A DNA stretch of 64,000 bases, from NCBI GenBank assembly GCA_013298775.1, contig JAAFIV010000015.1, positions 1 through 64,000 on the forward strand, written 5' to 3'. This stretch comes from Ignavibacteria bacterium (GTDB lineage Bacteria > Bacteroidota > Ignavibacteria > Kapaibacteriales > UBA4661). Shown piece after piece: positions 1 to 64,000 of this stretch. Position 1 is the first letter of the stretch. Each line of letters starts with the position of its first letter. Under the pieces are notes generated by a model. That model was not told where the DNA came from. It saw only the letters and a list, made by a program, of their open reading frames with translations, and made no database searches. Both the position numbers and the translations under genes were made by a program.

Positions 1-38
1 CATCTTAAAAAATGCTCTTTCATCAGCAATTTCCAATC

Positions 39-115
39 CGAATTTCAACTAGAAAATAGCTTGTTTTATCCTCTGTTTTTAGAGGCTATTTCAACGAATT
101 TCAACTAGAAAATGG
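39..115. repeat. Two near-identical 21-bp direct repeats (cgaatttcaactagaaaatag/gg) separated by 35 bp at the window edge
   Basis: Copies at 39-59 and 95-115 read directly; weaker similarity extends further (gcaatttcc / gctatttc). Confidence 0.6.
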
Positions 116-897
116 ACAATCTCATATACTTTTCCATATCTTAAACTATTCTCACAGAAAACATCCATTCCTGTTTCATTAACAATCCAGTGACATGAGC
201 AAGGGCTGACACATTTTTCTACTGCTTCAGTCGGCGGCGGCTCTATCGGCGGCGGATCTGGCGACGGCAGCGGAGGATTCACCACAGGCGGTCGTGGATT
301 GTCACCATTACCTCCACCGCCTATACCAGGTGGAATGTAGTTTGGGTCGCCAGACGTCGGCGGGGGCGGTTGAATAATAGGAATGTAAATGGGAATAAAC
401 GGGTTATCGCCTCCTCCACCTCCGCCAGGAGTAAAGGGTGGCGGGGGCTGTGGAGCCCTTGGTCCGCCAGGCACTGGATCTTCCAAAGTTCTCGGAGTTT
501 CCTCTACTACACGCTTTTGTGAACTTCTTTTCTGCACCTTACCAAAGCCTCTCTGCGCAAACGCGCTTTCGCTAACACCAAACAGAACAAATGTGGATAC
601 CATAAAGACGGCAACGGCAGAAGGCAGGTAAAATGAAGCCTCGCTTTGCGCGTTCCGTCTCCTAAAAACAGAAAAAACCATACAGGTTAAAAGAAGGAGA
701 TGAAAAAAGGGCGTAATTCTTAATACTTTCACCCAAGGCACCGCCAGGAGCCTTACAAGAAGCAAAAAAGAAATACGCCCCGCTTGTAAGCGAGGCGTAA
801 CCCACGTCAGCATCCCTTGTAAAAATCTGGCGGATTTTGGGTGAGGACAACTGACGAGATTACGCGTTGATTGAGAATCTATGTTTGTGGCTGTCAA
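91..897 (-). CDS. Hypothetical membrane/secreted Pro/Gly-rich protein with Cys-containing C-terminus
   Basis: Long ORF with hydrophobic segment then PPPP/GGGG low-complexity region; C-terminal residues are encoded by the 95-115 repeat; start uncertain. Confidence 0.5.
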   Translation of the reverse strand: MTATNIDSQSTRNLVSCPHPKSARFLQGMLTWVTPRLQAGRISFLLLVRLLAVPWVKVLRITPFFHLLLLTCMVFSVFRRRNAQSEASFYLPSAVAVFMVSTFVLFGVSESAFAQRGFGKVQKRSSQKRVVEETPRTLEDPVPGGPRAPQPPPPFTPGGGGGGDNPFIPIYIPIIQPPPPTSGDPNYIPPGIGGGGNGDNPRPPVVNPPLPSPDPPPIEPPPTEAVEKCVSPCSCHWIVNETGMDVFCENSLRYGKVYEIVHFLVEIR

Positions 898-1108
898 GAA
901 TTGCAGTAGGAACAGAGGAGTTGCACTTCAGGACAGGGAAGCAGTTTTCAAAAAGTAAGGAAAAATTTGTTTTGCAGAGTGTTCTTTGCGAACATTCAAC
1001 AGAATGGGCGAAAATAAAAGTTTGGTGCTTTCTGTGCAAGAAAAAAATAGATAGAAGAGGCGGAAATGATTTTTACTTATACAATGTCGTTTTACGTAAG
1101 AAGAACTC

Positions 1109-1150
1109 GCCGGACGGCTACTGTGCTTGTGATAACAGCCGTCCGACGAA
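1109..1150. repeat. GC-rich palindromic element (gccggacggctactgtgcttgtgataacagccgtccgac)
   Basis: Near-inverted copy of sequence in 23340-23385; hairpin GGACGGCT...AGCCGTCC. Confidence 0.7.
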
Positions 1151-1189
1151 ATATTCAGCTCATTTATTTGAACGACTTACCTTAAAAAT

Positions 1190-1245
1190 ATGCTATTTTA
1201 TTCAGCATTCTCATTCCCACAAAACAATACTGAATAAAAAAGCAT
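1190..1245. terminator. Inverted repeat / possible terminator (atgctattttattcag ... ctgaataaaaaagcat)
   Basis: Approximately 16-bp arms with one mismatch, A/T-rich. Confidence 0.45.
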
Positions 1246-1469
1246 ACTTCATCCAAAACACACCTCCTGCGCCTCCTCCAAAAAAGCCCCTTCCATGCCC
1301 ATTTCCTGTAAACAAAAAATAACTACAATAAAATTTACTAAAAAATTTGATTTTGAACAAAAAACGGCAAAAATTATCCACAAAGCGTGTCTGGATAACT
1401 TTATTGCCCCAAAACTTTGCCTCAGATAGCACGTTTTTTGTTGTTTTGCATCGCTTTCAAATGAATCGG

Positions 1470-1523
1470 TGGGAGAAAGTGGGAGACGATACACGCTTTC
1501 CCGCCGAAGTGGGTGAAAGTGGG
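1470..1523 (+). promoter_or_regulatory. Putative MraZ operator: four TGGG boxes at 1470, 1480, 1510, 1520
   Basis: tgggagaaagtgggag and tgggtgaaagtgggttgag upstream of mraZ; all boxes on a 10-bp register, as in described MraZ-binding TGGG repeats. Confidence 0.75.
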
Positions 1524-1568
1524 TTGAGATTTTCTATACTTCCAATCAATGCACATCAGCACGAAGCC

Positions 1569-2012
1569 ATGAGTTTCTTCAAAGGACAAGAAACATACTC
1601 AATTGACGACAAAGGTCGCGTGAACGTTCCGACGAAGATGCGTAAAAGCATTCAGCCGGAAGCGGGCGATACCTTTATCCTCACGCGCGGCGTGGACAAG
1701 TGCATTGTGGCGTACCCGATGAACGAGTGGAAAGTGTATGAAGAGAAATTTGCCAAGCTGAATCAGTACAGCGAAAAAGACCGCTTTTTCCTTCGCATGA
1801 TTCTCTCTTGGAGCGAAGAAGTAGAAATGGATGCCCAGCAGCGCGTTTCGGTTCCGAAGCGTCTGCGCGAGTTTGCAGGAATTGAATCCAAGGTTACGAT
1901 TGTCGGTATGATTGACCACATTGAATTTTGGCAGCCAGAAGAATTCGACAAGTATTTGAACGCTCAAGCGGAATCCTACGAGGATGTTGCGGCACAGGTA
2001 ATGTTGAAGTAA
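1569..2012 (+). CDS. mraZ: Transcriptional regulator MraZ
   Basis: MSFFKGQETYSIDDKGRVNVPTKMR... and duplicated SpoVT/AbrB-like half; start chosen at internal Met downstream of operator. Confidence 0.95.
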   Translation: MSFFKGQETYSIDDKGRVNVPTKMRKSIQPEAGDTFILTRGVDKCIVAYPMNEWKVYEEKFAKLNQYSEKDRFFLRMILSWSEEVEMDAQQRVSVPKRLREFAGIESKVTIVGMIDHIEFWQPEEFDKYLNAQAESYEDVAAQVMLK

Positions 2013-2044
2013 TTGTTGAAGAAACAAACCGATAGGCAGGCAGC

Positions 2045-3145
2045 ATGAAGGGCAAGCACAATAAACATCGTGAGAACAGAAAGCGCGTAATGCGCTCGGT
2101 GGATGACGAAACCGCGCCCGTGCTTGCTCGGGACGGAACGGCAACGGCAGAACGGAATGCTGGTGCGTACCACGTGCCAGTGATGCTGAAGGAATGTTGC
2201 GACGCGCTTATCACCGACCCAAACGGAACGTACATTGACGGGACGCTGGGCGGAGGCGGTCATACGGCGGAAATTTTACGACGATTAGACAAGGACGGCG
2301 TGTTGTTTTCTTTCGATGAGGATGCTGCAGCAATCGCAGAGGCACAACGACGCTTTGAAAACGAATTACGAAAATCCTCACCACAACTCATGCTCAGGCA
2401 TGAGAACTTCTCTTTCGCATGCAGCATAAAAAGGGACGGGAAGCCCCAGGCGCAGAACAATATCATGGGGATACTGCTTGACCTTGGGGTTTCTTCCCGC
2501 CAGCTTGATACAGGCGGCATTGGGCTTAGTTATCGTGTGAACTCCCACCTAGATATGCGATTTGGTTCACGCGACGGGCTGCCGGTATCGGAGCTTATCG
2601 CCACAACGGGGCAAGGAGTACTGGAGCAAATTCTGCGCGATTTTGGCGAGGAACCATTCGCGCGGGCTATTGCGCGGCGGATTGTCGATGTCCGCCGCGT
2701 GGCTCCGGTTTTAACAACCTTCGACCTCAGAGCTATCGTTGAGGAATGTGTCCCGCCGCATTTGCGCCAGCAATCTCTTTCACGGGTCTTTCAGGCGTTT
2801 CGTATTGCCGTCAATAATGAACTTGGCGTATTGGAGGAAACGCTACGCGGCATTGTGCCACGCTTGGCGAAGGGCGGTCGTATCGTTGTGATTGCGTATC
2901 ATTCCCTTGAAGACCGCATCGTGAAAAATGTTTTCCATGAGTGTTCACGACGCAGTATGCCCATAAATCCTGATGATTTCGATACTCCTGAGGCTGCGCG
3001 AGAAGCAATGATAAAATCCACTACCGTTGAAGTAGAACCACAACTGAAGATTCTTACCAAAAAGCCACTCACTCCGTCAGACGAAGAACTATCCTACAAC
3101 TACCGTGCCAGAAGCGCGAAAGTGCGGATTGCGGAGAAAACGTAA
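2045..3145 (+). CDS. rsmH: 16S rRNA (cytosine(1402)-N4)-methyltransferase RsmH
   Basis: HVPVMLKECCDAL..IDGTLGGGGHT, LLDLGVSSRQLD, YHSLEDRIVKN motifs. Confidence 0.96.
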   Translation: MKGKHNKHRENRKRVMRSVDDETAPVLARDGTATAERNAGAYHVPVMLKECCDALITDPNGTYIDGTLGGGGHTAEILRRLDKDGVLFSFDEDAAAIAEAQRRFENELRKSSPQLMLRHENFSFACSIKRDGKPQAQNNIMGILLDLGVSSRQLDTGGIGLSYRVNSHLDMRFGSRDGLPVSELIATTGQGVLEQILRDFGEEPFARAIARRIVDVRRVAPVLTTFDLRAIVEECVPPHLRQQSLSRVFQAFRIAVNNELGVLEETLRGIVPRLAKGGRIVVIAYHSLEDRIVKNVFHECSRRSMPINPDDFDTPEAAREAMIKSTTVEVEPQLKILTKKPLTPSDEELSYNYRARSAKVRIAEKT

Positions 3146-3153
3146 GCAAGGTT

Positions 3154-3302
3154 TTAGTACGACAAAATCTTGGAAAAGCTGAATAAAATCAGGCTTCAGT
3201 GGCACGGACATTCTTGTCTGTGTTTTCCACCTGAAACCCGCTCCAACACTCACAGACAGGAATGTCTGTGCCACTACTGAAGATTTTTGCTATCGTACTG
3301 AG
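3154..3302. repeat. Family-1 hairpin element (copy A), with degenerate terminal inverted repeats
   Basis: agtggcacggacattcttgtctgtg...cacagacaggaatgtctgtgccact (3198-3275) flanked by tagtacgacaaaatctt / aagatttttgctatcgtactg. Confidence 0.85.
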
Positions 3303-3472
3303 GATTCCCAGATAAACCCTCCCCACCACACTTTTCAGCGTGATGTTGTTTGCCTTTTCGCTAATTTTGTACCTGCGCCACAATTTACAATGTTATTTCT
3401 TCGGAAACCCGTACACACTTGTTTTTGTGCCGTCTTCGCGCTATTTTCTTTTCACCACTCATTACTTTCATT

Positions 3473-4303
3473 ATGACTTTTAACCACACTATTGCCATTA
3501 TCGGCGGCGGAAATTTAGGAGTTGCCATTGCGCAAGGCTTGATTGTTTCTGGCTTACTTCCTGCCGAAAAAATCACCGTTACGCGCCGTCGTACCGCGCT
3601 TTTGGGCGATTTGGCAAAACAAAAAGTACACATCACTGCCGACAACGCTGAGGCTATCAAGCAAGCAAGCATCGTCATTCTTGCCGTACAGCCGCAGCAA
3701 CTCAACGAAGTGCTGAATGATATTAAAAAAGACATTAACCCGAAAAAACATATCGTGATTTCCGTTGCCTCTGGCGCGAGTATTGGTCAGATTTCTGAGG
3801 TCTTGGGCAAAAGTGTTCCTGTTGTTCGCGCCATGCCGAATACTGCCATTGCTATTCGCGAATCCATGACCTGCCTTGCCGCAGAAAGCGATCACCAAAA
3901 AGCACTCGGCGTTGCGCAGCAAATTTTTGATACCGTCGGCGCGACCGTGATTATCCACGAAGAGCAGATGACAAGCGCGACGGCGTTGTGCGCGTGCGGA
4001 ATTGCGTTCTTCCTTCGCGCTATTCGTGCTGCCTCGCAAGGCGGCATTGAAATTGGCTTCCACGCCGACGAAGCTATCAAAATGGCAGCGCAAACCGCTC
4101 GCGGAGCCGCTTCATTACTGCTTGCTGGCAGCCATCCCGAAAGCGAAATTGATAAAGTAACCACGCCACGCGGCTGCACCATTGCTGGCTTGAACGAAAT
4201 GGAGCATCAGGGCTTTAGTTCCGCGCTTATTCGTGGCATTACAACAGCATCGGACAAGGCAATGAATCTGTATGTTGCCAAGCCAGTAACGGCGAAGAAT
4301 TAA
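3473..4303 (+). CDS. proC: Pyrroline-5-carboxylate reductase
   Basis: IAIIGGGNLGVAIAQGL; RAMPNTA; LLLAGSHPESEIDKVTTPRGCTIAGL. Confidence 0.95.
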   Translation: MTFNHTIAIIGGGNLGVAIAQGLIVSGLLPAEKITVTRRRTALLGDLAKQKVHITADNAEAIKQASIVILAVQPQQLNEVLNDIKKDINPKKHIVISVASGASIGQISEVLGKSVPVVRAMPNTAIAIRESMTCLAAESDHQKALGVAQQIFDTVGATVIIHEEQMTSATALCACGIAFFLRAIRAASQGGIEIGFHADEAIKMAAQTARGAASLLLAGSHPESEIDKVTTPRGCTIAGLNEMEHQGFSSALIRGITTASDKAMNLYVAKPVTAKN

Positions 4304-4314
4304 GCAATAGCACA

Positions 4315-4410
4315 AACAAGATATAGCACAGACAAGATATAGCACAGACAAGAGTGTCTATGCTACCGAAGCCAGTATTTGCCTCAGGTAGCGCGAACAC
4401 TCTTGTCCGC
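4315..4410. repeat. Family-1-like short hairpin preceded by 17-bp tandem repeat (agatatagcacagacaa)
   Basis: gcacagacaagagtgtctatgctacc ... ggtagcgcgaacactcttgtccgcg. Confidence 0.7.
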
Positions 4411-4446
4411 GTCACATTTGAATTTCATTCCTCAATTCCCGCGCTT

Positions 4447-7431
4447 ATGCTTCGTTTCCTGAAATCCCGCATTACTCTTGTGTTTCTCCTCACATGCGTT
4501 GTTGCACAATGTCTAAACTGCCCGTCAATGCTTGCACAAAAGCAGATAGGTATTCAGAAACAACCCTTTGCCCATGCGCATATTCTCTACGTCAAATTCC
4601 GTGAGCAATCTCCTATGCTGCAAGCATGGCGCACGCACAACCGCAAAGGCAGTATTGATGAGCTTTCTGGCATTCTTGGCAAACACGACACCAAACCCTA
4701 TTTGGACGATGCGAGCTACCGCGCCGCCGGAGAACGCTTGCAAAAGCACGTGTTTGAAACCGTTGGCGAGCAAAACCCCTATCCAATTCTGCAAGAGCTT
4801 TCCGCACGCTATCTGCAAGGAATGGGACGGTGGTGCGAAGTACAATTATTAGACCCACAACGCGCAGACCTCGCACCAATACTTGCCGCCAAGCTCGAAG
4901 CCTTACCCGATGTGGAAATTGCCGAATGCGCTCCCGTGCGCATTGCCGACAGCACAACCAATGACCCGCTTGTGGGTGCGCAGCAGCATTTACCACGCAT
5001 TCGGGCATTTGAGGCGTGGAGTGCGGTACAAGCAGCATTACCACAATCGGACACAAGCCGCATCATTGTTGGCGTTGTTGATACGGGCTTTGATTACAAG
5101 CACGAAGATTTGCGCGATGCAATATTTATCAATCAAGGCGAAAGCGGTACAGATGCTTTAGGCAGAGACCGTCGCACAAACGGCATTGACGACGACCGCA
5201 ATGGGAAAATAGATGATTGGCGCGGATGGGACATCGCGGGCGCAGATGGTTTGGGCGAAGACAACGATCCCTTCCTCACCGAAAACTCGCATGGAACGCA
5301 CGTTGCAGGGATTTTGGGCGCGGTTACCAATAATAACATTGGCGTATCGGGCGCAGTGGGACTGAGTTCGCGCTTTCGTTTGCTTCTCGTAAAAGCTGGC
5401 GCGAATGCGAGTAGTCAAGTGATTTACAACGGCGCACGAGGCGTTCTTTATGCGGCAACCATGGGCGCACAGGTAATAAATTGTAGCTGGGGCAGCGCGA
5501 CAGCGCGTTCCTTTGCCGAGCAGGAAACTATCGCGCTCGCACAACGCATGGGCGTACTCGTGATTGTAAGTGCGGGCAATGACGGTCGCTTTATTCCTAC
5601 GTTTCCGTCTGTATACCCAGATATTCTGAGCGTTGGTTGGCTCAATAGCGACGACTCCCGCAGTTTTTCGAGTAATTATTACCCCAGCCTCAGTATTTCC
5701 GCACCCGGAAGCGGGATTTATTCAACTTTCGTCGAAAATCGCTATGGAATTTCAAGTGGAACATCTATGGCAGCACCGCAAGTAACGGCGGCGGCGGCAC
5801 TTGTGAAATTGCGCTATCCCCGCATGACTGCTCCGCAAATCGCGCAATTACTGAAGTCCAGCGCAGACACAAACGATGCACTGCTTGGTAATCTTGCAGG
5901 ATTATTCGGCACAGGACGCTTGAATATGTTGCGAGCAGTGCAATCACCCACGATGCCGTCCTTAGCACTGGACAGCTATACCGTAAGCGATGAAAACAAT
6001 AATGGTTTGTTGGAATCAGGCGAGCGAATTAACATCAACCTTAGTATTCGTGCAGGTTTGGGAGCAGTAGAAAGCGGCTTTGTGGAAATGCGCAGCACCA
6101 TTCCCGATACAAGTCGGTACCTCCCCTTTTGGGACGAGCTTCGCAAACAGCTTCCCGCCTTTGCCGCAAGCGATATTCGGCGCGGTGTGGTGAGCTTTAG
6201 CTTTCGCCTTACACGGACATTACTGGAGAATTTTGAGATTCCGCTCATTTTCAATTTTCGCTCGCAAAGCGGCACCCTACTTGGGCGCGACGGTTTTGTG
6301 CTGATTGCAAATCAATCCTACGCAACCATGCGCTTGAACAATATCGTAGCAACAGTAGGAACGACGGGGCGTTTGGGCTACAACGAGTATCCGCGCCGCA
6401 CACAGGGCGATGGCGTTTTGTTCAAACCATTTCCAGAAGAAAGTTTGATATATGATGCCGGAATCATGGTAGCAAGCGGCGCGGACAGCCTTTCCTCATC
6501 GGTGCGGGTGAGTGCTTTTGAACGCGACCGTGCTTTTGTGCCGACTTCACTTGTGCGCCTTGTTACCGCGCCAGATTCCTCCTCACTTATCGCCAAAAGC
6601 ACCTTCCAAGACCGCAATGGCGAGACAGATGCGGGCGTAAGCGTAGAGCAGCAAGTGTTTCAAAATCGTAATCCGCTTCAGCAAAATTCGCTTCTACATA
6701 GTTTTAAGATTACCAATACTTCCGAGCGCGATTTCTCGAAGCTCTTTGTTGGAATGTTTTTCGATTGGGATATTGGTAATGATGCAAATAGAAACGAAGT
6801 GTTCTGGGATGACACGCTCAAGGCAGGTTTTGTGCGGTTTTTGGGAAATTCTACCGCAATGGGACAATCTCCCCCACTGCCTGTTATTGCGATGCAGATG
6901 CTTTCGGGCGAAAAAACGAATTTTTACCCGATGGTCTTTTTTGATACCACCGCAAACGCGCCCACGCCAGAAACTTTCACGCGCTCGGCAAAATACGCAT
7001 CACTTACAACCGGTATCATTCGTACACGCAAAGAAGGCGACGTGTGTGCGGTAATTGGTGCGGGTCCGATTGCGCTTGCCAAAAATTCTTCAACAACGGT
7101 GAGCTTTTCTTTGACTATTGGACAGACAATTGAGGAAGTACGGGCAATTTTACGGGGCGATACAAGCGCGGTGCGAGCTGTGCGCGTCTTCCCAAATCCC
7201 GCACAAAACCTCGTTTTCCTTGCGTACACCTTGCCAGAAGATGAAAGCGTTTCGGTGGAAATCGTGAACATACTCGGGCAACATGCAGCGCAGATATTGG
7301 AGAATGCACCGCGCCGCAAAGGAAGCAACCAAGAGCTTTTCAACGCAGAAATCCTCGCAAGCGGAACGTATTTAGTGCGTGTGAAAAGTAGAAGTGGTAT
7401 AAAAATAGCACCACTCGTGGTAGTAAAATAA
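4447..7431 (+). CDS. Subtilisin-like (S8) serine protease with T9SS type-A C-terminal sorting domain
   Basis: Catalytic motifs VVDTGFDYKHEDL, NSHGTHVAGI, GTSMAAPQV; C-term VRVFPNPAQNLVFLAYTLPEDESVSVEIVNILGQ; signal peptide from MLRFLKS. Confidence 0.92.
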   Translation: MLRFLKSRITLVFLLTCVVAQCLNCPSMLAQKQIGIQKQPFAHAHILYVKFREQSPMLQAWRTHNRKGSIDELSGILGKHDTKPYLDDASYRAAGERLQKHVFETVGEQNPYPILQELSARYLQGMGRWCEVQLLDPQRADLAPILAAKLEALPDVEIAECAPVRIADSTTNDPLVGAQQHLPRIRAFEAWSAVQAALPQSDTSRIIVGVVDTGFDYKHEDLRDAIFINQGESGTDALGRDRRTNGIDDDRNGKIDDWRGWDIAGADGLGEDNDPFLTENSHGTHVAGILGAVTNNNIGVSGAVGLSSRFRLLLVKAGANASSQVIYNGARGVLYAATMGAQVINCSWGSATARSFAEQETIALAQRMGVLVIVSAGNDGRFIPTFPSVYPDILSVGWLNSDDSRSFSSNYYPSLSISAPGSGIYSTFVENRYGISSGTSMAAPQVTAAAALVKLRYPRMTAPQIAQLLKSSADTNDALLGNLAGLFGTGRLNMLRAVQSPTMPSLALDSYTVSDENNNGLLESGERININLSIRAGLGAVESGFVEMRSTIPDTSRYLPFWDELRKQLPAFAASDIRRGVVSFSFRLTRTLLENFEIPLIFNFRSQSGTLLGRDGFVLIANQSYATMRLNNIVATVGTTGRLGYNEYPRRTQGDGVLFKPFPEESLIYDAGIMVASGADSLSSSVRVSAFERDRAFVPTSLVRLVTAPDSSSLIAKSTFQDRNGETDAGVSVEQQVFQNRNPLQQNSLLHSFKITNTSERDFSKLFVGMFFDWDIGNDANRNEVFWDDTLKAGFVRFLGNSTAMGQSPPLPVIAMQMLSGEKTNFYPMVFFDTTANAPTPETFTRSAKYASLTTGIIRTRKEGDVCAVIGAGPIALAKNSSTTVSFSLTIGQTIEEVRAILRGDTSAVRAVRVFPNPAQNLVFLAYTLPEDESVSVEIVNILGQHAAQILENAPRRKGSNQELFNAEILASGTYLVRVKSRSGIKIAPLVVVK

Positions 7432-7470
7432 GGAGCAATACTGCAGTGAACTGTAGCACAACCCCTTTCA

Positions 7471-7498
7471 TTGATAATTGATAATTGATAATTGATAA
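7471..7498. repeat. 4 x 7-bp tandem repeat (ttgataa)n
   Basis: ttgataattgataattgataattgataa read directly. Confidence 0.9.
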
Positions 7499-7587
7499 TC
7501 GTTGAGAGCAAAATTTCTGAAAAGCAGGTAAAAACAAGTAGGGCAGGTGGAGAAAATCTAGGTACAAACAAAAAAGTAAAGAAAAAA

Positions 7588-7618
7588 TTGGTAGTGTGGA
7601 AAAAAACTTTTATATTTG
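7588..7618 (+). promoter_or_regulatory. Bacteroidota-type promoter: TTG - 20 bp - TATATTTG
   Basis: Matches -33 TTG / -7 TAnnTTTG consensus upstream of ribosomal protein genes. Confidence 0.6.
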
Positions 7619-7731
7619 CGGTCTTCCCCAAAATTATTGTATTGCCTCTTCTTAGGCGAATATAATGATGCTTACAACGCAGAAAACATCAATAATTTCA
7701 AGTATTTTCAATCTTTTTTTCACATACCGTC

Positions 7732-7902
7732 ATGGCTAAAACGCAGACATTCGGTGATAAATCGAAAAAAGTAAAAGACACCTCGCTGAACGTGAAAGTT
7801 ATCAAAGGCTATCGCACAGACAAAGGTACAACCAAGTATGTAACACGCTTCGTAAAAGTTGCCGATGTTGCGCAAGTTGATAAAATCGACATCTCGAAGT
7901 AA
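7732..7902 (+). CDS. Small basic protein (56 aa) upstream of rpmE
   Basis: MAKTQTFGDKSKKVKDTSLNVKVIKGYRTDKGTTKYVTRFVKVADVAQVDKIDISK; not in the ORF track; Lys-rich, translated from ATG 7732; family not identified. Confidence 0.75.
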   Translation: MAKTQTFGDKSKKVKDTSLNVKVIKGYRTDKGTTKYVTRFVKVADVAQVDKIDISK

Positions 7903-7969
7903 TTGTACGGAGTACACTTCGAGAGTTTTTAATTGCAATTTTCGTTTTTCACTGATTTCACCTTGTACT

Positions 7970-8200
7970 ATGAAAAAAGGCATTCACCCAAACTATCACG
8001 CGGTTGAAATTGTTCAAACCGACAATACAACCTTTATCACTCGCTCGTGCTTCAAAAGCGACCGTATGGTGTTGGATATTGATTCTAAATCGCATCCCTT
8101 CTTTACTGGCAAACAAATGCTCGTGGATACTGCTGGACGCGTGGACCGCTTCAACAAACGCTTTGAAAAAACACAACGCCTCAAAGACGCAACGAAATAA
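7970..8200 (+). CDS. rpmE: 50S ribosomal protein bL31
   Basis: MKKGIHPNYHAVEIV...TRSCF...SHPFFTGKQMLVDTAGRVDRFNKRF. Confidence 0.95.
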   Translation: MKKGIHPNYHAVEIVQTDNTTFITRSCFKSDRMVLDIDSKSHPFFTGKQMLVDTAGRVDRFNKRFEKTQRLKDATK

Positions 8201-8253
8201 GCCGCAGCGTTTCTTGGCGACGACTAAGGAACACGAGAGAAACAATTCATTCA

Positions 8254-8345
8254 ATGTTATCCACGAATCGCACGAATGAACACGAATCAGAAGCCTCAAC
8301 AATGGTGTCAAATTTGTGAAGATTCGTGTGATTCGTGGACAAAAA
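8254..8345. repeat. Family-8 hairpin (ttatccacgaatcgcacgaatgaacacgaatc ... gattcgtgtgattcgtggac)
   Basis: Long inverted repeat between rpmE and rpsR. Confidence 0.85.
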
Positions 8346-8415
8346 TATTATGAGTTATTTCGCTCACATCCCTAAGCTAGAAAATTTTTATTATCATCGT
8401 TCATTGTCCTAAATC

Positions 8416-8703
8416 ATGCGTAACAATAACCAATCGAACAACGCTAACTCGGTGTACGTCGGCGCACGCAATAAGCGTCAAGAAACGGCAAAGCCGCGTA
8501 AACGCCGCAACCCGCTTCGTGAATCGCGCTATGTTGATTATCTCGACGTGAAATTCCTTGACCGTTACATCAACGACCAAGGTAAAATTCTTCCTCGTCG
8601 TATCACGGGCGCAAACGCACACCAACAACGCCTTATTGCAGGTGCAATCAAGCACGCACGCCACCTCGCGCTTATCACCTTCGTTGAACAAGACGTTGCG
8701 TAA
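8416..8703 (+). CDS. rpsR: 30S ribosomal protein bS18
   Basis: [49 protein letters not shown]. Confidence 0.95.
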
Positions 8704-8754
8704 TAAGCTCTCCAATGCTGCGTAAAATCTTGCTCTTCTCTAGGCTCGACCATA

Positions 8755-8799
8755 CAAAAAAGCTATTCTGTACCACTTGTGCAGAGTAGCTTTTTTTTT
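8755..8799 (+). terminator. Rho-independent terminator after rpsR
   Basis: aaaaagctattctg...cagagtagctttttttttt. Confidence 0.8.
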
Positions 8800-8868
8800 G
8801 AATGCAGCCAATAAACACCGCAGAAAAGCTCAACTTTTTCCGCTTGCACACGTATATTTGGCGTGTAC

Positions 8869-9038
8869 TCTTCCTTCGTTGTCAAAAATGTAAGCCCTCA
8901 CCTCGCTCTACGAGCGACCCTCTCCCAGAGGTAGAGGGTAAAAGTTCTGTATCTTGCCCCTCTACCTCTGGGAGAGGGGTTGGGGTGAGGGAAAAACGCT
9001 TACGTTGATGATATTGATTCTTCCTTCGTTGTCAAAAA
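8869..9038. repeat. Family-7 hairpin flanked by 20-bp perfect direct repeats (tcttccttcgttgtcaaaaa)
   Basis: Hairpin ccctcacctcgc...ctctcccagaggtagaggg...ctctgggagaggggttggggtgaggg (8895-8991); direct repeats at 8869-8888 and 9019-9038. Confidence 0.85.
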
Positions 9039-9043
9039 ATTTA

Positions 9044-11284
9044 CCAATGTATTTCACTCTGTTCCAAAGCATCAAAAACCTCGTCAGCATGGCGCGAAAG
9101 CACGTTGTTGTGCGATGTTGTGCCATTCTTGCGCTTTACTGTTTTTGCCTCGTCGTGCCAGAAAGAGAGATAGTTGCACAAGAAACAAAATCCATAGAAA
9201 TACAATCCATAGAAATACAATCCGCAGAAGCAAGGAATAATGAGCTTTCCAGCCTTTTCTCCGCATCCTTTCTCGCGCCCGACACCACGCGCACCGAGTA
9301 TGCAGGATTGTTCGTGCATTACATTTTGGGCGGCTTTAGCCCGCGCCTTGCAGATTATCCCGATAATTGGATAGCATCCTACACACCGCTTCGTAGCTCG
9401 TTTCGCACGATTTCCTTTGGTCTGAATTCCGATTCCCCTTTTCGTTTGCCCTTTCTCACCAAACGCCAGAACAACGCATGGTTTCAGGGTTTACGCTTCG
9501 GTGTGCAGATTGAAGCGCAGCTTTCGGATATTAGTATTGTTGAAAGCTCAGATTCTGTGCGCCTTGCAAACGGTTCGGTCTTGCGGGGCGAATTTCAGCA
9601 CAGCGCGTTTGCGAACTTGCGCTCACTCGCTCTCACGCCAAGCCTCCGCTATACGCTCGCTTCAGGGCTGACAGCAAGCATTGGTGCGCGTTTGGGCGTA
9701 GTGAACAGTAGCAATATCCGCATGGTGGATACGATTATTGCGCTGCGCTCAGGAGGCACTGCGCCGCTTGCAGAGAATCTGCTCCGTCCTATCATTGACG
9801 ACGCACGTATTCGCGGCTTGCGAGCCGATGAATTCAGCATTGTTGCAGGAATTGGCTACAACATTCGCCTTGATAAACTCCTGCAAATTCGTCCCGAAGT
9901 GCTTGCCAATATTCCCATAAAAAGCTCCAACGATTCCTCGCGCTGGCGAAACACCGCGCCGTCGCTGCGTTTTGGCGTGAGCGTGATGTTCAATACCGAA
10001 AAAGTTATTCCCGTGCCAGATACGACCTATATCCGCGATACCGCAATCGTGCTGGTGGCGTACAATCAAAAACCGCTTCTGCGCATTGTTTCGCGCCGCG
10101 TGGAGGTGCGTCCGGCGGAGTACCCAGAAGAGCCGCCGTCGGTGAAAATTGAGGAATCGTATCGGCGGGAAATTCCGAAGCCGAAACCTATCCTCACAGC
10201 CAGTATTGATGCGGAGTTCGCGCTCTTGCCGCCGCGTAAAAATGTGCGTGATAGCCTTACGCGGGAAGCCGTTCTTGCGAGTGCGCAATTTCGGCGCACA
10301 CTCAGTTTGAATGCCGAAAAAACAGCAATCCGCTTTACGCCAATCTGCGCAAACAGCACCAATGCGAGCTTGTATGCAGATGCGTTGCAGGAATACTTTT
10401 CTGTGCCGCCTCTTAGCTTGCAACGCCTTGAAAGCAGCACCAATACTATTCTCGCTGATACAACGCTGCTTGTCTCCGCGCTGCCGTACATTCGCTTCAC
10501 GCCGCGTGTGGTGAGTGAAATTTCCCTGAAAGGCACGGAATTACGCATTGTGCGCGAGCGTCCGCGTGGCAGAAGTGGCGTGGAATCATCGCTTGCTGGA
10601 AAAGCTGTGCAGAAAGAGTCTCCGCAGAAAGAGTCTCCGCAGGAAGCGCGGCGCATCACGCTTGCTGTTTTCACCGATACGAGCGCGAATGTTCGTGAGC
10701 AAGCAGGCAGCGGCGGCGGTGGAGCGCAAATTCTCTGGTCTCCCACGCGGCAGCCCGATATGTTTATTGCTCCAAACGAGCGTCTTTTCTATGCGTTTCG
10801 GGTGTTTGATGAGGAAGGCGCGGAAGCAACGGTGGATTCAGGTTCTATTACGCTTCGCACCGAACCAAACACAGGAAACTTAGGCGTAAAGCGGAGTATA
10901 GAGGTGTATGCTTTTGAGAACAATGTGAATTTAGCAGATTTTATGCGCTCGCTCATTGCGATAAATATTCAAAACGCCGAGCGCGTCTGTATTGTCCCGC
11001 CGCAAGGAATGACGGCACATTCAGGCAATGACAGCACAAAAAACGATGCAAATGAAATGCGTTTACGGGTGCAGCTTTTGGAACGGAGTTTGCCAAATGC
11101 AGAGCAGCAAACCTTGAGTATTTTTTCGCAATTACCTTCCTTCAACGCAAGTAATGGTGAGGCTTTTGAGGAAAGTTTATTGCAATCGCCCACGCGCCCA
11201 CCCACTGCGCTTTCTGAGCGCGAACAACGTTTGCGGACAACGCTTGCGCAAATGCTGCTTGTTTTTGTTGAACGCCGCTTGTAG
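9044..11284 (+). CDS. Large hypothetical envelope protein, signal peptide
   Basis: ORF 8954-11284; upstream part of the ORF lies in the family-7 repeat, so start moved to MYFTLFQ; overall style resembles C-terminal parts of the 56230-61011 protein. Confidence 0.7.
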   Translation, partial: PMYFTLFQSIKNLVSMARKHVVVRCCAILALYCFCLVVPEREIVAQETKSIEIQSIEIQSAEARNNELSSLFSASFLAPDTTRTEYAGLFVHYILGGFSPRLADYPDNWIASYTPLRSSFRTISFGLNSDSPFRLPFLTKRQNNAWFQGLRFGVQIEAQLSDISIVESSDSVRLANGSVLRGEFQHSAFANLRSLALTPSLRYTLASGLTASIGARLGVVNSSNIRMVDTIIALRSGGTAPLAENLLRPIIDDARIRGLRADEFSIVAGIGYNIRLDKLLQIRPEVLANIPIKSSNDSSRWRNTAPSLRFGVSVMFNTEKVIPVPDTTYIRDTAIVLVAYNQKPLLRIVSRRVEVRPAEYPEEPPSVKIEESYRREIPKPKPILTASIDAEFALLPPRKNVRDSLTREAVLASAQFRRTLSLNAEKTAIRFTPICANSTNASLYADALQEYFSVPPLSLQRLESSTNTILADTTLLVSALPYIRFTPRVVSEISLKGTELRIVRERPRGRSGVESSLAGKAVQKESPQKESPQEARRITLAVFTDTSANVREQAGSGGGGAQILWSPTRQPDMFIAPNERLFYAFRVFDEEGAEATVDSGSITLRTEPNTGNLGVKRSIEVYAFENNVNLADFMRSLIAINIQNAERVCIVPPQGMTAHSGNDSTKNDANEMRLRVQLLERSLPNAEQQTLSIFSQLPSFNASNGEAFEESLLQSPTRPPTALSEREQRLRTTLAQMLLVFVERRL

Positions 11285-11333
11285 GCTTGGGTTTTGACTC
11301 TTTAGGTTGCGCGGTAATTACACTCGTTTGCCC

Positions 11334-11501
11334 CCTTTATCAAGCAGGGCTGCTAAGTGTCTCGTGTTTTCCCTCATCCCAACCCTTCTCCCAGAGGGAG
11401 AAGGGCAAGACATAGAGCCAATTCTTTACCCTCGCCCTCTGGGAGAGGGTCTCGCGCAGCGAGGGGTGAGGGGAGAATGTAGCAGCCCTGCCTTTATCAA
11501 G
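11334..11501. mobile_element. MITE-like element (family 7) with 11-bp TIR and 11-bp putative target-site duplication
   Basis: Direct repeats cctttatcaag at 11334-11344 and 11491-11501; TIR cagggctgcta (11345-11355) / tagcagccctg (11480-11490); core ccctcatccc..ctctgggagaggg..gggtgagggg. Confidence 0.8.
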
Positions 11502-11537
11502 GGAGCGAATTCAACAGCGTTTTTCAACAACCAGCTT

Positions 11538-13040
11538 CTACGCTCTCTTCAAGGTAATCAGCGTAATTTCAGGCGGAATACCAATCCGCACGGGAACGCC
11601 CGTTGTGCCGATACCGCGATTCACGTAAATATGCTGCGCCGTACCATGCTCGCTCGCATACAAGCCTGCACACTGCCGATACAGCAACGATGCGGGACTT
11701 AGCTCCATACCTGCAAATTGTACGCCCATCTGCCCGCCGTGCGTATGTCCCGCCAACACGAGGTCAATGCTGAGTTCGTCGCCATTGGCGAGAATGCTGG
11801 TTTTTCCATGAACTTTTTTATCCCAAAACGTGGGGTCATGCGCAAGGAGAATCGTAGAGTATTCCGCAGAAAGCCCATCCAGAGACTTGTTCAAGTCGCC
11901 GTAGTTTTGGCGTAAGCCAACATTGTCAATCGCCGCAAGCTGAAGAATTTCCCCGTCAATGCTGAAGTTTGTGTTTTGATTCACGAGTAAATTCACCCCT
12001 GCCGCCCGCACTGCATCAAGCAACTCCTGATGCGAATCCCCGCCAACGTAATGGTCGTGATTGCCCAAGCAGCCCCACACGCCAAGCGGCGCGAAATCTC
12101 GCTTGCCAGCATTTAAGCACATTGCGTGAATTTCTGGCAAAATAATCGGCAATTCGTCCGCTTTCCAATTCACCCAATCGCCTGTAATCATCAGCATATC
12201 GGGCTTCAACGATTCCACAATGCGCCGCGCTTCCTGCATCGGCTGTTCGGAGAAAAACGAGCCAGCATGAAGGTCGGAAATTTGAGCAATGGTCAAGCCT
12301 TCAAAGGCGCGAGGCAAATTTTTAATGGGAATTGTTACTGGGTGTACGTGAAAATCGTACAAGGTATAAACAGCGTCCACTCCCAAGACCAGCACTGGAG
12401 CGGCTGCCAGACCATATCCTGCCAACTTCGCGCTTTTCTCCAAAAATGCCCGCCGCGAAAGCGATGCGCTGGAAAGCTGATTGATACTTGGCTGTGGCGT
12501 ATTTGCTCTATCACTATTTGCTGTATCACTCGGAATGAAGAATATCTGCACAGTGCGAAGCATACGCACAGGAAAAGATAAACGAGAAATTTCGCCCGAA
12601 TCCCGCATTGCAGCTTGCTTCCACGCATTGACAATTTTTCCTTTCAAGCGCACAATAACGCCCTTGCTCCAATCGTACACCGACCACACGCCGCTCACAA
12701 CGCGGGGACTAAAATGCTTTTCAATCCAACGCATAATCCAATAGCCCGCAATCCCAGCAACGACGGCAATCTTGGGCATATACCAGTACGTGAGCGTCCG
12801 ATGCAAAACCTTATTCAACAAACTTGGATGCAGCTCGGTTTGGCGCAAATACACAGTAAAGGGAAACGTGAAAAACAGCACCACGCCAAGCGCAATAGGC
12901 ACACGATACCACCACGCCGACCAGCCGCGCGAGCGCACAAATGCTCGCCATGACAGTAGGACAATAAGGTCTAATGCGGTTTGCAGAACGCCAACCGAGA
13001 TAAAAAACAGCAAAAGACGATATGAAAATTCAACCGACAT
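11538..13040 (-). CDS. Membrane-anchored metallophosphoesterase
   Basis: ISDLHAGSF, ITGDWVNW, LGNHDHY, LLAHDP, LAGHTHGGQ motifs; N-terminal TM helices. Confidence 0.92.
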   Translation of the reverse strand: MSVEFSYRLLLFFISVGVLQTALDLIVLLSWRAFVRSRGWSAWWYRVPIALGVVLFFTFPFTVYLRQTELHPSLLNKVLHRTLTYWYMPKIAVVAGIAGYWIMRWIEKHFSPRVVSGVWSVYDWSKGVIVRLKGKIVNAWKQAAMRDSGEISRLSFPVRMLRTVQIFFIPSDTANSDRANTPQPSINQLSSASLSRRAFLEKSAKLAGYGLAAAPVLVLGVDAVYTLYDFHVHPVTIPIKNLPRAFEGLTIAQISDLHAGSFFSEQPMQEARRIVESLKPDMLMITGDWVNWKADELPIILPEIHAMCLNAGKRDFAPLGVWGCLGNHDHYVGGDSHQELLDAVRAAGVNLLVNQNTNFSIDGEILQLAAIDNVGLRQNYGDLNKSLDGLSAEYSTILLAHDPTFWDKKVHGKTSILANGDELSIDLVLAGHTHGGQMGVQFAGMELSPASLLYRQCAGLYASEHGTAQHIYVNRGIGTTGVPVRIGIPPEITLITLKRA

Positions 13041-13083
13041 GAGTACGAGAAAATAATGAAAAATGTAGCCCTCAGTTTGCATC

Positions 13084-13203
13084 TTCCCGTCCTACCGTTT
13101 CTGAACGGTAGAACGGGTTTCACGGTAACAGGGGTAAACGATTCCGGGAAACCCGCCGGACGGCAGCGTTCATGCACTCCTCAGCCGCCCGACGGGCAAG
13201 CGG
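13084..13203. repeat. Composite palindromic element: family 2 (cttcccgtcctaccgtttctgaacggtag...) fused to family 3 (cgccggacggcagcgttc..gccgcccgacggg)
   Basis: Left part matches 27510-27618 and 39169-39293; right part matches 23388-23442. Confidence 0.85.
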
Positions 13204-14943
13204 TTAGTTGCTTTGTGATTCCAACACCGAAGCATCCAACGGCAGCCAGATAAAGAAAATAGAACCCTTCCCAAGCTGGCTTGTAACCTTGATTTTCCCT
13301 TTGTGCGCTTCCACAACCCACTTCACAATCGACAAACCCAAACCATGCCCGCCAAGCTCGCCAGAGCGCGATTTATCCACGCGGAAGAGGCGGTCAAAAA
13401 TGAGGTCTTGGTCGCTTTCGGGAATGCCTAAGCCCGTATCGGCGACCGACACCAGCGCGGACTCATCCTGCTTGCGCAAGGAAACCGTCACTAAGCCACC
13501 ATGCGGAGTGTACTTGATAGCATTGTCAATGATATTCAAAAATGCTTGGTGCAAGCGCACCTTGTCGCCAAAAATCACCACGTTGCGCTCTACGCTTGAT
13601 TCTACGCGGATATTCTTCTCCTCGCCGAGCATCATTGCATCTTCGACAATATCTTCCAACAGTGCGCTTACGTTCATCACGTTTACATCGAGTGGGACTT
13701 GCCCAGAATCGGCGCGGGAAAGCTCCAGCAAATTTTTCACGACCTGCGACAAACGGCTTACTTCCTCGAGCGCGCTCGACAGTATTTCCTGATATTCTTC
13801 GGTCGTTTTGTCGGAATGCAGTGCCACTTCGAGTTCGCCCATCAAGATTGCAAGCGGGGTGCGGAGTTCGTGCGAGGCATCGCCCGTGAACTGGCGTATT
13901 TGCTTGAAGGAGCGTTCGAGGCGTTCAATCATCGCGTTCAGGGTGCGGGCAAGCTGCGTAATTTCATCATTCACGCGGCGTTCCGGCAAGCGTTGGCTGA
14001 GATTATGTTCGGTAATTTCCTCTGCAAGCTGCGTCATTACTTGCACGGGCTGGACGAAATATTTTGCTAAAAACCATCCGCTTCCCACCGCCAAGAGCAA
14101 AATAAGCGGAAGCGCGAAAATAAGCGAGGAAAAGAGTTTGCCGAGCGTGGTTTCGATTTCATCCACTGGATAGCCCACCGATACTTGCACCGTGCCTGTA
14201 TGATACACAAACATCCGCAAACGCTGCTTGCCAAGCGTGAACTTCGGAACGGTATAACGAAAGGGAAACGTGTCGCCCGCCAGCATACCAACGGCGGGAA
14301 GCGGCAACTGGCGGACTTTCTGCTGCAATAAATTTTCCGACCGCCAAACAATCACGCCCGACGAGTCCGCCACTTGAATAAAGTAATTTTTCGGATTCAA
14401 CAAAATATGCTCATACACCGCAGACCAGACCACATCTGCCTTTTCCTCGACTTGCACTGCCGTATCTTTCGGCGGCGGCATCGGTCCGACGAAGCGTTTG
14501 CGCTCTTCGGCACGAAAAAAAGCAAAATAATCTTTGGAAGCATTTGCGCGTCCTGCATTTTGGGTGCGTTGTCGGCGCAATGCTTTTGTTTGTGCGGCTT
14601 TTCGCAATGCTTCTGCCGATATTTCTTGTCCTGACAAGCCTTTCGAGGAATCCGATTGCACAAGATTTGTATTTGCCGAGCTTGTATTTATCGAACTCAC
14701 AGCCTGTTTTGCTTTACGCGGACGCTCCGAAAGCGAGGGACGAAGCGGCTCGCGGGTTTCTTCCTGTTTTTTGCGAATGATGTAATCCAGCGATTCCGCC
14801 ACGCGCTGCAAGGAAGAATCAAGGTTGTCGTTCAGTTCCTGCTGCACCGCCACGTATGTTACCACGCCAATAACCAGCAATGGCACAGCGACGATAGCCG
14901 TGTACCAGAGCGTGAGGCGAAGGCGGAAGGAGATTTGCAGCAT
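13204..14943 (-). CDS. Sensor histidine kinase (TM, HAMP, HisKA, HATPase_c)
   Basis: FTGDASHELRTPLAILMGE; NIIDNAIKYTPHGG; DTGLGIPESD; GLGLSIVKWVVEAHKG. Confidence 0.95.
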   Translation of the reverse strand: MLQISFRLRLTLWYTAIVAVPLLVIGVVTYVAVQQELNDNLDSSLQRVAESLDYIIRKKQEETREPLRPSLSERPRKAKQAVSSINTSSANTNLVQSDSSKGLSGQEISAEALRKAAQTKALRRQRTQNAGRANASKDYFAFFRAEERKRFVGPMPPPKDTAVQVEEKADVVWSAVYEHILLNPKNYFIQVADSSGVIVWRSENLLQQKVRQLPLPAVGMLAGDTFPFRYTVPKFTLGKQRLRMFVYHTGTVQVSVGYPVDEIETTLGKLFSSLIFALPLILLLAVGSGWFLAKYFVQPVQVMTQLAEEITEHNLSQRLPERRVNDEITQLARTLNAMIERLERSFKQIRQFTGDASHELRTPLAILMGELEVALHSDKTTEEYQEILSSALEEVSRLSQVVKNLLELSRADSGQVPLDVNVMNVSALLEDIVEDAMMLGEEKNIRVESSVERNVVIFGDKVRLHQAFLNIIDNAIKYTPHGGLVTVSLRKQDESALVSVADTGLGIPESDQDLIFDRLFRVDKSRSGELGGHGLGLSIVKWVVEAHKGKIKVTSQLGKGSIFFIWLPLDASVLESQSN

Positions 14944-14944
14944 G

Positions 14945-15290
14945 GACTGGGATTTTGGAGATTGTTCGTTACGGCTCAGGTCTTGATTTAGGAACGCGGA
15001 CTTAGAGGACTAAATACATGATTCTTGAAATAAGCAACGATTATTGGAACGCGGATGAGGTCCCAGACTATCAGGATGTTGAGGACTTTTCTCCGTCTTC
15101 CACATCCTCTAAGTCCGCAAATCTGCGTTCTTTACTCACAACGTTCATTATCACTGCATAATGTAAGAATCATGTACTAAAGAAGACTTTTGAGGACTCA
15201 ATGATAATTGCAACAAAGGTCAGAGTCCTGACCAGTCCTCAAAAGTCCTCTAAATCCGCGTTCCCTGACGAATGAAGAAGTTACGATTAC
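14945..15290. repeat. Composite of family-6 (actgggattttgg) and family-4 (ggaacgcgga...tccgcgttccc) repeat units
   Basis: ggaacgcggacttagaggact..., ggaacgcggatgaggtccc..., agtcctctaaatccgcgttccc. Confidence 0.75.
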
Positions 15291-15304
15291 GCACATAACA
15301 ACGA

Positions 15305-15352
15305 CAAAAAACCGCTCCATATCTTATGTTTGGACATGGAGCGGTTTCTATT
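15305..15352. terminator. Bidirectional terminator hairpin
   Basis: aaaaaaccgctccat ... atggagcggtttctatttttt. Confidence 0.85.
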
Positions 15353-15379
15353 TTTTGCCTTTGAAGCAGATTAGTGCGA

Positions 15380-15586
15380 TTAAGATTTTTTCGCTGTTTC
15401 TACCGTTTTTTCAGCATCAGCTTTTTTGCTTGCTTTTGCTGTTTTAGGAGTGCAGCATTTGTCGCCGCTTTTGCTTGCTGTTGCTTTGTCTTTGCAGCAG
15501 GCTTTGCCGTCGCCATGCGCAAGTGCAGCACTGAAGGAAACAACTGAAATTACGCAAACCGCAACTAATGAACGAAGTGCTTTCAT
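15380..15586 (-). CDS. Small secreted Cys/Lys-rich protein (68 aa)
   Basis: Signal peptide MKALRSLVAVCVISVVSFSAALAHG then KACCKDK...DKCCTPK. Confidence 0.65.
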   Translation of the reverse strand: MKALRSLVAVCVISVVSFSAALAHGDGKACCKDKATASKSGDKCCTPKTAKASKKADAEKTVETAKKS

Positions 15587-15743
15587 GTAAAAACTCCTAT
15601 GGAATGTGGGAGAAATTGTGAAGTGTCGCCTGAAGATTGAATGCTAAAGAATCTTTCTTTACGAGCTTCAGAGGACTGAATTGCAATATACAAAAACTAT
15701 GCGAACATTTGTTATTATACGCTCTTTTGTACGTTGCGGACGT

Positions 15744-16295
15744 TTATTTGTTACGGGCAAAAATCTGGCAGACGTAATATGTGTCGCCGCTTTTCACAAC
15801 ACCTATACCAGTGGCTGCATACTGCGGATTTTCCAAGTTTGCAACGTCATTATTTGTTTCCAACCACACACGCACCGCATCCAGCGAAGGGCTACCGCTT
15901 GTTGAGGTTACAACGGCGATGTTACGTTGCATTCCTTGTGTGTTATCGTAGGCATCCACGTCGTTTTTGCTGGTGAAACCTGCAAGATTCACGCTTGCGA
16001 GATTTGCTTGGAGATGACCTTTTGCCATCATTTCAGCGTAACGGCGGGCTGCATTCGAGAGCGAATCGGTTGTTTGTAATTCGCCTAAATGCAAGGATGC
16101 ACGGTGATTATTCACACGTTCCAAAATACTTTCGCCAACATACTTTGGCATGGTGTATTTCGGTAATTCGATGGATTTGCTTTTTTGAATTTGGAATATC
16201 AAGCACACAATCACGACCGCAATAATGATGCGCGGTAACGTAACCAATTTATGTGCTGTTGTTGTCGTGGGCGATGTTGTTGTTGTCGTTTTCAT
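15744..16295 (-). CDS. CAP (SCP/PR1-like) domain protein with N-terminal TM
   Basis: ILERVNNHRASLHLGELQTTDSLSNAARRYAEMMAKGHLQ...AATGIGV..YYVCQIFA. Confidence 0.85.
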   Translation of the reverse strand: MKTTTTTSPTTTTAHKLVTLPRIIIAVVIVCLIFQIQKSKSIELPKYTMPKYVGESILERVNNHRASLHLGELQTTDSLSNAARRYAEMMAKGHLQANLASVNLAGFTSKNDVDAYDNTQGMQRNIAVVTSTSGSPSLDAVRVWLETNNDVANLENPQYAATGIGVVKSGDTYYVCQIFARNK

Positions 16296-16585
16296 AAACC
16301 GTCTCCAGTATTGTTGGTAATGCCCTCTATAATGTTCCAAAACCGTGCCAAAGTGCTTTTACTAGGTTTTATGCGGCTTTCGGGGCGAAAAGTGTCAAGA
16401 ATGCCTGACACTTTTTTGTAAGACTTTGAAAAACGGAAACTAAACTTGACAGTTTATCCACCACATTGCCAGTTTCTGTCTCAGTTTGTTTCATACTACA
16501 AAAATGCAGAATGAGACAACGCCGTCCTAGTGTCCCGAAGTGAGATGTTTGCATGACTGAAAGTCATTGAAGGCTCTTACAAACG

Positions 16586-16665
16586 GTGCAGACAAGAGTG
16601 TCTGCACTACCGAAGCCGCATGAAAGCTAGTTCTGATGGTAGCACAGACACTCTTGTCTGCGCCA
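16586..16665. repeat. Family-1-like double hairpin
   Basis: ggtgcagacaagagtgtctgcactacc ... ggtagcacagacactcttgtctgcgcc. Confidence 0.8.
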
Positions 16666-16809
16666 CAGGACGCTACATTTATTGCGTTCACAGCTTGACA
16701 GCCTCACACAATACCGCATGAACGCTGAAGTATGTGGATTTATCGCCTATTTTTGGCTATATTTACAGCCCATCAATTAACCACATTTCACCACTTTCCC
16801 CGAAGCATC

Positions 16810-18012
16810 ATGCCAACAGACACACGTACAGATACACGGATTATCCTCTTCACAGGAAAAGGCGGCGTAGGCAAGACCACAACTGCTGCCGCAACCGCGC
16901 TGCGTTGCGCCGAAATGGGCAAAAAAACGCTGGTTATTTCCACCGACCCCGCACATAGTTTGGGCGATGCTGTTGATAGGGAATTGTCGCCCGAACCGCA
17001 GGAAATCGCGCCAAATCTGTATGCGCAGGAATTGGACGTGTATTATTCCATGAAAAAATATTGGGGGAATGTGCGGATTTTGCTCTTGCAAGTCTTTCAA
17101 TGGCAAGGGGTAAGCAATATGGTTGCTGAAGAATTGGCGGCACTTCCGGGCATGGAGGAAGCATCGGCGTTTTTGTGGTTGGATAATTATGTGCAGGCAA
17201 AGGAATACGACGTCATCATCATTGATAGCGCACCAACAGGCGAAACGCTGACGCTGCTCACCTTGCCGCAAACCGTGCAATGGTGGATGACGCGGGCGTT
17301 CCCCTTCCAAAAAACTGCGGTGCAGACGGTTGGTGCAATGGTGCGCGGACTCACGGGAATCCCGCTTGATAAGGGCTTTATGGAGCTGGATGAGCTTTTT
17401 AGTAAACTCCAGCGAATGCAGAAAACCATGACCAATCCTGATGTTGCGTCCATTCGCCTTGTGATGAATCCTGAGCGCATGGTTATTCAAGAGGCTCGGC
17501 GGGCGTACACGTATTTGCAGATGTACGGTTTTAATGTTGATGGCGTGGTTGTAAACCGCATCATGCCTGAATCGGGTAAGAAAGATTCGTTTTTCAAAAG
17601 CTATATCGAATCGCAGAAAAAATATCTGGTGGAGATTGAAGAATCTTTCGCGCCGCTCCCAAACTTTCGTGTCCAACACGCAGGACAAGAAGTCTTTGGG
17701 CTAGATTTGCTCAGGTCTATCGCCGAGAATTTGTACGGCGAAGTTGAAGGCGGCACCGACCCAACGACCTTCTTTTTCAAGGAAAAACCCTTTGAACTCG
17801 TGCAAGATGATAAAAACTACATTCTGAAAACAAAACTCCCTTTTGCCGAAGAATCGGACTTCGAGGTACGCCGCTTGTCGGATGAAATTATCATTCAACT
17901 TGGCAATCGCCGCAAGAATATCTTTTTACCACGTTTCTTGGCGTATTACACGCTTACAAGCAAGGTTTTATCGGGCGGGTGGCTGACGCTTACTTTTTCG
18001 CCGAATGCGTAA
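16810..18012 (+). CDS. ArsA/Get3-family ATPase with HSP20-like C-terminal domain
   Basis: FTGKGGVGKTTTAAATALRCAEMGKKTLVISTDPAHSLGDA; C-term KTKLPFAEESDFEVRRLSDEIIIQLGNRRKNIFLPRFL. Confidence 0.93.
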   Translation: MPTDTRTDTRIILFTGKGGVGKTTTAAATALRCAEMGKKTLVISTDPAHSLGDAVDRELSPEPQEIAPNLYAQELDVYYSMKKYWGNVRILLLQVFQWQGVSNMVAEELAALPGMEEASAFLWLDNYVQAKEYDVIIIDSAPTGETLTLLTLPQTVQWWMTRAFPFQKTAVQTVGAMVRGLTGIPLDKGFMELDELFSKLQRMQKTMTNPDVASIRLVMNPERMVIQEARRAYTYLQMYGFNVDGVVVNRIMPESGKKDSFFKSYIESQKKYLVEIEESFAPLPNFRVQHAGQEVFGLDLLRSIAENLYGEVEGGTDPTTFFFKEKPFELVQDDKNYILKTKLPFAEESDFEVRRLSDEIIIQLGNRRKNIFLPRFLAYYTLTSKVLSGGWLTLTFSPNA

Positions 18013-18044
18013 GAAATAGGAGAAAAAAAGTAGTTCAAGTCAAT

Positions 18045-18165
18045 AGTGGCACAGACATTCTTGTCTGTGTTTGTCGCCTGAACTCCGCACCAACACTCAC
18101 AGACAAGAATGTCTGTGCCACTGAAACCTGATTATACCAGCTTGTTAGAGATTTTGTCGTGTACA
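18045..18165. repeat. Family-1 hairpin element (copy B), right TIR attttgtcgtgtaca retained
   Basis: agtggcacagacattcttgtctgtg...cacagacaagaatgtctgtgccact. Confidence 0.85.
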
Positions 18166-18177
18166 AAGGCACAAAAT

Positions 18178-18215
18178 AAAAAAGCAGGGTGGATAAATCC
18201 AACCTGCTTCGGTTA
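18178..18215 (-). terminator. Rho-independent terminator on minus strand
   Basis: Minus strand gaagcaggttggatttatccaccctgctttttta. Confidence 0.6.
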
Positions 18216-18330
18216 TCACGCTATTCTTGCACATTTTCCCCATCAATGATTGATGTGCATTTGTAGTTATTACGTCCCCTTTTAGTAGTTCCACATACTC
18301 TTTGTGAGAGTATTTTTCTATTCGAGCATC

Positions 18331-18463
18331 AAAAAAACTTTCCCTACACGCGTTTTCGTCATCGTTGTTCAACAAAAAAATCTTCCCTACACCTGTTTTC
18401 GTCAGTCTTGAATTCAAGAACTTCATTCAACAAAAAACTTTCCCTACACCTGTTTTCGTCATC
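18331..18463 (-). repeat. Three degenerate 33-36-bp direct repeats (minus: gacgaaaacaggtgtagggaaagttttttgttgaa)
   Basis: Copies at about 18331-18363, 18371-18407, 18428-18463; offsets 43 and 57 bp. Confidence 0.7.
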
Positions 18464-18768
18464 ACTTTTCGCCAGTCGAAGAGACAAACGTATCGCAGAA
18501 AATTTCACGGAGACGAACAAGAGTTTGTTGTGTGTAACAGCGTCGTTGTTCATGGTTCAAAATTACAAAAATGCGTTAGCCCAAAACAGTGACATATGTA
18601 ACGGTTTTTCCGTTACATTCTCTGTATGCGGCATCATATCTTGCGTACAGGGCGCGATTTTTTTTTTGTTTTTAAAAAATAGTTGCAAAAAAGGTGTTTT
18701 GACCCTGCAAAAAATTCAAAAGGGCTAAAAAAAGCATCACATCGTGCAGATTTTTGTCTGAATTTTCC

Positions 18769-18830
18769 TGTGGAAAAGTGGAAAACCCTGTGGAAAAAGA
18801 AGGGAAAAGTGGAAAACATCGTGGAAAAGG
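18769..18830. repeat. Tandem (c)ctgtggaaaa/gtggaaaac repeats
   Basis: cctgtggaaaagtggaaaaccctgtggaaaaagaagggaaaagtggaaaacatcgtggaaaagg. Confidence 0.75.
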
Positions 18831-18844
18831 TGGATAGAGTGTAC

Positions 18845-20362
18845 TTATGCAGAAAAATCTTCCTGAATCAATTCCGCCGCCATCTTGCCAGACAAGGCTG
18901 CAAGCGGCACACCGCCGCCCGGATGCGACGAACCACCACAAAAATACAAACCTTTGAGTTCGCGGGAACGGTTTGGAGGGCGCATAAATGCTGCCATCTG
19001 GGAGTTTGAAGAAATGCCGTAAATGCTACCTTTGTTGCTGCGATATAAATCGTAAAAATCTTCTGGCGACAGCACCATTTCTGTATCTATTGCACTTTCG
19101 GCATCAATTCCCGCCTTCAGAAGCCGCTTCAACACTGCGCTGCGCATTCGTTCTTTCTCGGCTTCCCAGTTTTGACCATTGATGTAGGGCATATTGAGCA
19201 GAACAAACCAGTTTTCACCGCCTTCGGGGGCGTGTGCGGCATCACTTTTTGAGGAGATAGAAACATAGACCGTTGGGTCGCTGGGAGCGATTTTTTGCTC
19301 GAAAATTTGCCGAAATTCTTCCGCGTAATTCTCAGAAAAAAAGATGTTGTGATGCAGCAAATCCTTGTGTTCGCGCTTCATACCCCAAAGAAAGAGCATT
19401 CCTGAGAGCGAGGGTTCGAGCGCGTTTAGCTTTTTTTGCCGCTTTGGTAAGCTGTCAATCAAGTAATTATGCGCCTCGACGACATCGGCATTGCACAAAA
19501 CATAATCTGCTGTCATTTTTTCGCCAAGCACCTGTACACCGCATATACGCTTGTTTTCATGCAGAATTTTCTCAATACTCGTGTTTGTATGAATTTTCAC
19601 ACCAAGCTGCTCTGCCAAGCGGTGCATTTCCTCAATGAGGCGATACATCCCGCCGCGCACGTAGAATCCACCAAAACCGTATTCCACCCAAGGAATGATA
19701 TTCAACGTGGCGGGCGCACGAAATGGACTTGAACCGTTGTAGGTTGGGTAGCGGTCGAAAAGCTGAATTAAACGCTTATCGCTAAAATACTGAGTTACAG
19801 CGCGGTGGACAGTGCGCATGGAGTCAATTTCCCAAATGCGGAACAGCGTTGGCAAATACTTTGCTTTCAGCAATTTGCGAAACTCCTGAAACGGCGTAAA
19901 CATGAACACATCGGCAGTACGCTTGTAAATGCGCTCGGTGTAGCGGAGGAATTTTTCGTATTGCTGTGCTTCCTCAGGTGAAGCAAAACTGTGTAATTCC
20001 CGCATCATTACTCGCTTGTCGGCGTGTGTGTTCAGGCGTGTGCCGTCGGGAAAGAAGTAACGGCAAATGGGTTCAATCGGCACAAAATCCAGCACTGATG
20101 AGCGTTCCACGCCAGCACTGGCAAAAAGTTCGTCGAATACAAACGGCATCGTGAGCAGCGAAGGACCAGTACCGAAGCGGTATTCACCCATTTCTCCTGC
20201 TAATTGCCGCGTGTTCAATTTCCCGCCAACACGCTCGTTTTTCTCGAATAATTCCACCGCAAAACCCATCGAAGCAAGGCGTATTGCGCCCGCCAAGCCG
20301 CCTATGCCGCCGCCGACAACGATTACTTTTGTTCCTTTGCCTGATTTTATGTCGTTTTGCAT
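18845..20362 (-). CDS. Phytoene desaturase (CrtI-type) family carotenoid oxidoreductase
   Basis: VIVVGGGIGGLAGAIRLASMGFAVELFEKNERVGGK; SHPGGGVPLAALSGKMAAE C-term motif. Confidence 0.9.
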   Translation of the reverse strand: MQNDIKSGKGTKVIVVGGGIGGLAGAIRLASMGFAVELFEKNERVGGKLNTRQLAGEMGEYRFGTGPSLLTMPFVFDELFASAGVERSSVLDFVPIEPICRYFFPDGTRLNTHADKRVMMRELHSFASPEEAQQYEKFLRYTERIYKRTADVFMFTPFQEFRKLLKAKYLPTLFRIWEIDSMRTVHRAVTQYFSDKRLIQLFDRYPTYNGSSPFRAPATLNIIPWVEYGFGGFYVRGGMYRLIEEMHRLAEQLGVKIHTNTSIEKILHENKRICGVQVLGEKMTADYVLCNADVVEAHNYLIDSLPKRQKKLNALEPSLSGMLFLWGMKREHKDLLHHNIFFSENYAEEFRQIFEQKIAPSDPTVYVSISSKSDAAHAPEGGENWFVLLNMPYINGQNWEAEKERMRSAVLKRLLKAGIDAESAIDTEMVLSPEDFYDLYRSNKGSIYGISSNSQMAAFMRPPNRSRELKGLYFCGGSSHPGGGVPLAALSGKMAAELIQEDFSA

Positions 20363-20404
20363 GGTTTTTCCTTTGCTATGCTTGAGAAATGAAGAATGAT
20401 AAAA

Positions 20405-20436
20405 AAAGGCAAGTACCCGCATGAATACTTGCCTTT
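20405..20436 (-). terminator. Terminator of the YceI gene
   Basis: Minus: aaaggcaagtattcatgcgggtacttgcctttttttatc. Confidence 0.8.
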
Positions 20437-20454
20437 ACGCTAATACGACTCAAT

Positions 20455-21078
20455 TTATTTTATGAGTTCGACGGTGCCTTTCAATTCAACAACATCGCCA
20501 ACAGCTACGCCGCCAGCATCCAATTTTTTGCTCCAAGTTACGCCAAAGTCTTGGCGGTTAATCTCGCCAAGCACCTTGAAACCCGCATGGAACTTGCCTT
20601 TGTTGTCTTTAATTACGCCGCCAAATTTTGCATCCAATTCCACCGTTTTCGTTACGCCGTGCATCGTGAAATCGCCAACGAGTTTGTATTTTTTGTCGGA
20701 AACTTTCTTCCATTCTTTTGAAACAAAGGTGATGGTCGGAAACTTTGCTGCATCGAAGAAATCCGCGCCGCGCAAGTGTTCATCGCGGTCTTTGTTGTCG
20801 GTGTTCACACTTGCGGTTTGGATGGTGACATTCACTTTTGCATCGGTGAAATCTTCTTTGTCGGACAAAACAGCAACATCGAACGAATCAAACTTGCCTT
20901 CTGCTTCCGCAACCACCATATGGCTGACGGAAAAGCTAATTTGCGAGTGCAAACGGTCGAACGACCATTTGGTGGTTTGCGCAAATACAGGCGCGGAAAA
21001 CACGCTTACCGAAAGAACAACACTGCTTGCAACGCCCATAAACAGACGCTTCGTCGAAAAGTTTTTGAATAAATTCAT
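20455..21078 (-). CDS. YceI-family protein with signal peptide
   Basis: WSFDRLHSQISFSVSHMVVAEAEGKFDSFD...FTMHGVTKTVELDAKFGG. Confidence 0.93.
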   Translation of the reverse strand: MNLFKNFSTKRLFMGVASSVVLSVSVFSAPVFAQTTKWSFDRLHSQISFSVSHMVVAEAEGKFDSFDVAVLSDKEDFTDAKVNVTIQTASVNTDNKDRDEHLRGADFFDAAKFPTITFVSKEWKKVSDKKYKLVGDFTMHGVTKTVELDAKFGGVIKDNKGKFHAGFKVLGEINRQDFGVTWSKKLDAGGVAVGDVVELKGTVELIK

Positions 21079-21141
21079 GGAACTCCAATGAGATGATAAA
21101 AATTGGTTGTGGTCGGGTTGTATTGCGAATGACTGAACTGA

Positions 21142-21281
21142 ACTGGGATTTTTTTGGATTTCTGTGATGAATGGGATTCTTGATTGCGTTATGCGAAAGA
21201 GCATCTTGAATTCAAGCATGATACAAATTCAGAACAACAGAAAAAATCCCAGTAATCTCAATCATCCTAAAAAGTCCCAGT
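21142..21281. repeat. Family-6 palindromic element (actgggatttttttgg...aatcccagt..aaaaagtcccagt)
   Basis: Inverted-repeat arms; related to 33423-33808 and 61852-62013. Confidence 0.75.
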
Positions 21282-21440
21282 CCAGATTTTAAGTCCCAGA
21301 CCAACAACGAAATTATTTGCAATTTCAGAGAAAAACAACCGAAAATATTTTTTTTGCTCGAACAATCAGTATTGATGACGTTTGGAAAGGATTTCTATTT
21401 TCTCCATCAAGCTCGTTTGCACTAATTCAGGTAAAAAAGA

Positions 21441-21473
21441 TTTGCATAGACGAGATAATTTGTTCTAAGTTTG
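21441..21473 (+). promoter_or_regulatory. Bacteroidota-type promoter TTTG - 21 bp - TAAGTTTG
   Basis: Consensus match upstream of the 21647 CDS. Confidence 0.5.
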
Positions 21474-21646
21474 TAGCAGTTGTTTGAGTTCTGTTCGTCG
21501 AACATTTGTTTAACTGCTCTGCGCAAGAAAACACCTCGCACTCAAAAAAAATCGCTGTACAATTTTCCTCACTTTTCCGTTTTCGCCTACTGCACCTTGT
21601 TTCCATTTCAATCCTTTTTGTTCAATTTCCTGAAAAAGGTTCGACA

Positions 21647-22816
21647 ATGGTACACTCCCAAGTACAACCCAACGTGCAACGCCAAACGTGGCTTCATTCC
21701 GCGCTTCTTGCTGTTCTTTTTGCTGCACTTCTGCTCTGTGTTTCCGCTCTTGCTGCTTTTAGTCAAGGCTTTTTTAGTTCAGGCACAACAGTACCATTTG
21801 TGCGCTTTCCCGCCGATGCACGTTCTCACGCAATGGGACGCACTGGCACCGGAGACCGCACGAATCCTTATGCCGCGCAGTGGAATATTGCTGCGGCAGC
21901 TCCTCTTTTTTCTGCAACGTCAGAAGCCGCACCATCAGTAACGACGATGGATTCAGCAATGAGTATTCAAAAAAATCCTTTTCTCTGGGATACATCCGAT
22001 GTTGTTTGGAAACGAAATAACCGTAATGTTTTTCTCTCCATTCAGCGACCAAGTTATATTACGAATAATGGCTTGCTCGCTGCCGTATCAGTACAGGGTT
22101 TGCGCATCGGTCTAGGGAATTTAGTTGTTTCAGGAAAGTATTTTGGAGTAGGAAACGAGATAAATGAATTCAGCGCGTCGGTGGGCTATGCCGTTACCGT
22201 CAGCTCAGAAGTGAGTATTGGTGCGCAGTTGAACTATATCCAATCGGAATTTACTCCACAAACACCACCGCTTACAACGCGGCAGCTAGGGCGCGGCTTC
22301 AGTGCAGATATTGGCGTTCTCTACACGCCAGAAATGCTTGCAGGACTGCAACTGGACAAGCGTGTTTCTTTTGGCGCGACGCTGAGAAATATGGGCGGAG
22401 CAGTAAGCTATAATCAATTCGCCGACCCGCTTCCCACCGAATTCCGAGCGGGTATTGCTGCAGATGTTGTGCGCGTGAGCGGATATCGGCTTACCATTCA
22501 AAGCGACGCAAGTATCGTACTTGCCAATCGCAGAGCGGGCGGCGACTTTGATACTGCTCCTACAGTCTTGCTTACAGGTTGGCGAAATCCCCTGCACATA
22601 AGCATTGGTGCGGAGTACGCTCATTACGAAACCGTCATACTTCGTGCTGGATATGTGGATGATTCCAACAGATTCACAACAAATCTTCAGCGCGTGAGCT
22701 TTGGCGGCGGATTTCATTTCGCGTTTGCTTGGCTAGATTTCGCATTGGATATTCCTTTCAACGGAACAGGTCTTGCTTCAACAATGACCTTCAGTATTCC
22801 CCTGAAAGGCTTGTAA
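21647..22816 (+). CDS. PorV/PorQ family (UPF0164-like) outer-membrane protein
   Basis: FFSSGTTVPFVRFPADARSHAMGRTGTGDRTNPYAAQWNIAA typical N-term; beta-barrel pattern. Confidence 0.85.
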   Translation: MVHSQVQPNVQRQTWLHSALLAVLFAALLLCVSALAAFSQGFFSSGTTVPFVRFPADARSHAMGRTGTGDRTNPYAAQWNIAAAAPLFSATSEAAPSVTTMDSAMSIQKNPFLWDTSDVVWKRNNRNVFLSIQRPSYITNNGLLAAVSVQGLRIGLGNLVVSGKYFGVGNEINEFSASVGYAVTVSSEVSIGAQLNYIQSEFTPQTPPLTTRQLGRGFSADIGVLYTPEMLAGLQLDKRVSFGATLRNMGGAVSYNQFADPLPTEFRAGIAADVVRVSGYRLTIQSDASIVLANRRAGGDFDTAPTVLLTGWRNPLHISIGAEYAHYETVILRAGYVDDSNRFTTNLQRVSFGGGFHFAFAWLDFALDIPFNGTGLASTMTFSIPLKGL

Positions 22817-22828
22817 ATACGGGCTTTT

Positions 22829-22860
22829 GTGAGGCTCTCAATTCCTATTGAGGGTCTCAC
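22829..22860 (+). terminator. Hairpin terminator
   Basis: gtgaggctctcaattcctattgagggtctcac. Confidence 0.6.
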
Positions 22861-22898
22861 TTTCGTCCGCAAAAACTGACCTTTTTTCGCGCCAGACA

Positions 22899-23153
22899 TT
22901 ATCCACAAAAGTCGGAAAACTCTCCACAAATACACACACGAGCAGTGGAAAACATTGGGAACAACCGAAAGTTCGTGGGAAATATTTGTGGAGTGTTTCC
23001 ACAAACGAAGAAGTCATCCACAGGGCTGTGGGTAAGTGCGAAATTATCCAGAACTTATTCGCAATGATATTTTGCAAGAGAAAAGAGCGAAAGATTGAGT
23101 ATTGATGAGCTTTTCAAGGTTATTGAGAAAGGAGAAAATAAAGGTTATCCACT
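22899..23153. promoter_or_regulatory. Cluster of DnaA-box-like motifs in intergenic DNA
   Basis: TTATCCACA 22899-22907, CATCCACAG 23015-23023, TGTGGGTAA 23027-23035, TTATCCA 23044-23050, TTATCCACT 23145-23153. Confidence 0.35.
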
Positions 23154-23310
23154 TTTCCCCATTTATTATTGTGGATTTCTCCTTTAAAAAATTTATCTCT
23201 TTTATACCCACAAGAATACGGGAACGCTGAACAAAGCGCGTCTTGCCTTACGGATGTTTTCTGTTCTTTGAAACAATGAAATTATCGTAGATTGCATAAT
23301 CTCTCGTTAA

Positions 23311-23445
23311 GGTGTAGCTGTCAGACGGATTCTCTTTTCGTCTGGCGGCTGTTATCACAAGCACAGTAGCCGTCTGGCGAGTGCTGTGGAAGCGACGCAC
23401 CCGCTGGACGGCAGCGTTCAATCACTCCTCAGCCGCCCGACGGGA
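23311..23445. repeat. Family-3 GC-rich palindromic element, tandem double unit
   Basis: agacggattctcttttcgtctggcggctgttatcacaagcacagtagccgtct...cgctggacggcagcgttcaatcactcctcagccgcccgacgggat. Confidence 0.8.
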
Positions 23446-23501
23446 TACTGACCTAACATTTCATTACCCGTTCATTCTCCAAAGATATTCTCCAAAGATG
23501 T

Positions 23502-25289
23502 ATGCAGAAGCCTTTTTCGACTATGCGCACCCTTTTAATGTTCCTCGTCATTGTTGCGTTTACTTTCGTTTCGCCAAAGAACGCGCTCGCCCAAACGCAA
23601 GAATATATGCGGGCTATGCGTGATGAATTGCAACGTTCCTTGCGAGAATTGCGCTTGCCGTCGCTAGAGAAACCGTACTACATTCAGTATCTTTTGAGTG
23701 ATAATTATGCCTACACGGTGAAAGCGTCGTTTGGAAGTCTTACGGAGTCTCGCCAGAGCCGCGATAAACGAGCATCGGTCAGCCTTCGCGTGGGTTCTAT
23801 CCAATTCGACAATACCAACTTTTTCGACCCCGCGCTTGGTTTCTTCGGTTCCAGCGACGATGAAGAACGCTTCAAATCTCGCTCCTTGCCAAATGAACTC
23901 GACTACACCACGCTGCGCCGCGAACTCTGGCTCGCCACCGATGCAGCCTACAAGCAGTCCGCAGAGCTGTTTGCCAAAAAACAAGCCGCATTGAAAAATC
24001 GTGTGCGCTTGGACACGTTGCCCGATTTTACCATGCTCGCACCAGCCACACTCGCTGATACGGTCGCCATTCCTAGCTTCGACGCGCCAGCGTTTGAGAA
24101 ATTAGCAATGGAGCTTTCTGCAATTTTCAAGGAATTTCCCGCCATCGCTCTTTCCTCCGTAGCAATCGAGTATTTGCCGCACCGCGATTATTTCATCAAC
24201 ACCGAAGGACGCGAATACGTCCGAACTGAGCTTTTATGCGGCATTGAGATAACGGCAATTTCGCAAGCAAAAGACGGAATGCCGCTTGCGCAGGTTTACA
24301 GCACGTACAGCAAAACGCCACAGGGTTTGCCTACGCGGGATTCGCTCGTAAAAGCAACGCGGGCAATCGCTGAACGCCTTGCTGCGGCTGTTTCTGCGCC
24401 AGTCTTGCCAGCGTATTCGGGTCCAGTTTTATTTGAAGACCAAGCGGCGGCAGAGATATTTTTGCAAGCCTTCGCACCGAATTGCGCAACGCAGCGTGCG
24501 CCCGTAACCGAGCGTGGTATCAGCGATTCACCGCAAAATGCAGCATTTCAAAATAAAATCGGTGCGCGGGTCTTGCCAGAATTTATGTCCATCCAAGCCT
24601 CGCCAAAGCTGGCAAATGCTGGTGCGACGCAACTTGTGGGCGCGTATTCGATTGATGATGACGGCGTTCCCGCCGAGACGCTCCAACTTGTGAAAAATGG
24701 CTACTTGAAAGCTCTCATGTCCTCACGCGCTCCCACGCGCCGTGTAAAGCTCTCTAACGGGCATAATCGCGGTGGCGCGGCGATGTTCAGCACGATGGAA
24801 ATTTCTGCTACGAAAGAGCGCACCTTGCCACAGAAAAAGCTCCGCGAGCGCATGATGCAGCTCTGCAAAGACCGCGAACTGCCCTACGGAATTGTTGTGC
24901 GAAAAATTTTGAACCCAAATATCCTGATGACCACGCTCTACAACATCACCGAAGGCGATTTCCCTTTTGCTCGCACGCCTGGACAAATGAGTGCCTTGGA
25001 AGTCTATAAAGTGTTTCCGAATGGCAAAGAAGAACTCGTGCGCGGATGCGATGTTGCGGGTATGACGGCACAAACCTTCAAGGATATTCTCGCACTCGGC
25101 GACCGAAAATTTGCGTATAACTGCTATGCACTGCCCGTAACGCCCTCCTTCTACTCAGGAGGCGCACAATTCCTTGCCTCGTCGGTGATTATTCCCGCGC
25201 TGTTGTTTGAAGATGTTGAAATCCGACCGATTGAAGATGATTTCACGAAACCGCCGATTTTGCCGCATCCATTTTTTACGAAGAAGTAG
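23502..25289 (+). CDS. TldD/PmbA-family (peptidase U62) metalloprotease, signal peptide
   Basis: INTEGREYVRTE; LVGAYSIDDDGVPAETLQLVKNGYLKALMSSRAPT; GGAAMFSTMEISA. Confidence 0.85.
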   Translation: MQKPFSTMRTLLMFLVIVAFTFVSPKNALAQTQEYMRAMRDELQRSLRELRLPSLEKPYYIQYLLSDNYAYTVKASFGSLTESRQSRDKRASVSLRVGSIQFDNTNFFDPALGFFGSSDDEERFKSRSLPNELDYTTLRRELWLATDAAYKQSAELFAKKQAALKNRVRLDTLPDFTMLAPATLADTVAIPSFDAPAFEKLAMELSAIFKEFPAIALSSVAIEYLPHRDYFINTEGREYVRTELLCGIEITAISQAKDGMPLAQVYSTYSKTPQGLPTRDSLVKATRAIAERLAAAVSAPVLPAYSGPVLFEDQAAAEIFLQAFAPNCATQRAPVTERGISDSPQNAAFQNKIGARVLPEFMSIQASPKLANAGATQLVGAYSIDDDGVPAETLQLVKNGYLKALMSSRAPTRRVKLSNGHNRGGAAMFSTMEISATKERTLPQKKLRERMMQLCKDRELPYGIVVRKILNPNILMTTLYNITEGDFPFARTPGQMSALEVYKVFPNGKEELVRGCDVAGMTAQTFKDILALGDRKFAYNCYALPVTPSFYSGGAQFLASSVIIPALLFEDVEIRPIEDDFTKPPILPHPFFTKK

Positions 25290-25310
25290 TATTCGGTACG
25301 ATTTTTTGCA

Positions 25311-25640
25311 ATGATTATGAATACTCAAGACTTACAAAGCCTTGTAGTCATGCCGCTTCGAGAGGTTTTTTCCCCGACGCGCATCATCCTTTTTGGTTCT
25401 CACGCTTGGGGGAATCCCGATAGCAGCAGTGATGTTGATATTTGCGTTCTTGTGCGCTCTTCAGAGATTTCACCTCTTCAACGAGCCGTCGCAGCACATC
25501 AAGCACTTGGCGCAATGCCGTTTGCAAAGGATATTCTTGTTCAGACCGATGCAGAATTTGAACGGTACAGCACGGTGAAAGGAACGCTTCAATATCGCAT
25601 TGCCCACGAAGGACGAGTTCTGTATGACCACGCCGTCTAA
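25311..25640 (+). CDS. Minimal nucleotidyltransferase (MNT) domain protein
   Basis: IILFGSHAWGNPDSSSDVDICVLV. Confidence 0.93.
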   Translation: MIMNTQDLQSLVVMPLREVFSPTRIILFGSHAWGNPDSSSDVDICVLVRSSEISPLQRAVAAHQALGAMPFAKDILVQTDAEFERYSTVKGTLQYRIAHEGRVLYDHAV

Positions 25641-26055
25641 TGCACGTACGCCACACGAAGAAGCCGTGCGTGAATGGCTTGTAAAGGCTGATAACGATGC
25701 ACGTTCCGCAAAAGCCCTTGCTGCTCTCTCTCCGCCAATTCTTGATACGGCGGGCTATCACTGCCAACAAGCGGCAGAAAAAGCACTCAAAGGATTGATA
25801 CTGTTTCATCATTTGCCATTGCTCAAAACACATGATTTGACGCTGCTTGTGCAGACATTATCATCAGTAGAGCCACAAGCTGCATTTCACGTTCCTGCCG
25901 CCCAATATCTCACGCCGTTTGCGACACTGTTTCGCTATCCTGCGGGTGGCGGCGTAAACGACCCAACTCCGTCCGAATTTGCGCAAGCCTATCATTATGC
26001 AATGGATATTGTGCAGTTTGTTCATGCGGTATTGCCTGTCCATATTCGACCATAA
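25624..26055 (+). CDS. HEPN domain protein (pair with upstream MNT)
   Basis: EWLVKADNDARSAKAL..YHCQQAAEKALKGLILFHHLPLLKTHDLTLL; overlaps MNT CDS by 17 nt. Confidence 0.9.
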   Translation: MTTPSNARTPHEEAVREWLVKADNDARSAKALAALSPPILDTAGYHCQQAAEKALKGLILFHHLPLLKTHDLTLLVQTLSSVEPQAAFHVPAAQYLTPFATLFRYPAGGGVNDPTPSEFAQAYHYAMDIVQFVHAVLPVHIRP

Positions 26056-26143
26056 ACTGAGTATTGATGACCTTTTTGAAGAATACAGTTAGCCGCATAC
26101 ATCTGTTTTTTCGTTGCTCCATTTTCATTATCGCCCAACCATA

Positions 26144-27502
26144 ATGAGTGTCTCCCTTGCATTCTGGAATTCCCCCGAAGGTGCATCCTTACTGCATTCT
26201 GCAAAGGAACAACTCTCGCTTTCCAATAACGACACACTCCGCGCTGGAACGCTTCTCCGCAAACAATTTTCCGCCGTGCCGCCAGAGCGCGTCGCTGCTG
26301 CGCTTGAGTGCATTTTGCTCCGCGAAAAAGCTGCCCAGTTTGGTGAATGGACGCAGCGTGGTTTTTTTACAAAACAATCCTTAGAACAAGCAAGTACGCC
26401 ACGCATAGCCGAGCATCACGCAACGCGCTTTCGCGGGCGCAAGCATTTGGTGGAAATCTGTACTGGGTTGGGCTTTGATACGGCAGCGTTGGCGCGGGTT
26501 GTGGAGCGCGTTACCACGATTGAGGTAAATGCGGAACTGGCTGCGCTTGCGCGGCATAATCTCGCAGCGCAAGGCATTCACAATGTGGAAGTGCTTGAAG
26601 GACGCGCCGAAGATATTTTACCAAACCTTGACGCAAGCACTATTGACGCGCTCTGGAGCGACCCCTCGCGGCGTAATTCACACGGCGAGCGTATTGAAAA
26701 CCCTGATGAATACCTACCTTCACTGGCATTTGTGCAAAAGTATGTGCAAAACTGTGTGGAAAAATGCGTGGAAAACTCTGTGCAAAACCGTGTGGAAAGG
26801 TATGTGGAAAAGCCTGTGGAAAATGTTGTGAATAACGTAAAAACTCCATTTTACGCGGGAATCAAAATTGCCCCTGCCGTAAACATCACTCCCACACAGC
26901 TTCAGGGCTGGAAGCGCGAATGGATAGGCACGGGCGTTGGCGGCGGACAATCTGCTGAATGCCGTGAACAAACGCTCTGGTGCGGTCTGCAGGATGATGT
27001 GTTGCTGGATGGTGCCGTTTCATTGCCAGAAATTAGCGCGGCGTGGCAACCTTCGCACGGCGCATCATTACACGCTTTGCAGGAATTTTCTCAAAAACCA
27101 CTTCAAGAATTAAACGATTGTTATTGCTGTGAGCCGCATCCCTGCTTGATTCGGAGCGGATATTTGGCAGAATTTTTTGCCCAGCGTGGAATCGCTATGC
27201 TGGATAAACACATTGCCTACGGCATTTCACCCCAGAAGCCCGAAGAAAGCGTCTGGTATCAGACGTTTCGCATCGCGGAAGTATTTCCTTTTCACCGAGC
27301 GCGTCTTCGAGAGCGCATCTTTGCTCGCGGTTGGGGAAAAAGTGTGGAAATCAAAAAACGCGGTTTTCCTGAAACGCCTGATGAAATCCGGAAATGGCTC
27401 AAACTTCCGCAACACGGCACAAGCGGCGTGGTGATTATTGCCAGAATTGGTGCGGGTTCGAGCAATGAGCATATTGTGATGCTCGCCGAAAGAGTTCGAT
27501 AA
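26144..27502 (+). CDS. Class I SAM-dependent methyltransferase with THUMP-like C-term
   Basis: LVEICTGLGFDTAALARVVERVTTIEVNAELAALARHNL; DALWSDPSRR. Confidence 0.88.
   Translation: MSVSLAFWNSPEGASLLHSAKEQLSLSNNDTLRAGTLLRKQFSAVPPERVAAALECILLREKAAQFGEWTQRGFFTKQSLEQASTPRIAEHHATRFRGRKHLVEICTGLGFDTAALARVVERVTTIEVNAELAALARHNLAAQGIHNVEVLEGRAEDILPNLDASTIDALWSDPSRRNSHGERIENPDEYLPSLAFVQKYVQNCVEKCVENSVQNRVERYVEKPVENVVNNVKTPFYAGIKIAPAVNITPTQLQGWKREWIGTGVGGGQSAECREQTLWCGLQDDVLLDGAVSLPEISAAWQPSHGASLHALQEFSQKPLQELNDCYCCEPHPCLIRSGYLAEFFAQRGIAMLDKHIAYGISPQKPEESVWYQTFRIAEVFPFHRARLRERIFARGWGKSVEIKKRGFPETPDEIRKWLKLPQHGTSGVVIIARIGAGSSNEHIVMLAERVR
26732..26839 (+). repeat. In-frame 9 x 12-bp minisatellite (gtggaaaannnt)
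   Basis: Encodes VQKYVQNCVEKCVENSVQNRVERYVEKPVENVVNNV. Confidence 0.85.
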
Positions 27503-27509
27503 ACCCGCT

Positions 27510-27618
27510 CTTCCCGTCCTACGCTTTCTGAAGCGTAGAACGGGTTTCACGGTAATGCGTCTCTGTTTATTTACTCTGGGAAACCCGTTCTGCCGCGAAG
27601 AAGCGGTAGGACGGGAAG
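27510..27618. repeat. Family-2 palindromic element
   Basis: cttcccgtcctacgctttctgaagcgtagaacgggtttcacgg ... ctgggaaacccgttctgccgcgaagaagcggtaggacgggaag. Confidence 0.9.
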
Positions 27619-27731
27619 ATAGAAGCAGATTTCCGAAACAATTTCTTTGCCGATTATCCGTCCCAACGCCTGAGATACTTGCTTCTCGCGATATTTTCAT
27701 GATATTTTCTTGAACCACTTTTTTTGATTCC

Positions 27732-28226
27732 ATGAGCAAATCATCAAGGACATCCTCAAGCACCACCGATTCCCTCATCGGTTTGGAAGCACCGTCATTC
27801 AACGCCCCAACCGATTCTGGTGGGCAGATTTCCCTCGCAGATTTTCGCGGGAAAAATGTTGTGTTGTATTTTTATCCCAAAGATGATACAAGCGGCTGCA
27901 CAGCAGAAGCCTGCGACTTCCGCGACAATATGCAACGCCTCGCCAGCGCAGGTGCTGTCGTGCTTGGCGTAAGTCCCGATAGCCAGAAATCGCATGACAA
28001 ATTCAAGCAAAAATACGAGCTAAATTTTCCGCTCGTGAGCGATGAAGAGCGCACCATTGCTGAGGCGTATGGTGTTTGGGTGGAAAAATCTATGTACGGA
28101 CGGAAATACATGGGCGTTGAGCGCACTACGTTTCTCATCAATCCCGATGGCATTATCACCCATGAATGGCGTAAAGTCAAGGTTCCTGGACACGTAGATG
28201 ATGTATTGAAGGCATTGCAGAAATAA
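27732..28226 (+). CDS. bcp: Thioredoxin-dependent peroxiredoxin (Bcp/PrxQ)
   Basis: VVLYFYPKDDTSGCTAEACDFRDN. Confidence 0.95.
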   Translation: MSKSSRTSSSTTDSLIGLEAPSFNAPTDSGGQISLADFRGKNVVLYFYPKDDTSGCTAEACDFRDNMQRLASAGAVVLGVSPDSQKSHDKFKQKYELNFPLVSDEERTIAEAYGVWVEKSMYGRKYMGVERTTFLINPDGIITHEWRKVKVPGHVDDVLKALQK

Positions 28227-28232
28227 TTTGGT

Positions 28233-28399
28233 GAATCTTCCTCTGTACACGACAAAACTTTTTTCATAGTGGCTTGAGACTTCTTGTCTGTGAGTGTTGG
28301 TGCGGGGTTCAAGCAACGAACACAGACAAGAAGTCTCAAGCCACTGAAGACTGATTTAATGAGCTTTTCAGAGGTTTTGTCGTGTACAAAGGAATCTTC
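28233..28399. mobile_element. MITE-like element, family 1 copy D: ~19-bp TIR, 8-bp putative TSD (gaatcttc)
   Basis: TSD 28233-28240 / 28392-28399; TIR ctctgtacacgacaaaact / rc of right end ctttgtacacgacaaaacc; central hairpin agtggcttgagacttcttgtctgtg..cacagacaagaagtctcaagccact. Confidence 0.85.
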
Positions 28400-28403
28400 T
28401 CAT

Positions 28404-28447
28404 AAAAAACGGCGTAGCTCCAAATAAGGAACTACGCCGTTTTTTAT
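28404..28447. terminator. Bidirectional terminator between bcp and OMP gene
   Basis: aaaaaacggcgtagctcc ... ggaactacgccgttttttat. Confidence 0.9.
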
Positions 28448-28472
28448 GGTGATGTTCTTCTACGACTGATGT

Positions 28473-29162
28473 TTACTGTGCTGCGCCGTCATTGATACGG
28501 AAACGCAACCCTGCATTTATCGAAACACCGCTTAAATTCGCATTCGTCAAAACAGAACTGAGCGATTCTTTGTAGCCGCCGATGTAGCGATAGCTTGCCC
28601 CGACCGACAATGCGAGCGATTGGCTCAAATTCACCTCGCCAAAAGCAGACGGTTCAAGCACGATAAACTGCGACGGCGAGAACAAACGCACGATGTTTTC
28701 TGCCAAGCCAAAGGGACGGAAACTCGTTGGGCGCATACTGGAAGCTGTTCCCATGCCCACCAAAAACGAGCCGCCGAAATGCACGATACGATGCGGCTGG
28801 TAGCGATATTCTACAATTAAGCCCGTGTAGCCCATGTTCACGCTTTCGTGTCCGAAAGTGGCGTAGGTGCCAATTCCCACCAAGATATTTTTGTTGATAA
28901 CCGCGCCGCCATACACGCCCAAGAGTGTTCCCCACGAGTTGTTTGCGGGCGTTACTTTCATGCTGGGAACGATGCTGTACGTTACTTTGTCGCCGAGCAA
29001 GGTTTCAATCGAACTCGCTTCTGTTGTTGTGTTCTCGGTCATTTGTGGGGCTTGTGTTGGGCTTTGTGCCTGTGTTTGTTGCTGGTCTTGTGCAAAGATT
29101 GGAAGAGAGAAAATGCTGACAGAGAAAGCAGCAAGAGCGAGTGTTTTGATGGAGGTTTTCAT
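28473..29162 (-). CDS. Outer-membrane beta-barrel protein, signal peptide
   Basis: MKTSIKTLALAAFSVSIFSLPIFAQ; alternating beta-barrel C-term; paralogue of 29291-29980. Confidence 0.75.
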   Translation of the reverse strand: MKTSIKTLALAAFSVSIFSLPIFAQDQQQTQAQSPTQAPQMTENTTTEASSIETLLGDKVTYSIVPSMKVTPANNSWGTLLGVYGGAVINKNILVGIGTYATFGHESVNMGYTGLIVEYRYQPHRIVHFGGSFLVGMGTASSMRPTSFRPFGLAENIVRLFSPSQFIVLEPSAFGEVNLSQSLALSVGASYRYIGGYKESLSSVLTNANLSGVSINAGLRFRINDGAAQ

Positions 29163-29245
29163 GGTTGGAAGAGAAAAAAATTGGAGAAAATTTATTGCGA
29201 ACAAAAAAGAGAAATAAGGTAAAGTCGTGCATTCAAGCAATCTGA

Positions 29246-29292
29246 AATCATCTTCATCATGGAAATCATGACAATCTGCGTCCAAAAAACTT
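29246..29292. repeat. Half copy of family 5 (tcttcatcatggaaatcatgacaatctgcgtccaaaaaac)
   Basis: Matches right arm of 47458-47576. Confidence 0.75.
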
Positions 29293-29980
29293 AAAACGAA
29301 CCAAACTTGATATTCAACGAAATGGAATAGCTGCTAAGGTCAGTATTTGTCAGCCCTTCAAGCTGCGAACCCGTGACGATGCGGTAGCCAGCACCTGCCG
29401 AGAGGCGAAGAAAGCTGCTCACATTCAACTCCGCAAGAACACTCGGTTCAAAGACCATCAAGCCTGTTGTTTCGGCGCGGTTAAAATTAAAATTGCGTCC
29501 TGGCTGATAAAATCCCGCACCGCCCCAACCCACAAACCCTTGCACCGCGTAGTGAAACACTTTATCCGAAAAACCAACGTATTCTAGCACAATGCCACCA
29601 TAGCCAAAGGAGATATTTTTTCCTGCTTGATTGGAAGCCAGTTGCGAGGTAAGCCCGTAGCCGCCGCCGCCAATGAGCAAGGTTTTGTTGATGAACCAGC
29701 CGCCGTAGCCGCCGAGCATTGTACCGAAATTTCCTTGCAAGGGCGTAAACTTGAAGCCGAGTGCGCCGTAGCCAGAGCTACGAAGCGGTCCTTGAAAAAG
29801 TGCCTCTGCTTCTGGCTCATCAAGGCTGGAAGCGCGTTGAATGCTGGCTTGCGTGGTAGCTTGGTCGTTTTGTGTGGGCGTGGGCGCGGTGGATTGTGCT
29901 TGTGCTGAAAGCGTGAGAACAACGATTGCCGCTAAAAAGGCAACAAGCAATCCTGCGGAGGTGAAAATTTTCTGAATCAT
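29291..29980 (-). CDS. Outer-membrane beta-barrel protein, signal peptide
   Basis: Signal peptide from MIQKIFTSAGLLVAFLAAIV; shared pattern GYGGWFINKTLLIGGGGYGL / VYGGAVINKNILVGIGTYA with neighbour. Confidence 0.75.
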   Translation of the reverse strand: MIQKIFTSAGLLVAFLAAIVVLTLSAQAQSTAPTPTQNDQATTQASIQRASSLDEPEAEALFQGPLRSSGYGALGFKFTPLQGNFGTMLGGYGGWFINKTLLIGGGGYGLTSQLASNQAGKNISFGYGGIVLEYVGFSDKVFHYAVQGFVGWGGAGFYQPGRNFNFNRAETTGLMVFEPSVLAELNVSSFLRLSAGAGYRIVTGSQLEGLTNTDLSSYSISLNIKFGSF

Positions 29981-30397
29981 GGTCGTGAAAGAATAAGCAT
30001 TGATGAATCGGTGCGTTGGTGCGGTTCTCTTTGAGGCATTCATTCTCTGCGCATGAGCTTTTCTGCTGTAAAGATGAGGTGCCGTACCGTTTGCGTGTGT
30101 TCGTGTATTTCGTGTACAATAGGAAAAAGCCGCGAGTTGAAATTGGGTTACAAACTTTTTACAATTTTTGAATATTTTGAAGAATGGATGCAAAAGGGCT
30201 TTGTAAATATGTCATCAATAGTTCTCACAAAGACGACACGAAAGCACGGATGAGAACAATGTTTGTTGAAGGTTTCAGGCTATTACTTCTTCGCAGAATT
30301 ATCTTTGCAAATTAGCGACTTTATTGTAAGTTATCGCTTCATTTTAAGTTGTGAACTTATTTTCATTTTGTGAACTTTCGCTTTCCACTTGGCAACC

Positions 30398-31246
30398 ATG
30401 CGTATTGTCCCTGCCAACGGCAAACTTAACCTCAAAAACGACGGTCAGTTAGAGATTTTCTTTCTGGGCGTGGGTTCGGCATTTTCCAAAACCTTGTTTC
30501 AAACGAATTTTATTCTTGTGCAAGGTGATACACACGTTGTGGTGGATTTTGGAATGACGGGTCCGATGGCATTGCACAACCTCGCAGGCTTGGAAATGTC
30601 TGGCTTGGAAGTAATTTTGCCAACCCACAGCCACGCCGACCACGTTGGCGGCATTGAATCGCTCGCGCTGGCAAACCGCTATATTGCTCGTCGCATCATG
30701 GGCAAGCCAAAATTGAAAATGATTGTCACCGAAGAATACGAGCGCATTCTGTGGGATATGACCCTGCGCGGCGGCTTGGAATGGAACGAACAAGATGATG
30801 CTGGAAAAAAACTCTCCTTCTACGACTACTTCGACCCGCTCCGTCCAGCATGGAAAGGCGGACGCGACCGCGAAACCTTTGAAATTCAAGTTGGCGATAT
30901 TCATATCGAAATGTTTCGCACCAAGCACGTTCCCGAACAAGCCTCAACGTGGCAAGATTCCTTCATCTCCTACGGTGTCTATGTGAATGAACGCATCTTC
31001 GTTTCGGCTGATACCCGCATGGATGCTGACCTTTTGAACTATTACGCTCCGCGCTCGGAGGTGATGTTCCACGACGTACAATTTTTCTCTGGCGCAGTCC
31101 ACACGCCCCTCAGCGACCTGCAAGCCCTTCCTGCCGATGTAAAAAAGAAAATGTTTCTTATCCATTATTCCGATAACTGGCAGCAGCACAGCGTTGATGA
31201 CTTTGCAGGATATGCCCTTCAAGGCTATCGTTATATTTTTGATTGA
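30398..31246 (+). CDS. MBL-fold metallohydrolase
   Basis: LPTHSHADHVGGIESL; VFVSADTRMDADLL; IHYSDNW. Confidence 0.9.
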   Translation: MRIVPANGKLNLKNDGQLEIFFLGVGSAFSKTLFQTNFILVQGDTHVVVDFGMTGPMALHNLAGLEMSGLEVILPTHSHADHVGGIESLALANRYIARRIMGKPKLKMIVTEEYERILWDMTLRGGLEWNEQDDAGKKLSFYDYFDPLRPAWKGGRDRETFEIQVGDIHIEMFRTKHVPEQASTWQDSFISYGVYVNERIFVSADTRMDADLLNYYAPRSEVMFHDVQFFSGAVHTPLSDLQALPADVKKKMFLIHYSDNWQQHSVDDFAGYALQGYRYIFD

Positions 31247-31369
31247 GTTTAAAAAACAGCTTGCCTCTCCTATTCTGCTTCGGTGCGTTTGAATGCATTG
31301 AAATCTTCTTTATATGTGTGTAAACCGCTTCCTGCCTACATCGGATAAACATTATCGTACACATTTACC

Positions 31370-32134
31370 ATGACCTACACCTCTCTTTTGCTTCAGCACG
31401 AGGGCGCGATTGCCAGCATAACGCTCAATCGCCCCGACAAACGCAACGCGCTTAATCCCACGCTTATTGCGGAAATTACCCATGCTTTTACGGCACTTCG
31501 CACCGATGATTCCGTGAAAGTGATTGTTCTTCGCGCAAACGGAAAAGTTTTTTGTGCGGGCATGGATTTGGCGTATTTGCAGCAGATTTCGGAAAATTCC
31601 GTCATGCAAAATAAAGCTGATTCGCAGACCTTCCACGAAATGCTGTATGCAATTTACACCTCGCCCAAGCCCGTCATTGCTTGTGTTCAGGGCGCGGCGA
31701 TTGCGGGTGGATGTGGGATTGCGTCGGTGTGCGATGTAGTGATTGCAGCGCGGGAAAAGTCGCTTTTTGGCTATTCGGAAGTGAAGATTGGCTTTATTCC
31801 TGCTATTGTGAGCGTGTATCTCGTCAAGCGCATTGGCGGAATGCAGGCGCAACGCCTTTTGCTGACAGCAGAAAATATTTCCGCAGAAGAGGCATTCCGC
31901 GTGGGGCTGATTACAAACGTTGTGGATGATAATGATTTGGACACTGCCGTCCACGAAGCCGCACAAATGCTTGCGGCGAACAGTTCATCGGCAATGGCAC
32001 TGACGAAGGAAATTATTGCAGGTTTGGGAAATATGTCGCTGGAGAGCGCACTCAAATACGCCGTTTCCATGAATGCGATTGCCCGCACAACCGACGATTT
32101 TAAGCGGGGTATAGCAGGATTTTTGCAGAAATAA
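31370..32134 (+). CDS. Enoyl-CoA hydratase/isomerase family protein
   Basis: LNRPDKRNALNPTLIAEI; FCAGMDLAYLQ; GAAIAGGCGIASVCDVVIA. Confidence 0.95.
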   Translation: MTYTSLLLQHEGAIASITLNRPDKRNALNPTLIAEITHAFTALRTDDSVKVIVLRANGKVFCAGMDLAYLQQISENSVMQNKADSQTFHEMLYAIYTSPKPVIACVQGAAIAGGCGIASVCDVVIAAREKSLFGYSEVKIGFIPAIVSVYLVKRIGGMQAQRLLLTAENISAEEAFRVGLITNVVDDNDLDTAVHEAAQMLAANSSSAMALTKEIIAGLGNMSLESALKYAVSMNAIARTTDDFKRGIAGFLQK

Positions 32135-32154
32135 TGCGTGATTGGTCAAAGCAT

Positions 32155-32305
32155 TCGTCAGGGAACGCGGATGAAGCCCAGATTGAGAGGATTTTGAGGA
32201 TTTTTATCATCCTTTCAAACATTTTTATCCCTTGAATTCAAGTCCTCAAAATCCTCTTGAGTCCTCAAAATCCGCGTTCCCAAATCAAGACCTGACCAGT
32301 TACAA
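32155..32305. repeat. Family-4 palindromic element ending in cctgaccagttacaa
   Basis: gggaacgcggatgaagcccagattgagaggattttgagg ... cctcaaaatccgcgttccc..gacctgaccagttacaa. Confidence 0.85.
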
Positions 32306-32346
32306 TCAATTTACAAATCAAACATTTGTCTTCACGGAGAATACGC

Positions 32347-33387
32347 ATGGCAACAGCACCGAAAACTGCAAAAAGCGCATCAGTACAAGCCTCAAGGCAT
32401 GAAATTCAAGCAATGCACACCTCGAAGTTCCTCACCGACGACGAGCGCAAACTTGTCTTTTACCGAATGCTGCAAGCACGGGAATTCGACCAATCCATGA
32501 TTCGTCTCTTCAAGCAAGGACGCGCTTTCGGCGGCGTGTATTCGCAAATTGGTAATGAAGCAACCTCCGTCGGCTCTGCCTTTGCGCTCACAATGAGCGA
32601 TGCGTATTTCCCGATGCACCGCGACGTAGGCGGGCATTTTGTGCGTGGTCAGGAATTGCGTACGATGCTCAAAAACTTCCTCGCCCGCGAGGGAAGCGCG
32701 ATGCGTGGCACCGACGGAACAGGGCATTACGCCGATGTGGAGCGCAAAGTTTTTGGCAACGTTTCGCATTTAGGCGCGATGATTCCTGTTGCGGCGGGCT
32801 ATGCAATGGCGGCAAAAATGCGCGGCGAAAATACCGTCGCAATGACGTACATCGGTGATGGCGGCTCGAATATTGGCGATTTCCACGAGGCAATGAATTT
32901 TGCGACGGTGCAGCGTATTCCGCTTGTTCTCATCATTGAAAATAACCAATATGCTTATTCCACGCCCTCGCACCAGCAATATGCGTGCGAAAAGCTCTCC
33001 GACCGCGCCAAAGGCTACGGCTGCTTCGGCGAAACGATTGATGGAACAAATGTGGAATTGGTCTATGAATCCTGCAAGCAAGCAGTGGAGCGGGCGCGAA
33101 AGGAAGGAATGCCATCCATTATCGAATGCGTGACAATGCGGATGCGTGGTCATGCCGAACACGACGACTTTAGCTATGTTCCGAAAGAATTGCTGGAAAC
33201 ATGGCAAAAACGCGACCCGATTGACCGCTACGCACAAGCACTGATTGAGCGCAAACTCCACACGCAAGCCAGTATTGACGCTCTTCGCAAGGAAATTTCC
33301 GACGAAATGAACACTGCTATTGATGACGTTGTTGCCTTGCCGTTTCCGAAGCCTGAAGAAGGGCGTAAATTGGTCTTTGTGGACTGA
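32347..33387 (+). CDS. Thiamine-dependent 2-oxoacid/pyruvate dehydrogenase E1 alpha subunit
   Basis: RMLQAREFDQSMIRLFKQGRAFGGVYSQIGNEATSVG; GDGGSNIGDFHEAMNFATVQRIPLVLIIENNQYAYSTP. Confidence 0.93.
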   Translation: MATAPKTAKSASVQASRHEIQAMHTSKFLTDDERKLVFYRMLQAREFDQSMIRLFKQGRAFGGVYSQIGNEATSVGSAFALTMSDAYFPMHRDVGGHFVRGQELRTMLKNFLAREGSAMRGTDGTGHYADVERKVFGNVSHLGAMIPVAAGYAMAAKMRGENTVAMTYIGDGGSNIGDFHEAMNFATVQRIPLVLIIENNQYAYSTPSHQQYACEKLSDRAKGYGCFGETIDGTNVELVYESCKQAVERARKEGMPSIIECVTMRMRGHAEHDDFSYVPKELLETWQKRDPIDRYAQALIERKLHTQASIDALRKEISDEMNTAIDDVVALPFPKPEEGRKLVFVD

Positions 33388-33422
33388 GATTGTTAGTAAG
33401 CAGGTCTCGTCAAAAAATACTA

Positions 33423-33808
33423 CACTGGGATTTTTTTGGATGCGTGGGATTGCTGGGATTCTTGATTTTTTGTAGCTGGTCAGGTTTTTGAACACAGATT
33501 TCCATGATTCCCATGATGAAGAGGATTTCGGAATGGAGTAGTGAATCTTTTTTCTTTTTCTTCATCAGTGATAATCATGGTAATCAGGTTTTTGAACACA
33601 GATTTCCATGATTCCCATGATGAAGAGGATTTCGGAATGGAGTAGTGAATCTTTTTTCTTTTTCTTCATCAGTGATAATCATGGTAATCATGGTAATCTG
33701 TGTCAAAAAGTAAGACCCGACCACTTGCAATTTTTTCGAGATAAAAATTTGAGCGAAAACCAATGCCGAAAAATCCCAGCAATCCCAATAATCCTACAAA
33801 ATCCCAAT
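33423..33808. repeat. Nested palindromes: family-6 arms enclosing ctggtcaggt arms enclosing a family-5 hairpin with an internal 104-bp tandem duplication (33481-33584 / 33585-33688)
   Basis: Read directly: outer actgggattttt.. / ..aaaatcccaa; middle ttttttgtagctggtcaggt / agacccgaccacttgcaatttttt; inner acacagatttccatgattcccatgatg / catggtaatcatggtaatctgtgt. Confidence 0.9.
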
Positions 33809-33858
33809 CCACGTACCAAACCTCAAACATCGCATAAAACCTCACCCATAAGCAAAAA

Positions 33859-35625
33859 ATGCTCGCCACATCCAATCTCATCAATCTCCAATCGCTGATT
33901 GACCTCAGTGCTGCCTTGAACGCCTCCGACGACGAGTTGTTTATTTTGAATACCTCGCTTTTGTCGGTGATGGGAAAGCTGCGAACCTTCAAAGCGTGCG
34001 CTCTTCAGCCCGTGCGCCAAGACGGTGTGCTGAAATGGTGCTGCGTGGCGAGCAAAGGAATGAAGCTGCCGTCCGAGCCGTTCACGCTCGATTTCAACGC
34101 GCTGCGACCCTTTAATCCTAACGACATCAACGACGGCGTTTTTGTAGATACGGGCATCCAAATGGTGCAGGCTGTTCGCAAGGAACAGAGCGGTGTGCAG
34201 CAGTTTGTTTCGATTGGACAGGATAGTCTTCATCAGGACAGTCTCCATGCGTCTTCTATGCCTTCGGAACAGGAGTTTTTGGCTCTGTTGTGCTTTGGGG
34301 CAAATCTCACCAAAATCCCCTATTCCGACGAGGAGGAGCAGTACATTTCGCTTGTGGCAAGCATCACAGCAAACGCGCTCCTGAACGCACGAAACCTACG
34401 CTCGCTGCGGCAAACAGGTTCGTATTTGGAGCGAAAAAACCAGCTTTTGACGACCTTGTTTGAAATCAACCGCGAGTTTACTGCGCTCTTGAACAAGGAC
34501 GAGATTATCAAGTTTCTCACGCTGCGCCTTATGGGACAGCTTGCCGTGAGCCGCTTTGCTGTTCTCATCAAAACGCCCGCGTTAGCGCATGGTTTCGACC
34601 TTGCCGTGAATCGCCTCAAAATGACCAACGACCAAGCGGCTGCTTTGGCGGAATCGTTCCAAATGGATGCCGCACACGCAATCACGCGCTGTTCAGAGAT
34701 TGTCGGCGATTGCGTCCTTGCCTCGCCCATGACCACACAAAACGAAACACGCGGCTTGCTGCTTGTTGGCGAAAAAATGAACAAACAGCCCTTCACGTTG
34801 GAAGAGCGGAATTTCCTCGAAGCACTAGGAAGTACCGCCATGACTGCTTTGGAGAATGCTCGCTTGTTTCAGGAAGAATTAGAAAAGAAGCGTCTTGAAG
34901 ATGAATTAAACCTCGCTCGCACCATTCAAAAAGGCTTGCTTCCGCAGGAATTACCGCAGATTCCGGGCTTCGACGTGGCGGGAATGAGCGTGTCCTCGAA
35001 GCAAATCGGCGGCGATTACTACGACGTGTTCCCGATTGACGAAACCCGCGAAGAATGGATGCTCGTCATTGCCGACGTTTCGGGCAAAGGCACACCGGCT
35101 GCGCTGCTCATGGCAAATACGCAAGCGGCACTGCGAGCCTTAGCGCACGTAAATATGCCGCTTCCAGAGATGGTGAGCCGCATCAACAATCTTCTCTACA
35201 CCAACACGAGTTCCGATAAATTCGTAACATTTTTCTGTGCAAAGCTCCACACCGCCGATAAAACCTTGACTTTTTGCAATGCTGGACACAATCCGCCCCT
35301 GCTTCTGCGCGAAAACGGTACGCTCGAAACGCTCACCGACGGCGGCTTGATTCTGGGCATCATGGAAACGATTGTCCCCTACGAAGAGCGCACCATCACG
35401 CTTGCTGCCAACGATGTGCTGGTCTGCTTCACCGACGGCGTATCGGAGGCACTGAACGAGGATTTGGAAGAATTCACCGATGCTCGGTTGGAAGATTCCC
35501 TCCGAGCAAGTGCGCACGGCTCGGCAAAAGAGCTTGTAGAGCGCATTACAACGGATGTTCAGGCACACGCGGGTGGTGCGCCGCAGTCGGATGATATTAC
35601 GATGCTTGTGTTGAAGGGCTTCTGA
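33859..35625 (+). CDS. GAF domain + PP2C SpoIIE-type serine phosphatase (RsbU-like)
   Basis: LNLARTIQKGLLPQELPQIPGFDVAGMSVSSKQIGGDYYDVF; VIADVSGKGTPAALLMA; TLTFCNAGHNPPLLLR; FTDGVSEA. Confidence 0.93.
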   Translation: MLATSNLINLQSLIDLSAALNASDDELFILNTSLLSVMGKLRTFKACALQPVRQDGVLKWCCVASKGMKLPSEPFTLDFNALRPFNPNDINDGVFVDTGIQMVQAVRKEQSGVQQFVSIGQDSLHQDSLHASSMPSEQEFLALLCFGANLTKIPYSDEEEQYISLVASITANALLNARNLRSLRQTGSYLERKNQLLTTLFEINREFTALLNKDEIIKFLTLRLMGQLAVSRFAVLIKTPALAHGFDLAVNRLKMTNDQAAALAESFQMDAAHAITRCSEIVGDCVLASPMTTQNETRGLLLVGEKMNKQPFTLEERNFLEALGSTAMTALENARLFQEELEKKRLEDELNLARTIQKGLLPQELPQIPGFDVAGMSVSSKQIGGDYYDVFPIDETREEWMLVIADVSGKGTPAALLMANTQAALRALAHVNMPLPEMVSRINNLLYTNTSSDKFVTFFCAKLHTADKTLTFCNAGHNPPLLLRENGTLETLTDGGLILGIMETIVPYEERTITLAANDVLVCFTDGVSEALNEDLEEFTDARLEDSLRASAHGSAKELVERITTDVQAHAGGAPQSDDITMLVLKGF

Positions 35626-35672
35626 ATCCATTAGGTATAGAAAATTTTGCAAACTTCATCAAACCAGGCTTC

Positions 35673-35751
35673 AGTGGCACAGACATTCTTGTCTGTGTTT
35701 ATCGCCTGAAAGACCGCACTAATACTCACAGACAGGAATGTCTGTGCCACT
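35673..35751. repeat. Family-1 hairpin element (copy E)
   Basis: agtggcacagacattcttgtctgtg...cacagacaggaatgtctgtgccact. Confidence 0.9.
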
Positions 35752-35781
35752 GTTGGTTGTCGCTATTTACAACGACAATCA

Positions 35782-36282
35782 TTGCAAACCAAAAGTACAA
35801 TGACAGAACGTGAAGCAAAAAAAATTGGAAGCCGCCAAGGATTACTTTCTGTTGGAATTGGACTACTCACCGCACAAATCCTGATGATGTGGTTCTTTTC
35901 TCAGCACGGCATCATACAGGGATTTCTTTGGTTTACAACCTTTCGCTACAATCTCAACGTGGTAATCGGCGCAATTATAATGCTTTTGAGCGGACACGTC
36001 TTTGGTCAAATTGCAGGAAAAGCGATATTGTTGCAAAAGAGAAATTATCTTCTCATCGGGATTGTATGCGGTCTGGCGGTATTAACGACCTCAGCATTTT
36101 TAGCAAGTTGGATAGCATTTTTTCAAGAAGGAATCCCCTTACTGGGAACAAACGACGACCCATTTTTTGATTACATTTACAAGCCCGTTTTTTGGATTGT
36201 CTGCGGCGGAATTCTTCCCGTCGTATTCGTTGGAATGTGGTTTGGCAGACAAATAAAAAAGTACGAAACCCGCACCAAATGA
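35782..36282 (+). CDS. Hypothetical multi-TM protein
   Basis: About four hydrophobic helices; 4-nt overlap with next CDS. Confidence 0.7.
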   Translation: MQTKSTMTEREAKKIGSRQGLLSVGIGLLTAQILMMWFFSQHGIIQGFLWFTTFRYNLNVVIGAIIMLLSGHVFGQIAGKAILLQKRNYLLIGIVCGLAVLTTSAFLASWIAFFQEGIPLLGTNDDPFFDYIYKPVFWIVCGGILPVVFVGMWFGRQIKKYETRTK

Positions 36283-36674
36283 CACCGCAAAAGTACAACA
36301 TCATTTTGGATAATACGACCATTGGAACAACGGAGCTTGAAAAAGCAGATGCACCAATGGGCGTAGTTTTTGGGAGAATCACGTTTGCACATATTGTTTC
36401 TGGCTATGATTTTTTCAAAAACTATTGCTTACAGCATGGAATCGGCATACCAACAGACTATCCCGAGGACAAACTGCTTGCGACAAACACTATTCCAAAC
36501 TTAAAAATTATCAAGCAAAATGGTGTTGAGATAAAAGGGCTAGGAGCAAGTATTGACGGCATGGACAGTGATTTTTTTGTTGTAACAATCGTTGGCATTT
36601 CCTCTCCATTTTTTGCCCACGAATTTCCATATCACGTACAAGCATACAACGAGCAATTTAAGAGCACCCAATGA
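36279..36674 (+). CDS. Hypothetical protein (131 aa), immunity-protein-like size
   Basis: ATGA overlap with upstream CDS; MTPQKYNIILDNTTIGTTELEKADAPMGVVFGRI. Confidence 0.7.
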   Translation: MTPQKYNIILDNTTIGTTELEKADAPMGVVFGRITFAHIVSGYDFFKNYCLQHGIGIPTDYPEDKLLATNTIPNLKIIKQNGVEIKGLGASIDGMDSDFFVVTIVGISSPFFAHEFPYHVQAYNEQFKSTQ

Positions 36675-36702
36675 CGGCACATCTTCAAAGAAAGGAAATA
36701 AT

Positions 36703-37194
36703 ATGGGACTCGACATTGGGCTAAAACTCAACAAAGAAGTTGCGTCCGCTGCGCTCCGCGACAAGTTTTACTCGACGAACACAGCAAACACGGCGGACGA
36801 TATTTACTGCATGAGCAGAGGCTATTGCAACCTTATTTTGAGCAAGCATTCTCCCGAAAGCGAGGAACTTGTAGCAGAATTAAGTAAGGCGTTAGCATTC
36901 GATTGTGGCTTTCTCCAAGAACCGAAAGTCAATCATTACGAAGAGGACGAAGAAACAAAATTTCAATTTGGTTGGGTAAACTCAACGCAGTTTTTGGATA
37001 ACCTTAAAAAGGTGAAAGCTCTCATGCATGATAAAACGGGCTTTTCAGCCAATATGAATCTCAGCGAGGCTTGGAAGCAATATTTTGGCGGACAAGACCC
37101 GCATTCTTTCTCGCAAGATGTAGAGAATATCATTGAAATTATTGATGTTGCGAATGCTCAAGGTACGACGGAACTTTGCTATTCCGTTGGCTGA
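36703..37194 (+). CDS. Hypothetical cytosolic protein (163 aa)
   Basis: MGLDIGLKLNKEVASAALRDKFYSTN...; preceded by aaaggaaataat RBS-like sequence. Confidence 0.7.
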   Translation: MGLDIGLKLNKEVASAALRDKFYSTNTANTADDIYCMSRGYCNLILSKHSPESEELVAELSKALAFDCGFLQEPKVNHYEEDEETKFQFGWVNSTQFLDNLKKVKALMHDKTGFSANMNLSEAWKQYFGGQDPHSFSQDVENIIEIIDVANAQGTTELCYSVG

Positions 37195-37228
37195 ACACGT
37201 TGTCAAATGTACTTTTTTTCTCAAACCA

Positions 37229-39010
37229 ATGGAACAAAATACCCTCAACACGCCTATTGATGCGCTTCTTGAACGCCTTTCGGCAATGGCAATAATGATG
37301 GAAATGCTGGACGAGAACCCCTTCAAAGTTCGTGCAATGCAAGCAGCAGTGCGGGCTTTGGAGGATGCAAATTTTGAATATCTCGACCTTGCTGCAATCG
37401 CTGAGGTGCAAGGCGTGGGCAAAGGGATATTGGGTTTGATTCAGGAATTTGCCGAAACAGGCGCGATGAAAGACGATGCAGCATTGCAAGAAAAAGTACC
37501 TGCTTCGGTGCTGGAAATGACGCAATTACGCGGCTTGGGGGCAAAGAAAGTACGCACCTTGTGGCAAGAAGTCGGTGTGCTTTCGATAGACGCGCTTTCC
37601 GAAGCCGTGAACGCAGGGAAAATAGCGCAGGTAAAGGGTTTTGGTGCGAAAACAGCGGCGAATATTGCCGAAGCAATTCAGCAATATCGCTCGGCAAAAG
37701 GGCAAACGCACTTGCACAAAGCATGGGCAGAGAGCGAGCGTTTATGCGGCATTCTGTCGGCTTTGCCTAAAGTATTACGCACAGAAACCGTTGGCGAAGC
37801 CGCGCAGGGCGCAGAAACAGTACGTTTGCTGAGTGTGCTTGTTTCGGCAGAAATGCCGTTGTCTGAATGTAGCGCACAAATACTAGCCTTGAGCGAATTT
37901 GCACATTTTTCTGTTTGTGAAGATACTGTACAAGCCTCATCAATGCTTGTTCTGCAAGGATTGACTGAAAATGAGTTGCCTTGCAAACTGTTCTTGTGTA
38001 TGCCAGCGAATGCAGGTTTGGTGCGGCATATCGCTACAAGCTCGGCGGAATATCATGCCGCATTGGTGAAATTTCTTGCGGAAAAATCTCCTGAAAGCAG
38101 CATTCCATCTGAGGTTTGGGCAGATGAGGCGCAAATGTACTCCGAAGCAGGAACAAAAGTAGTTCCGCCAGAACTTCGCATCAATGCTCGTGTTTGGAGC
38201 AATGACGACGAAGTGCGCAAGTTTGGTAATCGTGTGGAAGAATTGGTGCAAGCCGAGCAAATACGCGGTATGCTGCACGTTCATTCCACGTGGAGTGACG
38301 GCAAACATACCATTCGCCAAATGGCAGAACGCGCACAAATGCTGGGCTATGAGTATCTCGCCATCTGCGACCACAGCAAAACGGCGGTCTATGCGGGCGG
38401 CTTGACGGAGGAGCGCGTAAAAGCACAGCATGAGGAAATTAACCGCTTAAACGAGGAATTACGCGAGAAATTACGCGAGAAATTACGCGGCATTGCGGGT
38501 GGAAATGTACGTCCTTTTCGGATTTTGAAAGGTATCGAATCCGACATTTTGCGCGACGGCTCGCTTGATTACAGCGATGCGGTATTGGAAACCTTTGAAA
38601 TCGTTGTTGCATCCGTGCATTCCAGCTTCTCGCTTGACCGCGACACCATGACCGACCGCGTGTGCAGGGCGTTAGAGCATCCCGCAACCACGCTGCTTGG
38701 GCATCCGACGGGACGACTGCTGCTCATGCGCAAGGGCTATGAATTAGACATGGAAGCGGTGCTGGATACTGCAAAAGCGCACGGCAAGGCACTCGAAATC
38801 AACGCCAGCCCGTACCGCCTCGACCTCACTGCCGAACACGCCGCGCTCGCTGAAGCATGGGGCGTTCCGCTTGCCATCAACACCGATGCGCACAATATGG
38901 ACGATTTATCGAATATGCGCTATGGCTTGCAGGTGGCGCGGAGAGCGGGCTTGCGGGCATCTAGTGTGGTGAATATGCTTGGTTGTGAAGAGCTGTTGCA
39001 GCGTTTTTGA
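37229..39010 (+). CDS. PolX-like protein: HhH + degenerate nucleotidyltransferase + intact PHP domain
   Basis: N-term LLERLSAMAIMMEMLDENPFKVRAMQAAVRALE; HhH repeats; PHP HVHSTWSDGKHT, DHSKTA, GHPTGR, NTDAHNMDD. Confidence 0.92.
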   Translation: MEQNTLNTPIDALLERLSAMAIMMEMLDENPFKVRAMQAAVRALEDANFEYLDLAAIAEVQGVGKGILGLIQEFAETGAMKDDAALQEKVPASVLEMTQLRGLGAKKVRTLWQEVGVLSIDALSEAVNAGKIAQVKGFGAKTAANIAEAIQQYRSAKGQTHLHKAWAESERLCGILSALPKVLRTETVGEAAQGAETVRLLSVLVSAEMPLSECSAQILALSEFAHFSVCEDTVQASSMLVLQGLTENELPCKLFLCMPANAGLVRHIATSSAEYHAALVKFLAEKSPESSIPSEVWADEAQMYSEAGTKVVPPELRINARVWSNDDEVRKFGNRVEELVQAEQIRGMLHVHSTWSDGKHTIRQMAERAQMLGYEYLAICDHSKTAVYAGGLTEERVKAQHEEINRLNEELREKLREKLRGIAGGNVRPFRILKGIESDILRDGSLDYSDAVLETFEIVVASVHSSFSLDRDTMTDRVCRALEHPATTLLGHPTGRLLLMRKGYELDMEAVLDTAKAHGKALEINASPYRLDLTAEHAALAEAWGVPLAINTDAHNMDDLSNMRYGLQVARRAGLRASSVVNMLGCEELLQRF

Positions 39011-39035
39011 GGTAAGGATTGTGAAGATTTTTTGG

Positions 39036-39140
39036 ACGCAGATTGCCATGATTCCCATGATGAAGATGATTGTTGATGCGAACAGTTCCTAAGGGAACGC
39101 GGATGAAGCCCAGATTGAGAGGATGTTGAGGATTTTTTTC
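39036..39140. repeat. Adjacent half copies of family 5 and family 4
   Basis: cagattgccatgattcccatgatgaag ; gggaacgcggatgaagcccagattgagaggatgttgagg. Confidence 0.75.
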
Positions 39141-39146
39141 TTTGTT

Positions 39147-39309
39147 TTGTAACTGGTCAGGTCTTGGTCTTCCCGTCCTGCCATTTCTTCATGGTAAAAC
39201 GGATTTCACGGTACTATTTACCGCGAAACCCATTACCGCGAAACCCATTACCGCGAAACCCGTTCTACGCTTTCCTAAACGTAGGACGGGAAGACCTGAC
39301 CAGTTACAA
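39147..39309. mobile_element. Family-2 element bounded by a perfect 17-bp inverted repeat (ttgtaactggtcaggtc / gacctgaccagttacaa)
   Basis: Inner palindrome 39169-39293 with three tandem taccgcgaaaccca units. Confidence 0.85.
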
Positions 39310-39368
39310 ATTTTCTCGAACAATGTCGCTCAATCCTCGTCATCATTTTCATCCAGTATAATCCCGGT

Positions 39369-41687
39369 TCAGTCCATCAATTGAAGCTCATTAGACCGCT
39401 TTGCGCGAGGTACATCAATGACAAAGCGTGTTCCCATGCCGCTTTCGCTCTCGCAGAAAACGCGCCCGTGCATTGCATCAACCATCATTTTCACGATAGA
39501 CAGCCCCAAGCCTGTTGAATGCTCGCCAGCAGTTGGGCGTGCTGCCAAGCGGGTGAATTTGCGAAAGAGTTTTGCTTGGTCTTCTTTGGAAATGCCTGGA
39601 CCTTCATCGCGCACGGCAAAGCGCACCATTGCTGGGTTGTCGGGGCATTCTTCTATTTCTATCCAAATGCGCTTGCCAAGTGGGGAATACTTGATGGCAT
39701 TGGAAAGTATATTCTCGCATACCTGCATCATTGCTTGCGGATTGACATAGAAATAAAGGTTTGGTGCGGGCTGTACGTGCAAAATAATTATCTGTTTCGA
39801 CTCCGCATGGCGCAAATGCTCGGCAAGAAGCGGCGCGACAATCTCCTGCGGGCTCATTATTATCTGCTCAAGCTGCAAGCCGCCTTGTTCCAGCATATTC
39901 ACGCTTAAAATATCGGTGATGAGCGCGAACATTTTATTTGCTGAATGAATGATGTCGTCGTACAATTCGCGGTGTTTGCTGGGGATATCGTGTATTTGTG
40001 CGGTTTCTAGCAAATACTCTGCGGTAATGCGAATTGCACTGAGGGGATTTTTCAAATCGTGTGCTACAATGCCCATCAAATCGTTCTTTTCGTCATTCAA
40101 CTGCTGCAACCGCTCAATGTTGAATTGCAACTCCATGTTTGCTTTGCGTAAATTCTCATCGGCAGCAAGAATATCCTGTTCGCGTTGTAGCAACATTCGA
40201 TTTTGGTCGCGGATTTTTTCTTCGGATTTTTTCTGTACACTATATCGGTTCAAAGCAAGCACCAATGCGGCTACCAAGACAAATGCTATTCCCACAAGCA
40301 GAATTTCTATCGTGCGCTGCGCGGCTCGCTCTTTATTCAGAAGCGTAATTTCCTGCTCACGGCGTGAAACCTCGTAATCGTGCTGTACTTGCGCCATTTT
40401 CTGCTTATTTTCATCGGAATAAATGGAGTCACGGAGCTGCAATAATTGTTTATGATAATTGAGCGCAAGGCTCATATTTCCTTGCTCTTCTGCGATTTCA
40501 CTCATTGTGCGATAGGCTTTTTGCAGAGCGCGAAAATCTTGGCAAGCAAGGGCATATTTTTCGCCACGACGAGCATTTACCATTGCGCTGTCGTACTCAC
40601 GCAGATTTTTTTGCAAACTTGCAAGATTCGTAAAGCTATGAGCAAGTGAACTTGTATCTTGATATTTTCCGCACAAGACGATAGCTCGCCGCGCAAGCTC
40701 TTTCCCGCGTTCAGATTGACCAACAAAGCCACATATTTCCGCCATTGTCATATAGGAAATACCCAGCCCTACACTATCTCGCACCTGCTCATCAATGCGT
40801 TGTGAACGCTCGTAGTATTGCAAAGCGAGAGGGTAGTTTTTCTCCGCAAAATAGACACGCCCGATATTGTGCGCTACCACAGAAATACGATCGCTATCGC
40901 CCACTTCTTCGCTGAGGTGGAGTGCGCGAAACTTATATTCAAGAGCTTTTGCGTAATCTCCTTGATGATAATACACGTGTCCGATACCATCAAGCGGAGA
41001 AGCCATGTGTTTCTTTTCGTGTAATTGTTCAAGAAGCGAGACCGCTTGAAAGCTGTATTCTAAGGACTTTGGATAATTTCCCGTATATAAAAATATACGC
41101 CCTAAATAGCCTACCGTTTTCGCTATTTTCAAGGAATCTTGTATGTTTTTGTACAACTCCAATGCCTGCATTTCATTGTGCAATGCCTCAGAGTGCTGCG
41201 AAAGATATTCTTGAATAAAAGCGATTTGATGCAGGGCTTCAGCTTGTCTGCGGGAATCTTTCAGTTTCTGTGCGTATTCCAACGCTATTTTGCTATATCG
41301 CAAGGAAGTATGCGCTTCGCGATGATAATTTTGCTTTGCGAGGTCGAGATAGAGCAGAAGTTTGGTAGAATCAGGCAGAAAGGTATCACCTTCCTTTAGC
41401 GATGCCGAGAGGGAATCTATCGTGCGTTGGTCGGGGAAGGCTTGTGCAAAGGTGTGAACAGGAAAAAGGGCAAAAGCGCAGAAAATAAGCACTTTCCCAA
41501 CACCAACGCTCCATTTCGCAACAATGCTCTTTTCCGATTGAAAAACATCGGAAAACTGCCGTGTGTGCTGCACAAAATGTTGCAATAAAGAATATACCAA
41601 ACCAAGCATCGAACCCGCCAAAAGGAACGTGGTTTTGCCAATACTGTAAACAATGAAGGCAAGAAAGGAAATAGCGAAACTATACAA
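39369..41687 (-). CDS. TPR-repeat hybrid sensor histidine kinase
   Basis: TPR repeats; MGIVAHDLKNPLSAIRITAEYL; LSNAIKYSPLGKRIWIE; GLGLSIVKMMVDAM. Confidence 0.93.
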   Translation of the reverse strand: MYSFAISFLAFIVYSIGKTTFLLAGSMLGLVYSLLQHFVQHTRQFSDVFQSEKSIVAKWSVGVGKVLIFCAFALFPVHTFAQAFPDQRTIDSLSASLKEGDTFLPDSTKLLLYLDLAKQNYHREAHTSLRYSKIALEYAQKLKDSRRQAEALHQIAFIQEYLSQHSEALHNEMQALELYKNIQDSLKIAKTVGYLGRIFLYTGNYPKSLEYSFQAVSLLEQLHEKKHMASPLDGIGHVYYHQGDYAKALEYKFRALHLSEEVGDSDRISVVAHNIGRVYFAEKNYPLALQYYERSQRIDEQVRDSVGLGISYMTMAEICGFVGQSERGKELARRAIVLCGKYQDTSSLAHSFTNLASLQKNLREYDSAMVNARRGEKYALACQDFRALQKAYRTMSEIAEEQGNMSLALNYHKQLLQLRDSIYSDENKQKMAQVQHDYEVSRREQEITLLNKERAAQRTIEILLVGIAFVLVAALVLALNRYSVQKKSEEKIRDQNRMLLQREQDILAADENLRKANMELQFNIERLQQLNDEKNDLMGIVAHDLKNPLSAIRITAEYLLETAQIHDIPSKHRELYDDIIHSANKMFALITDILSVNMLEQGGLQLEQIIMSPQEIVAPLLAEHLRHAESKQIIILHVQPAPNLYFYVNPQAMMQVCENILSNAIKYSPLGKRIWIEIEECPDNPAMVRFAVRDEGPGISKEDQAKLFRKFTRLAARPTAGEHSTGLGLSIVKMMVDAMHGRVFCESESGMGTRFVIDVPRAKRSNELQLMD

Positions 41688-41698
41688 AATATGCTTTT

Positions 41699-43102
41699 TT
41701 AGCGCAAAATTCGCAAAGAAAATGACGATGTGCTTGGAATAATACGTCCATTTACTGTGAAGCGCAGCATATACGCGCCTCCTGCGCAGTGCTGCATATC
41801 TAGCGTCACAGCGTGTGTTCCTGCGGCTTTCGCGCCTTCTTTTACCGATAGCACACGCTCGCCTAGCACAGAAAACACCTCACACTGCACGCCAGAAGCC
41901 GCTTCGCTGAGAGAATACGAACATTGCACAATACCATCGTGGGACGGATTTGGCGAGATAGCAAGCTGCATCTGCGCGGGAGCCGCATTCTGGTTATCTC
42001 GCACACTCGTGGTAATCGCAACCTCAGAACACCGTATTTCCGCCACACCGCCACGTGTATCGCGAGCAGTAAGCGCGAGTGTGGTCGTGGTGGAAGGAAT
42101 TCTACTATTGCCAAGAAGCGAGAGCGAGGGCTGTCCGCTATTGCGTGGGTCGGTGGCGAGAACCGAAGCCGTGAGAGCAGTGGAATTGCCTGTTTCGGCG
42201 GTGAAATTGAGCGGGTCGTAGTTTTCATCATAAAAGAACCCTTGCGGCAATCGCGTTGCCTCATCGAGCAACGGCGACTGTAAAGCGCGTACTTCCTCGC
42301 GTCCGCCAAGTACCCGAAGCATAGAACAAAGGTTTCTTCCTAACGGCAAAACGACGGGTGCCACGTTTTCTGGGTCTTCGAGCGTGATGCGCGAAATGTC
42401 GTTGAAGATAAGCCGTCCATTCACATCAAATCTGGGCGGAATTGTGTATGCGTCGTCGGGCAACAGCGCGACCGTTACAGTGCGAATGCCTTGAAGTCCT
42501 GGATTATTCGGGAATGTTTGGTCGCTCCACCGCGCTATGAAAATGATAAAGGCTTCGGTTACTTGCGGCGCGAACGTGAATTGGTAAATACCTGTTTCGG
42601 TGGTGCCAATCGCCGTAACAAAGCGTCCTTGCGTGAAAAGAAAGGGCGTAAGGTCGCCGGTAATAGTATTTATCGGCACTTGAGCCGCCGTTACTTCACG
42701 CGGAACGTTTTGTAATCTTCCCAAAGGGTCTCGGTAGATAGAAGGCAACGGAACAGTAGCGGTGCTGGTTTCAGGCAAAAAACGATTTACGGCATTGACA
42801 TACGACACGCCCAATTTTAACGTAACCGTAGCATTGGTCTGGGTTACACGGCGGATGACGATGCGCCCGCGCTGCGGCAAAGAATCGTAGCCTGTCAAAC
42901 TAAAGCGTCGCTCACGAAGCACGATATTACGCAGTCCCTGTTGCACAGCACCAAATTCTGGCACTTCGGCGAAAATGGTAAACGCGGGGACGGGCGTTGG
43001 CGTTTGGGCAAGCAGCTTTCCGCCAAGCATCAGCATAATGACAAGCGATATGGCGGAAATCAAGGAATGAAGAGGCTTGCAAGGAAGAAAACGAGTATTC
43101 AT
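41699..43102 (-). CDS. Secreted protein with T9SS type-A sorting domain
   Basis: C-term LAISPNPSHDGIVQCSYSLSEAASGVQCEVFSVLGERVLSV...GAYMLRFTVNG. Confidence 0.85.
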   Translation of the reverse strand: MNTRFLPCKPLHSLISAISLVIMLMLGGKLLAQTPTPVPAFTIFAEVPEFGAVQQGLRNIVLRERRFSLTGYDSLPQRGRIVIRRVTQTNATVTLKLGVSYVNAVNRFLPETSTATVPLPSIYRDPLGRLQNVPREVTAAQVPINTITGDLTPFLFTQGRFVTAIGTTETGIYQFTFAPQVTEAFIIFIARWSDQTFPNNPGLQGIRTVTVALLPDDAYTIPPRFDVNGRLIFNDISRITLEDPENVAPVVLPLGRNLCSMLRVLGGREEVRALQSPLLDEATRLPQGFFYDENYDPLNFTAETGNSTALTASVLATDPRNSGQPSLSLLGNSRIPSTTTTLALTARDTRGGVAEIRCSEVAITTSVRDNQNAAPAQMQLAISPNPSHDGIVQCSYSLSEAASGVQCEVFSVLGERVLSVKEGAKAAGTHAVTLDMQHCAGGAYMLRFTVNGRIIPSTSSFSLRILR

Positions 43103-43237
43103 AGTCGTTTCAGGAAATTGAAGAAAAAGGGATAATTCTTTACATGACAGGGGAAGTGTCTTGATGTCGAAGAGGAGCGCAAACATCGTGTACAAGCTCA
43201 TGGTGCAGGCAAGCAGCAGTCATCAATCATAATCAAC

Positions 43238-44035
43238 TTAATCATAATCAATAAGCAACACTGTCCGCGCCCAGTGCATTGCTTCTTCGCGGGTTTCCAT
43301 GTTGAGCTTTTGATAAATTGAACTAGCAATATTGCGCACACGCCCTTCGGTTACAAGAAGTTTTTCAGCAATTTCTGCATTCGTCAGATTCAGATTACGT
43401 AGCACCGCAACCTCAGCATTGGTAAGCTTTACACTGGAAATTGCTTTATTGGCATTGAAGAAATATGCGGCAAGCATAGGACTAAGCCAAACGCCGCCTT
43501 GCAAGTCCGAACGCAAGGCACGAAGCAATTCTTCGGGACTTTCATCTTTCAACATACAACCATTTGCGCCAGCTTCGATGGCAGCACGGGCAAGGTCGGC
43601 ACGTCCAGTGATAGCATAAATGCGAATAGTGCTTCCTGTTGCGCGAATACGTTGAATCACCTCCATACCGCTCAGGTCGGGGAGTTGCAAGTCCTGAATT
43701 AAAATATCTGGTTGGAGATTCGCAACCGCATTGATGGCTTCTTCGCCACGATTAAACGTCTGAATGACCTTCAAACTTTTCTCCAAGGTCAGCCAGGTTT
43801 GCAAAAGCTGCGTAACGAGGTCGTGGTCGTCGCAAATGATAACACGCTTCTTCGGCTGCTGCTCACTCTTTTTTCCACTTGCTTTTGTCGCTTGCTTTAC
43901 TGCTGGCGAAGAAGGCTCTGAGCCATTAGCAATGGATTTACGCAGTGAAGTACGTGAAGCATTTAAGCGCGAAGCCTTCGTGCGTAAAGACTTTTTGCGC
44001 GAAGATTGGGCTGGTGTGGGGTTGGTCTTGGACAT
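43238..44035 (-). CDS. Response regulator, LuxR/NarL-type HTH
   Basis: VIICDDHDLVTQLLQTWL; DILIQDLQLPDLSGMEVIQRIRA; LTNAEVAVLRNLNLTNAEIAEKLLVTEGRVRNIASSIYQKLN. Confidence 0.93.
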   Translation of the reverse strand: MSKTNPTPAQSSRKKSLRTKASRLNASRTSLRKSIANGSEPSSPAVKQATKASGKKSEQQPKKRVIICDDHDLVTQLLQTWLTLEKSLKVIQTFNRGEEAINAVANLQPDILIQDLQLPDLSGMEVIQRIRATGSTIRIYAITGRADLARAAIEAGANGCMLKDESPEELLRALRSDLQGGVWLSPMLAAYFFNANKAISSVKLTNAEVAVLRNLNLTNAEIAEKLLVTEGRVRNIASSIYQKLNMETREEAMHWARTVLLIDYD

Positions 44036-44371
44036 AACAGAAAATCGTCAAAAAGGCGTAAATACTAAAGGTACGAGAAGTAAAACTACGAACACCTCAT
44101 GCTTGATAAACCTAGACAATCTTTTGAAAACGTATGGTGTACACTCGTGGCGTGAATAATGGTGAAAATACTATAAAAAGCGCACAAATCAAGGCATTTT
44201 TCTGCCAAACGCAAGAAAATTTCATGTACGTTTGCCGAAGGATAGACGACAATTGCTTCATCTGAGCGATATGTCCTTAACGAACAGGAATATATTGGTA
44301 TTGAACGAAATCTTGATGCAGGAACATATATTTCAACGATAAAAAGATGCTCACAAAAAAGAAAAGTCCCC

Positions 44372-44414
44372 ACCATCCTCTCAGTCTGGGGTTCATCCGC
44401 GTTGCTTGACGAAT
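44372..44414. repeat. Half copy of family 4
   Basis: ccaccatcctctcagtctggggttcatccgcgttgcttgacgaatg. Confidence 0.65.
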
Positions 44415-44462
44415 GACCCTAACTACGAAATTTTTTATCCTCGTATTTTTAACATTCCCAGA

Positions 44463-45089
44463 CTACAACAAAATCGGCTTCAAATACGACCAATCGGGGC
44501 TATGCACATCTTCCCACGAAAAGCCATCTTCTTCGGTGCCGGGCATGAGGAACACGGCATCTTTCAAGCAAAATTCGTAATCAATGCGCTTCGCTGCTTC
44601 CAACAACTCGGTAAATCCTCGCACCGACCAATACTCATCTTCGGGAATATCGTCCAGCAAGCCGCATACATTCTTGAGTGGTGCGTATTCTAGCACAAAG
44701 GCGAGCGTTACCACGATGTAGCTTTTATCGCTGCTGAGGCGGTGCGCTTCGTCAATTTCGCTGCCTAATTCTTCGGTTTCCGTTGCAATGCTTGCCGTAA
44801 TTTCCGAAACCCACTCGTGGAACTCGCTCTGCGCCTCGCTTGCTTCGGTGAGATAATCCCAATAGCCATATTCCCAGTACGGTTTATTTTCCAAAAGAAT
44901 AGCGGCAATTTGTTTGTAAAATCCCGTTTTATCCGCAGGATGTTCGAGGTCGGCGGCTTGCTCAATCAAGGAACGAAGACGCTTCCAGCTTGTATCGGAT
45001 GAAATTGTCGCTAGGGCAATCTGTACCCCGAAAAAGAAAATTTGAGGTTCTGTTTGGAACAACGAAGAGAAAAAGCCGCGTCGGTTCAT
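44463..45089 (-). CDS. Hypothetical protein (208 aa)
   Basis: Coherent globular ORF. Confidence 0.65.
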   Translation of the reverse strand: MNRRGFFSSLFQTEPQIFFFGVQIALATISSDTSWKRLRSLIEQAADLEHPADKTGFYKQIAAILLENKPYWEYGYWDYLTEASEAQSEFHEWVSEITASIATETEELGSEIDEAHRLSSDKSYIVVTLAFVLEYAPLKNVCGLLDDIPEDEYWSVRGFTELLEAAKRIDYEFCLKDAVFLMPGTEEDGFSWEDVHSPDWSYLKPILL

Positions 45090-45423
45090 GGTGGATGGTA
45101 ATTAAAGTGAATAATGCGCGGCAAAGCTCGGAAAGCCGCTTCACATCTTGCAAACAATGCAACCAAGATGCACAAAAATATGTTCACAATCAAGATGATG
45201 GTGAATTCGTCAATCCAGAAGTGCCTGTTTGTTACAAAAACGTATCAACGCGGTAAATCCTTGTGGAATTGCGGTAAAAGCTCTAATTTTGCGGAATTTT
45301 ACGGGGCAAATTACGCACACGTTTTGAGGCAACAACAGTACGCAACGCACGTAATTACGCCATCGCTGAAAGTTCATCTCTCGCAAGTTCATCTCTCCAT
45401 CACGTTTTGCAAAGGATTCTTCC

Positions 45424-46197
45424 ATGAAAACAAAACTCGAAATTGCCAAAAACTGGCTTCCACGCTACACTGGTGCAGCGATTGACCAATTCGGCGATTA
45501 TATTTTACTTACCAATTTCCACGACTACGTTACGCGCTTTGCAAACCAGTTCGGATGCGATGTTCAGGGGCAAGGTCGTCCGATGCAAGCCGCGACGAAC
45601 TCCGCAGGACTTTCCATCATCAATTTCGGTATCGGCTCGGCAAATGCAGCAACCATCATGGATTTGCTCGTTGCGCGTCGTCCGAAAGGCGTACTGTTTC
45701 TTGGGAAATGCGGTGGTTTGAAGGATTCCACCGAACTTGGACACTTTATTTTGCCTATCGCAGCCATTCGCGGCGAAGGAACAAGCAACGACTATTTGCC
45801 GCCCGAAGTGCCAGCCTTACCGAGCTTTAAGCTACACAAATTCGTTTCGGATAAAATTTTACAACACGGACACGAATATCGCACGGGCGTAATCTACACC
45901 ACCAACCGCCGCGTGTGGGAATGGGATGAAGAGTTCAAAGAACGTCTTCGCCGCCTTTCCGCGCTTGGTATTGACATGGAAACAGCGACCTTGTTTATTG
46001 TTGGTCATGCAAACGAAATCGCACGAGGCGCACTCTTGCTGGTTTCCGATACGCCGATGTTCCCCGAAGGCGTAAAAACGGAAGAATCCGACAAGAAAAT
46101 TACGCAAAATTTTGTAGAACTGCACTTGCAACTCGGCATTGAAGCCATGACCGAAATTGGCGGCAAAGGCGAGAAAATCAAGCATTTTCAATACTAA
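45424..46197 (+). CDS. amn: AMP nucleosidase / phosphorylase-family protein
   Basis: ISTSAGL..FGIGSANAATIMDLL; LFLGKCGGLKDSTELGHFILPIAAIRGEGTSNDYLPPEVPALPSFKL. Confidence 0.88.
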   Translation: MKTKLEIAKNWLPRYTGAAIDQFGDYILLTNFHDYVTRFANQFGCDVQGQGRPMQAATNSAGLSIINFGIGSANAATIMDLLVARRPKGVLFLGKCGGLKDSTELGHFILPIAAIRGEGTSNDYLPPEVPALPSFKLHKFVSDKILQHGHEYRTGVIYTTNRRVWEWDEEFKERLRRLSALGIDMETATLFIVGHANEIARGALLLVSDTPMFPEGVKTEESDKKITQNFVELHLQLGIEAMTEIGGKGEKIKHFQY

Positions 46198-46207
46198 GAT
46201 TTCAAGT

Positions 46208-46345
46208 AACTGGTCAGGTCATGCGTCAAGGAACGCGGATTTTAAGGACTTTTGAGGACTGGTCAGGACTCGTGTACATTTTGAAAGGATAATTGCGTCC
46301 TCACAAGTCTTTTTCAGTCCTCAAATCCGCGTTCCTACATCAAGC
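46208..46345. repeat. Family-4 palindromic element
   Basis: aactggtcaggtcatgcgtcaaggaacgcggattttaaggacttttgaggact ... agtcctcaaatccgcgttcctacatc. Confidence 0.85.
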
Positions 46346-46394
46346 CTTAGAACACGTTAGCTCCATTCACCACTCATTTCCATTTTCACATTCT

Positions 46395-47393
46395 ATGAAA
46401 CACCGCATTCTTACAAGCGAAGAGCGCAAGCCCATTTCCCGCTTTATCGAAGAAAACTATTTGCATTTCAACGCTGCAGCCCTCGTGGATGCTGCTAAAG
46501 GCTACGAAAAACATCTTGCTGAAGATGGCAAAATGATGATTACGCTTGCTGGCGCAATGAGTACCGCCGAGCTTGGAAAAACGCTTGCCGAGATGATTCG
46601 CCAAGATAAAGTGCAGAGTATTTCTTGCACGGGCGCGAACTTGGAGGAAGATATTATGAACCTCGTGGCGCATACGCACTACAAGCGTGTGCCGCACTAC
46701 CGCGACCTCTCGCCGCAAGATGAGTGGAATCTGCTCGAAGGCGGATTTAACCGCGTTACCGATACCTGTATTCCCGAAGAAGAGGCGTTTCGCCGCATTC
46801 AAAAGCACATTTTCAAACAATGGAAAAACGCCCAAGATGCTGGTGAACGCTTCTTCCCGCACGAGTTCATGTACAAAATGTTGCTCTCTGGCGAAATGGA
46901 GCAATACTACGAAATTGACCCGAAAAATTCATGGATGATTGCGGCAGCAGAAAAGAACCTACCTATCATCGTTCCGGGCTGGGAAGATTCCACGATGGGC
47001 AATATTTTTGCGTCGTATTGCATCAAGGGCGAATTGCTGCCAAGCACGATGAAATCTGGGATTGAGTACATGACTTGGCTTGCAAAATGGTACATCGAAA
47101 ACTCCAAAGGCAAAGGCGTAGGCTTCTTCCAAATTGGCGGCGGCATTGCGGGCGATTTCCCGATTTGCGTCGTACCGATGCTCTACCAAGATATGGAAAT
47201 GCACGATATTCCGTTCTGGAGCTATTTCTGCCAAATCTCGGATTCTACCACAAGTTACGGCTCATATTCGGGCGCAGTGCCGAATGAAAAAATTACGTGG
47301 GGGAAATTGGACATCACCACGCCGAAGTTTATTGTTGAATCCGATGCGACGATAGTTGCGCCACTCATCTTTGCGTGGTTGTTGAATTTGTAG
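46395..47393 (+). CDS. Deoxyhypusine synthase-family protein
   Basis: MMITLAGAMSTAELGKTLAEMIRQDKVQSISCTGANLEEDIMNLVAH; WLAKWYIENSKGKGVGFFQIGGGIAGDFPICV. Confidence 0.9.
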   Translation: MKHRILTSEERKPISRFIEENYLHFNAAALVDAAKGYEKHLAEDGKMMITLAGAMSTAELGKTLAEMIRQDKVQSISCTGANLEEDIMNLVAHTHYKRVPHYRDLSPQDEWNLLEGGFNRVTDTCIPEEEAFRRIQKHIFKQWKNAQDAGERFFPHEFMYKMLLSGEMEQYYEIDPKNSWMIAAAEKNLPIIVPGWEDSTMGNIFASYCIKGELLPSTMKSGIEYMTWLAKWYIENSKGKGVGFFQIGGGIAGDFPICVVPMLYQDMEMHDIPFWSYFCQISDSTTSYGSYSGAVPNEKITWGKLDITTPKFIVESDATIVAPLIFAWLLNL

Positions 47394-47423
47394 ATTTTGT
47401 ATGTCGTCTGCGGTATGAAAATT

Positions 47424-47457
47424 AAGCTCTGAAGACGCTTCAGGGCTTTGTTTTTTT
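47424..47457 (+). terminator. Rho-independent terminator
   Basis: aagctctgaagacgcttcagggctttgttttttt. Confidence 0.85.
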
Positions 47458-47576
47458 ACCACAGATTCCCATGATTTCCATGATTTTCGCTGATGAATAC
47501 GGAGAGCAAAGAGAAAATTATTTTATGCTCAAAATCCTCTTCATCATGGAAATCATGGAAATCTGCGTTCAAAAAA
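47458..47576. repeat. Family-5 palindromic element
   Basis: accacagattcccatgatttccatgattttcgctgatgaa ... cttcatcatggaaatcatggaaatctgcgttc. Confidence 0.85.
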
Positions 47577-47609
47577 TCACGGACTTTTCTTGTTTTCCAA
47601 CATTTCACT

Positions 47610-48422
47610 ATGAAAACACTCAGCATTATCAAAATTGGCGGAAACGTCATTGACAGCCCCGAAGCTCTGACGCGCTTTCTCGGCGACCTTTCCACGCTTG
47701 ACCGCTCCGAACACGCATGGATACTCGTGCATGGCGGCGGGAAAATTGCAACCGATATGGCAAAACGCCTCGGCATCGAAGCGCAAATGCTAGAAGGACG
47801 GCGCATCACGGACGAAGCAATGCTGGAAATTGTTACGATGGTCTATGGCGGCTTGGTGAATAAGCGCATTGTTACTGGGCTGCAAGCAAAGGGCGTAAAT
47901 GCGCTGGGTTTGACGGGCGCAGATGGAAACGTCATTACGGCAGAAAAGCGTCGTCATCCAAGCATAGATTACGGTTTTGTGGGCGACATTGAGCGCGTGA
48001 ACACCGCACAACTACGTGCTTTTCTGGATATGGGCTGTACGCCCGTTCTCGCGCCACTCACACACGATGGCGCAGGACATTTACTGAATACCAACGCCGA
48101 TACGATTGCCAGCCGCGTGGCTTCAGCACTTGCGTCGGAGGCAGATATGCAAGCCTTTTACGGTGTGCGTTTGTACTATGCCTTTGAAAAACGCGGTGTT
48201 TTGAGAGATGTGGCGGATGCTACGTCGGTCTTCCCAGAACTTTCGGCATCGGAGATTGAGGATATACGCGCTTCTGGAGCTATTGCCGCAGGAATGCTTC
48301 CGAAAATTGACAACGCGCTTGCAGCTCTTCATGCAGGAGTAGAGCAGGTAGAGATTTGTCATTCCGACGAGATTTTGTCAGCTTTGCAAGGGAAGCATTG
48401 CGGTACGCGGATTGTGGTGTAA
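47610..48422 (+). CDS. argB: Acetylglutamate kinase
   Basis: MKTLSIIKIGGNVIDSP...WILVHGGGKIATDMAKRLGIEAQMLEGRRITD. Confidence 0.95.
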   Translation: MKTLSIIKIGGNVIDSPEALTRFLGDLSTLDRSEHAWILVHGGGKIATDMAKRLGIEAQMLEGRRITDEAMLEIVTMVYGGLVNKRIVTGLQAKGVNALGLTGADGNVITAEKRRHPSIDYGFVGDIERVNTAQLRAFLDMGCTPVLAPLTHDGAGHLLNTNADTIASRVASALASEADMQAFYGVRLYYAFEKRGVLRDVADATSVFPELSASEIEDIRASGAIAAGMLPKIDNALAALHAGVEQVEICHSDEILSALQGKHCGTRIVV

Positions 48423-48453
48423 AAATTCTTGATTGCTCATTTTTAGCAAAACA

Positions 48454-48488
48454 AAACGCCTCGCCGAATGAGATTCGACGAGGCGTTT
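48454..48488. terminator. Bidirectional terminator between argB and rpsP
   Basis: aaacgcctcgccgaatgagattcgacgaggcgttt. Confidence 0.85.
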
Positions 48489-48519
48489 GTATGTTCTGAG
48501 CTTGGCTTGCGAGCAAAAA

Positions 48520-49056
48520 TTACTCTGCTGCTGGAGCTTCGGCAGGTGCTTCAGCCGCAGCTTTTGCCGCCGCTGCAGCTGCTTCTTTTGCTGCCGCCTC
48601 TGCAGCTTTCGCCGCTTCTTTTGCTGCTGCTTCAGCCGCTTTCGCGTCTTCTGCTGCTTTCTTTTCTGCTTCGATAGCTGATTTTTTCTTTTTGCTAAGA
48701 CGCGTAGCGCGTTTCTTACCGAGACGCTCCAAACGCTTTGCTACGGTTTCTTTGTGCTTGGTAAGTTCCGAAGCAATTTCTTCTGCCGATTTTCCTTTGC
48801 GTTCAAGGTACATCTGCAAAAGAACGCCTTCGTGGCTGAGGATTGCACGCGCCATATCGGTCGGCTGTGCGCCCATTTTCAGCCATGCAAGCGCACGGTC
48901 GTCTTTCAAAATTACTTTCGACGGGAAACCAACGGGATTGTACTGACCTAAGTATTCAAGGTAAGCACCATCGCGGGTTTTACGGCTGTCCATTGCGACA
49001 ATATCATACAACGGAGCTTGTTTGCGTCCTCTACGACGCAGGCGGATTTTAACCAT
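48520..49056 (-). CDS. rpsP: 30S ribosomal protein bS16 with long Ala/Lys/Glu-rich C-terminal extension
   Basis: MVKIRLRRRGRKQAPLYDIVAMDSRKTRDGAYLEYLGQYNPV. Confidence 0.96.
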   Translation of the reverse strand: MVKIRLRRRGRKQAPLYDIVAMDSRKTRDGAYLEYLGQYNPVGFPSKVILKDDRALAWLKMGAQPTDMARAILSHEGVLLQMYLERKGKSAEEIASELTKHKETVAKRLERLGKKRATRLSKKKKSAIEAEKKAAEDAKAAEAAAKEAAKAAEAAAKEAAAAAAKAAAEAPAEAPAAE

Positions 49057-49176
49057 GTTCCAATGAGGTTAAGAGAGTGAATAAAAGTGAAATCTTAACG
49101 TTTTCGCCCAAACATATGTTTTTATGCGGGCTGGGAACGAATTTTCTCGTAATGTTTCATTTCATAATGTCGAGCT

Positions 49177-50547
49177 TTAGCGGCGAAACTTTCCTTGCGG
49201 CATACGTCCCATTCCGGGCGCACCGCCACCCATCATTTGCTGGAGAGCTTGCATTTTGCCGCCGCCTTTGGTAAGCTGCTTCATCATTTTTTGCATATCC
49301 TCGAACTGCTTAATCATGCGATTCACATCCTGAATCGTCGAGCCACTGCCGTTTGCAATGCGCTTACGACGCGAACCGTTGATGATTTTCGGCTGCTTGC
49401 GTTCTTGCTTGGTCATGGACAGGATGATAGCTTCTACGCGCCCTAGAGCCTTTTCGTCCACCTGCACATTGCGCAAAGCCTTGTCCATACCCGGAAGCAT
49501 TCCTAACAAATCACGCAGCGAACCCATTTTTTTCATTTGCTGAAGTTGTTCCAAAAAGTCGTTCAAATCGAACTCGTTTTTGAGAATTTTTTGCTCAAGT
49601 TTTTTCGCTTGGTCTTCGTCGAACTCAGACTGGGCGCGTTCTACAAGCGTCAGAATATCACCCATGCCCAAAATCCGCGACGCAATACGGTCGGGATAAA
49701 AGGCTTCGAGGTTATCCAATTTTTCGCCTGTGCTGATGAATTTAATCGGCTTTTGCACAACCGAGCGAATCGAAAGAGCCGCACCACCGCGTGTGTCGCC
49801 GTCCATTTTCGTCAGCACAACGCCCGTAAAGGCAAGGCGGTCGTTGAAGGTTTTTGCGGTATTGACGGCATCTTGTCCTGTCATGGAATCGCACACGAAC
49901 AAGATTTCATGCGGCTTGACGGAGTTTTTGATGTTCTCCGCTTCTTGCATCATTTCTTCGTCAATCGAAAGACGACCCGCTGTGTCAATAATCACCACGT
50001 CTCTAGCGTATCGTTTTGCGTACTGCACCGCTTCTTCCGCCAACTTCACAGGATTCATGCCTTCTTGCGTGAAAACAGGAATCGTGATTTGCTGGGCAAG
50101 CGTCTTCAACTGGTCAATCGCCGCTGGACGGTAAATATCGCCCGCCACCAAAAGCGGCTGTTTGCCTTGTTTTTTCAGACTTTTCGCAAGTTTTCCGCAA
50201 AAGGTCGTTTTTCCCGAACCCTGCAAGCCAGCAACCATGATGATTGTAGGCGATTGCGGCGACATCACAAGCTGGGAGCGAGTGCTACCCATGAGCGCTA
50301 CCATTTCATCGTGAATAATTTTCACGATAAGCTGTCCGGGCGTAACTTTCCCTTGTACGTCTTGCCCCAATGCTTTGGTTTTTACATCTTCAATGAACTT
50401 TTTTGCGACCTGAAAATTTACGTCCGCATCCAAAAGAGCATTCCGAATCTCGACAAGAGCTTCTTCGATGTTATCTTCGGTAATTTTTGCCTGCCCGCGA
50501 ATCCGCTTGACGGCTTCTTCTAGTCGGGTTTGTATATTTTCAAACAT
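49177..50547 (-). CDS. ffh: Signal recognition particle protein Ffh
   Basis: GLQGSGKTTFCGKLAKSLK; VVIIDTAGRLSIDEEMMQE; Met-rich M domain. Confidence 0.97.
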   Translation of the reverse strand: MFENIQTRLEEAVKRIRGQAKITEDNIEEALVEIRNALLDADVNFQVAKKFIEDVKTKALGQDVQGKVTPGQLIVKIIHDEMVALMGSTRSQLVMSPQSPTIIMVAGLQGSGKTTFCGKLAKSLKKQGKQPLLVAGDIYRPAAIDQLKTLAQQITIPVFTQEGMNPVKLAEEAVQYAKRYARDVVIIDTAGRLSIDEEMMQEAENIKNSVKPHEILFVCDSMTGQDAVNTAKTFNDRLAFTGVVLTKMDGDTRGGAALSIRSVVQKPIKFISTGEKLDNLEAFYPDRIASRILGMGDILTLVERAQSEFDEDQAKKLEQKILKNEFDLNDFLEQLQQMKKMGSLRDLLGMLPGMDKALRNVQVDEKALGRVEAIILSMTKQERKQPKIINGSRRKRIANGSGSTIQDVNRMIKQFEDMQKMMKQLTKGGGKMQALQQMMGGGAPGMGRMPQGKFRR

Positions 50548-50775
50548 GGTCGAATTTCACAGCAAAGGGTGAGAGAAAATTTTTGCGAAAGACTTCTAAA
50601 ATAAGGAAAAGAAATAAACTACGCAAAACTTTTCCACAGCGTTTTCTTTGAAACTGCGTAATGGTTTCTCGTGAGGGGCAGGTTGTTCTTCTTTTGTGAG
50701 TATTCTTGTGCTGGTATTCTGTGGGTATTCTGTGGGTATTCTGGGAGTATTCAGGGGAAAATTATGGTGTGCATG

Positions 50776-50823
50776 TGGAAAACTCTGTGGAAAAGCGAAG
50801 TAATTCACACTCCCAATGTGGAA
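50776..50823. repeat. tgtggaaaa word cluster upstream of ffh
   Basis: catgtggaaaactctgtggaaaagcg...caatgtggaaaact. Confidence 0.55.
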
Positions 50824-50877
50824 AACTTTGCCGCTAGAGAATGGAAGAAAAATAAATGGATGAACTTCTTTCGGCTT

Positions 50878-50951
50878 CGGTAGCTTGAGACACTCTTGTC
50901 TGCAAGCCTTCATGCGGAATTGAAGAGGCACAGACAAGAGTGCCTGTACTA
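50878..50951. repeat. Family-1-like hairpin (degenerate)
   Basis: tagcttgagacactcttgtctgc ... ggcacagacaagagtgcctgta. Confidence 0.7.
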
Positions 50952-51045
50952 TAAATCAAGAAAATGCACATTTATTTCGTCGTCGTTTCTTATACGTTTC
51001 AATCGTTATACGTTTGAATCGTGCAAGGCGGGCATGAAGAAGCAC

Positions 51046-51540
51046 TTATTTTAACCCAAACATTCGTTTCATCGCTTCCAATTCAGCATGAGAGACGTTT
51101 TCGGGTTTATCCGTAGAAGCTAGGCGGCGAGCTTCTGGTGTAGATTTTGTGCCAGAATCGGAGCGTAATTCTCGTAAAAAAGCGGATGCTGATTTTACAT
51201 TGCAGCCCGACAATTTTGCAAAGTTATGTACTTCCGTATCCGATGAAATCACGGTTACGCGCCGCGTCTGCTCTTCCAAGCGCACTAAATCTTTGATAAC
51301 TTCATCCGCTTCTTGAAAACGACGCGTTTCGCGGACGTTTACGTTTACTTCTTGCCGTTGAACGGCAGCATTTACGCCATCGAAGACGATGGTAAACAAA
51401 ATATCACGTCGTCGCCGAGCATACCCTTCCACGAGCGTAAGCAAGGTCTGGCGTGCTGTTGTGAGCGACGAATCCATTTGCCGCTTCATCGTTGCGTCTT
51501 TGTGCATGATGTTATGTGCGTCCAAGATGTAGTGCAGCAT
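51046..51540 (-). CDS. NYN/YacP-like (PIN-fold) RNase family protein
   Basis: MLHYILDAHNIMHKD..; TIVFDGVNA; EADEVIKDLVRLEE..RVTVISSDTEVHNFAKLSGC. Confidence 0.85.
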   Translation of the reverse strand: MLHYILDAHNIMHKDATMKRQMDSSLTTARQTLLTLVEGYARRRRDILFTIVFDGVNAAVQRQEVNVNVRETRRFQEADEVIKDLVRLEEQTRRVTVISSDTEVHNFAKLSGCNVKSASAFLRELRSDSGTKSTPEARRLASTDKPENVSHAELEAMKRMFGLK

Positions 51541-51565
51541 TTGAAAAACAAAGAATAAAAAAACG

Positions 51566-53548
51566 TTACATCGCTGGAAATTCCACAATAAACGTCGCGC
51601 CGTGTCCAGCTTGGCTTTCGCAGCGTACTGTTCCCTGCATCTGCTCGACGAGCTTTTTCACGATTGCCAAACCAAGACCCGTCGAATGCTCGCCACCAGT
51701 GGGCTTTGCTGAAAGACGAGCGAACTTACCAAAAAGTTTTTCTTTGTCGTCGTCGGTAAATCCAGGTCCTTCATCTTGAATTTCTATCCGTACGATATCT
51801 TCACGCTGTGAGGCAACTCGCCCCACGCGAACCCACACATGTTTACCAAGAGGTGAGTATTTTACGGCATTGGAAAGGATATTGTCGATCACTTGCATAA
51901 AGGCTATTTCATCTACCTGAATTGTTGTTGAGCTATCTGTGGTAGCTTCTGTATTCAGCAAAGAAAAGTGTAATTGAATTTCCTTCATTGCTGCCGCATT
52001 CATCATGTTTCCTGTCAGCATCTCCACGATTGGTGCGGCATCGAAGACTGCTAAAGAAAATTTCATTTTACCAGATTCTATCGCATTTGCATCCAAAAGA
52101 TTATTCACCAAATCCAGCATCCGATTACTTGTTTGGATAATCATTTCGCTAGAACGCTGCGCTTCTTCGGGTGGAATTTCGTTGTAGCAAATCATTTCAG
52201 CATAGCTGCGCACCGCACCAATAGGGTTTTTGAGGTCGTGCGCAACGATTCCCAGCATCTCGTTTTTCTCATTATCCAAGAGCTGGAGTTGTTGATTTTG
52301 CTCGGCGAGTTGTGTATTTGCAAGCTCAATATCGCCTGCTTGCTCATCCAAAATACGTTGGCGGCGCAAGAGTTCCTGCTCGGTGCGGCGTTTGTATTGA
52401 TACCGATTCACGCCAATAACCAGCAAACCAATGAGCAAAACAAGCCCCAAAAGTAAGAGATTACGCACCTTTGCTTGCTCTTCGGCACGAGTTTTTAGCC
52501 CCGCAATTTCCTTCAGGCGTTCTTCGTCGCGGTATTGCGTGGTCAAAACTGCCGTGCGCTCGGCTGTTTCTGCGGTGTGCATAGAATCGGAAAACTCTTT
52601 GAAATCCTTGTAAAACTCTAGTGCCTGAGCGGGTCGTCCGGTGCGCTCGGCAATTAAGGAGAGCGATTCAAACACCCAGCGCATGATTTCTTTCCCACCG
52701 TATTCCTCTGCAAGGCGCAGTGCTTCTCGCTCGTAGCTTTCGGCACGTTGATAATTTTGCGTGTGAGCATATATTTCTCCCAGCACATGATTCGACAAGG
52801 CAGAAACGCGCTTATCACCAATGCTGCTGGCAATGGCAAGGGCATCTTCGGCAAAACGGAGGGCAAGTTCGGTTTTGCCAAGATTATTGAATGCCCACGC
52901 AACATTTGCCGACACAAGAGCAATACTGGCTGAGTCGCGCAATTCCACATCCACGTCCAATGCTCGTTGCCAACACACCAACGCACTGTCGTTCTCGCCT
53001 TCGCCAAAATGCAACACGCCCAGATTATTTAACATGGATTCCATTGCGCGTTTGTCGTGAACGGCTGTACTCAGCGTCAATGCTTGTGTATAGTAGTCTT
53101 TTGCTTTGGCGTAATTTCCCTGTTTCCGATAATTTGCACCAATACCACCCAATGCCCGTGCAATGGTCGCACTATCTTTCAGGTTTTGTGCGAGATTCAA
53201 GGCGCGAAAATAATACTCCACCGATTGCTCATAAAACCCCTGCGACCACAGCACTGTTCCCATGCGTACTTGTGCCTTTGCCGCACCGAAGGGGTCTTCC
53301 AGCGAATCGGCGAGTGATAGTGCTTGGCGTGCAAAGACCAAAGCCCGCACTGCATCGCGGGTTTCGTACTCTTTTGAAAGCTCGCAGAGAATCTGTACTT
53401 TGGCGGAATCATTGCGTGTATGCCACGACGATAGCACCGCTTCGAGTGAGTCTTTCCGCAAGTCTTTTCGCGCTGTTTGAGCAATTCCTTCACTCGTGCT
53501 GAAGCATAGCAGGAATGGGAAGATAACAAGCAAAAACAATGGTTTCAT
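51566..53548 (-). CDS. TPR-repeat sensor histidine kinase
   Basis: TPR array; LGIVAHDLKNPIGAVRSYAEMI; LSNAVKYSPLGKHVWVRV; GLGLAIVKKLVEQM. Confidence 0.93.
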   Translation of the reverse strand: MKPLFLLVIFPFLLCFSTSEGIAQTARKDLRKDSLEAVLSSWHTRNDSAKVQILCELSKEYETRDAVRALVFARQALSLADSLEDPFGAAKAQVRMGTVLWSQGFYEQSVEYYFRALNLAQNLKDSATIARALGGIGANYRKQGNYAKAKDYYTQALTLSTAVHDKRAMESMLNNLGVLHFGEGENDSALVCWQRALDVDVELRDSASIALVSANVAWAFNNLGKTELALRFAEDALAIASSIGDKRVSALSNHVLGEIYAHTQNYQRAESYEREALRLAEEYGGKEIMRWVFESLSLIAERTGRPAQALEFYKDFKEFSDSMHTAETAERTAVLTTQYRDEERLKEIAGLKTRAEEQAKVRNLLLLGLVLLIGLLVIGVNRYQYKRRTEQELLRRQRILDEQAGDIELANTQLAEQNQQLQLLDNEKNEMLGIVAHDLKNPIGAVRSYAEMICYNEIPPEEAQRSSEMIIQTSNRMLDLVNNLLDANAIESGKMKFSLAVFDAAPIVEMLTGNMMNAAAMKEIQLHFSLLNTEATTDSSTTIQVDEIAFMQVIDNILSNAVKYSPLGKHVWVRVGRVASQREDIVRIEIQDEGPGFTDDDKEKLFGKFARLSAKPTGGEHSTGLGLAIVKKLVEQMQGTVRCESQAGHGATFIVEFPAM

Positions 53549-53668
53549 GGACTCTGCAAGCAATGGTGGTTAATGGTAAGTAATTGCGCACAATCTCGTA
53601 CAATTCCAATATTCAATTCAAACAAAGAAACGCCTTTTTTTTCACAATAGCAAATCCCCTTTCACCTC

Positions 53669-54265
53669 ATGCTTCTTGCGTTCTACAAGCCTTTTGGCGT
53701 ACTATCGCAATTCACGAGCGATGGCTCGCACAATCGAACCTTAGCAGAGTTCGATTTTCCAGCAAATGTCTATCCCGTTGGTCGCTTGGATGCTGATTCG
53801 GAGGGCTTTTTGTTGTTGTCGGATGAGGCGCGAATTGTGAAGTATTTGCTTGAGCCAAAATATGCACACCCGCGTCGGTACTGGGTGCAGGTGGAAGGTG
53901 TTCCCACAGAGCAAGATTTAGTGCGGCTTTCAGGTGGTGTTCGTGTGCAGGACTATACTACGCGTCCCTGCAAAGTGTGGCATCTTAAAGAACAAGAAAC
54001 GGAGCGGCTTCCAGAGCGTATGCCGCCCATTCGTGTTCGCAAAAATATTCCTGTGTCGTGGATTGCACTTGAACTTACCGAAGGCAAAAACCGCCAAGTG
54101 CGGCGCATGACGGCTGCATGCGGCTTCCCGACGCTGCGCCTCGTGCGTGTGCAGATTGGCGCACTTTTTCTTCCCATTCTTGAAGAACAAAACAAGCTCT
54201 CATGCGGTGTTTGGAGGAAGTTGGATGAAAAAGAGGGCGGGTTAGTATTGGGGAAATTTCGGTAA
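53669..54265 (+). CDS. 23S rRNA pseudouridine synthase (RluE/RsuA family)
   Basis: LAFYKPFGVLSQF; VYPVGRLDADSEGFLLLSDEA; LTEGKNRQVRRMTAACGFPTLRLVRVQIGAL. Confidence 0.93.
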   Translation: MLLAFYKPFGVLSQFTSDGSHNRTLAEFDFPANVYPVGRLDADSEGFLLLSDEARIVKYLLEPKYAHPRRYWVQVEGVPTEQDLVRLSGGVRVQDYTTRPCKVWHLKEQETERLPERMPPIRVRKNIPVSWIALELTEGKNRQVRRMTAACGFPTLRLVRVQIGALFLPILEEQNKLSCGVWRKLDEKEGGLVLGKFR

Positions 54266-54279
54266 GATCGCAGCAATTC

Positions 54280-56058
54280 TCACTTCACGCGCTCAAAATG
54301 CCGAAACGTATAGATAAATCGTTGCGGAGCCGCATCATCCTTCATTCCTGGCAAGGGTAATTTCACCATTTTTGATTTCATCCAGACATCAAATCCGCTT
54401 TGTTCTTGTGCGGGAAGTGTCGCTGTCTCCGAGTAGCCTTCTTGCACGAGAGCATCTGCTAAATGCTGTGCATTGACTGCATACCGATTGCGCTGAAATA
54501 CTACCCAATGCCGTGTGTTTACGCTGCGGATAAGGGTTTTGCAGGAATCTAGGCTTACCTCTTTTGCAATATCTGTTTCTGCCCAATACAACGACTGAAT
54601 TTCTGGCAAATACCGCTCCACGGCGTTCTTTGAGCCTTGCGAATGCGAATTAACACCCTCCATGCCATAACGATATGCCACTGTGTGCGCAATCGCCGTA
54701 CTGCTGTCGCCTTTGGTGTGAAGCCGCGTAAAGGTGCGTAATTCCTGCAAGGGCGGTGTATGCTGGGTTGCAACAATGTTCATATCCCACACCGCAATTG
54801 CGTACGCGTTGCACAGAAGAATCACGACAAAAAGCACGGATTGAAGACGTTTATTGGCAATGCGCATAAGTGCGAAGCCCAGAAACAGCCACAACACTGG
54901 CGCGACAAAGGGAACACGCTGCACCGATGGAATAAGGTAAATCGTCAGTGGCGGGTACATTTTTACGACCACGACCGACATCACCAAAAGCGGCATCAGA
55001 ACAAGCATCCAGCCGTAGCGATTGTTCAAAATATCCGAGCGGCGAAGCGCAATAAATGCCAGCACAGGCATAATAAACGCCATCGGCAAAACCGCCCAGA
55101 GCGCGTAGGGAGCGACTGCGAAGCCATTCATTACACCAATCAAGGTGGCAGAGAAAAAGGCAATTGCAGCAACGATTTTGTTCGACTGTACGGGCGCGGA
55201 AACGCCGAGATTGATGGTTGTGTAGGCATTCAGAATAGTGAAAATAATGGGTAAAATCATAACGATAATTCCCACTTGCGATACTGCCCACAGCAGGATT
55301 TCACGCGGCTGAACATGAAGTTCGGATGGTTTTCCCTTTGTCAATTCTTGGCTGGAATGTTTATTCTTTGACGAGGCTTGTTTGGCAAATTGCACCGCCA
55401 TCACCACAACATAATGCAGCCCTGCACACAGCGCAAATACTGCCGCCGAGAGGTAATGCACATAAAACAACACCCCCGCACAGAGCGCGTACATCAGCAA
55501 CAACCGATACTCTTTTTCCCGAAACCAGCGCGTATAAGCGTACAACCCCGAAATGCCCAGAAGCATCGCCAATGCTTGATAGCGAGCGATATTTGCACTC
55601 ATCCACACAAGCGGTGTTGTAGCGGCGAGCAGAAATACGCGGTTCTGCACAGTAGCTAATTTGCTTGCATCAGATTTGTTTGCATCAGATTTGCTTGCAC
55701 TTGATTCGCCAGAAGGCTGATGATTTCTTGTATTTGGGGAAATTGAGTATGAACTCATGTACTGCGTAAAATTCCACAACACCCACAAAACAGCACTCAC
55801 CAGCACCACCGATAAAACACGTAAGGGAGTATCCGTATAACCAAAAATTTGTCCCCAGAAATGCTGTATTAACGCCATTCCGGGCGGATTGTTTTCTTTT
55901 GGCGAAAAGTACAGCGCGATAATATCTGACGGCGTTTGCGCCGATGCCCAGTACATTGAAAATTCATCTGCCGCAACCGAGCGCACACCAAGCGTGAGCA
56001 AGGTAAATACCACCAAAGCAGCAATGATGCCGAGAGTAAGCCATGAAGGACGATTCAT
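54280..56058 (-). CDS. Multi-TM glycosyltransferase (GT39/ArnT-like)
   Basis: About 10 TM segments; ADEFSMYWASAQTPSDIIALYFSPKENNPPGMALIQHFW. Confidence 0.75.
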   Translation of the reverse strand: MNRPSWLTLGIIAALVVFTLLTLGVRSVAADEFSMYWASAQTPSDIIALYFSPKENNPPGMALIQHFWGQIFGYTDTPLRVLSVVLVSAVLWVLWNFTQYMSSYSISPNTRNHQPSGESSASKSDANKSDASKLATVQNRVFLLAATTPLVWMSANIARYQALAMLLGISGLYAYTRWFREKEYRLLLMYALCAGVLFYVHYLSAAVFALCAGLHYVVVMAVQFAKQASSKNKHSSQELTKGKPSELHVQPREILLWAVSQVGIIVMILPIIFTILNAYTTINLGVSAPVQSNKIVAAIAFFSATLIGVMNGFAVAPYALWAVLPMAFIMPVLAFIALRRSDILNNRYGWMLVLMPLLVMSVVVVKMYPPLTIYLIPSVQRVPFVAPVLWLFLGFALMRIANKRLQSVLFVVILLCNAYAIAVWDMNIVATQHTPPLQELRTFTRLHTKGDSSTAIAHTVAYRYGMEGVNSHSQGSKNAVERYLPEIQSLYWAETDIAKEVSLDSCKTLIRSVNTRHWVVFQRNRYAVNAQHLADALVQEGYSETATLPAQEQSGFDVWMKSKMVKLPLPGMKDDAAPQRFIYTFRHFERVK

Positions 56059-56134
56059 AATTACAAAAAATGTGCGAAAACAATACTCAAAACCTCTTCA
56101 CCTGGTAGAGCGAATTTTTCTAAAATTAGGCTTC

Positions 56135-56212
56135 AGTTGCACAGACATTCTTGTCTGTGTTCTCCATTTGAAACCCGCACCAACGCTCACAGATAAGAAT
56201 GTCTGTGCCACT
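56135..56212. repeat. Family-1 hairpin element (copy F)
   Basis: agttgcacagacattcttgtctgtg...cacagataagaatgtctgtgccact. Confidence 0.9.
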
Positions 56213-56229
56213 ATTGAAGATTTTTAAAA

Positions 56230-59200
56230 TCAACGATTATTCACCGCATTTTCCACCAAAATATTCACCGTGCGGCAGTAAAAACGCCCTTCTGGTGTGG
56301 TGTTGTCGTGCAGAAGCCCTTCGCTGCCGCGTCCTTCCACGAGAGCATCAGTGCGCTGCAAGGCAGTAGCGGCGGTGCTTGCGCGTTGGAGCGAGAGGGT
56401 TTTGTTGGTTTGTGCATTGCCTGTGCGGTCGGTGTAGCCAACCACCGTCACCCGCGAGCTAGGATTCATGCGCTGTTTCACAATTTCCAAAATGTTTTGA
56501 TGCTGCGTACCCACATCCGCTTTGTTGAAATCAAACAGTAGCAAACCAAAGGTGTTTACTTCTTTGTCGGCAGTTTTGGCAGCACGTTTTTTCGCAATGG
56601 AAATCACCTCGACGGGCAAGGATGCGCCCGCAACAACCGACGCGCCGCTTTCATCCTGCACACCCAGCGAATATTGCACAGGCAACGTGAGTTTTGGTGC
56701 GGTGTTGTTCTCGGTTGCAGTATTCCATTGTAAGCGGTCTTGGGGCTTTCCTGTACCAATAAATTCTTTCAAAAGCTGCGATTCGCGACGCGATTTCTGG
56801 CTTACAGTCATTTGCCATGCCGTGAGCGGAACTTGCGAAAGCGCGTTGGTGCGGAAGCGCACAAGAGGTGGAATCACGGCGCGAAGCGTGTCGCTCGCCA
56901 CAACAACATCGGTAATACTTGGCTCGGAAGCGAGAATTTCCACGCGACGATTTTCCGCAATGCCATCGGGAGTATTTTCACCGGACGGTTTTTCTGGTAA
57001 GCCGCGAAAGCTCGTTTTTATGCGGTCTTCAGCAATTCCCCAGACCTGTATCAAATACGATTTTATTGCTAAGGTTCGTGCTTCAGAGAGGCGTAATTCC
57101 TCACTGCTTGTAAAGCGCACCGTTGCTTGCGTTGCGTTCAGAGCCTGTATTGTGCTTGCCCCAGACTGCCCAGAAGCCTGATTACTGCTTGCATTTGAAC
57201 TATTTATTGTATTGACAGATGTCATACTTGCATTTGTTGTTCTGCCAGAAATTGGATTGCCTCCATTTGCTGCAAGAGCAGCATTGGTGCTGAAAGTAAA
57301 GGTTTTTGGTGCATACAAAAACTGCTCACTTGGGGTGAATTTTTCCTTCGTTGCTTTACAGCCAACAAGCGTAAGGGAAGCATTCGGGTTCGCTTTCATG
57401 CGGCTTCCGATAATATTCAACACATTGCGATACACTTCCAGCGTAGATTGATTGGAAAACTGTCGCTCGAACAAGGTTTTATCAGCATAGCGGCGGCTTT
57501 GTTCTTTGGATAACCGCGCATAGCGTGGCGGCAAAACGGCGGAGTTTTGCTCAAAAAATACATAGTTCAAAAGTGGGTGCATCGTGTTTGCGAGAAATTC
57601 CTCCACGCGCAGGGATTGTATCGGGTATTCAACGCTGTCTTTGCGAGCGGGATTGGGGTTCGGCTTCACGCCATACGCCTGAATATACGCCGAAAGCGTC
57701 GAGCCGCCTGTGCCGAAAAGCTGCACCGTTATTGGGCTACCCAAGCCATTGTACGCAATTTTCAACTGGCAGGATGTCCGCCCCGCGCTGGTGGGCTTGT
57801 AGCGCAAACGCAGCGACATAGCAGATTGCGGGTACAAAATATAGCTCGTATCGGTCTTGATTACTTGCGAAGTGTTACCCACAAGGCGAAAATCGCTAGT
57901 ATTCGGTCCAGCAAAAGCGAGGCTCGTAACCACGACAGGCTGCAAACTGACATTCCGTAGCACCGCCACGAGCGTATCTTTTTGCTGTTTGATTTTTACC
58001 TCCTCAAAATCAATCGTTTTGGTCAGCAACACAAGCAATGGTGCGGAACATGAGCCAATGATAGTTGCGCGAATGGTGTCGGATTGGGTGATAATCCGCA
58101 TCGTTGCTCGGCGTTCGCCCGTAGCGCGGGGTTTGAAGCGGAGTTCAAGGTTTCGTGCGCCTTTGGGAAGAATGACGCAGGGTGCGCCGCCCGCAACAAT
58201 GCTAAATTCCTCCGCGTGTTCGCCCACAAACTCAATTTTCTCAATTTTCAGCGAACTGCCGTCGTTGTTTCGCAAGAGTGCTGGAAAAAGCGAATCTTTT
58301 GCTTCGCCGCGCAAGCAACGTCCCATGTCCACATCCCGCACAGCGAGGCGCGGCGCGGTAATGCGAAAGGGTGCGGCGGATAGTGCTTCTTGAACAGCAG
58401 TGGTGTCGTTTTTCCATGTAAGCGGTGTGAGAACTGGTGTTCCGTCGGTGCGAGTGCTTGAGGTATAGTCAATTTTCCAAAATAATGCTTTACGTTCTGC
58501 ACCAACACTAGCAACGGTGCGCTTATCGCTAGAAACGCGCACATCCAGAACGGCTCCTGTGTGGCTTGTGAGGCGTTGTACGAGTGCGCCTGTTTCAACA
58601 TTCCACATCGTAAGGGTGCGGTCGTCGTTGCCAGTAATCACATGCAGCGAATCAAGGAATGATGCGGTGAGTATGGCAGTTTTTCCACCGAATTGGAAAC
58701 GTTTCCACTCGCCCGTGCGCCCATTCCATGCCCGCATGGTAGAATCAATCGAGCAGGTAACAATTGTGCCGCCATCGGGCGAAAAAAGACCAATATGTAC
58801 TAGTCCTTTGTGTCCCGACATTTTCTCCAAAAGTGTGCCTTTACGCGGGTCCCAGAGCCGTGCAACACCGTCTGCGCTCGTCGTGAGAAGGCGCATTCCG
58901 TCGGGCGAAAAAGCGAGGCTGAGAACGGCTTCTTTGTGTTCGAGTTTGTATAATTCTTCGCCAGATTTCACATCCCAAATCCGCGCAAGGCTGTCTGCAC
59001 CTGCTGTTGCGATGACGGTTGGGTCAGTGGGCGAGAACGCTGCATCAAAGACCTGTCCTGTGTGGCGCAAGGATTGGAGCGTTTCGGCACTTTCGGCAAT
59101 CCAAATTTTCGCCGTACTGTCTGCCGAAGCAGTAACCACACGGTTTCCATCAATGGAAAAGCGCACAGCGTAGATTTCCTCGATGTGGTCTAAATACACA

Positions 59201-61011
59201 TCCAAAAGGTCGCCCGATTGTGCATCCCAAATCCGCGCCGAACCGTCTTGAAAGCCGCCTACAACGTGCTTTCCATTTGGCGAAACAGCAATTTTACCAG
59301 GCAAGAGCGTGTTTTTGCGCTGCCCGTACTGATTGCTAAAATACAACTGCCGCGCCGACCCCGTCTGCACATCCCAGCCCCGAGCCACACCGCCCGCGCC
59401 GAGCGTAACGATGCGCTTTGCGTCGGGCGTAAAAGCGGCATTTAGGATGTAATCTTTCAAGTTGGAAAGTTTCGGCGTTTGAAGCTGCCGAAGGCGCATC
59501 ATTGCTTGATTTGTCTGAATATTCGGCACACGCCAATCCGCACGAAGACCGCTCACGGCGGGAATAAGGCGTTGCCACGTGCGCCCCGCATCGCTGCTGA
59601 AGTCCGCGCTGACGGCTTCAGAGGGCATGATGCCAGCCCATTGCAAGGTCGTATCTGCGCCCGCAACGTAGCTTTCGCCGCCGTTTGGTTCAATCAATGT
59701 CAGCGTGGCGGGATTCGGTGTTTTGCCCGGAAAACCGCCGCTCGCAAAGATAGTACGTCCGCCGCAGACGTTATCGGTGATGCTGAATTTCGTGAACGCA
59801 TAGCCCGAATCGCGTGGCATATAGCGCACGGCAAGAACTTTGCGCTGTCCGGGCTTGAGCTGAAAATACGTCGGAGAAATACTGAACAGCTCATTGGAAC
59901 TCGTGATGTCGGTAACGGTGAACGCGCTATTGCGAGCTTTCACGACGAGCTTCAGCTCGCGCCCGCCGCCACGCGGTTCTACTGCGCCGAAGGTGATATT
60001 TTCGCTGGAAAATTCGAGGGCAGTTACGGCTTTGGGCGGAATATCGTAGTCGAGCGTTGTGACAATGCCACGCGAAAGGAGTGCAATGCTTGTATTCATG
60101 CGGCTTACATTGCAGGCTTTTTCGCTCATCCAGGCGAGTTCGCAGGGTTTATTGCCGAGCGCGAGTTGGAGGAGGATGCGGTAAATCTGCTCGGCTTGTT
60201 GCACGGAGGTTACATTTTCAAACACCTCGCCGCCTGTGCGACGGGCGATATTGCGCAGATTGTCGGGTGCGGGCATTCCGAGTGTTACGCAGTAAATGGC
60301 GACATTGCCGAGTTTCGCCATTTGTACGATTTCGTCCTCATTGCCGCCACCTTGCCCATCGGTGAGAAAGACCACGATTTTACGGCTATATTTTGCATTG
60401 TCCGCAATGACCAAACTCCCCGCGACGGGCTTTGTTAAGCCCATGTCGTAGTCCGTGCCGCCTTGTGGCTTTAGCTCGGAAATAGCTTTGAGTAAGCGTT
60501 TTCGGTCGTGCGTGAAATCTTGGTTGAGATAATTATTGTGGTCGTAGCTCGTGATGGCGCATTCTACCTCGCCCTCCGGCATGGCGTTAATCCAAGCACG
60601 GGCGGCAGTTTGCGCCAGCGTGAGATTCGGTACTGCACCAACATTCGACCAGCCTTCGCCCATTGAGCCAGAAACATCAATCGTTAGCACAACGGAAAGC
60701 GATTTTGTGGGCAAGCCAGGCTGGCACGAGGCGGTAGTAACCACGCGCTGTGTGCCATTTTCCCGCACCATAAAATCTTGCGCCGCGAGGTCGGTAATGG
60801 GATTGCCGCTTGCATCCAGCGCGAAAAACTTTGCTCGCATAAGCGGAAATGCAGAAGCGTTTACGTCGTACACGGTGAGCGATTGCGCACGTAATGAAGC
60901 GGGGTTCACGGCAATTTCACCGACAACACACACGGCTATCAGCAATAAAGCAATAACGCTAGAACGGGCGCAAGACCTTGATAATCTCGCAAGAAATGTG
61001 CGGCGGGGCAT
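56230..61011 (-). CDS. Giant secreted VWA - WD40 propeller - ASPM/HYDIN-like - OmpA - OmpA protein (~1593 aa)
   Basis: VLTIDVSGSMGEG (MIDAS DxSxS); ~8 WD40 blades (ARIWDAQSGDLL, ARIWDVKSGEEL, ARLWDPRKGTLL...); two C-terminal OmpA-like segments (..GIAENRRVEI; DFNKADVGTQHQNILEIV..VVGYTDRTGNAQTNKTLSLQRA). Confidence 0.9.
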   Translation of the reverse strand: MPRRTFLARLSRSCARSSVIALLLIAVCVVGEIAVNPASLRAQSLTVYDVNASAFPLMRAKFFALDASGNPITDLAAQDFMVRENGTQRVVTTASCQPGLPTKSLSVVLTIDVSGSMGEGWSNVGAVPNLTLAQTAARAWINAMPEGEVECAITSYDHNNYLNQDFTHDRKRLLKAISELKPQGGTDYDMGLTKPVAGSLVIADNAKYSRKIVVFLTDGQGGGNEDEIVQMAKLGNVAIYCVTLGMPAPDNLRNIARRTGGEVFENVTSVQQAEQIYRILLQLALGNKPCELAWMSEKACNVSRMNTSIALLSRGIVTTLDYDIPPKAVTALEFSSENITFGAVEPRGGGRELKLVVKARNSAFTVTDITSSNELFSISPTYFQLKPGQRKVLAVRYMPRDSGYAFTKFSITDNVCGGRTIFASGGFPGKTPNPATLTLIEPNGGESYVAGADTTLQWAGIMPSEAVSADFSSDAGRTWQRLIPAVSGLRADWRVPNIQTNQAMMRLRQLQTPKLSNLKDYILNAAFTPDAKRIVTLGAGGVARGWDVQTGSARQLYFSNQYGQRKNTLLPGKIAVSPNGKHVVGGFQDGSARIWDAQSGDLLDVYLDHIEEIYAVRFSIDGNRVVTASADSTAKIWIAESAETLQSLRHTGQVFDAAFSPTDPTVIATAGADSLARIWDVKSGEELYKLEHKEAVLSLAFSPDGMRLLTTSADGVARLWDPRKGTLLEKMSGHKGLVHIGLFSPDGGTIVTCSIDSTMRAWNGRTGEWKRFQFGGKTAILTASFLDSLHVITGNDDRTLTMWNVETGALVQRLTSHTGAVLDVRVSSDKRTVASVGAERKALFWKIDYTSSTRTDGTPVLTPLTWKNDTTAVQEALSAAPFRITAPRLAVRDVDMGRCLRGEAKDSLFPALLRNNDGSSLKIEKIEFVGEHAEEFSIVAGGAPCVILPKGARNLELRFKPRATGERRATMRIITQSDTIRATIIGSCSAPLLVLLTKTIDFEEVKIKQQKDTLVAVLRNVSLQPVVVTSLAFAGPNTSDFRLVGNTSQVIKTDTSYILYPQSAMSLRLRYKPTSAGRTSCQLKIAYNGLGSPITVQLFGTGGSTLSAYIQAYGVKPNPNPARKDSVEYPIQSLRVEEFLANTMHPLLNYVFFEQNSAVLPPRYARLSKEQSRRYADKTLFERQFSNQSTLEVYRNVLNIIGSRMKANPNASLTLVGCKATKEKFTPSEQFLYAPKTFTFSTNAALAANGGNPISGRTTNASMTSVNTINSSNASSNQASGQSGASTIQALNATQATVRFTSSEELRLSEARTLAIKSYLIQVWGIAEDRIKTSFRGLPEKPSGENTPDGIAENRRVEILASEPSITDVVVASDTLRAVIPPLVRFRTNALSQVPLTAWQMTVSQKSRRESQLLKEFIGTGKPQDRLQWNTATENNTAPKLTLPVQYSLGVQDESGASVVAGASLPVEVISIAKKRAAKTADKEVNTFGLLLFDFNKADVGTQHQNILEIVKQRMNPSSRVTVVGYTDRTGNAQTNKTLSLQRASTAATALQRTDALVEGRGSEGLLHDNTTPEGRFYCRTVNILVENAVNNR

Positions 61012-61097
61012 GGTCAAAACTATATCTGAAAGAGGTTTCCGAAAAAATACGCGCTGCAAAGATAGGAAAATTAAATCGCTTTTTGCACGATAAAACC

Positions 61098-61850
61098 TCA
61101 CACAAGGCGCATCAAACCAACGACAACACCAATAATTTTCACACTCGCGCTCTCGGAAGAATACGGCACAGGTGGGAAACCGCGCACTCCGGCAAGAAGT
61201 TCGCCCTGCGTGGCGGAGAAGCGGCGTACAATGGTCATGTCGTGCAAAAGCGCGACGACAATTTGCCCATCTTCCGCGCTAAATTGCTGACGCGCAAGCA
61301 CGGTATCACCTTGACGAATGGCATCGCTGCTCATACCATCGTCGCTCACAAAGGCGCAGAAAAGCTGGCTTGTGGGGTCTTGCTGGAAAAACTCCGTATC
61401 AATTTTCACCTGCCCGCGTGGCGACAAAAACACCGACAAGGGCTGCGCGGCAGAGCCATCGCCAGCAATTACTACATTTTTCACCGATGGCGGCAAAGGC
61501 ACAGGAATACTTGCGTTTATGGCACTCTGCGCTGACGAAGCATGGTGATTATTCGTCGGAGAAACTTGCGCACCCGACGCAGAGATATGGCGTGGACGCG
61601 GCGTAAAATCAAGGATTTGAATGCCCCGCGACGCGCCTTTTTGCTGACGGTGAATATAGCCTTTCTTCTCCAGGGCTTGAATATACTGGTTTGCAGCGTT
61701 GGTGGACGACATTTCCATTTTGTCGCACATTTCCTTCATCGTGGGCGGATAGCCGCGTTCTTCCACAAAATTTTTGAGGAAAAGCAAGAATTCATGCTGC
61801 TTTGGAGTGAGCGGTTTTTTGTTGGGGTCGAGTTGGAGAGTGGCTTTCAT
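61098..61850 (-). CDS. lexA: LexA-family repressor (HTH + S24 peptidase)
   Basis: LTPKQHEFLLFLKNFVEERGYPPTMKEMCDKMEMSSTNAANQYIQALEKKGYIHR; DDGMSSDAIRQGDTVLARQ. Confidence 0.9.
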   Translation of the reverse strand: MKATLQLDPNKKPLTPKQHEFLLFLKNFVEERGYPPTMKEMCDKMEMSSTNAANQYIQALEKKGYIHRQQKGASRGIQILDFTPRPRHISASGAQVSPTNNHHASSAQSAINASIPVPLPPSVKNVVIAGDGSAAQPLSVFLSPRGQVKIDTEFFQQDPTSQLFCAFVSDDGMSSDAIRQGDTVLARQQFSAEDGQIVVALLHDMTIVRRFSATQGELLAGVRGFPPVPYSSESASVKIIGVVVGLMRLV

Positions 61851-61851
61851 G

Positions 61852-62013
61852 GACTGGGATTTTTTTGATTAACAGGGATGTTGTACTTGGACTGGGATTT
61901 TTGGGATTAGCTGGGATTGCTGGGATTTTTCATGGGATTTCTTTCGCGGGAAATCTTCCGCATCCAAACATCCAGAATCCCAGATAATCCCACGAATCCT
62001 AAAAATCCCAGTC
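61852..62013. repeat. Family-6 palindromic element immediately upstream of lexA start codon
   Basis: gactgggatttttttgatt..., aatcctaaaaatcccagtc. Confidence 0.85.
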
Positions 62014-62038
62014 AAAAATTCTCGTTCGAGAATCCAAG

Positions 62039-62287
62039 TCAGGCAGTGGCTAATGATTTCACCGTTTTAATTTCTCGAAATTCTTTCCGCAAAACCCGCT
62101 CCACGCCTGACTTTAGCGTAATACTTGACGCAGAGCAACTCGAACACGCGCCAGAAAGTTCAACAATGACGGTATCGCCGCTCAGACTGTGAAACTGAAT
62201 GCGTCCGCCGTCGCGCTCAATAAAAGGGCGTATCTTTTCGTCAATAACAGTAATGACGCGCTCTTCAAGGGATGATGTGCTGTTCAT
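62039..62287 (-). CDS. NifU-like C-terminal domain (NfU) Fe-S scaffold protein
   Basis: VIDEKIRPFIERDGGRIQFHSLSGDTVIVELSGACSSCSASSITLKSGVERVLR. Confidence 0.95.
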   Translation of the reverse strand: MNSTSSLEERVITVIDEKIRPFIERDGGRIQFHSLSGDTVIVELSGACSSCSASSITLKSGVERVLRKEFREIKTVKSLATA

Positions 62288-62411
62288 GCGATGGTTGAGT
62301 ATGAATGGTTATCAGAAAATATTTGATTGTATTATCATGTTTTCTCAAAATAACTGTTCAAAAAATCAGTACCAAAATATTTTTATCTTTTTATCACCAC
62401 AAGCAACCACC

Positions 62412-63971
62412 ATGAAAACACTGCGCCTTATTCTCGGCGACCAATTAAACAGCCAGCACTCGTGGTTTCAAGAGCCTCGCGCCGATATTGTGTATGCAAT
62501 GATGGAAGTGCGCCAAGAAACAGACTACGTCCAGCATCATATCCAAAAAGTGATAGGTTTTTTTGCCGCAATGCGTGTATTTGCAGGGAGTCTGGAGGCG
62601 CGAGGGCATACCGTTTTCTATCTCCGTCTCAATGACCCAGAAAATGCGCATTCTTTCCAAGAAAACCTGCACAATATCTGCAAACGCGAGGCTATCACAC
62701 GCTTTGAATACCAAGAGCCAGACGAATATCGCCTCGACCAAGATTTGAAGAGGTGTGCAGAGCATTTGAGCGCGGAATTGGGAATGTCGTGCGGCGTTTG
62801 TAATACTGAACATTTTATCACATCGCGCACCGAGCTTGCCGAACTGTTTCAGGGAAAGAAAACCTATCTGCTCGAAACGTTTTACCGCGCAATGCGGCGT
62901 AAACACTCAATTCTCATGGATGGCTCCGAGCCACACACAGGGCAGTGGAACTACGATGCCGACAACCGCAAGAAACTCCCGCGTGGGCAGCGTGTTCCCG
63001 CGCCACTTCTTTTTCAGCACGACGTGAGCGAAATCGCAGAAATGCTGCAAGAATGCGGTGTGCAGACGATTGGGCGCGTGAGTCCAACAAAATTTGAATG
63101 GTGTGTTTCCCGCGAGGAGGCATTGGAATTGCTGGAATACTTCGCAAGCGAGTGTTTATCACAGTTTGGGACGTATCAGGATGCAATGACGCTTTCATCG
63201 TGGTCGGTTTTTCACGCTCGTTTGTCGTTTGCTATGAATGTGAAAATGCTTCATCCGCTTGAAGTGGTGCGGCGTTGCGTGGAGGAATGGCAGGCGCGGC
63301 ACGAGGAAATTTCCTACGCGCAGATTGAGGGTTTTGTGCGGCAAATTATCGGCTGGCGCGAGTATATGCGCGGGGTGTATTGGGCGAAAATGCCAGACTA
63401 TGCGCACTTGAACGCGCTTCAGCACACCGCACCGCTTCCCGAATGGTATTGGACGGGTGAAACCAAGATGCAGTGCCTCCACCACGCCATTACGCAATCG
63501 CTTGACCACGCCTACGCGCACCACATCCAACGCCTCATGCTGACGGGCAATTTCGCACTGCTTTTGGGCGCACATCCCGACGCGGTTGATGCGTGGTATT
63601 TGGGGATTTACATTGATGCAATCGAATGGGTAGAAATCACGAATACGCGTGGGATGAGCCAGTTTGCGGACGGTGGGATTGTTGGCACGAAACCGTACAT
63701 TTCAAGCGCGAATTACATTGACAAAATGAGCGATTATTGCGGAACCTGTGCTTACGATAAATCGCTCCGACACGGCATCAATGCTGAGGGTAAGAAGGCT
63801 TGTCCCTTCAATAGTTTGTACTGGGATTTTTACGCCCGCCACGAAGAACGTTTTGCAAAAAATCCTCGCGTGGCAGTAATGTACAAAACCCTGAACAATA
63901 TGGACGAACACGAGCGCAAGCGTGTTCTGGAGCAAGCTGCAGCCTACAAGCGCGACGTAGAGAACTTGTAG
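62412..63971 (+). CDS. Cryptochrome/photolyase family protein, FeS-BCP/(6-4) type
   Basis: LRLILGDQLNSQHSWF; GQWNYDADNRKKLP; VRQIIGWREYMRG; SANYIDKMSDYCGTCAYD...KACPFNSLYWDF. Confidence 0.95.
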   Translation: MKTLRLILGDQLNSQHSWFQEPRADIVYAMMEVRQETDYVQHHIQKVIGFFAAMRVFAGSLEARGHTVFYLRLNDPENAHSFQENLHNICKREAITRFEYQEPDEYRLDQDLKRCAEHLSAELGMSCGVCNTEHFITSRTELAELFQGKKTYLLETFYRAMRRKHSILMDGSEPHTGQWNYDADNRKKLPRGQRVPAPLLFQHDVSEIAEMLQECGVQTIGRVSPTKFEWCVSREEALELLEYFASECLSQFGTYQDAMTLSSWSVFHARLSFAMNVKMLHPLEVVRRCVEEWQARHEEISYAQIEGFVRQIIGWREYMRGVYWAKMPDYAHLNALQHTAPLPEWYWTGETKMQCLHHAITQSLDHAYAHHIQRLMLTGNFALLLGAHPDAVDAWYLGIYIDAIEWVEITNTRGMSQFADGGIVGTKPYISSANYIDKMSDYCGTCAYDKSLRHGINAEGKKACPFNSLYWDFYARHEERFAKNPRVAVMYKTLNNMDEHERKRVLEQAAAYKRDVENL

Positions 63972-64000
63972 AAAAGGAGGAAATATGAGGGATGAAATCT

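Follow-up and report, generated by a model that had tools for sequence, protein, structure and literature searches.

ISAba1 is a member of the IS10 subgroup of the IS4 family. Elements of this subgroup are typically 1200–1350 bp long, possess CT ends and generate 9-bp direct repeats (De Palmenaer et al., 2008; PMC2266710, Table 1). Next to such insertion sequences (IS), bacterial genomes contain two types of small repeats which are relevant here, namely IS-derived MITEs such as MITEAba12 and QMITE2 (PMC10969869), and REPs and REPINs of the GTAG type, which are linked to RAYT proteins (PMC3733652; PMC3116915). REP dimers located within longer palindromes have been described for Anabaena variabilis and Halothiobacillus neapolitanus, and the passages of that report dealing with them name no transposase for these palindromes (PMC3733652). 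Furthermore, REPs are known to serve as targets of certain IS elements, among them ISRm22 of the IS4 family (PMC1525189). In this study, a short repeat element was analyzed that lies in a 64,000-nucleotide stretch of DNA from an Ignavibacteria bacterium (contig JAAFIV010000015.1, positions 1 to 64,000), hereafter called the window. The reading we favor for this element is that of a REPIN-like dimer inside an IS10-type MITE shell. To the overall reading, namely an IS10-type MITE whose ends would be recognized by a transposase of the type encoded on contig C14 of the same genome, which follows a 9-bp target-site duplication (TSD) rule and whose REP-dimer core was probably acquired in an ancestor of the genus, we assign a probability of roughly 0.88.

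The element downstream of bcp and the age of its insertion

The initial annotation described a MITE-like unit of 151 bp between direct gaatcttc repeats, and the sequence reads exactly so, with the unit at 28241–28391 and the two TSD copies, both read directly, at 28233–28240 (left) and 28392–28399 (right). Over 18 bp, its two termini are inverted copies of each other that differ at a single position (CTCTGTACACGACAAAAC / CTTTGTACACGACAAAAC), close to the length of about 19 bp previously given. The left terminal inverted repeat (TIR; CTCTGTACACGACAAAAC, 28241–28258, plus strand) has the same end as the IS on contig C14 described below, and its right counterpart (GTTTTGTCGTGTACAAAG) is found at 28374–28391 on the minus strand. 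Further inwards, two hairpin arms of 25 bp, as estimated before, pair perfectly. The left arm (28268–28292, plus strand) is a REP-like unit consisting of GTGG and a CTTGAGACTTCTTGTCTGTG variant, with 76% identity to the GTGG REP-like unit that served as reference in the window; it is followed by the spacer or loop of the REP-like dimer (28293–28320) and by the right arm, an inverted REP-like unit (28321–28345, minus strand). An Rfam search with the element yielded only sub-threshold chance matches, mostly to miRNA-type hairpins. By its structure, 28241–28391 is a complete, non-autonomous MITE of 151 bp with 18-bp imperfect TIRs, a status for which the support is as strong as sequence data by themselves permit.

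The insertion starts 14 bp past the stop codon (28226) of an ORF predicted to be bcp (peroxiredoxin; 27732–28226, plus strand; gene name taken from the initial annotation) and lies, as already recognized there, ahead of the palindromic bcp terminator (28404–28445). The latter was read by eye, with a simple scan scoring only part of it, and is intact although the insertion parts it from its gene. Two other kinds of repeats were observed in the window, a perfect 104-bp tandem duplication in the ATTTCCATGATTCCCATGATGAAG repeat family (33480–33687) and a further palindromic repeat family, TCTTCCCGTCCTACNNTTTCTGAANNGTAGAACGGG, at 13082–13128, 27509–27563 and 39168–39294.

A recent insertion had been considered probable for this copy. 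In the sister species G005 (contig C41) the terminator directly follows bcp, without the element and with one diverged copy of the target. Since the element is not present in the sister species, the insertion in the window is young. Similarly, the site orthologous to a second MITE copy (C56:101814–101960) is empty in G005, and a decayed copy at C34:182397 is common to both species. The three sites agree with what would be expected, namely that old insertions are shared and young ones private, and fixation of the same insertion in distant relatives was not found for the window copy.

Copy number, target sites and the probable partner IS

When used as BLAST query, the element produced 134 matches in its own genome, many of which stem from a palindromic copy being aligned twice, and a 14-base TIR motif allowing up to one mismatch was found 133 times, compared to a single occurrence of a reversed-pattern control. 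Both results place the family far beyond chance, with a number of copies on the order of a hundred. The genome-wide figures given here combine such searches with a sample of 864 kb (four further contigs plus the window), which contained 20 TIR pairs.

For determination of the TSD length, ends were paired in the retrieved loci and the flanks outside CTY...AAG were compared, with the element counted from CTY to AAG. At 9 bp, the flanks matched on average by 74% (29% in random pairings), and at least eight of the nine flank bases were identical in 36 of 54 TIR pairs, a few of which are alternative pairings of one element, compared to 0.7% for random pairing. In the same comparison of TIR-pair flanks no such signal was present at 8, 10, 11, and 12 bp. 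The TSD length of the family is 9 bp. The duplication of 8 bp initially reported is correct for the window copy but does not hold as a family rule, with copy L003 (10 bp) being another exception. Other copies with TIRs and flanking direct repeats, for which a search had been proposed, do exist in large number. The duplicated 9-mer favors G at its first and C at its last position, with T preceding and A following (T/G-N7-C/A, slashes marking the borders of the 9-mer); the preferred target is symmetric and GT-N9-AC-like. By a strict rule, five of 34 copies in this genome are located inside GTAG REPs, as is a sixth one (L030) when judged by eye, and all of them share one insertion position, GT/AGCRCAGAC/AC.

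Two ends lying farther apart pointed to a full-length IS with matching ends elsewhere in the genome, as had been suggested to look for (G000:C14:80601-81779; 1179 bp; ends CTATGTACACGACAAAA / CTTTGTACACGACAAAAC; end triplets CTA/CTT). It is flanked by the 9-bp TSD ggtacagac and contains a single intact ORF of 351 aa, the predicted product of which matches the IS4 family model NF033591 of NCBIfam (203 bits, cut-off 152) as well as the Pfam domain PF01609 (DDE_Tnp_1). The YREK motif of this putative transposase, Y-(2)-R-(3)-E-(6)-K, is complete (YQQRWTIETLFASLK at residue 249), and SLDRTEW at residue 91 and VADREFIG at residue 156 were found as further motifs. Many matches on plasmids carry an ISAba1 annotation; the transposase is about 37% identical to ISAba1 and about 41% identical to the plasmid sequence that matches best. 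Based on tblastn and family models, the IS would fit the IS10 subgroup of the IS4 family with respect to its CT ends, its 9-bp direct repeat and its approximate size, its length of 1179 bp lying slightly below the range of 1200–1350 bp (PMC2266710).

Relatives of this IS with the same type of ends are present in G004 and in another genus (G009), that of G009 with a 9-bp TSD. G009 additionally harbors a separate MITE family of about 120 bp (L190–L195) with GGTACACGACAAAA ends, 9-bp TSDs and a AACAAGGGAGCATGCTCCCTTGTT core, that is, the same end type as that of the window MITE, a different core and no REP. The genome studied here contains only one intact copy of the C14 IS and one further, broken match. 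Because of this single intact copy, it is the identity of the ends and of the TSD length that connects the MITE with the C14 transposase; similarity between both elements past the TIR is weak (27/33 over one end, mostly TIR). The C14 transposase is, as we infer, the mover of the window MITE. It would recognize the MITE ends and would insert the element at GT-N9-AC-like targets, duplicating 9 bp as a rule and 8 bp in the case of the window copy. Taken together, the family was found to be short, non-coding and multicopy with TIRs and a constant TSD, accompanied by an autonomous element with the same ends and by empty sites.

The palindromic structure could also be read as a folded regulatory or terminator element, or as an ordinary REP/REPIN maintained by selection on its RNA hairpin, with TSDs and TIRs being incidental. 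The predicted fold of the whole window element is indeed very stable (−80.0 kcal/mol), but strict pairing is not kept in the family, as many intact MITEs have mismatched arms (left ACAGACA vs. right GTCTCAA). Across the cores of the 864-kb sample the arms share 96% pairwise identity and the loop 65%, a difference that is biased upwards because the arms were the search pattern. Many cores have outlasted decayed or absent TIRs, so that the core may have a life or function of its own. Against the reading as an RNA element stand the 9-bp TSDs and exact ends throughout the family, the two empty orthologous sites, the IS with the same ends and the fact that the bcp terminator is a palindrome separate from the MITE. 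As a sole explanation, selection for an RNA hairpin is ruled out by TSDs and empty sites, and we regard this reading as highly improbable. Strict covariation of the arms was also considered as a sign of RNA function and was rejected on account of the many intact copies with mismatched arm modules (judged by eye).

The REP-like core and its other shells

An alignment of 42 copies revealed that the central arms come as two modules (GTGGCACAGACATTC... and GTGGCTTGAGACTTC...), which are often unequal between the two arms. The first module is a REP, composed of GTRG and CACAGACA-NTCT-TGTCTGTG. The window copy contains the second module in both arms, which represent the CTTGAGAC variant and are only 76% like the usual REP-like unit. 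Allowing up to two mismatches, the REP 22-mer was found at 674 places in the genome, first-module MITE arms included, and at none for the control. It is also abundant in G005, G001, G007, and G006, and absent or nearly absent in the other congeners. The 864-kb sample contained 189 REP units, with 48 head-to-head, 35 tail-to-tail and two head-to-tail dimers. The GTGG-TTCT type mainly forms head-to-head dimers with a spacing of 54 bp, and many tail-to-tail dimers are formed by the GTAG-CTCT type. Twelve of the 48 head-to-head dimers lie inside TIR pairs, others having decayed ends and still others being located in different shells. With a GTAG/GTGG tag, an imperfect palindrome in high copy number and inverted dimers, the core of the family has the features of REPs and REPINs. 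For the family, there is good support for its assignment as a putative REP dimer; for the diverged arms of the window copy, this support is less direct. Apparently, the core hairpin is not IS-derived; an origin from the IS was considered and rejected, as the subterminal similarity between MITE and IS is only weak.

In addition to shell A, the core dimer is present inside at least two other terminal shells (B and C), the ends of which are related to TTAGGAAKGSTAAAAAA or CTACATGATTTCAGTTGG. For this reason, not every such hairpin has moved as this MITE. The initial view that the family is transposed and not just folded DNA is borne out by TSDs, empty sites and the IS, but needs to be restricted in that the hairpin core is separable. 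The window itself contains a chimeric relative (18008–18168, minus strand), one half of which has a TGTACACGACAAAA end (18152–18165) and the other half of which is similar to shell B (TTAGGAAKGSTAAAAAA-type); the core they enclose is again the REP dimer. Moreover, it contains a decayed copy with intact core and two degenerate TIRs (3150–3305) and two REP-dimer cores of the MITE kind with unrecognizable TIRs (35640–35780 and 56100–56230). Shell A without the core was not seen in the 864-kb sample, and the only REP-free MITE with ends of this type came from the sister genus (G009).

Y1_Tnp (RAYT) genes flanked by the REP of the core are present in G005, G006, and G007. In the genome studied here, no RAYT with this REP as flank was detected, and a RAYT of its own as mover of the core's REP was rejected because both of its Y1_Tnp genes are bordered by other repeats. 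Three species carry a REP-flanked Y1/RAYT transposase domain at one common linker of the RecG helicase, where it continues the reading frame of recG (L216, G005:C139; L238, G006:C10:38500-41700; L211, G007:C58), and recG is uninterrupted in G001–G004. The recG of the genome studied here (L236, G000:C78:61200-63900) is without RAYT and has another in-frame palindromic insert (CCCTTCTCCCAGAGGGAGAAGGG...) at that linker.

It is conceivable that an imperfect palindrome within the MITE developed into the core hairpin and that the scattered REP units are fragments detached from MITEs and not the source of the core. Decay of a MITE to a bare core does occur, as some cores with unrecognizable TIRs retain degenerate shell-A flanks. 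Nevertheless, a population of its own is made up by GTAG-CTCT REPs occurring singly or as tail-to-tail dimers, and G001 and G007 are rich in the REP but have few TIRs. Shells B and C hold the same dimer, RAYT genes of three species are bordered by these REPs, and a MITE of the sister genus combines this end type with a core that is free of REPs. An origin of the REPs within the MITE is therefore improbable. According to the preferred reading of a REPIN-like dimer in an IS10-type shell, a GTRG-type REP head-to-head dimer forming a REPIN-like hairpin would have entered the shell in an ancestral member of the genus and would have been copied along with it ever since; this order of events is the one we infer. 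A more far-reaching and rather doubtful idea is that of a composite with two engines, in which a REPIN without its own RAYT in the genome persisted and spread by riding on DDE-transposon shells, and exchange at the common core gives rise to MITEs whose ends are newly combined, the chimera at 18008–18168 being an example. If this modular reading were true, a REPIN could outlive its RAYT and new MITE families could arise.

Comparison with known systems

In a little-studied lineage, to which Kapaibacterium and Ignavibacteria MAGs come closest among named records, a mobile element and its probable transposase were identified together. The element represents a clear case of two worlds of small repeats being joined, that of IS-derived MITEs and that of RAYT-driven REPINs. 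Similar to REP-targeting IS elements, especially ISRm22, some MITE copies are inserted at one fixed REP position; however, a TSD of 6 bp was reported for ISRm22 (PMC1525189) compared to 9 bp in the MITE family, and only a minority of MITE copies resides in REPs (5/34 by the strict rule). The C14 IS resembles the IS10 subgroup in its size of about 1.2 kb, its 5′-CT ends, its 9-bp direct repeats, its single transposase ORF, the complete YREK motif and the G and C bounding the duplicated 9-mer, and differs from the subgroup, ISAba1 included, by a TIR sequence of its own (CTWTGTACACGACAAAA; De Palmenaer et al., 2008; PMC2266710). Like IS-derived bacterial MITEs, the window MITE is shorter than 200 bp, non-coding and strongly folded, has TIRs, TSDs and ends shared with an IS, and exists in many copies, whereas its interior is a REP-like dimer and not recognizable IS sequence (PMC10969869). 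The REP of the core is like GTAG REPs and REPINs with RAYTs (PMC3733652; PMC3116915) in its GTRG tag and palindrome, its hundreds of copies, its head-to-head and tail-to-tail dimers and the REP-flanked RAYT genes in congeners, the difference being that many of the head-to-head dimers are here enclosed by the TIRs of a DDE-type element.
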